Part shown: in pieces, positions 1 through 34,589 of the stretch
How the letters are laid out: each line of letters starts with the position of its first letter
Numbering within the stretch: position 1 is the stretch's first letter
Source of the DNA: Pseudomonas synxantha
GTDB lineage: Bacteria > Pseudomonadota > Gammaproteobacteria > Pseudomonadales > Pseudomonadaceae
Assembly: GCA_945874835.1 (NCBI GenBank)
Contig: CAMCJM010000011.1
Location: forward strand, 1-34,589
DNA length: 34,589 nt
Direction: 5' to 3'
Position numbers and translations under genes: made by a program
The notes under the pieces: generated by a model
Seen by the model: the letters and a program-made list of their open reading frames with translations, nothing else
What the model was told of the DNA's origin: nothing
Databases searched by the model: none

Positions 1-171
1 AGTCGCTGCGGCGGAAAAACACAGAGGAAGAAGCCGCATCGTGACCGATGCGGTTAGAATTTAAACCCCGCGCAATCGGGTGGAGGCACCGGTCACGTTG
101 TTAGCGAAATGAGCGGTCACGTTCACCGAAATCCGCACGTGCTGGGCACATTGGGCGCAGCTGGCGGCTAA
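1..171 (+). mobile_element. Probable IS21-family element end (partial): possible IstB C-terminal tail (SLRRKNTEEEAAS*, nt 3-44) followed by a terminal region with repeated CGGTCACGTT motifs
   Basis: CGGTCACGTT occurs at about 90-99 and 114-123, resembling the multiple short terminal repeats of IS21-family elements. Receptor homology starts abruptly at about 172 with an in-frame TAA at 169-171. The exact IS boundary was not determined. Confidence 0.4.
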
Positions 172-1494
172 GAAGATGAAATGCGCTTTGAGCGTGAACA
201 ATTCAGCCTGAGCCACACGGGGCGTTTTGCCTTGGGCACACTGGAAACAGCCGTCACGCGCAACAGCACCGAAACCCTGGGCCGGCTAGTCCCGGCGTCA
301 CTCACGACCATTCCCGGCATCACCGCCGGCGGCGCGCGGACACTTGAAGGCGAAAACACGATTTTCGACATCAAGTGGCTAACCGCCATCGGTGACCACA
401 ACCTCAGCATTGGCGGCCAGCACTGGAAAACGGTGGCCAACAACGGCCTCAATCCAGGTGATCTAGAGGCCACGATCAAAGCGGTTTTTATTGAGGACGA
501 ATGGCGTCTGCGCGATGACTTGGCGTTGACTCTGGGCGTGCGACGCGACGATCACAGCACCTTCGGCGGACACACCAGCCCGCGCACCTACCTGGTGTGG
601 AATACCAACGCCAACTGGACGCTAAAAGGCGGTATCAGCAAAGCATTTCGCGCCCCGGAAGTGGATCAGCTGATTAATGGCATTGCCGATATTCGCGGCC
701 AAGGTCGCAGCCCGGTGACCGGCGACCCCGCCCTGCAGCCGGAAACCAGCATCAGCAAAGAGTTTGGCGTTTACTTCGACAACCTTGAAAACTTCAATGC
801 CAACCTGACTGTGTTCCGCAACGACTTCAAAGACAAACTCGGTGAAATTCGCCGATGGAACTGTGAAGCACCGGTCGGCGACGGTACTGGCGGTACACGT
901 CAACCGGGCGCTTGCATCACCATTCCTGGCGGCCCGTGGTACGACAACTGGCGTCCTCGCGTGCAGTTCAACAACACCCAATTCACGCAATATGCCAACC
1001 TCGACGAAGTCACCACGCAGGGTGTCGAAGTGGCTGCTGGCTGGAGCTTTGCACCTAACTGGAAGCTATCGGGTAATTACACCTACACCGAAACCGAGCA
1101 AAAAAGCGGTGTAAGTGAAGGCTGGCCACTGAACGAAACGCCACGTGATCTGGCCAACCTTCGCCTTGACTGGAAGACCACTGAGCACCTCAACACCTGG
1201 CTGCGCGCTGAATACTCCGGCGAGCGTTTCCGCCGCACCAACAGCACGCCAAACCTGGCTTACGACGCGCTTGGTGACTACAAGGCTTACACGCTTTACC
1301 ACCTTGGCGGCAGCTACCAAGCCAGCGAGAACTTGAGCGTGAGCGCGAGTATTTACAACTTGCTGGACAGCAACTTCTCCGAATACAAGCGCCATACAAA
1401 TAACGCTGCGGGCACGCTGTTTACACACAGTAACGAGTACCAAAACGTCCAGGAAAGACGCCGGCTGTGGCTGTCCACCACCTACAACTTCTAA
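172..1494 (+). pseudogene. TonB-dependent siderophore receptor (FepA/PfeA-like), 5'-truncated; beta-barrel C-terminal part only
   Basis: Barrel-type translation (LGVRRDDHSTFGGHTSPRTYLVWNTNANWTLKGGISKAFRAPEVDQL...; C-terminus ...RRRLWLSTTYNF with terminal aromatic). No signal peptide, TonB box or plug domain. Upstream DNA is IS-like. The listed ORF starts at 181 but homology reads back to about 172. Confidence 0.85.
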
Positions 1495-1508
1495 ATCAAA
1501 CCCTCAGC

Positions 1509-1534
1509 ATCCGGCCGCCTCACAGCGGCCGGAT
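1509..1534 (+). terminator. Stem-loop downstream of receptor remnant
   Basis: ATCCGGCCGC-ctcaca-GCGGCCGGAT, perfect 10-bp arms; no clear T-tract, so termination is uncertain. Confidence 0.5.
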
Positions 1535-1627
1535 ACGCGAATGTATATTGTTTGTAAATAATCCCGGCTCGCATTAAAAGCCCACTAAAATCTCGCCGCA
1601 TTCCCGCAACCGCCTCAAGACTCCTCT

Positions 1628-2227
1628 ATGCCCCACTCCTTCTGGCTCGGCACCTTGCGCCAATGGCACTGGATCAGCTCGGCCTTATGCCTGGCTGGCA
1701 TGCTGTTATTTGCCGTCACCGGCATCACCCTCAACCACGCCGCGCAGATCGAGGCCAAGGCGCAGGTCACCACTCACCTGGCGCAATTACCCGTGCCGTT
1801 GCAGGCCTCGCTTAACGACAAGATGCCGACACAGGGCCTGCCTTTGGCACTGCGCCAATGGCTGGAAGCGGAGCTTTCGATTCGCCTGGATGGCCGCGAC
1901 GCCGAGTGGTCGGATGGCGAGTTGTATATCGGCCTGCCGCGCCCGGGTGGCGATGCCTGGCTGAGCCTGGATATCGACTCCGGCGCACTGGAATACGAGT
2001 CCACCGACCGGGGCTGGATCGCCTACCTAAACGACCTGCACAAAGGCCGCAACACCGGCACGGCCTGGTTCTGGTTTATCGATGTATTTGCCGTGTTGTG
2101 CGTGGTGTTCAGCCTCAGCGGTTTACTGCTGCTGCAACGCTACGCCGGCAACCGCCCAAGCACCTGGCCGATGGTGGGCTTGGGGCTGGTACTGCCTGTG
2201 CTGTTGGCTCTGCTGTTTATTCACTAA
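1628..2227 (+). CDS. PepSY-associated TM helix family protein (inner-membrane)
   Basis: 199 aa; N-terminal TM 'LRQWHWISSALCLAGMLLFAVTGITLNH', 'LNDLHKGRNTGTAWFWFIDVFAVLCVVFSLSGLLLL', C-terminal TM; typical of the PepSY_TM-like family. Confidence 0.85.
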   Translation: MPHSFWLGTLRQWHWISSALCLAGMLLFAVTGITLNHAAQIEAKAQVTTHLAQLPVPLQASLNDKMPTQGLPLALRQWLEAELSIRLDGRDAEWSDGELYIGLPRPGGDAWLSLDIDSGALEYESTDRGWIAYLNDLHKGRNTGTAWFWFIDVFAVLCVVFSLSGLLLLQRYAGNRPSTWPMVGLGLVLPVLLALLFIH

Positions 2228-2238
2228 GGACACTGTTA

Positions 2239-2750
2239 TGCCCAAACGCTTGCTGCTGCCCCTGTTCGCCCTGTTAAGCGCACCCGTTCTGGCTGCCGAG
2301 ATGCAGCTTGAAGTAGAGATTCCGCGCTTGCAGGTGGCTGAATACCACCGCCCTTACGTGGCCATCTGGCTGGAACAACCGGATCAGAAGCACGTCGCCA
2401 ACCTGGCCGTGTGGTACGACCAGAAGCTCAAGGATAAAGAAGGCGAAAAGTGGCTCAAGGACCTGCGCCAGTGGTGGCGACGCAGCGGCCGCAGCCTGCA
2501 AATGCCCATTGATGGCGTCAGCGGTGCAACCCGCGCCGTAGGGAAACAGCAACTGAGTTTCAACAGTGCCGATACACCACTCAAGCAACTCGCGCCCGGC
2601 GACTACAGCCTAGTGGTTGAGGCGGTGCGTGAAGTGGGCGGCCGCGAACTGCTGCGCTTGCCGTTCACCTGGCCGCCGCAGAAAACCGTCAGCCACAGCG
2701 CCCAGGGCAACAGCGAACTGGGTCAGATCAACCTGCAACTCAAGCCCTGA
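2239..2750 (+). CDS. DUF2271 domain-containing periplasmic protein
   Basis: ATG at 2239 (MPKRLLLPLFALLSAPVLAAEMQLEVEIPRL...), signal peptide, DUF2271-like 'YVAIWLE...VANLAVWYD...W...DGVSGATRAVG'. The longer ORF from 2082 overlaps the PepSY gene and is not the likely start. Confidence 0.8.
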
Positions 2751-2773
2751 CACCTCACTTAAGGAAGCCTGCC

Positions 2774-3649
2774 ATGCACCCACTCGTAAAATGGACCGCC
2801 CTGACCCTGGCCATCTGCCTGCCGCTGTCCGCCCAAGCGCACCGCGCCTGGATGCTGCCATCGGCCACCGTATTGTCCGGTGAAGACCCGTGGATCACCG
2901 TGGATGCAGCCGTGTCCAATGACCTGTTCTACTTCGAGCACTTCCCCCTGCGCATTCAGGGCATCGGCAACCTCGACACCACGCCCGCTGGCGGCCCACC
3001 GGGCATGCGCCCACGCCCAGCCGCCGTGCTGCAACTGTTCGCCCCGGATGGCAGCGCCGCCAAAGCCGAGAACGGCAACATCGGCCGCTACCGCAGCACC
3101 TTTGATCTGCACCTCACGCAGAAAGGCACCTACAAACTGGCCATCGCCAACAGCGGCCTGTTTGCCAGCTGGAAAGAAGGCGAGGAAAACAAGCGCTGGA
3201 TGGGCAAGGCCGAAGATTTCGCCAAGCAGGTACCGGCCAACGCCGCCGAGATGAAAGTGGCGCAGAACAGCAGCCGCATGGAAGTCTTCGTCACCTCCGG
3301 CAACCCGACCACCAGCGTGCTGAAAACCACCGGTATGGGCCTGGAGCTAGCCCCTATCACTCACCCCAATGACCTGTTCGCCGGTGAAGCGGCTGAGTTC
3401 ACCCTGCTGCTCGACGGCAAACCGGCTGCTGGCGTGGAGGTCAACGTGATCCCCGGCGGCAACCGCTACCGCGACGGGCTGGGTGACATTAAAACCACCA
3501 GCGACGCCAACGGCAGCATCAGCATCACGTGGCCAAGCGCTGGCATGTATTGGCTGGAAGCCGAGTTGAGCAGCACAGAAGGCGTCGTAGCCCCGGCAAC
3601 CGAACGCCGCGCCAGCTACAGCGCCACTCTGGAAGTGCTCGCCCCCTGA
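2774..3649 (+). CDS. DUF4198 domain-containing periplasmic protein
   Basis: 291 aa with signal peptide (MHPLVKWTALTLAICLPLSAQA|HRAWMLPSATVL), DUF4198-like fold features (N-terminal HxxW after cleavage, C-terminal Ig-like segment). Confidence 0.8.
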   Translation: MHPLVKWTALTLAICLPLSAQAHRAWMLPSATVLSGEDPWITVDAAVSNDLFYFEHFPLRIQGIGNLDTTPAGGPPGMRPRPAAVLQLFAPDGSAAKAENGNIGRYRSTFDLHLTQKGTYKLAIANSGLFASWKEGEENKRWMGKAEDFAKQVPANAAEMKVAQNSSRMEVFVTSGNPTTSVLKTTGMGLELAPITHPNDLFAGEAAEFTLLLDGKPAAGVEVNVIPGGNRYRDGLGDIKTTSDANGSISITWPSAGMYWLEAELSSTEGVVAPATERRASYSATLEVLAP

Positions 3650-3656
3650 TACACCC

Positions 3657-3716
3657 GTAGCCCGGATGTAATCCGGGGGATCAATTGCCGCCATCCCCGG
3701 ATTGCATCCGGGCTAC
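3657..3716. repeat. REP/BIME-like inverted pair: GTAGCCCGGATGtAATCCGGGGGA ... TCCCCGGATTGCATCCGGGCTAC
   Basis: Two arms in inverted orientation with one mismatch; the same motif recurs at 10220-10243. Confidence 0.85.
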
Positions 3717-5300
3717 GCCATCCAACCTAAAGCCGGTCTACTCGCATTGCTCGCCTTTCCCGCACTTCGCGCCCCTCTGCGTCACTGGCCACTGCCGAGC
3801 TGCCTGCTGCTGGCGGGCCTGTTGTTGTGGCTGCATCCGCCGCGCGAAATCAGCGCCGCCCTGATCGTCATCACCTACCTGGCCCTGTGCCTGCACTACG
3901 GCTGGCCACAGCGCCGCCCCCTGCTCGGCCAACCCGGCGAACTGCTGATCGGCTACGCCAGTCAGGGCGGTCAAGCCCAAGATCTCGCCGAGCGCAGCTG
4001 TGCGCAATTGCTGGCCAGTGGCGTGCCCGCGCGCTGCATCGCCCTCAATCAACTGAGCCTCGCCGAACTGCAAAGGCTTGATCGCCTGCTGCTGGTAGTC
4101 AGCACCTACGGCGACGGCGAAACCCCGGACAACGCCGCACGCTTCGAGCACAGCCTGCTTGAACAACCGCCACTGCCACAGTTGCGCTACGCCATCTTGG
4201 CCTTGGGCGACAGCAGCTACCCTCAGTTCTGCGCCTTTGGCCTGCGCCTGCAACAACGCCTGCACACACTCAAAGCGCAGCCGCTGTTCGACCTGCTGCA
4301 AGTCGATTGCCTGGACGCTGGCACCCTGCGCCACTGGCAACAACAGCTTGGCCACCTCAGCGGCAACAGTGATTTTGTCGATTGGCAACCGGCGCACTAT
4401 CGCCCTTGGCAACTGACCCAGCGCCAGTGCCTTAACCCCGGCAGCATCGGCGCACCGATCTATCACCTGCGCCTAAACAGCCCGGAGGCCGTGTACTGGC
4501 GCGCCGGCGATATCGTCGAAATCGGCCCACGCCATGCTTCGCAACGCGTCATCGACTGCCTGCAACATCTCGGTATTGATCCGCACCAGCGCCTGGCTGA
4601 CGGCCAATACCTAAGCGACGTGCTCAGTGCGCGCCACCTGCCCAGCAGCGGGCCAGATGCACAAGGCCTCGAATCCTGGCTGGCGGCACTGACGCCGCTG
4701 CCGCACCGCGAATACTCCATCGCCTCCAGCCACACCAGCGGCGCGCTTGATTTGTTGGTGCGCTTGCAGCACCAGGCGGACGGTCGCCCTGGATTGGGTT
4801 CAGGCTGGCTATGCCGACATGCCAACGTGAACAGCACGATCGACCTGCGCATCCGGCGCAACCCCGGTTTCCATGGCCCGGATGCCGCCACACCACTCAT
4901 CCTGATCGGCAGCGGCAGCGGCCTGGCCGGGCTGCGGGCGCACCTGCAAGAACGCGCTGCCTATACGCACACGCGCAACTGGCTGCTGTTTGGCGAACGT
5001 AACGCCGCCCACGACGCCTTGTTGATCGACGAGCTGAGCGCCTGGCAACACAGCGGCCACCTCGAACGCCTCGACCTCACCTACTCACGCGACGGTCACC
5101 CGCAGCGCTACGTACAAGATGCTCTGCGTGATGCCGCCAACACCCTGCACGCTTGGCTGGACGACGGCGCAGCCATTTACCTGTGCGGCAGCCTCGACGG
5201 CATGGGCCGCGATGTGGATGTTTGCCTGCGGCAACTGCTGGGGGATGATTACGTTGATGCGCTAAATCAGGCGGGACGTTATCGGCGGGATGTTTATTAG
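3702..5300 (+). CDS. Membrane-anchored flavodoxin/FNR-type NADPH flavoprotein reductase (sulfite reductase flavoprotein alpha-like)
   Basis: N-terminal TM segments, flavodoxin domain ('LIGYASQGGQAQDLAERS', 'VVSTYGDGETPDNA', 'ALGDSSYPQFCAFG'), FNR-like domain ('REYSIASS', 'PLILIGSGSGLAGLRA', 'LLFGERN', 'IYLCGSLDGMGRDV'). Start is a TTG inside the REP right arm, so the start is uncertain. Confidence 0.85.
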   Translation: MHPGYAIQPKAGLLALLAFPALRAPLRHWPLPSCLLLAGLLLWLHPPREISAALIVITYLALCLHYGWPQRRPLLGQPGELLIGYASQGGQAQDLAERSCAQLLASGVPARCIALNQLSLAELQRLDRLLLVVSTYGDGETPDNAARFEHSLLEQPPLPQLRYAILALGDSSYPQFCAFGLRLQQRLHTLKAQPLFDLLQVDCLDAGTLRHWQQQLGHLSGNSDFVDWQPAHYRPWQLTQRQCLNPGSIGAPIYHLRLNSPEAVYWRAGDIVEIGPRHASQRVIDCLQHLGIDPHQRLADGQYLSDVLSARHLPSSGPDAQGLESWLAALTPLPHREYSIASSHTSGALDLLVRLQHQADGRPGLGSGWLCRHANVNSTIDLRIRRNPGFHGPDAATPLILIGSGSGLAGLRAHLQERAAYTHTRNWLLFGERNAAHDALLIDELSAWQHSGHLERLDLTYSRDGHPQRYVQDALRDAANTLHAWLDDGAAIYLCGSLDGMGRDVDVCLRQLLGDDYVDALNQAGRYRRDVY

Positions 5301-5463
5301 CGTCACAACACGAATAATCTGTCGTGTTGCGTAACCGCAAACTTATTCGCGATTAATCTTGAACGTGCTGAAGGTATCGCGGTTAAAGACCCTCACAGAG
5401 AGCGAGGGGCCCAACCGACACGTCATCGCCAATGCAACGCCGGAGCAGCCTGGCATAACGCGA

Positions 5464-5484
5464 ACCCCCGCCGCAGCGGGGAGT
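5464..5484 (-). terminator. Possible terminator stem downstream of speC
   Basis: GC-rich palindrome cccccgccgcagcgggga just after the decarboxylase stop codon; no strong T-run. Confidence 0.3.
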
Positions 5485-5502
5485 TGTATGACGGTAATAG
5501 GC

Positions 5503-6666
5503 TTACAGGTAGAACGACTTCAGCGGCGGGAAGCCATTGAATTCCACCGCGCTGTAACTGGTGGTGTACGCACCGGTAGACAGCCAGTACAAGCGATCAC
5601 CGATGGCCAGGTTGAGCGGCAGGCCGTACTTGTAATGCTCATACATGATGTCGGCGCTGTCGCAGGTTGGGCCGGCGATCACCACCTCTTCCATCTCACC
5701 TTTTTTCTCGGTCCAGATCGGGAACTTGACTGACTCGTCCATGGTTTCGATCAGGCCGCTGAACTTGCCCACGTCCACATACACCCAGCGCTCCACAGCA
5801 GTGCGCGATTTACGCGCGACCAACACCACTTCGCTGACCAGAATGCCGGCGTTGGCGATCAGCGAACGGCCCGGCTCCAGAATGATTTCCGGCAGGTTGT
5901 CGCCAAAGTCTTCCTTGAGGAAGCGGATGATTTCCTCGGCGTAGGTTTCCAGGCTGTTGGTGCGGGTGATGTAGTTGGCCGGAAAGCCGCCGCCCATGTT
6001 GATCAGTTTGAGTTCGATGCCGTCTTCTTCTTTCAAGCGCTCGAAGATCACCTTTACCTTGGCAATCGCCGCATCCCACACCGAGATATCGCGCTGCTGC
6101 GAGCCGACGTGGAAAGAGATGCCATACGGCACCAAGCCGAGATCACGGGCGAGGATCAGCAGGTCCATGGCCATGTCGGTCTGGCAGCCGAATTTACGCG
6201 ACAGTGGCCAATCCGCCGTGGTCGAGCCCTCAGTGAGGATGCGCACATAGACCTTCGAACCCGGCGCGGCCTTGGCGATATTGCGCAAGTCGGCTTCCGA
6301 GTCGGTGGCGAACAGGCGCACGCCCTTCTCAAAGAAGTAACGAATGTCTTTGGATTTTTTAATGGTGTTGCCGTAGCTGATGCGCTCGGGGCCAACCCCA
6401 CGGTCCATCACCTTATCCAACTCATAGATCGAGGCGATGTCGAAGCTGGAACCCTTTTCCTTGAGCAGGTCGATGATTTCCACAGCCGGGTTGGCTTTGA
6501 CGGCGTAGTACACGCTGGCAAATTCAAAACCCGCGCGCAGGTCGTCGTAGGCCTTGCTGATGATCGAGGTGTCGATCACCACGAACGGGGTTTCCTGGGT
6601 ATCAGCGAAGGCTTTCATGCGCTGAAAAGTGGCGGGTGCGTAATAGTCTTCGACCTTGATCGACAT
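5503..6666 (-). CDS. speC: Type III PLP-dependent ornithine (ornithine/lysine) decarboxylase
   Basis: MSIKVEDYYAPATFQRMKAF...; PLP-Lys motif 'YYAVKANP', 'SFHVGSQ', 'GGGFP', 'EPGRSL', 'GPTCDSADIMYE'. Start trimmed to the internal ATG at 6666. Adjacent to the chemoreceptor/ampE/ampD block as in the P. aeruginosa PA4519-PA4528 order. Confidence 0.9.
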   Translation of the reverse strand: MSIKVEDYYAPATFQRMKAFADTQETPFVVIDTSIISKAYDDLRAGFEFASVYYAVKANPAVEIIDLLKEKGSSFDIASIYELDKVMDRGVGPERISYGNTIKKSKDIRYFFEKGVRLFATDSEADLRNIAKAAPGSKVYVRILTEGSTTADWPLSRKFGCQTDMAMDLLILARDLGLVPYGISFHVGSQQRDISVWDAAIAKVKVIFERLKEEDGIELKLINMGGGFPANYITRTNSLETYAEEIIRFLKEDFGDNLPEIILEPGRSLIANAGILVSEVVLVARKSRTAVERWVYVDVGKFSGLIETMDESVKFPIWTEKKGEMEEVVIAGPTCDSADIMYEHYKYGLPLNLAIGDRLYWLSTGAYTTSYSAVEFNGFPPLKSFYL

Positions 6667-6986
6667 GCGTGAGCTCCAGTGGGCACAACCAGTTAAAACA
6701 CATTCAGCAGACAAGCACTGCAACGCAGTCACTCGCCCACCGTTCAGGGAGACCTGCGGTGTGCGCAGGCAGAACGTCTGATCAGTTTCCCCATTTTGGT
6801 TCGCCTACTTCCCAAGGCTGTGTCGCCGAGGATTGTCTATATAAAGGACAACCTCTCGTCGTCAGTACTTGAGCCGGATGGATCGTTGCCAGCATGGACG
6901 TTCGGGCGCGAACTTTAGGGCCATGGGGAGCCGAGATCAATCAAAAAATGCCGTGCTTTTGACCCCCTTTGTCGCCTTATTGATTG

Positions 6987-7013
6987 AACGTTTTATATTC
7001 AAAACAAAACGTT
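6987..7013. promoter_or_regulatory. AT-rich inverted repeat AACGTTTT-N11-AAAACGTT in the speC/prfC divergent intergenic region
   Basis: Perfect 8-bp arms; possible operator or hairpin; function unknown. Confidence 0.35.
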
Positions 7014-7093
7014 ATGGAATGCTGCACAAGCCACGCTAAATCACTGTTTTGTCACGCTGACTACAGGTCGCCGCGCGGGCCGACGTTTACCGT

Positions 7094-7099
7094 TATAAT
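7094..7099 (+). promoter_or_regulatory. Candidate -10 box TATAAT upstream of prfC
   Basis: Exact TATAAT about 50 bp upstream of the ATG; no convincing -35. Confidence 0.35.
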
Positions 7100-7147
7100 C
7101 GACGCCTTTTTTGACAGACCGACTCTTCAGTCGACGGATTCCGCACA

Positions 7148-8731
<1,584 letters not shown>

Positions 8732-8740
8732 ACCGCACCA

Positions 8741-8816
8741 CCCTCTCCCCAACCCTCTCCCCAACCCTCTCCCGCCTGCGGGAGAGGGAGCCGAACGCGA
8801 CAAGCCGTCGATCTGC
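8741..8816. repeat. Palindromic repeat copy A (tandem CCCTCTCCCCAA x2, then CCCTCTCCCGC-ct-GCGGGAGAGGG and a conserved 28-bp tail)
   Basis: Perfect 11-bp arms at 8765-8788; nt 8778-8816 repeated at 8903-8941 with one mismatch. Confidence 0.85.
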
Positions 8817-8888
8817 TGTCTATCTCACGTGCGTTGGCGACACGCAATTTTTCGTCATGCATCCCCTCCAAAATCGGCACGATCAACT

Positions 8889-8941
8889 CCCCTCGCCCGC
8901 CCGCGGGAGAGGGAGCCGAAGGCGACAAGCCGTCGATCTGC
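8889..8941. repeat. Palindromic repeat copy B
   Basis: CCCCTCGCCCGC-cc-GCGGGAGAGGG plus tail agccgaaGgcgacaagccgtcgatctgc shared with copy A. Confidence 0.85.
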
Positions 8942-8991
8942 GATCAAACGTCCGGACTTTGGCTAAACCGCCAACTCCTCAAGCAACGCGG

Positions 8992-9378
8992 TCAGCTCCC
9001 CTCGCCCGCTTGCGGGAGAGGGGCTGGGGGAGAGGGTTGCTTTTGCTCCACCCACAAACGTAATCGCTCAAGCACAGCATCCGTCTGCTGCAGCACTTCA
9101 TGGTTCCAAAAACGCAGCACAGTAAATCCCTGCTCTTTGAGCCAACAGTCGCGCCGCTGGTCATAAGCCAATTGCTCTGCATGCTGACCACCATCCAGCT
9201 CAATGATCAGACCTATCTCCAGGCACACGAAGTCCGCGATGTAATGGCCCAACGGCTTCTGCCGCTTGAACTTCAGCCCCATAAAGCGATGGGCGCGCAG
9301 TTGATGCCAAAGACACCGCTCTGCCTCGGTCATCTCACGCCGCAACGTTCTGGCACGCTCCCGTAACAGCCCGCCCAT
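8992..9378 (-). CDS. DUF559 domain-containing protein (Vsr-like / restriction-endonuclease-fold)
   Basis: 'ARTLRREMTEAERCLWHQLRAHRFMGLKFKRQKPLGHYIADFVCLEIGLIIELDGGQHAEQLAYDQRRDCWLKEQGFTVLRFWNHEV', the characteristic DUF559 pattern; the C-terminal PSPPAPLPQAGEGS is encoded by repeat copy C. Confidence 0.88.
   Translation of the reverse strand: MGGLLRERARTLRREMTEAERCLWHQLRAHRFMGLKFKRQKPLGHYIADFVCLEIGLIIELDGGQHAEQLAYDQRRDCWLKEQGFTVLRFWNHEVLQQTDAVLERLRLWVEQKQPSPPAPLPQAGEGS
8996..9036. repeat. Palindromic repeat copy C, overlapping the 3' end of the DUF559 ORF
   Basis: ctcccctcgcccgcttgcgggagaggggctgggggagaggg; same core palindrome. Confidence 0.8.
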
Positions 9379-9427
9379 AAGCTACCCTGCTCCCTGCAAA
9401 GACCACTGTTTGAGCAAACACTAGACC

Positions 9428-10246
9428 ATGCATCTGATCGACACCCACACCCACCTAGACTTCCCCGACTTCGACGCTGATCGCGGCGAATTGCTGGCCC
9501 GCTGCCGCGATCTGGGCGTGGAACGTTTGGTGGTGTTGGGCGTGCATCAGGCCAATTGGCAGCGCGTGTGGGATCTGGCACAGACCGAAGATGGCCTTTA
9601 CGCCGCCTTCGGCCTGCACCCGGTGTATCTGACAGAGCATCGCCCGGAGCACCTGAGCGAACTGCATGATTGGCTGACCCGCTGCGCCGGGCACCGCAAA
9701 CTCTGCGCCGTTGGCGAAATCGGCCTGGACTACTTTCTCGAAGCACTGGACCGCGAGCAGCAACAGACGCTGTTTGAAGCCCAACTCAGACTCGCCATCG
9801 AATTCGAACTGCCCGCACTGCTCCACGTGCGCCGCGCCCATGCCGCGACCATCGCCACGCTCAAGCGCTTAAAACTCGCCCGCGGCGGCATCATCCATGC
9901 TTTTGCTGGCAGCCTTGAAGAAGCCCGCGAATACCTCAAACTCGGTTTCAAATTGGGCCTGGGCGGCGCACCCACCTGGCCACAAGCCTTGCGCCTGCGC
10001 AAAGTGATCGCACAACTGCCGCTGGACGCCATCGTGCTGGAAACCGACGCCCCTGACATGGCCCCCGCCATGCATCCCTACCAGCGCAACAGCCCGGAAT
10101 ACTTGCCAGAGATTTGCACAGCCCTGGCCGAATTGCGCGGCATCAGCCCCGCCGAGCTGGCCAGCGCCAGCAGCCGCAATGCGGCGCAGATATTTGGCTG
10201 GGAGGCTGACACAACCACCGTAGCCCGGATGCAATCCGGGGGATAG
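9428..10246 (+). CDS. TatD family hydrolase (metal-dependent DNase-like, YjjV-type)
   Basis: 'LIDTHTHLDFPDFD', 'FGLHPVY', 'VGEIGLDYF', 'HAFAGSLEEA', 'LETDAPDMAP'. C-terminal TVARMQSGG* is encoded by a REP element. Confidence 0.92.
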   Translation: MHLIDTHTHLDFPDFDADRGELLARCRDLGVERLVVLGVHQANWQRVWDLAQTEDGLYAAFGLHPVYLTEHRPEHLSELHDWLTRCAGHRKLCAVGEIGLDYFLEALDREQQQTLFEAQLRLAIEFELPALLHVRRAHAATIATLKRLKLARGGIIHAFAGSLEEAREYLKLGFKLGLGGAPTWPQALRLRKVIAQLPLDAIVLETDAPDMAPAMHPYQRNSPEYLPEICTALAELRGISPAELASASSRNAAQIFGWEADTTTVARMQSGG

Positions 10247-10285
10247 CTAACGACTGACACCGCTCCCGGTTTTCATCCGCGATAC
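10220..10285. repeat. REP-like element GTAGCCCGGATGCAATCCGGGGGA with degenerate inverted partner CTCCCGGTTTTCATCCGCGATAC
   Basis: First arm matches the repeat at 3657-3716; second arm diverged and inverted. Confidence 0.75.
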
Positions 10286-10316
10286 TCCCTATCGGCAACC
10301 GACAGCGCAAAAGCAC

Positions 10317-10340
10317 AAAGCCCGCCAAATGGCGGGCTTT
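10317..10340. terminator. Bidirectional rho-independent terminator between the convergent tatD-family and chemoreceptor genes
   Basis: AAAGCCCGCC-aaat-GGCGGGCTTT with A/T flanks. Confidence 0.85.
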
Positions 10341-10359
10341 GATGGTGTAGCGACAGCGG

Positions 10360-12390
10360 TCAGACGCGGAACGCACCAATCAGCTGTTTGAGCAGCGCAA
10401 CTTGGGCCGACAACTCACGGCTGGCTTGCTCGGTTTGGTTCGCGCCTTCGGCGGTTAGCTCACCGGCTTGGCTGATCTGCACGATGTTTTGATCGATGTC
10501 CTGCGCCACGGCGGTTTGCTCTTCAGCAGCGGTGGCGATCTGCTGGTTCTGGTCAACGATCATGCCCACAGCGCCCAGTATATTTTCCAACGCCTGCTGC
10601 ACTTTGGACGACTCGCTGACCGTGTTGTCCGCCATCTGGTGGCTGGTACCCATGGCTTTGACCGCCGCGCTCACGCCGCTTTGCAGCTTGGCAATCATGG
10701 ACTCGATTTCCTCGGTGGACTGCTGAGTGCGCTTAGCCAGGTTACGCACTTCATCGGCAACGACGGCAAAACCACGCCCCTGTTCACCGGCACGCGCGGC
10801 CTCAATGGCAGCGTTGAGCGCGAGCAGGTTGGTTTGCTCAGCAATGCCTTTGATTACGTCCAGCACCTGGCTGATCGAAGCGCTGTCGCTGGCCAATTTG
10901 TTGATCACTGAAACCGATTGGTCGATTTCACTGGCCAAGCGCTGGATGCTGCCAACCTGGGACTCAACCAGCACGCGGCCATTTTCAGTTTCATGGTTCA
11001 CGCTTTGCGCGCTGCCGACCGCTGCCGCTGCGCTGCTGGCCACTTCCTGAGCGGTGGCGGACATCTGATTCATGGCGGTGGCGACCTGATCGATCTGCCC
11101 ACGCTGGCCCGCCACGACATTGTTGCTCTCGCCCGATACGTGCTGCACACGATCCGCTTGACGCTCGACTTCTATAACTGTCTGGCCGACGCGCTCAATC
11201 AATTGGTGAATCTTGCTCACCGTCTCGTTAAACACCTCACCCAACTCACCCAACTCATCACGGCTTTGGGCTTTGAAGCTGACCGTCATGACGCCGGCAG
11301 CCACCTGATTCATCACCCGACCGAGACTTTTCAGGGTGCCTCGAATGGACACATAAAAGCCGCTGTACAGATACACAATCAGCAGAAACACCACTGCCAG
11401 CGCGGCGACCAGCAGCACCATTTGCGAACGATTCTCCAGCAGACGCACCTGCAGTTGCTGCTCAAGATACTCAAGCACAGCGCTGTTGAGTTGATAGGTT
11501 TGGTCCATCGCACGGCTGACGTCGGTATAGAACTGCCCCCAAGGCGTATCCAGCGAGTCGGCGATAACCACCTGATCTTCAAACATCACCGCACTGGTTT
11601 TGATTGTTTCAAGACTGTTTGCGGCCTGAGTGGCCAGGGTGGCGCGGGCTTGCGCGCTGCTGTTGAGCGTGGCTTGCAGGGTCAAACCGTACTCTGCGTG
11701 CAGCTTTTCCAGTTCCAGTAGCAACTCATCAAAAGCAGTACTGGCCGAGGAATTAAGAAAGCCCTGCGCCAGCGAATAAGCACCGATGGCTCGCCCTTCA
11801 CTCAGCGTTGCGGTGACCGTGGGCGTGGCAACAGTCACCAACTCAACCATCTGCCGGACAGCACCTTCGCGATCCTGGCTCAGCCCAGCTTGATTGGCCA
11901 CCAGCCTGATAAACACCTGCGACGAGCCCAGCAGCTTTTCTGCCAGGGCAATTTTGCCTTGCAGTGAGGTTTCATTCTTGATGGCTGCTAGCTCAGCGAT
12001 CAATTCATCACGTTTGCTGTTGAACTCGGTAATTTGCTCTGTTTCTCGCACGACCGGCGCAAGGCTCTGCATGGACGTAGCAAGAGTGTCATGCAGGCGG
12101 TTTAGGCGAGAATCCAAATCGCCACCCTGCCCGGACTGACCGACCATGGCATTGATTTCGGTGAGGTCGACGTAGTCTTCCAGATTGCGCCGCAGTTGCA
12201 GGCTCTCGCCGAGCAGGTCAATGCTCTCTAGGGCCGCTTGAGTGCTGATGAATTGCCGATAAGAATCGCGCACCAGGTAGAAATTGGTGACCAACATAGG
12301 CAGGAAGAACAGCACGCTGATCAGGCTGAATTTCATCCCGAAACTGAGGCGATTCATAAGCGCGATGGCCGGATACAACACGGTCTTCAC
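10360..12390 (-). CDS. Methyl-accepting chemotaxis protein
   Basis: C-terminal signalling hairpin '[51 protein letters not shown]'; N-terminal TM and periplasmic sensor region, second TM '[24 protein letters not shown]'. Confidence 0.96.
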
Positions 12391-12604
12391 AGGGCGTCTC
12401 CAATTCTAATTATTATCGTAGTGGGTACAACACAGCCGCAGAGAATCTCAAACCACGGCATTTCTGTCTTCTCCTGCACGACCTACGGCGTGTGGATCAG
12501 CAGAGCAAATAAAGGCAGATTAGCGTGACCAAAACCCCACTAAATAGTTGAGGTCGGCACTATGTATACCTTTTATCGACCCCGCCCTCTGTAACTTAAG
12601 GTTA

Positions 12605-13492
12605 ATGATGCGAAGCAACCTGAAACTCGGCGTGGATCTGGGCGGTACAAAAATCGAAATCATCGCCCTGGATCAAGGCATTCAGCGCCTGCGGCGCCGC
12701 GTGCCCACGCCACAAGGGGACTATCAGCAGACCGTCACGGTTATTGCCAGCTTAGTTGAAGATTGCGAGCGCGAACTGGGCCAGCAAGGCTCCCTTGGCG
12801 TAGGCATTCCGGGCACACGCTCACCGGATCACGGGCGGATCAAGAATGCCAATTCACAATGCTTAATAGGCCAAGACCTGCAGGGCGATCTTGAGCAGCG
12901 CTTGCAGCGCCCCGTGCGCCTGGCCAACGATGCTGACTGTTTTGCCCTGTCAGAAGCGTGCGACTGTTCGAGGGCCGGGGCGCACAGTGTATTCGGGGGG
13001 ATTCTGGGGACTGGTGTGGGCGGTGGCCTGGTTATTGGCCAGCAGTTGCTCGGCGGGCCCAATGCCATAACTGGCGAATGGGACCACAACGCCCTGCCCT
13101 GGCGCCGCGAGGAAGACGGGCCGATACGTCGTTGCTATTGCGGCAAGGATGACTGCATCGAAACCTTTCTCAGTGGCCCGGGCTGGGTCGCGCGCAGTGC
13201 GCTGGGGCTGGATGCCAGCGCCATTGCTCGCGCGGCACAGCACGGCAATGAGCCTGCCCGGCAGGCGGTTTCGCGCTATTGCGATCAGCTGGCGCGGGGC
13301 TTGGCCTCCGTGATCAACCTGATCGACCCCTACGTCATCGTGCTCAGCGGCGGTTTGTCCAATACGCCTGAGCTGTATCAACAGGTGCTGCCACTGCTAC
13401 CCAAGTACGTGTTTTCAGACCAGGTCAATACGCGCCTGGTACAGGCTCGCCATGGCGACTCCAGCGGCGCTCGCGGGGCGGCCTGGCTGTGA
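12605..13492 (+). CDS. ROK family sugar kinase (fructokinase/N-acetylglucosamine kinase-like)
   Basis: 'LGVDLGGTKIEIIALD', 'GVGIPGTRSPDHGRIKNAN', 'LANDADCFALSEA', 'GTGVGGGLVI', zinc-motif-like 'CYCGKDDCIETFLSGPG'. Start trimmed to the ATG at 12605. Confidence 0.92.
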   Translation: MMRSNLKLGVDLGGTKIEIIALDQGIQRLRRRVPTPQGDYQQTVTVIASLVEDCERELGQQGSLGVGIPGTRSPDHGRIKNANSQCLIGQDLQGDLEQRLQRPVRLANDADCFALSEACDCSRAGAHSVFGGILGTGVGGGLVIGQQLLGGPNAITGEWDHNALPWRREEDGPIRRCYCGKDDCIETFLSGPGWVARSALGLDASAIARAAQHGNEPARQAVSRYCDQLARGLASVINLIDPYVIVLSGGLSNTPELYQQVLPLLPKYVFSDQVNTRLVQARHGDSSGARGAAWL

Positions 13493-13502
13493 AATGACGA
13501 AC

Positions 13503-14339
13503 TCAGATGAGCAAAATCCACACCGCAAAGGCGGCATACCAGAATATCGCGGCACGCACTAAGAGCTGCCAAAGACTGTCCAGCGTACTCACGCCCGCTT
13601 CGCCAATCACCGGTTCTGGCGTTTCCCCCGCCGCACGCGCGCTGATGATGACCAACTGAGCCGCGCTGATGTCCCAGCTCAACAACTCGTGCAGCAACGC
13701 CCGGCTGACGCTGGCAAAGTTGCCGACCAAAGCAAAGCTGGAAGCCAGCACGCGCACGGGCAGCCAGTCAAAGCCATGCCGCAGTTGCACCGCGGCTTCG
13801 CGCAGGGCCGGCGCGGTGCTGTGTTCCACCGCCAAGGCAATCAAGCGATACGCCAGCGCCGCCATGGGCCCGAGCAATGCGTACCAAAAAATCACCGCAA
13901 AAAAACTCTGATAGGCCTGCCACACCAAATGCCCCTGCACGCCTTTGAGCAGGGAGGCTTCGTCCTCGGCCTCGACCGCCAAATCACGCCGCGCCACCAG
14001 ATACGCGGCTTCGGCATCACCGCGCCGCCAGCTATCACGGAACGGCCCCAACGCCGCTAGTACATCGCCGCGCCCCAGGCTGTAAATCACCACCAGCACA
14101 TGCACGGGCAGTAACAGCCAGCCGTAGATCAGAGGCTCTAACAGCCACAGCACCAGCCCCAACAGCAACACCGGCGCAAGCACCAGAGCGGCAAGCGCCA
14201 ACCACGGCTGATGCTCAGCCCTCGGCTTGCCTTCTACCGTCGCAAGCAGGCCTAGCCATACACCGTCGCGCTGAACCTTGTTGCGCAACGAGGAAAACTT
14301 CTCCACCCAAAGCACCAGCAGCAGCACCAGAAAATTCAT
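13503..14339 (-). CDS. ampE: Regulatory signaling modulator protein AmpE
   Basis: Multi-TM protein, 'MNFLVLLLVLWVEKFSSLRNKVQRDG...'; overlaps ampD stop by 4 nt; conserved ampDE order. Confidence 0.9.
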   Translation of the reverse strand: MNFLVLLLVLWVEKFSSLRNKVQRDGVWLGLLATVEGKPRAEHQPWLALAALVLAPVLLLGLVLWLLEPLIYGWLLLPVHVLVVIYSLGRGDVLAALGPFRDSWRRGDAEAAYLVARRDLAVEAEDEASLLKGVQGHLVWQAYQSFFAVIFWYALLGPMAALAYRLIALAVEHSTAPALREAAVQLRHGFDWLPVRVLASSFALVGNFASVSRALLHELLSWDISAAQLVIISARAAGETPEPVIGEAGVSTLDSLWQLLVRAAIFWYAAFAVWILLI

Positions 14340-14893
14340 TTCGACTCCTTAACCAACGTCATGCGCACACGCGACCAGTCAAATTCTGGCCCCGGATCAG
14401 TTTTGCGCCCTGGGGCAATATCACTGTGACCACAAATCCGCTCCAGCGTAATGGCTGGATAAACCGCTTGCAGCTCACGCGTCAACGCAATCAATGCGGC
14501 ATATTGCGGCTCAGTAAAAGGCACATCATCGGTGCCTTCCAACTCAATGCCCACAGAGAAGTCATTGCAGTTGTCTCGCCCCTCAAAGCAGGACTGCCCC
14601 GCATGCCAGGCGCGCTCATTGCAGGAGACAAACTGGGTGACCCCACCGCCACGTTCAATCAAGAAATGCGCCGACACCGTCATGCTGGCGATACCGGCAA
14701 AATAGGGGTGCTCGTTGCCATCCAAATGATTCTGAAAAAAAGCCTGCACCTTCCCCGTGCCAAATTGGCCCGGCGGCAGGCTGATGTTATGGATAACCAG
14801 CAAAGACACTTCGCCCAGCGGACGCTGATTTAAGTTGGGGGACGGGCAGTGCTCAACACCTTCGCACCAGCCACTGGAGGGATCCAGCCGCAT
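14336..14893 (-). CDS. ampD: 1,6-anhydro-N-acetylmuramyl-L-alanine amidase AmpD
   Basis: 'LLVIHNISLPPGQFGTG', 'VSAHFLIERGGGVTQFVSCNERAWHAGQS', 'NDFSVGIELEGTDDVPFTEPQY', 'ICGHSDIAPGRKTDPGPEFDW'. Confidence 0.97.
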   Translation of the reverse strand: MRLDPSSGWCEGVEHCPSPNLNQRPLGEVSLLVIHNISLPPGQFGTGKVQAFFQNHLDGNEHPYFAGIASMTVSAHFLIERGGGVTQFVSCNERAWHAGQSCFEGRDNCNDFSVGIELEGTDDVPFTEPQYAALIALTRELQAVYPAITLERICGHSDIAPGRKTDPGPEFDWSRVRMTLVKESK

Positions 14894-14942
14894 AACAAGC
14901 TCCTTGAACGAGCCTTCACTCTAGAGCAGCGGCGCTTTAAGG

Positions 14943-15342
14943 CCAAGCGCCAACAGATCCGTAGGTTGGCCTTGAGCGCAGCGAAGCCCACCATAGGTTG
15001 CAACGCGTTATACCTGCTTGGCGGGTTACGCACCGCGTCACTTGCGCGGCAAATGTTCGGGGCGGCTGGCGGCGCTAACCCACCCTACCAATCTGCACAC
15101 CGCTTGCGTAGCGGTGGGTTAGTCGCGTGTGGCGATTGCCAAACTTCAACGTCGCCCGGCGCGGCGTAACCCACCATCCGCGCAACGTTTTATGCCTGCC
15201 TGGCCGGTTACGCGCCACGCCACCTGCGCGCTCAACTGTCGGGCTCGGCTGGCGGCACTAACCCTCCCTGCAAAGCTGCAGCGCCACCACAAGACCAAGC
15301 GCCAACAGATCCGTAGGTTGGCGTTGAGCGCAGCGAAGCCCA
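14943..15342. repeat. Nested intergenic repeat island: R1/R2 (48 bp, 14943-14990 and 15295-15342) flanking diverged direct repeats U1/U2 (about 14999-15092 and about 15182-15273)
   Basis: R1 and R2 ccaagcgccaacagatccgtaggttggc[c/g]ttgagcgcagcgaagccca differ at one base. U1 and U2 share gcaacg.gttat.cctgc.tggc.ggttacgc.cc.cg.cac.tgcgcg...gg.ggctggcggc.ctaaccc.ccctrc. Confidence 0.85.
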
Positions 15343-15376
15343 ACAACCGACCACGCATCTCGCTGCGTAAGCCCAC

Positions 15377-15413
15377 ACAAAAACGCCGCCAAGGGATTAA
15401 CCGAGGCGGCGTC
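15377..15413 (-). terminator. Rho-independent terminator for the DUF1631 gene
   Basis: On the minus strand: GACGCCGCCTCGGTTAATCCCTTGGCGGCGTTTTTGTG; stem plus T-tract. Confidence 0.85.
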
Positions 15414-15439
15414 ATGTTTATGGCCGATAAGGCGACGGA

Positions 15440-17761
15440 TTACGCGCCTTTGAGTTTGCGTAAATTGCCGATCACCGACTCCAGCGCCCGATCAAACAAC
15501 AAGGCGTCATCAAGCAGGCGAATGGCGTTGCGGCGGAACTCTACCGCCAAGCCCATGCGCGTTTTCTCCAGCACCTTCATGCCCGTGCGGTTGACGAAAA
15601 TAAACTTGTCGGTGGGTTTGATCACCGCCGCCAGCTTGCAACGCATCTTGTGCTCGTCATCTTCCTGAAACTCGACCCAACTGCCGACATGCAGGTTGTC
15701 TACTTTCAATAGCGCTTCATCGTCATCCGGCAGACAGATCTCCGGTTCAGCCGGGCGCAACTCACCTGGCGCGAGCAGAATAATCTCTTCAACCACCTCG
15801 ACCATCGCCGGGGCTTCAACCGCCTCAGCCTCCGGCAGCACCAACAATGGTAACGTCAACTCGATAGCGGGCTGGGCACTGAGTGACGCAGATTCGTCCT
15901 CACTGCCTGCGACGGCAATAACGTCGATGGCCGGCTGCTCGGCGGCCATATTGCGCTTGAAACGCTGGAAAGCCTGCACATGCAGCGCCTCCAGTTGATT
16001 GAAAAAATCACCCATGGAGAACGGATCAAACGCCGCACTCGCCATGCCTTCGCGCAGCGCCTTGAGCAGCCCCGGCACCAGTTCCAGCAAACGCATGCGC
16101 GCCTCGGGCTCCTCGTGCGGCTCAACACTCCAGACCAAATCATCCATGGTCGCCAGCGCCGCTTGCCACTCCGGCGAGGTCACACCGTGCTTCAGGCATG
16201 TGAGCATTAACACCTTGCTCCACGCCTCCTGCAGCAAGCGCACCACCACCTCCGGCAGAGTTTTACCAAGCAGCCGCTCGTTCAACGCCTGCTCCACTTC
16301 ACGCCGGGCCATGGCGGCTTTTGCGCTGCCTTCCTCGGCGTCGCGGGTGCGTTGTTCGAGCAACTCGCTGCGCCGCCGTTCGTCGCCGGTAAAGGCGGTA
16401 AATTCGGCCAGCAATTCGGAAAAAATCAGCGGATCATCGACAAAGTCATTCAGCAGTCGCTGCACCACCTGCTCGATCTTCTGGTACAGGCTGTCACGCT
16501 GTGTATCGTCCTGCTCACCCCAACCCAAGGCCGCCGAGGCGATTTCATTGAGCAGGCGGCGTGCCGGATGGCTGCCACGGCTGAAGAAGGTTTTGTCGAT
16601 CACCGCCACTTTCAGCATCGGGATCTGCAAACGCCCGATCAACGCTTTCAGCGAGTCCGGCAGCGTGCGGTCATCGAGAATAAACTCAAAGAGCATCGAC
16701 ACCAGATTGATCACATCGTCATCAACCTCGCCCACCACGCGGGCTTTACCCGCCTTGGCACTGGCGCGCGTGAGCAGACCTTCCAGTTGCTCACGCAGGT
16801 CAAAATCGTCACTGACCTGCGCGGGCGCACGCTGCTGCATGTGCGACAGCAGGCGCATCAAATCATTGGTGGAAATCGGCAAGGCATCAGCCGGGCGATT
16901 GCGGCGTGGTGCCAACGTACCACGCGCCTCGGACAACAACGCCTGCAGCGCGCCAAACACTTCCTGCACGCCCTCATCGGCAAACTCTGCAGCAAAGCCA
17001 GCCTCGGCATCCTGACGCGCAGAACCCGCCGCCGCACTCGGCCGTGACGGATTACGCCGCACCGGTGCGCTTTGCAGTTCGGGCAAAACACCGGCCTCAA
17101 TCAGCGCTTGATTAGCCTCGCCATAGAGCTGATCGAGACCGCTGAGTACATATTTCTCATAGAGCTTGAGAATGATCAGCTTGACGCGAATCTCCACGCC
17201 CAAATCGCTGCAGGCATCCAGAAAGAACGCGCACAAACAGGTCGGCCCGAGCGGGTTGCTCTTGTCATCCAGCTTGCGACTGACCATCGCATTGACGCGC
17301 GTTGTCAGGTGGCTCAGCGCCGTGGCATCACGGCTCATCACCTTGGCCACCATCGACTCCAACGCCACCGACTCTTCCAGGGCATCGTTCTGCACCAGGC
17401 TCAACGAATCGAATGACACCGCATCCAGCGGCGCAGGCTTGCCAATCTCGTATTGATTGAGGGTGGCGAAAGCTTCAAAAACCTTCTGCAGAAAGCCGCG
17501 TTCGATGTTTTTGCGCTTTAACCGTAAATCGCGCATCGCCTCAAAAAAGGCATTCTGCTCAGCATTGCTGATCGCACGATCGGCCATTTCAAACAGCGTA
17601 TCGTCGGCATTATCAAACAATGCCTGCAACGATGCCTTGAGCTGTTGAGCCGCTTTGTCACGCACATTTGTTAGCGCCACAGGCAGTCTTCCTACCGGCG
17701 AAGTAGGTGATAGCTCAGGGCTCACCTTGCTCAGATGAACCACATTCGCATCAGTCTTCAT
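15440..17761 (-). CDS. DUF1631 domain-containing protein
   Basis: 773 aa single ORF between ampD and nadC, position and composition matching the large DUF1631 protein at that locus in Pseudomonas (PA4523-like). Confidence 0.85.
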   Translation of the reverse strand: MKTDANVVHLSKVSPELSPTSPVGRLPVALTNVRDKAAQQLKASLQALFDNADDTLFEMADRAISNAEQNAFFEAMRDLRLKRKNIERGFLQKVFEAFATLNQYEIGKPAPLDAVSFDSLSLVQNDALEESVALESMVAKVMSRDATALSHLTTRVNAMVSRKLDDKSNPLGPTCLCAFFLDACSDLGVEIRVKLIILKLYEKYVLSGLDQLYGEANQALIEAGVLPELQSAPVRRNPSRPSAAAGSARQDAEAGFAAEFADEGVQEVFGALQALLSEARGTLAPRRNRPADALPISTNDLMRLLSHMQQRAPAQVSDDFDLREQLEGLLTRASAKAGKARVVGEVDDDVINLVSMLFEFILDDRTLPDSLKALIGRLQIPMLKVAVIDKTFFSRGSHPARRLLNEIASAALGWGEQDDTQRDSLYQKIEQVVQRLLNDFVDDPLIFSELLAEFTAFTGDERRRSELLEQRTRDAEEGSAKAAMARREVEQALNERLLGKTLPEVVVRLLQEAWSKVLMLTCLKHGVTSPEWQAALATMDDLVWSVEPHEEPEARMRLLELVPGLLKALREGMASAAFDPFSMGDFFNQLEALHVQAFQRFKRNMAAEQPAIDVIAVAGSEDESASLSAQPAIELTLPLLVLPEAEAVEAPAMVEVVEEIILLAPGELRPAEPEICLPDDDEALLKVDNLHVGSWVEFQEDDEHKMRCKLAAVIKPTDKFIFVNRTGMKVLEKTRMGLAVEFRRNAIRLLDDALLFDRALESVIGNLRKLKGA

Positions 17762-18072
17762 TGCGAGTCTCCTGCAGACTGCCCCTCTTGGGCGAACCGA
17801 TCTGCACAGCGATCAACTGAGCGTCATCCGTAACGTCAAAGGCCTGGCGTCAACAAATATCTTAAAAGTAAAGCCATTATAGGGATGCACACGCACATAC
17901 CAAGCGGAATTTTCTCGCAGACATGACCCAGGTCACAGATGCAGCCCGGCAGCCTCCCAACGGTTAGCTGCACACGACCAAGCGCGCTTAATCAGCCACC
18001 CGCCTCGCATTATAGACAACCACAGCATAGCCAGCCTCACGCGCAAACACTGCGCAAATGCCCTGCAGTCCC

Positions 18073-18078
18073 TATAAT
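18073..18078 (+). promoter_or_regulatory. Candidate -10 box TATAAT for nadC
   Basis: Exact TATAAT about 30 bp upstream of the ATG. Confidence 0.4.
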
Positions 18079-18106
18079 CGGCGCATTCTGCTGACTGGAG
18101 CCTGCC

Positions 18107-18955
18107 ATGCCAAACCTTATCCTTGCCGACCTCGCCGCTGAAATCGAGGCCAATGTGCGCGTTGCACTGGCAGAGGACATCGGCAGCGGCGACATCACCG
18201 CCCAGCTCATCCCCGCCGAACGCCAGGCCCATGCCAAGGTCATCACCCGTGAAGCAGCGGTGATCTGTGGCACCGCTTGGGTCAATGAGGTATTCCGCCA
18301 ACTGGATGCTCAGGTAAAGGCGCACTGGCATGTACAGGATGGCCAGCGCGCCGAGCCCAACCAGGTGCTCTTCGAACTGCAAGGCCCGGCACGCGCCCTG
18401 CTCAGCGGCGAACGCAGCGCCCTGAACTTCCTGCAAACCCTCTCCGCCGTCGCCACCCGCTGCCAGCACTACGCCGACTTGGTAACAGGCACCACCGTAA
18501 AACTGCTCGACACCCGCAAAACCCTACCGGGGCTGCGCGTGGCGCAGAAGTACGCCGTGACCCAAGGCGGCTGCCACAACCACCGCATCGGCCTGTACGA
18601 CGCCTTCCTTATTAAAGAGAACCACATCGCCGCCTGTGGAGGCATCGCCCAAGCGGTAACCGCCGCGCACAAAATCGCCCCCGGCAAACCGGTGGAGATT
18701 GAAGTGGAAAGCTTGGAAGAACTGCGCCAAGCACTGGATGCAGGCGCAGACATCATCATGCTTGACGAACTGAACCTTGATGAAGTGCGCGAAGCCGTTG
18801 CCCTGACAGCTGGCCGCGCCAAACTCGAAGCCTCAGGCGGGGTAAACGAAACCACCCTGCGCGCGATTGCCGAAACGGGCGTGGACTACGTGTCGATTGG
18901 CACGTTGACCAAGGATGTAAAGGCGGTGGATTTGTCGATGCGGCTGAGTCTTTAG
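18107..18955 (+). CDS. nadC: Nicotinate-nucleotide diphosphorylase (carboxylating)
   Basis: '[17 protein letters not shown]', '[19 protein letters not shown]', '[42 protein letters not shown]', '[24 protein letters not shown]', '[12 protein letters not shown]'. Confidence 0.98.
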
Positions 18956-19090
18956 AGTCTCCTACACGGCACAGCGAGCCTGACACAGAGGAAGCAGCTC
19001 CATGACGAAGTGCTCAGTAAAACACCAATCATCTCTGGCATGATCCACATTCACACTCTAGCGGTTGAAGCGCAAAAGGATGACTCAAGC

Positions 19091-20398
19091 ATGAGCGAAC
19101 TAAGCAGACTGCGTGAACGTATTGCCGCTGGTACCGCAGTCGTTGGCATCTACGGCTTAGGCTATGTCGGCCTCCCACTGGCCTTACGTTTCAGCGAAGT
19201 AGGGATAAAAGTCATAGGCTTTGACATTGACCTGACTAAAATCGATGCCCTCAATGACGGGAAAAGCTATATCGAGCGCCTGACTGCGCAAAAAATCCAA
19301 CAGGCCCGTCAGCAGGGCTTCGAAGCCACCAGTGACTTTTCCCGTAGCAGCGAAGTCGATGCTCTTATCATCTGCGTTCCTACGCCGCCAAACGCACACC
19401 GCGAACCAGATCTGAGCTTCGTTACCAACACTGTACAAGCGATACTTCCGTACTTTCGAGCTGGCCAACTACTCAGCTTGGAAAGCACCACTTGGCCCGG
19501 CACTACGGAAGAGGTGCTCGCGCCCAGGCTCGGTGCGCTAGGATTCATACCCGGGCACGACTGCGCACAGGTGTTCTCACCAGAGCGAGAAGACCCAGGC
19601 AACCCGGACTATGGCACCCATGACATCCCCAAGGTGATCGGTGGCATGACGCCGAGCTGCTTGGAACTAGGTCAGGCACTCTACCAGCATGCTATTCGCA
19701 CCATGGTACCGGTCAGCAATACGCGCACGGCGGAAATGACCAAGCTGCTAGAAAATATCCACCGCGCGGTAAATATCGGCTTGGTCAACGAAATGAAGAT
19801 TGTCGCTGACAAGATGGGCATCGACATCCACGAAGTCATCCGCGCTGCTGCCACCAAGCCCTTCGGCTTCACCCCTTATAGCCCAGGCCCAGGACTAGGT
19901 GGGCACTGCATTCCTATCGATCCGTTCTACCTGACCTGGAAGGCCAAAGAGTACGGCATCAATACTCGCTTTATCGAGCTTGCCGGAGAAATCAACCACT
20001 ACATGCCGCACTGGGTCGTACAGAAAGTAGCCGACGCCCTCAACGACCACGGCAAGGCAGTCAAGGGCAGCCGCATTCTGGTGCTCGGCCTGGCCTACAA
20101 AAAGAACATCGATGATAGCCGCGAGTCCCCCGCTGTCGAAATCATGGAACTGTTGCAAGATAAAGGCGCGGAGGTCGACTACACAGACCCACATATCCCG
20201 ACATTTCCCAAGAAGCGCGATTACCATTTCGACCTGCAATCCGTCGAACTGAGTGCAGAGAACATCGCCCTATATGACTGCCTAGTACTCGCCACCGACC
20301 ACGACAGCTTCGACTATGAACTACTACAGAGCCGGGCACGACTGATCATCGATACGCGGGGACGGCTGACGCGACAGTGCAATGTAGTTCCAGCTTGA
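19091..20398 (+). CDS. Nucleotide-sugar 6-dehydrogenase (UDP-GlcNAc/UDP-sugar dehydrogenase family, WbpA/TviB-like)
   Basis: '[29 protein letters not shown]', '[13 protein letters not shown]', 'SPEREDPGN', '[16 protein letters not shown]', '[19 protein letters not shown]'. Start taken at the internal ATG at 19091. Confidence 0.92.
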
Positions 20399-20411
20399 GC
20401 CGATCAATTGC

Positions 20412-20439
20412 TAAGCCCGGCCTTGATCCGCCGGGCTTA
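20412..20439 (+). terminator. Stem-loop after the nucleotide-sugar dehydrogenase
   Basis: TAAGCCCGG-ccttgatccg-CCGGGCTTA; weak T-run. Confidence 0.5.
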
Positions 20440-20481
20440 CCTTAAGTGACAATCTCTTCCCCCCACTAACAAGCACCCCAA

Positions 20482-20739
20482 ATGTCAAAACACTTCCGAA
20501 CCGACATCGAGGGCCTGCGCGCCATCGCAGCTCTTCTAGTCATCGCTGCGCACTCCGCTATTCCAGGCCTTGCGGGTTGCTTCATCGGCGTCGACATATT
20601 CTTTGTCATTTCCGGCTACCTGATAGCCAGCATCCTGTTCAGGGAACTGGACAGTACGGACACCATTGCACTCTGGCGCTTCTACGCCAACCGCCTGCGG
20701 CGCACGCTTGATTACCATGGCCGCGCAGCACTTTCTTGA
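20482..20739 (+). pseudogene. Acyltransferase-3 (OafA/YrhL-like) N-terminal fragment
   Basis: 'HFRTDIEGLRAIAALLVIAAHSAIPGLAGCFIGVDIFFVISGYLIASILFRELDSTDTIALWRFYANRLRR' then homology stops (about 20708) and the frame ends; full-length relatives are more than 350 aa. Confidence 0.88.
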
Positions 20740-20768
20740 ACAGATGCAAAATTACAAAAGACCAACCA

Positions 20769-21941
20769 ATGACGCCACGCATCCTCCTGATCACCCGCAA
20801 TCTGCCCCCCTTGGTCGGCGGCATGGAGCGCCTGAACTGGCATATGGCTGATGAGCTGAGCAAACAGGCCGACGTTCATATCATCGGCCCCTCAGGAGCA
20901 GCCGCACTGAAACCCGAGGCAGCTGCCTTAAGCGAGGTGCCACTCAAGCCCCTACCACTCTTTCTGCTGCTTACTTTCTTTAAGGGGTTATGGATTACCC
21001 TGCGCTGGAAACCGGATGTCATCCTGGCAGGTAGCGGCCTCACCGCCCCTATCGCCTGGCTCTTAAGCAAATTGTGCGGAGCCCGCTCGGCAGCCTATCT
21101 GCACGGCTTCGACATCACCGTCAATCACTGCCTGTATCGCAGGCTATGGCGACCAATATTCAAGAAACTCGATCATATCGTCGTCAACAGCACGCCCACA
21201 CAGGCACTGGCCATCGCTGCAGGCGTCAACCCAAGCAACATCGACATTGTTTATCCCGGGGTCAGTCTGCCGGACGCGCCAAAACCGGCAGAAAGCATTG
21301 CAGCATTTAAGGAACAGTTCGGGCTAACAGGCAAAAAGATCCTGCTATCTGTGGGGCGCCTCACCACGCGCAAAGGATTGCGGGAATTTGTAGAACAGGC
21401 TTTGCCCGCCATCGTACAGGCTGAGCCTGATGCCATGCTGCTAGTGATTGGCGAAGCGCCTAAGAACTCCCTTGGTGCAGGCATCCAGACGGTGGAAAGC
21501 ATTCAGGATCAGGCAGAACAGTCAGGAGTCGCAGAGTACATCAAATTTCTCGGCGTCATCACTGACCAGGACTTATTGGCCACGGCCTACGAAGCTGCCG
21601 ATGTGCATGTGTTTCCCGTGCGCCATATCCCCGATGACCCGGAAGGCTTTGGCATGGTTGCCATTGAAGCTGCGGCACATGGATTACCGACAGTGGCTTT
21701 TGCTACTGGCGGGATAGTGGATGCAGTATCGGAAAACCTATCTGGCACACTGACTCCCTCGGAAGACTACGCCGCACTTTCGGAACAGATCATAAAAATA
21801 CTGCACACAGATACACACTCCCCCGGCTCGTGCAAAGACTTCGCGGCACAGTTTGCATGGGGGAAATTCGGAGAAAACCTTAGAGAAACACTGAGTTTTT
21901 ATCCGGCAGGGGTAAACAAGCCACCCCATTTGAAGGACTAA
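20769..21941 (+). CDS. Glycosyltransferase family 4
   Basis: 'PPLVGGMERLNWHMADELSKQADVHII', 'AYLHGFDI', 'LLSVGRLTTRKGLREFVEQALPAI', 'DVHVFPVRHIPDDPEGFGMVAIEAAAHGLPTVAFATGGIVDAV'. Start at the internal ATG at 20769. Confidence 0.9.
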   Translation: MTPRILLITRNLPPLVGGMERLNWHMADELSKQADVHIIGPSGAAALKPEAAALSEVPLKPLPLFLLLTFFKGLWITLRWKPDVILAGSGLTAPIAWLLSKLCGARSAAYLHGFDITVNHCLYRRLWRPIFKKLDHIVVNSTPTQALAIAAGVNPSNIDIVYPGVSLPDAPKPAESIAAFKEQFGLTGKKILLSVGRLTTRKGLREFVEQALPAIVQAEPDAMLLVIGEAPKNSLGAGIQTVESIQDQAEQSGVAEYIKFLGVITDQDLLATAYEAADVHVFPVRHIPDDPEGFGMVAIEAAAHGLPTVAFATGGIVDAVSENLSGTLTPSEDYAALSEQIIKILHTDTHSPGSCKDFAAQFAWGKFGENLRETLSFYPAGVNKPPHLKD

Positions 21942-22801
21942 CTTGGCGGAGGGGTTCCGCTGGTGGTGCCTCGAGCGATACCCCATGCCCGTTCCAGCGC
22001 ATACAACGGGAGAAGGCTACGCTGCCGTAGTGACCGAACCAGCGCACGCAGCACGAGCATAGAAACACGCACCACTGCCAACGCTCGCTGCTCGCTCACT
22101 CTTTCCGCAAGCACGTTGCTCAATAGCAAATGAGCCAACGCCGTGCGCTCTTCATAGAATGGCGATCCCCGCATAGCAGTCGCCGAACCCTCGTGCTCCA
22201 CCCATACGGCACCAACATGGGAAATATGTGCTCCCAGCCGATGCAAGTGCCAACCCAAAGCAATTTCCTCCCCATACATAAAAAACTGCTCATCAAAAAG
22301 GGAGGAAACGGACATACGATCAAGCGCGACAAGCATGCAACAACCCCGAGGCACTTCAAAAGTCCCGGGCCATCGACGACTCGTCAATAACGCAAGCCAG
22401 CGGTGATAGTAGACTCGCCCTAATGGCCGCCCGGCATGCATGAGCGAGGGGAAGGCAATGCAAACATCCGGAGCGGCATCCAACGCGGCATCCAATGCCG
22501 AGATCACCTCGCCTCCCGGTAAAGCATCGTTATTTATCAGCAATACGCGATCAGAAACACGGTGGCGAAGCCCAAGATTAACTCCCGCAGCGAAACCCAG
22601 ATTGGCGCCAGCATCTAAAATCCGCACGCGGTCATCATCAGCGAACGCCTCTACAAGCAACGCGCGAGTGACGCCATTGTCCGCGCTATTGTCGACAACC
22701 TGTGCGACTGGCACACCCTGCCCGAGTAGCGCCTTGACGCACGCGATCGTACGATGCGAGGAGCGATATTCAATCACCAGCGCCTGCAACCGCGTACTCA
22801 T
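21938..22801 (-). CDS. Glycosyltransferase family 2 (rhamnosyltransferase-like)
   Basis: 'ALVIEYRSSHRTIACVKALLGQGVPVAQVVDNSADNG', 'NLGFAAGVNLGLRHRVSDRVLLINNDALPG', 'RGCCMLVALDRMSVSSLFDEQFFMYGEEIALGWHLHRLGA'. Confidence 0.88.
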   Translation of the reverse strand: MSTRLQALVIEYRSSHRTIACVKALLGQGVPVAQVVDNSADNGVTRALLVEAFADDDRVRILDAGANLGFAAGVNLGLRHRVSDRVLLINNDALPGGEVISALDAALDAAPDVCIAFPSLMHAGRPLGRVYYHRWLALLTSRRWPGTFEVPRGCCMLVALDRMSVSSLFDEQFFMYGEEIALGWHLHRLGAHISHVGAVWVEHEGSATAMRGSPFYEERTALAHLLLSNVLAERVSEQRALAVVRVSMLVLRALVRSLRQRSLLPLYALERAWGIARGTTSGTPPPS

Positions 22802-23787
22802 CGTACCCCCCGTGTCGCCACAACCACCAACTCCTCTGCGGCGTATACCGACAAGCTTGCGGCCAAGTCGATCAATAACGCCAATGGTTCAACCACCCAG
22901 GCGTGGCGGCCCAGAGCAATCGCTCGCTCGCCGCTTGCACGCAGTCGCTTGGCGGAGCCACGGCCACGTTTCAGAAAACGTACCTCATCAAACCCCGCCT
23001 CACGCAAAAGGGATGCGAGCGCCGATGGAGACAGCATCACTAGATGCCTTGGTGTTTCGAGTGGTTGCCAGGCATCACCATACAAATGGTGCCCCATACC
23101 TGAAATATTCGGCGTAGCAATCCACAGGCGCCCTCCAGGGCGGAGCCGGCTATGGCAATCCGCAAGCAAAGCTCGAGGATCATGCACATGCTCCACAACG
23201 TGAGCCATCGTAATCACGTCGAACACGCCGGGTACATTACCGAGCGACGCATACACATTCACACGAGAAGACTGGCGCGCTACGCCTGCCGCTGTCGGAT
23301 CTGGCTCGACACCCTCTACGTCCCAGCCAGCCTCACCAGCACGCTGCAGAAACCCCCCACTCCCACAACCCAAGTCCAGCAAACGCCCACCTCCGCGCGG
23401 TAGATGGCGCAAGTGATAATCGAGTTGTTGCCGAAGCGGCCATGCCAATAAAGCAACCAGCACCATCCATGCCGCACCCGGCGTACCGATTCCATAACGG
23501 CGTGCAAGGTAATCACGAGCAACACTCTTGAGCAAACCCCGCCCCTCAAGCACCGCGTTCTCTGCAAGAGGGGGTTGGTGCGTATAGTAAGAACCATAGG
23601 CTTTCGGTAACGCCGCCGGAGTGGGGCGCGGATTCAGTAACAAACTGCCACAGCCCGTACAATCCACCATGGACCAAGTTCCCGGCACGCCCTCTTCGAA
23701 ATCGACCAACCCCGTGTATGCACTGAGCAAACGCTCGTCACCACAGACAGGGCACGCACTGAGACGCTCTAGATCACCGTCTACCCA
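22798..23787 (-). CDS. Class I SAM-dependent methyltransferase with N-terminal CxxC/CxxC region (copy 1)
   Basis: 'CPVCG...CTGCGSLLLNPRPTP', 'GGRLLDLGCGSGGFLQRAGEAGWDVEGVEPDP', 'DVITMAHVVEHVHDP'. ORF opens at 23865 but a GTG at 23787 avoids a 71-bp overlap with copy 2; 4-bp overlap with the downstream GT2. Confidence 0.85.
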   Translation of the reverse strand, partial: WVDGDLERLSACPVCGDERLLSAYTGLVDFEEGVPGTWSMVDCTGCGSLLLNPRPTPAALPKAYGSYYTHQPPLAENAVLEGRGLLKSVARDYLARRYGIGTPGAAWMVLVALLAWPLRQQLDYHLRHLPRGGGRLLDLGCGSGGFLQRAGEAGWDVEGVEPDPTAAGVARQSSRVNVYASLGNVPGVFDVITMAHVVEHVHDPRALLADCHSRLRPGGRLWIATPNISGMGHHLYGDAWQPLETPRHLVMLSPSALASLLREAGFDEVRFLKRGRGSAKRLRASGERAIALGRHAWVVEPLALLIDLAASLSVYAAEELVVVATRGVR

Positions 23788-23794
23788 CACAGCT

Positions 23795-24838
23795 TTATTT
23801 TCCCTGCCTGGCAATGACAACGATCTCTTCGGAGAGAGCTGGAAACCATGACCCCAATACATCAATTACAAACGCGATAAGCGCGCCCCCGCCTGCAGGC
23901 CCTCCATTACGGCGGCGCGCATAATCCACTGATGGGAGGATTGAACTGCGCGCACCTCTTCCACGACGTATCAAGCGCACATCTTCATAGCCGGCAGCCT
24001 GGAGCATGGCAACAACCTGATAAGGTGGCGGCAAGAACAAGTGGCGCGGTGGATCCAGAGAAAACCAGTTGCGCCCGAACACAAGGTGACCGAACCCAGA
24101 GGGATTGGGCAGACTCATCCACAGCGTACCGCCCGGCCGCAGCCAAATGCGCATCCGACGCAACGCCTCATCAGGCGCATGCAAATGCTCGAAAACATGC
24201 GAAAGAGTAATTTGATCGAACAGCGCCTCCGGCGCGAACTCCTCAATCGAACAGCTCGCCACCTCAAGCCCCTCCTGCCGCGCCCCTGTTGCTGCGAGGG
24301 GATCAGGCTCAATACCCTGTACCACCCAACCCGCAGATCGAGCCCTCAGGAGGAAAGCACCATTACCGCACCCAACATCCAGCACACGACCGGGCTTGGT
24401 CGGTAAATGACGGAAGAAGTAGTCAAGCTGCTGACGAAGCGGCCATAACAAGGGGACAATCCAGCGACCTATCCAACTCGCAGGATATCGCGCGGTCCCA
24501 AAACGCGCATTAAGGTAGCCATTGGCCAATCGCCATACCCGCGAAGAACCATTGTCACGCGAGTTTGCATTCTCACCACTGACGTGGGTCACATAGTCAT
24601 CTGGATAGGCACGACCAATCGTTGCCGGGGTAGGCCGCGGGTTCAAGTGGAGCGAGCCGCACGCCGCACAAGCCAGATACCCCCAGCCCCCCGGCAAGCC
24701 CCCCAAAAGATCCTCAAGCCCCTCATGGCAGACCGCGAATCGCGTACCACCACACGCCAAACAGACCGTGACCTGCTCAAGATCTGCCTTGCTCCATTCA
24801 GCCCCACCTTCATCGCCACCTGCTTGACTCTCATGCAT
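23795..24838 (-). CDS. Class I SAM-dependent methyltransferase with N-terminal CxxC/CxxC region (copy 2)
   Basis: 'CLACGG...CAACGSLHLNPRPTPATI', 'PGRVLDVGCGNGAFLLRARSAGWVVQGIEPDP', 'DQITLSHVFEHLHAPDEAL'; co-linear with copy 1. Likely start ATG 24838 overlaps the flippase stop. Confidence 0.87.
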   Translation of the reverse strand: MHESQAGGDEGGAEWSKADLEQVTVCLACGGTRFAVCHEGLEDLLGGLPGGWGYLACAACGSLHLNPRPTPATIGRAYPDDYVTHVSGENANSRDNGSSRVWRLANGYLNARFGTARYPASWIGRWIVPLLWPLRQQLDYFFRHLPTKPGRVLDVGCGNGAFLLRARSAGWVVQGIEPDPLAATGARQEGLEVASCSIEEFAPEALFDQITLSHVFEHLHAPDEALRRMRIWLRPGGTLWMSLPNPSGFGHLVFGRNWFSLDPPRHLFLPPPYQVVAMLQAAGYEDVRLIRRGRGARSSILPSVDYARRRNGGPAGGGALIAFVIDVLGSWFPALSEEIVVIARQGK

Positions 24839-26099
24839 CACTGAAGCCTCCAACTGACCTCAACTCGTTTAGAGCGAGAATAAAAAATACTGCCATGGCA
24901 ATCGCAGCGCAGGCCTCGGCAAGAAGACAACCAAGCATTACACCTCCGATACCCAGTACCGGGTATGCCAGAAACGCTACCGCAGCCAGGATCGCAAGGC
25001 TGCCCATATCTAACAGCGCCCTTACCAACGGCAGTCCGACAGCAATTAATGCCGTGGCAGCCACTTGACGGAGCCCTATGAGCACAACCATACCTGCCAA
25101 CCCTTGCATCCATGTCCATGCGTCCGGATAGAGCTTGAAACTACCTGGGGGGTATAGCGCCAAACAGACATACAGCAGCACCATCAGCACCGCACCGATA
25201 ACCGCGACAGCAAGCAAGACCGCGATAAACGAACGCCTTAAGCGAACGACATCGCACTGCGCGACAGCCTCGACCCAGCGCGGCAGCATTGTGGCCGCCA
25301 ATGCCGTAGCTGGCATAGCTAATGCCGAACACACGCGGTACGCCATTGCGTAGTACCCCGCCTGTTGAAGCCCCATAATACGAACCACCAAGGGCTTATC
25401 GAGCTCACTTGAAGCTAGAGCGGCACCTCCCATTGCTGCGTACCGCCATGCGGCAATAAATGTACTCATAACAGGAAAAGTAGGTCGCCATTTCAACGCA
25501 GCGACCCGAGTAACCCAGATGAGCATGGCGAATGCAGACAAGGCACCTACCACGACGTGAATGAGCAAATAGCTCTCTAGCATGGATTCTGCGTTGACCA
25601 CGTGAATCATGCACAGCCCCGCAGATATCGCGCGAGCAACCGTCAGTACTGCCGGCAAGCCGGCAGCAATACTAATACGGCCAATTGAGTGCCCCCACAG
25701 CCCTGCCGACTGAACAAGCGAGGCAATCAACACTTCAACAACCATGAAAACAATTGTCACACCTAGAGATACCACTCCCCCCAGCCACCAATAGAGCAAC
25801 AAGGCTCCTGCGATAGCCAGCGCCGGACCAATGACGACCAGAGCGCCAAGCGCTTCACACCAAAGATCTCCATTCTTGATTGACGAATGCGCATCAGCAA
25901 AGAAAAGGTAGGGAATACCGAAGGGGGCTACCAATGAGCAAATCGCCGACACGGCAAGCAACGAAGCGAGCCAACCAAAGTCCTCGGCCGGGAGTTGCTG
26001 TACGAGCAGCCAGACCCACAAGGCCAAGGCGAAGACTCGCACACTCATCCACGCCCCGCCTGATAGCGTGTCTTTCGCAAGAGTAGCGAGTCTGGGCAT
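24831..26099 (-). CDS. Oligosaccharide flippase / Wzx-like polysaccharide transporter
   Basis: Multiple TM helices; 'MPRLATLAKDTLSGGAWMSVRVFALALWVWLLVQQLPAEDFGWLASLLAVSAICSLVAPFGIPYLF...'. Start trimmed to the ATG at 26099, just after the upstream GT2 stop. Confidence 0.82.
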   Translation of the reverse strand: MPRLATLAKDTLSGGAWMSVRVFALALWVWLLVQQLPAEDFGWLASLLAVSAICSLVAPFGIPYLFFADAHSSIKNGDLWCEALGALVVIGPALAIAGALLLYWWLGGVVSLGVTIVFMVVEVLIASLVQSAGLWGHSIGRISIAAGLPAVLTVARAISAGLCMIHVVNAESMLESYLLIHVVVGALSAFAMLIWVTRVAALKWRPTFPVMSTFIAAWRYAAMGGAALASSELDKPLVVRIMGLQQAGYYAMAYRVCSALAMPATALAATMLPRWVEAVAQCDVVRLRRSFIAVLLAVAVIGAVLMVLLYVCLALYPPGSFKLYPDAWTWMQGLAGMVVLIGLRQVAATALIAVGLPLVRALLDMGSLAILAAVAFLAYPVLGIGGVMLGCLLAEACAAIAMAVFFILALNELRSVGGFSDA

Positions 26100-26104
26100 C
26101 CAGG

Positions 26105-27007
26105 TCACAGAGCGCCCGACCGACCGAGCACGCCATCCCGAACACCTGCAACCATATTGCTTAACTGTGCCAGACGCTGTGGCCCAGCAAGTGCGAAAAC
26201 TACCGCAGTCAAACCCAGCTTGACTATCGCCCACGCTTTCCAAATACACGGAACGTGAGATCGACGGAGTAACAGCACCGCATTGCGAAAAAGGTAACGG
26301 TGCCTATGTGGCGAGCGCACAGGCCAAACCCGCCAACCGAACATCCATAACCGTGTAGTTCGATCTCCCATACGGTGCAGAAAAGAAGCCTCTGGCACGC
26401 CGTACAACCGATGACCAGAAGCCAGCAGGCGGAACGACCAGTCAGTATCAACATGGTCAATAAACAAACCTTCGTCCATCCCCCCTAAAGACAGCGCAAG
26501 GTCAAGGGCCATGAACGTGCCACTCCCATTGAGGCACTCACAGGACACCGGAGCACCATCAACGGGAATAACACGCGCCCAACGCCAGCCTACAACTCGA
26601 TGGAAACCATGCTGCACACCTGATACAGGGTCACGTAACAACGGCCCAACGGCCCCTACGGGATACCCGCTTTCCACCAGAACAGTGTGTGCATCAGCCA
26701 AGGCATTAGCCGAGCCTGGCAGCGGCTCGCTGTCCTGATCCAGCAGCAATACATGAGTGCAGTTGCCGCGGGCAGCCAGATATTCCATGCCGCAGTTCTG
26801 CGCAGTCGCCAATCCCAGGTTAGCACCAAGGCGCAACACTTCGACACCTGGGAAGTTTGCAACCGCCAGCTCTATAAACGTCCACTCGTCATCTGAAGTA
26901 CCGTTATCAACCACCAGCCGAAGCCAATCATCCGGTAGAGCCCGCAGTTGACTCAAAACAAGCGCGGGATCCGGATGGAATGTCACAGTGATCGATGCGC
27001 AGCGCAT
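26105..27007 (-). CDS. Glycosyltransferase family 2, rhamnosyltransferase-like
   Basis: 'ITVTFHPDPALVLSQLRALPDDWLRLVVDNGTSDDEW', 'NLGLATAQNCGMEYL', 'HVLLLDQDSEPLPG', 'GSGTFMALDLALSLGGMDEGLFIDHVDTDWSFRLLASGHRLYG'. Confidence 0.9.
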   Translation of the reverse strand: MRCASITVTFHPDPALVLSQLRALPDDWLRLVVDNGTSDDEWTFIELAVANFPGVEVLRLGANLGLATAQNCGMEYLAARGNCTHVLLLDQDSEPLPGSANALADAHTVLVESGYPVGAVGPLLRDPVSGVQHGFHRVVGWRWARVIPVDGAPVSCECLNGSGTFMALDLALSLGGMDEGLFIDHVDTDWSFRLLASGHRLYGVPEASFLHRMGDRTTRLWMFGWRVWPVRSPHRHRYLFRNAVLLLRRSHVPCIWKAWAIVKLGLTAVVFALAGPQRLAQLSNMVAGVRDGVLGRSGAL

Positions 27008-27136
27008 TAATGTCTCCACAGGAAATGTGCCGCGCCTAATTTATTATCAAGATCAAGAATACGCAGCGAACACCCATGCACGATGAAACTCCCGCTAAAG
27101 CACGAATTCATTTTTTAAGTCGGATATCGACCTACA

Positions 27137-27988
27137 TCACTTCGTATCCTTGTACATCAACGCCGTGATCTGCTCCGAGATCAGCCCCATCAAGAACACC
27201 ATCACCGCCCCACTGTAAAGCAAGGCACTCATATTGGTGAAGCGACCAAAGCTGTACAGCGTATAGCCATACCAACCCGAGGCCAGCATGAACATGAGCA
27301 AAGCCACCGGGGCAAATATTTTCAACGGTGAATATAAAGTGCCGATCTTGAAGATGATGAGCAAAAAGCGCGAACCGTCGCGCAGCAGGCGAATATGGCT
27401 TTTGCCGATACGCTTAGCTGCATGAATCGGCATATAAGCCACCGAATAGCCCGCACGGAAAAAGGCCATGGTGCTGGTAGTCGGGTAGGAAAAGCCGTTG
27501 GGTAACAGATAAAGGAACTCGCGAAACTTATCCGCCCGTACAGCACGGAAGCCGGACGTCAGATCTTCAACCCGATGCCCCGTCATCCAACTTGCGAGGC
27601 GGTTGTACAGGCCGTTGGCAAGTCCTCGTCCCATGCTGGCTTGCGAACCTTTTTGACGCGCCCCCACGACCATGTCGTGTCCCTGCTCGATCAACGCCAA
27701 CAGGCGGGGAATATCCGCTGGATCATGCTGGCCGTCGGCATCCATAAACACGATGATCTCGCCACTGGCGGCACGCGCGCCACTTTTAATCGCCGCTCCA
27801 TTGCCTTTGCTGTAAGGGTGCAGCACCACTCTGGCCCCGGCTGCTTCAGCAACCGCTGCTGTGCTGTCAGAGGAACCATCATTGACCACAATCATTTCGG
27901 CATCCGGGTAGTACTGTCGAATGCCCGCCACGGTTGCACCGATGGCTAACGCTTCGTTTTTGGCGGGGAGGACGATGCTTATATTCAT
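27137..27988 (-). CDS. Glycosyltransferase family 2, polyprenyl/dolichol-phosphate sugar synthase-like with C-terminal TM helices
   Basis: 'ISIVLPAKNEALAIGATVAGI', 'IVVNDGSSDSTAAVAEAAGARVVLHPYSKGNGAAIKSGARAASGEIIVFMDADGQHDPADIPRLL', 'LTSGFRAVRADKFREF'; two TM segments at the C-terminus; overlaps the GT-C gene by 4 bp. Confidence 0.9.
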   Translation of the reverse strand: MNISIVLPAKNEALAIGATVAGIRQYYPDAEMIVVNDGSSDSTAAVAEAAGARVVLHPYSKGNGAAIKSGARAASGEIIVFMDADGQHDPADIPRLLALIEQGHDMVVGARQKGSQASMGRGLANGLYNRLASWMTGHRVEDLTSGFRAVRADKFREFLYLLPNGFSYPTTSTMAFFRAGYSVAYMPIHAAKRIGKSHIRLLRDGSRFLLIIFKIGTLYSPLKIFAPVALLMFMLASGWYGYTLYSFGRFTNMSALLYSGAVMVFLMGLISEQITALMYKDTK

Positions 27989-29895
27989 GGTGCTTCCGTA
28001 GCAGGGCTCTCGGTTTTTATGGCCTCTTTCAGGGCGCTTTCCAGATTGGCTATATCTCGCTCATAGGAGATACGCGAACGCTTCAGCTTGCGCGAGTCCT
28101 GCTGTGCCAACACTTGGGCGGCTTGCTTGAGCAGGGCTAATGCCTCTTTTGGGTGTCCGCTAGACGCCACTTCTGCAACCATGGCAAAGGCTGCGTCGGC
28201 TTCCTGGTATCGGCTCATCGCCAGGCTGTAATACTCATAAGCTTGGGCAGTATCACCAAGATGCAGGTAAAGCCGGGCACGCAGGTAAGCCACCAAGCGA
28301 ATATACAAGGGAAATTGGTTGTAGACAGTGCTGCTATCCATCGCATCCAATAAATTCAAGGTGTAGCGAACATACTCTGGCGAGCCACTTTCCAGCACCG
28401 TTTCAACAATGGTACGCATGCCTTTCACAGTTTGTGCATCAAACTGCTGCACCTTGAGCCGCTCTCCGGCTTGAATAAAGTCCTCCCCTGAAGCCGCTCC
28501 TACATATATTTTTTGCAGCAGGAGACGGACAGTTAGCAGTGAGCTATGGGACAGTCGCTCACTTTGCGCTAGTAAATACTCGTTAGCTTTCTCGTACTGC
28601 CCATCATTCATGTAATAAGCCGCCATACTGTTGATGGCGCGCGGCGATTCAGTGGCACCCTGCATCCAGTACAGCTCCAGTTTTTCGGTATCACTCCAGA
28701 GCGATGCGCGCAACCAAGTCATGGAAGCCAAAATACCAAGTATGGCAACAGCAATGACTGGCAGCAGCTGGAAGCGACTACTCAAGATCACGCAGTAATA
28801 GGCCAGCGGTAGAAATAGAAACAGGGCGGCCAAATGGTTACGGTGCTCAAAATACAACTCCAACCCAACCACTGTGGATTCCATCAGGTGAGCCGCAAAG
28901 AAAAACAGAATAGCCAGACTGATCAGAGGTGCCTTTTTACGCAGCAGGAAGGCAAACACAACCAGTGCCAACAGAAAAATAATGGCAAAAAAAGTACTAA
29001 CCGGCTCAAACAAGCCTTTGGAGATAACATAACCATCCTGATACAAACCATTGCCTTCAATCCTGGGCACAAACAGATGCAGCAGATACTCGCAGACAAT
29101 GCGGGCTTCGGTTAGTAAGCGTTCAGGCTGATTGAAATTACGGCTGGGCCACGGACTGTCAGCAAAATCAATGTAGCGGGCCAGCAGAATGGCGATAGCA
29201 ACGGAGGGAAGCCAGAGAAATACTGCCCGCCACTGCCAGGCCGGCTTGCCATGCTTTGGCAGACAGAACTCAATAACCAGAATAAGCAACGGCAGCAAGG
29301 CACCGTTTTCCTTGCTGAGCAAGGCCAGAAGCGTGCCCGCACCAACGGCAAGGGTCATCAATAAATAGGCGCGCTTGGGCGTTTGATGTAGTTGCAAACG
29401 CGCATACAGATATAAAACAATTCCCGCCAGGCAGAACAACGTGGCCAGTTGCGCCATGCGCTGTACCACATACAGCGTGGTGGACACCATATAAGGGTGC
29501 AACACCCAGAATGCACAGGCCAATACAGCAATCCATTGTGCCTGACGCTCACTATCGAGCTTGAGATTGCGCATTAATAACAGCGTTGCCCAACACAGCA
29601 ACAAGCCGCACAGCATATGAATCAACAGATTGGTGTATTTGAACCAAGGCGCGTAACTTGGCCAGGTATTGTCATCCAACAAAAAACTGGCTAGCGATAG
29701 AGGGCGCCCTGTTGGGCCGGACCAGCCACTAAACACAAAAGCATGAAAAGTTTCCCAATTGATTACGCCACCGAAATCCTCCATCGCATCTAGGTTAGGA
29801 TGGTCGTCAAATAAGAAGCCTCCACTCAGGCCAGGCCAATAAACAAAGCAAGTGCTTAACAGCACTACAAATAATAAAAAACCCGGTCTAACCAT
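27985..29895 (-). CDS. GT-C-fold membrane glycosyltransferase-like protein (TMTC-like), with C-terminal TPR-like helical region; putative pilin glycosyltransferase
   Basis: TMTC/PMT-like first loop 'GGFLFDDHPNL', then 'GRPLSLASFLLD...PSYAPWFKYTNLLIHMLCGLLL', many TM helices, soluble helical C-terminus. Start reassigned from 29940 (inside a terminator) to the ATG at 29895 (MVRPGFLLF...). Confidence 0.75.
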   Translation of the reverse strand: MVRPGFLLFVVLLSTCFVYWPGLSGGFLFDDHPNLDAMEDFGGVINWETFHAFVFSGWSGPTGRPLSLASFLLDDNTWPSYAPWFKYTNLLIHMLCGLLLCWATLLLMRNLKLDSERQAQWIAVLACAFWVLHPYMVSTTLYVVQRMAQLATLFCLAGIVLYLYARLQLHQTPKRAYLLMTLAVGAGTLLALLSKENGALLPLLILVIEFCLPKHGKPAWQWRAVFLWLPSVAIAILLARYIDFADSPWPSRNFNQPERLLTEARIVCEYLLHLFVPRIEGNGLYQDGYVISKGLFEPVSTFFAIIFLLALVVFAFLLRKKAPLISLAILFFFAAHLMESTVVGLELYFEHRNHLAALFLFLPLAYYCVILSSRFQLLPVIAVAILGILASMTWLRASLWSDTEKLELYWMQGATESPRAINSMAAYYMNDGQYEKANEYLLAQSERLSHSSLLTVRLLLQKIYVGAASGEDFIQAGERLKVQQFDAQTVKGMRTIVETVLESGSPEYVRYTLNLLDAMDSSTVYNQFPLYIRLVAYLRARLYLHLGDTAQAYEYYSLAMSRYQEADAAFAMVAEVASSGHPKEALALLKQAAQVLAQQDSRKLKRSRISYERDIANLESALKEAIKTESPATEAP

Positions 29896-29919
29896 GACTA
29901 TATTCTTAATAATAAAAGG

Positions 29920-29943
29920 GCGATGCTTATAAATAAGCATCGC
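29920..29943 (-). terminator. Intrinsic terminator/attenuator directly downstream of pilA
   Basis: Minus strand: GCGATGCTTA-tttA-TAAGCATCGC followed by CCTTTTATTATT; perfect 10-bp arms (+ strand 29920-29929 / 29934-29943). Confidence 0.85.
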
Positions 29944-29963
29944 CTCATTTTTAAACTACGCTA

Positions 29964-30383
29964 TTAGCGGCAGTTCGAAGGAATGAACTTTGGATCGATG
30001 GAGCCACGTTTGCACTTCCAGCGGATGCCACCAGCATTAGTACTCGCGCTCAACATGAGGGTCGCACCTTCGGCCACTTTATTGTTATAAGTGATGGTGA
30101 TTTGGCCACCAGCAACACCAACACTAGTAACAGCATTACCTGTGATCGACGCACCGTCAGCCAGCCCAGCGGAGGCATTGCCCGCAGGAAAACGATTGTT
30201 GGTGGACAAGAACTCGGATACGGAAGCCTTAGCACCACCGGCAAGGCTCAGGCCTTCGGAAACGTGAGAACGCTTGGTGTAATCCTGGTAAGCCGGCAGC
30301 GCGATGGCAGCCAAAATACCGATGATCGCAACCACGATCATCAATTCAATCAGGGTAAAGCCTTTCTGCAGTTGAGCTTTCAT
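29964..30383 (-). CDS. pilA: Type IV pilin major subunit PilA
   Basis: MKAQLQKG^[36 protein letters not shown]..., class III leader, C-terminal disulfide loop [16 protein letters not shown]. Start ATG at 30383 rather than the ORF start at 30455. Confidence 0.96.
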
Positions 30384-30405
30384 AGAAACATCTCCATTAG
30401 TGTGT

Positions 30406-30422
30406 GTAGGTCGACGACCTAC
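30406..30422. promoter_or_regulatory. 17-bp palindrome GTAGGTCG-a-CGACCTAC in the pilA 5' region
   Basis: Perfect 8-bp arms, 1-nt centre, located at the predicted pilA transcription start. Confidence 0.55.
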
Positions 30423-30431
30423 ATATGACAA

Positions 30432-30447
30432 TGCAGCTCGCATGCCA
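30432..30447 (-). promoter_or_regulatory. Candidate sigma-54 (RpoN) -24/-12 promoter of pilA
   Basis: Minus strand: TGGCAT-GCGAG-CTGCA versus consensus TGGCAC-N5-TTGCW, correct spacing; pilA in Pseudomonas is RpoN/PilR-dependent. Confidence 0.55.
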
Positions 30448-30607
30448 ACTCCCAATGCACCTGCAATCTAGGCTTCTGGATAAAATCCACCAGACAGCCA
30501 TCATCACAACACCGACACTAACTGCCATTTTTTGTCACCTCGCACCCTCGCGTTTGGCACACCCTTGCCAACTAGGCTATAAGTAAGGCTAGCTTATGGA
30601 GCCTGCA

Positions 30608-32320
30608 ATGAACGACAGCGTGACCCTCACCGGCCTGGCCCGGCAAATGGTGTTAGCCGAACTGCTGGATGAAAAAACCGCCCAGCAGGCGCAAAGCCAA
30701 GCACAGCGCAACAAGCTCTCGCTCGTTACCTACCTGGTGCAGAACAAGCTGGTTAAAAGTCGCGTGCTGGCAGAGCTGGCCTCGGAGCAATTTGGCGTCT
30801 CCTTCGTTGATCTCAATGCCATCGACAAGGAAACCCAGCCTAAGGACCTCGTGAGCGAAAAGCTGGTGCGCCAGCACCGTGTTTTACCGCTGTGGCGGCG
30901 TGGCAATAAGCTGTTCTTAGCTGTATCAGACCCCACCAACCACCAAGCCGTCACCGACGTGCAATTCAGTACCGGCCTGAACACCGAAGCGATTTTGGTG
31001 GAGGACGATAAGCTGGGCGATGCCATTGACAAGTTCTTCGATTCTGCCGTCAGCGGCATGGAAGACCTAGGTGATGTCGATCTGGACGACCTGGACGGCC
31101 TGGACGCTCAAGCCGTTAGCGACGACACCCCCGATGGCGGCGAAGGCAACGCGACCGACGACGCACCGGTGGTGCGTTTTGTGAATAAAATGCTGCTTGA
31201 CGCGATAAAGAAGGGGTCATCCGACCTGCACTTTGAACCCTATGAAAAAGCCTACCGCGTGCGCTTTCGTACCGACGGTATCTTGCAGGAAATCGCCCGC
31301 CCGCCCATCCAGCTTTCCCCGCGTATTTCTGCGCGGCTTAAGGTGATGGCCGGTTTGGATATTTCCGAACGGCGCAAACCGCAGGACGGGCGCATTAAAA
31401 TGCGCATTTCCAAAAGCAAGTCCATCGATTTTCGCGTGAGCACCTGCCCCACCTTGTGGGGTGAAAAAATCGTAATGCGGATTCTGGACTCCGCCAGCGC
31501 ACAAATGGGCATTGATGCGCTTGGTTACGAAGAGTCGCAGAAGGAGCTGTATATGTCGGCGCTTAAACAACCGCAGGGGATGATTCTAGTAACCGGCCCC
31601 ACCGGCTCGGGCAAAACCGTGTCGCTTTACACCGGCCTCAACATTCTCAATACCGTGGATGTGAATATCTCCACCGCCGAAGACCCGGTGGAGATCAACC
31701 TAGAAGGCATCAACCAGGTTAACGTTAACCCCAAGCAGGGCATGGACTTTACCGCCGCGCTCAAGTCCTTCCTGCGTCAAGATCCGGACATCATCATGGT
31801 CGGTGAGATACGCGACCTAGATACAGCCTCCATTGCCATTAAAGCTGCGCAAACGGGCCACATGGTGATGTCTACCCTGCACACCAACAGCGCGGCAGAA
31901 ACCCTCACCCGCCTGCGCAACATGGGCGTACCGTCTTTTAACATCGCCACCTCGGTCAACCTGATCATCGCTCAGCGCCTCGCACGTAAGCTGTGCAACA
32001 GCTGCAAAAAGGAAGTACAGATCCCCCGTGAGGCGCTAACTGAGGAAGGTTTTCCCGAAGATCAGATCGGTAAATTCAAGCTTTACGCACCCATAGGCTG
32101 TGAAAACTGCAACGGTGGTTACAAAGGCCGTGTCGGGATTTATGAAGTGGTTAAAAACACGCCTGCCCTACAACGGATTATCATGGAGGAAGGCAACTCT
32201 ATTGACATATCTATACAGATGCGCAAAGACGGCTTTAACGACCTGCGAACCTCAGCCCTGCTGAAGGCCATGCAAGGCGTCACCAGCCTGGCAGAAGTGA
32301 ACCGCGTGACAAAGGACTAA
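30608..32320 (+). CDS. pilB: Type IV pilus assembly ATPase PilB
   Basis: 'GPTGSGKTVSLYTGLNILN', 'ISTAEDPVEINLEGINQVNVNPKQGMDFTAALKSFLRQDPDIIMVGEIRDLDTASIAIKAAQTGHMVMSTLHTNSAAETLTRL', 'CNSCKKE...CENCNGGYKGRVGIYEV'. Start 30596 or 30608. Confidence 0.97.
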   Translation: MNDSVTLTGLARQMVLAELLDEKTAQQAQSQAQRNKLSLVTYLVQNKLVKSRVLAELASEQFGVSFVDLNAIDKETQPKDLVSEKLVRQHRVLPLWRRGNKLFLAVSDPTNHQAVTDVQFSTGLNTEAILVEDDKLGDAIDKFFDSAVSGMEDLGDVDLDDLDGLDAQAVSDDTPDGGEGNATDDAPVVRFVNKMLLDAIKKGSSDLHFEPYEKAYRVRFRTDGILQEIARPPIQLSPRISARLKVMAGLDISERRKPQDGRIKMRISKSKSIDFRVSTCPTLWGEKIVMRILDSASAQMGIDALGYEESQKELYMSALKQPQGMILVTGPTGSGKTVSLYTGLNILNTVDVNISTAEDPVEINLEGINQVNVNPKQGMDFTAALKSFLRQDPDIIMVGEIRDLDTASIAIKAAQTGHMVMSTLHTNSAAETLTRLRNMGVPSFNIATSVNLIIAQRLARKLCNSCKKEVQIPREALTEEGFPEDQIGKFKLYAPIGCENCNGGYKGRVGIYEVVKNTPALQRIIMEEGNSIDISIQMRKDGFNDLRTSALLKAMQGVTSLAEVNRVTKD

Positions 32321-32323
32321 CCG

Positions 32324-33541
32324 ATGGCCGTTAAAGCAGCAAAAACCAGCACATTTGCCTGGGAAGGCACCAATAAGCAGGGTGCGAAGGTAAAGGGTGA
32401 GATAGGCGGCCAAAATCCTGCCCTAGTCAAAGCTCAATTGCGCAAGCAGGGCATCAACCCGACCAAGGTGCGTAAAAAATCCGTCTCACTTTTCAGTGCC
32501 GGCAAAAAAATTAAGCCCATCGATATTGCGTTGTTTGCACGGCAGATGGCCACCATGATGAAGGCCGGCGTGCCGTTGTTGCAGTCTTTCGACATTATCG
32601 CGGAGGGGCTGGACAACCCCAACATGCGCAAGCTAGTTGAGGACATTAAACAGCATGTGGCCGCCGGTAATAGTTTCGCCTCCTCCCTACGCACACGTCC
32701 CGTGTACTTTGATGATTTATTCTGCAACTTGGTAGACGCTGGCGAACAAGCCGGTGCACTGGAAGACTTGCTCGACCGGGTGGCCACCTACAAAGAAAAA
32801 ACCGAAGCGCTTAAAGCCAAAATCAAAAAAGCAATGAACTACCCAATTGCAGTAGTGGTAGTCGCAGTCATTGTTTCAGCTATCCTGCTTATTAAAGTGG
32901 TGCCGCAATTTGAGTCAGTTTTCGCCAACTTTGGGGCGGAACTCCCGGGCTTTACTCAATTTGTTATCGGTATTTCCCAAGGGTTACAGAAATGGTGGCT
33001 GATAATTTTAATTGTTTTTTTTGGTGTTTTCTTTGTACTTGGTGAAGCAAAGAAACGCTCTGAAGGCTTTAGAAACTGGATTGACCGAGTAGCACTAAAA
33101 GCCCCTGTGGTCGGCGATATTATCTATAAGTCTTCTGTAGCACGTTATGCGCGCACCTTGGCCACCACCTTTGCCGCGGGCGTACCTTTGGTTGAGGCGC
33201 TGGATTCGGTAGCAGGCGCAACCGGCAATATCGTCTTCAAAACCGCGGTACAAAAGATCAAGGGCGATGTCAGTTCTGGCATGCAATTGAACTTCTCCAT
33301 GCGCACCACCGGGGCATTCCCGTCTATGGCCATTCAGATGACCGCCATTGGCGAAGAATCCGGTGCGCTGGATATGATGCTGGACAAAGTGGCCAGCTAT
33401 TACGAAGCCGAAGTGGATAATGCGGTGGATGGCCTGACCAGCCTGATGGAACCGCTGATTATGTCGGTACTTGGGGTTCTGGTCGGTGGTTTGATCATTG
33501 CGATGTACCTGCCAATTTTCCAACTGGGTGCTGTTGTTTAA
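32324..33541 (+). CDS. pilC: Type IV pilus inner-membrane platform protein PilC
   Basis: GspF/PilC family: 'FARQMATMMKAGVPLLQSFDIIAEG', 'FCNLVDAGEQAGALEDLLDRVATYKEK', 'MTAIGEESGALDMMLDKVASYYEAEVDNAVDGLTSLMEPLIMSVLG'. Confidence 0.97.
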   Translation: MAVKAAKTSTFAWEGTNKQGAKVKGEIGGQNPALVKAQLRKQGINPTKVRKKSVSLFSAGKKIKPIDIALFARQMATMMKAGVPLLQSFDIIAEGLDNPNMRKLVEDIKQHVAAGNSFASSLRTRPVYFDDLFCNLVDAGEQAGALEDLLDRVATYKEKTEALKAKIKKAMNYPIAVVVVAVIVSAILLIKVVPQFESVFANFGAELPGFTQFVIGISQGLQKWWLIILIVFFGVFFVLGEAKKRSEGFRNWIDRVALKAPVVGDIIYKSSVARYARTLATTFAAGVPLVEALDSVAGATGNIVFKTAVQKIKGDVSSGMQLNFSMRTTGAFPSMAIQMTAIGEESGALDMMLDKVASYYEAEVDNAVDGLTSLMEPLIMSVLGVLVGGLIIAMYLPIFQLGAVV

Positions 33542-33544
33542 ACC

Positions 33545-34414
33545 ATGCCTATTGTCGATTTTTTGGCCAGCCATGTGCTGGCCTCCGTTTTATGCGCCCT
33601 GCTGGTTGGCCTGTTAATAGGCAGCTTCCTCAACGTTGTGGTGTATCGCTTGCCGATTATGATGCAGCGCGATTGGCGTGAGCAGGCGCGGGAGATTTTG
33701 CAGTTGCCTGCTGAGCCTGAGGCGAACACCTTTAATCTGGTATTGCCCAACTCACAATGCCCGCACTGCGGCCATGAAATTCGGCCATGGGAAAACATCC
33801 CGCTGTTTAGCTACCTGTTTTTGCGCGGCAAGTGCTCCAACTGCAAAGCACCGATTAGCCTGCGCTACCCGGCGGTGGAATTGGCCTGCGGCCTGCTGTC
33901 GGCGTATGTGGCTTGGCATTTTGGCTTTACTTGGCAGGCGGGTGGCATGCTGGTGCTGACCTGGGGCTTGCTTGCAATGAGCCTGATTGATGTTGACCAC
34001 CAATTGCTGCCGGATTCACTGGTACTGCCACTGCTTTGGCTGGGCTTGATCGTCAACAGCGTTGGCTTGATCACCGACCTGGAAACAGCGCTATGGGGCG
34101 CGATAGCCGGTTATTTAAGCCTGTGGTCGGTGTATTGGCTGTTTAAGCTGGTCACGGGCAAGGAAGGTATGGGCCATGGCGACTTTAAACTGCTGGCGAT
34201 GCTCGGTGCCTGGGGCGGCTGGCAGGTTTTGCCGCTGACCATTTTGCTGTCTTCTCTGGTGGGGGCGGTGTTGGGCACCATCATGCTACGTATGCGCCAT
34301 GCAGAAACCAGCACGCCGATCCCCTTCGGGCCTTACCTGGCAATCGCCGGCTGGATTGCCTTGCTGTGGGGTGAGCAGATCACCACCCGCTACCTGCAGA
34401 TTGCAGGATTCTAA
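33545..34414 (+). CDS. pilD: Prepilin peptidase / N-methyltransferase PilD
   Basis: 'GLLIGSFLNVVVYRLP', CxxC pairs 'CPHCGHEI...CSNCKAPIS', catalytic 'SLIDVDHQLLPD' and 'GMGHGDFKLLAMLGAW'. Confidence 0.97.
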   Translation: MPIVDFLASHVLASVLCALLVGLLIGSFLNVVVYRLPIMMQRDWREQAREILQLPAEPEANTFNLVLPNSQCPHCGHEIRPWENIPLFSYLFLRGKCSNCKAPISLRYPAVELACGLLSAYVAWHFGFTWQAGGMLVLTWGLLAMSLIDVDHQLLPDSLVLPLLWLGLIVNSVGLITDLETALWGAIAGYLSLWSVYWLFKLVTGKEGMGHGDFKLLAMLGAWGGWQVLPLTILLSSLVGAVLGTIMLRMRHAETSTPIPFGPYLAIAGWIALLWGEQITTRYLQIAGF

Positions 34415-34442
34415 TCGGGTCGCCGGCCGCTGCGCTCAACGC

Positions 34443-34589
34443 TGTCAATCAGCATCCAAAACTTTCCAGGCAACAGCGTCCAAAAGTTTCCAGTTGCTCA
34501 GGTGCTTTTCACCGCCTTTTTGCGTTGCTTGAAGCGGAATGAGTCGTTGCCGGTTTCGAGGATGTCGCAGTGGTGAGTGATGCGGTCGA
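34443..34589 (-). mobile_element. istB: IS21-family element end with 3' end of istB (partial, runs off the window)
   Basis: Minus strand 34589-34498 translates as DRITHHCDILETGNDSFRFKQRKKAVKST*, typical of IstB C-termini. The outer end has repeated CCAAAACTTTCCAG / CCAAAAGTTTCCAG and starts TGTCAATC. Confidence 0.85.

Follow-up and report, generated by a model that had tools for sequence, protein, structure and literature searches.

A DUF2271 protein of Pseudomonas synxantha as a predicted covalently flavinylated electron carrier, likely served in trans by the ApbE of the Na+-NQR operon

Covalent flavinylation of DUF2271 proteins by ApbE has already been described at the family level. The survey to which the earlier note on this DNA alluded does exist (Meheust et al. 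2021, eLife, PMC8238504); it showed that [S/T]GA[S/T] was conserved in 282 ApbE-associated DUF2271 proteins and that the DUF2271 protein of Amantichitinum ursilacus (WP_053936890.1) was covalently flavinylated by its cognate ApbE in E. coli, the signal being abolished in a Thr-to-Ala mutant. In the same study, 2833 PepSY-like clusters with DUF2271 and 1500 with DUF4198 were counted, and PepSY/DUF2271/DUF4198 clusters were described as likely periplasmic iron reductases (PMC8238504). The ApbE recognition sequence was given in a review as the seven residues D-x-x-[S/T]-G-A-[S/T] (PMC12052999), and an AlphaFold model was presented for a flavinylated DUF2271 protein of Shewanella (PMC11334425). 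In Caulobacter, expression of an operon of reductase, PepSY, DUF2271 and DUF4198 genes was reported to rise in iron-limited mutants, and insertions in any of these genes were linked to lower fitness in EDTA (PMC12004947). Two other described systems are comparable in part. In NqrC and NqrB of Na+-NQR, which are likewise extracytosolic or membrane proteins, FMN is bound covalently to the Thr of D-x-x-x-G-A-T, although their folds and complex differ from those of DUF2271. FoxB and VciB, as in the system considered here, are inner-membrane PepSY proteins proposed to reduce periplasmic ferric iron, with His-ligated haems in FoxB; no flavinylated partner of VciB is described in the literature consulted, unlike in the DUF2271 system. 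Because of Meheust et al. (2021) and the Shewanella and Caulobacter papers, the flavinylated reading of DUF2271 is known for the family, and the protein studied here is a well-supported new example of it.

The window, i.e., the whole stretch of 34,589 nucleotides analysed here, carries an operon of this type in the order TonB receptor, PepSY, DUF2271, DUF4198 and flavodoxin-FNR reductase (Table 1), with the PepSY gene ending 11 nt before the DUF2271 start. PepSY-like clusters are defined by a PepSY protein (PF03929 or PF16357) next to DUF2271 or some other flavinylation gene, and the one in the window belongs to PF16357. The same combination of PepSY, DUF2271, DUF4198 and flavin reductase is found in the PepSY-like clusters, including the iron-linked Caulobacter CCNA_03155-03159, whereas the window operon differs from the clusters of Meheust et al. 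(2021) in having no apbE and in having a TonB receptor gene attached. An apbE is frequent in PepSY-like clusters but not required; none was present in the window, in agreement with the earlier note, and none was present in 87 of 192 classified DUF2271 contexts. The PepSY-DUF2271-DUF4198 core recurred in many relatives, often with the flavodoxin-FNR gene behind it and a receptor gene in front. With the A. ursilacus protein the likeness is one of Pfam family, class of flavinylation motif and PepSY-like DUF2271/DUF4198 system type.

Table 1. Features of the operon, with positions in the window
Feature	Position	Strand	Evidence
TonB-dependent siderophore-receptor-like barrel, 5' end missing at contig edge	181..1494	+	Pfam PF00593 1.3e-51
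PepSY_TM_like_2 membrane protein, 199 aa, predicted transmembrane haem electron carrier	1628..2227	+	Pfam PF16357 4.6e-84
DUF2271 protein, predicted periplasmic covalent-FMN carrier, 170 aa	2238..2750	+	Pfam PF10029
ApbE recognition motif DGVSGAT, residues 92-98, predicted FMN acceptor Thr98	2511..2531 (Thr98 codon 2529-2531)	+	fits D-x-x-[S/T]-G-A-[S/T]
Secreted DUF4198 protein, 291 aa	2774..3649	+	Pfam PF10670 2e-54
Flavodoxin-FNR (CysJ-like) reductase, predicted cytosolic NAD(P)H input	3702..5300	+	Flavodoxin_1 3.6e-24, NAD_binding_1 2.4e-8 (Pfam)

The DUF2271 reading frame opens with an ATG, and the translation string quoted in the earlier note (MPIDGVSGATRAVGKQQLSF) matched it exactly. 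Its product was assigned to the family by PF10029 over residues 22-162 (E 1.6e-52), with 177.3 bits against a gathering cut-off of 27.3, and a signal peptide was recognisable by eye in the N-terminus (MPKRLLLPLFALLSAPVLAAE). Amino acid identity was 85% to the ortholog of a complete genome of the same genus and 97% to that of the MAG Pseudomonas sp. Ga0074129. A fold search of the AlphaFold model against the PDB gave nothing at E <= 0.001; C2-like sandwiches were the top matches at a TM of about 0.3, and they were dropped because none reached this threshold. A profile search of PDB sequences with DUF2271 gave spurious matches only and no PDB relative.

The DGVSGAT motif named in the earlier note was confirmed in this protein. 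No other match to D..[ST]GA[TS] was present among the 69,174 codons of the window's six reading frames; a rough hand estimate gave a chance expectation of about 0.4, so that the lone occurrence proves little by itself. The motif is significant because the acceptor was Thr or Ser in all 209 distinct DUF2271 domains (275 loci; Thr in 177, Ser in 32, no exception), with the Asp, Gly and Ala variable in a minority. Similarly, in a first homologue set at the level of the order, the Asp was found in 52 and a Thr or Ser acceptor in 53 of 53 distinct sequences. The alignment of homologues, which the earlier note had proposed as a check, was therefore positive.

It could be argued that the DGVSGAT loop is kept for structure or protein docking, with no flavin in this lineage. 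The Thr persists even in ApbE-fused domains where SGA has turned into RP or RE, and in the AlphaFold2 model (41 sequences, mean pLDDT 78.7, fold mostly beta) the motif formed a low-confidence loop between helix 74-82 and strand 102-109, with no pocket visible. However, a purely structural role is very improbable in view of the mutational and in-gel evidence from the homologue (PMC8238504), the universal co-occurrence of ApbE with DUF2271 in the genomes searched, and the pattern D-G-x-x-G-A-T that the loop shares with NqrB and NqrC of the same genome. Flavin attachment to the DUF2271 protein, as predicted from its sequence, is very likely and is the best-supported step of the mechanism proposed below.

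The only apbE found in the assembly (87% complete, 277 contigs) lies on a contig other than that of the window (G000:C115:8745-9587), and this result answers the earlier proposal to locate the gene in the genome. It directly follows nqrF and closes a complete nqrABCDEF-apbE operon unlinked to DUF2271, in contrast to the A. ursilacus protein, which was co-expressed with its cognate apbE. The motif of NqrB in this genome is DGFAGAT and that of NqrC is DGLAGAT, with Ala at position 4 where DUF2271 has Ser. With the only apbE unlinked and placed in an nqr operon whose NqrB and NqrC carry such motifs, it is therefore quite likely that DUF2271 is flavinylated in trans by the NQR-operon ApbE, and NqrB and NqrC would probably be served by the same enzyme.

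At 87% completeness, the assembly could have missed a second apbE, and a dedicated enzyme encoded in the unassembled part might flavinylate DUF2271 instead; many relatives outside the order, as well as G027 within it, do have an apbE in the cluster. This is improbable, however, as a single apbE, away from DUF2271, is present in each of three relatives listed as 100% complete (G212 from the same genus, G020 and G249 from the same family). ApbE was found in 60 of the 60 DUF2271-bearing genomes searched within the order. Among 398 genomes of the phylum, it was present in 75/75 of those with DUF2271 over the cut-off and in 207/323 others (Fisher p 2e-13, a value that ignores relatedness); ApbE is in any case widespread in the phylum, and the association is inflated by the relatedness of the genomes. 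The earlier reading of the protein as a covalently flavinylated carrier is supported by published flavinylation in the family, the conserved motif and the genomic apbE. It is adjusted in two respects: the flavinylation is not new for the family, and the ApbE involved is probably not a dedicated enzyme but one that also serves Na+-NQR.

The motif was also compared between apbE contexts. An apbE counted as adjacent when an ApbE profile made for this analysis matched within 5 kb, and 17 domains with <3.5 kb of flanking sequence on one side or the other were excluded, leaving the 192 classified. The pattern D..[ST][GSA]A[TS], with Asp and Ala kept, held in all 87 domains that lacked an apbE within this distance, whereas 32 of the 105 with an adjacent (96) or fused (9) apbE departed from it (Fisher p 3e-10, ignoring relatedness of loci). 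The departures beside an adjacent apbE were 16 changes of Ala to Pro and 8 replacements of the Asp by Asn or Ser; those in fused domains were 6 of Ala to Pro and 2 others. In a tree made without the motif columns, about 8 independent gains of departure were reconstructed, all on branches likewise reconstructed with apbE nearby, which represent 44% of branch length (P about 0.001). The pattern is suggestive only, because the reconstruction also needs 7 reversals and an independent-pairs sign test of motif drift against apbE context was underpowered. A single apbE was found in 13/13 genomes with the Ala-to-Pro change versus 17/30 of the other adjacent cases (phylum sample; p 0.004).

These results suggest that beside or within a dedicated ApbE the motif is free to change (Ala to Pro, Asp to Asn or Ser, Gly-Ala to Arg-Pro) as long as the acceptor Thr or Ser is kept, and that shared ApbE enzymes constrain it; the phylogenetic support is modest. 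On the simplest reading, which we put forward tentatively, DUF2271 may be bound to the consensus motif wherever its ApbE must also act on other proteins, e.g., those of NQR; as a part of this same speculative reading, the drift could mean that the substrate specificity of the dedicated ApbE enzymes has changed or loosened. No statement of such a constraint was found in the literature in a search that was not exhaustive. If it holds, one could tell from the motif sequence by itself which kind of ApbE, housekeeping or dedicated, a cluster uses, and ApbE enzymes of new specificity, useful for flavin-tagging of proteins, could be drawn from the variant clusters. Among the ApbE-fused DUF2271 domains (L061, L062, L065, L196-L201), eight of nine had lost Gly-Ala or more (RPT, RET, GPT) with the Thr kept, and L061 retained DGLSGAT with a fused ApbE that has no catalytic His. 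L061 would thus fit a rule by which the motif degenerates where the fused ApbE is intact and stays intact where that ApbE is broken, but this rule was weakened by L196 and L197, which have no such His and yet carry RPT.

Based on the gene content, a path of electrons to the periplasm can be proposed. The DUF2271 protein would be exported, after which ApbE, most likely that encoded at the end of the nqr operon and acting in trans, would attach FMN covalently to Thr98 using FAD. Electrons from cytosolic NAD(P)H would pass through the membrane-anchored flavodoxin-FNR protein, which has a hydrophobic N-terminus, to the haems of the inner-membrane PepSY protein, and from these to the FMN on Thr98. 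A ferric complex, brought into the periplasm via the TonB-dependent receptor, would then be reduced with release of Fe(II). Both this sequence of carriers and any part played by DUF4198 are inferred. In the PepSY protein H14, H37, H138 and H199 were conserved in 93, 86, 98 and 88% of 179 aligned rows, respectively, which is consistent with haem ligation as in FoxB. Taken as a whole, the model of a periplasmic FMN carrier, an NQR ApbE working in trans and a relay from PepSY to ferric iron appears likely.

The same flavinylated chain might act on a substrate other than a ferric siderophore, e.g., copper or free ferric iron, and the variation of the receptor beside the operon would fit this: it showed 45% amino acid identity to that of the sister MAG L092, and no receptor gene stood beside the operon in G212. 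However, the receptor matches were to siderophore-receptor families, and the data on VciB (PMC8238504) and Caulobacter (PMC12004947) point to iron, which makes another substrate unlikely; a ferric complex is the probable one. Literature and comparison together give the operon a well-founded annotation, namely a chain for iron uptake that carries electrons from NAD(P)H to the periplasm and needs covalent FMN.

Positions 1539-5297 of the window had 93% DNA identity to contig L092, and because the protein encoded by the receptor gene in front reached only the 45% given above, it seems from these identities that the reductase module stayed constant while the TonB receptor next to it was replaced. 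Homology of the window receptor to the 764-aa receptor of L092 started only at residue 314 of the latter. An in-frame stop at 169-171 precedes the receptor ORF, which is about 313 N-terminal residues short relative to L092, and the first ~159 nt of the window had no receptor homology; the gene may be truncated, or this may be an artefact of the contig end. No clear Fur box was seen in the 1401-1640 intergenic region or the first 180 nt of the window, and none is claimed because the best site matched only 11/19; a site with 17/19 matches lay upstream in the relative L094. A single search of a plasmid collection for the operon returned nothing relevant.

A REP-like palindrome (GTAGCCCGGATGTAATCCGGG...) lies between the DUF4198 and reductase genes (3653-3720). 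A reductase of 547 aa could be translated in L092 from an ATG within this palindrome. TAA follows that ATG in the window, so that a start at the TTG or later is likely; the product has 532 aa from that first possible start, the true start being uncertain. Elsewhere in the window, at 8992-9378 (-), a 128-aa ORF had by eye the look of a DUF559-type endonuclease, with a repeat-like SPPAPLPQAGEGS tail at its C-terminus.
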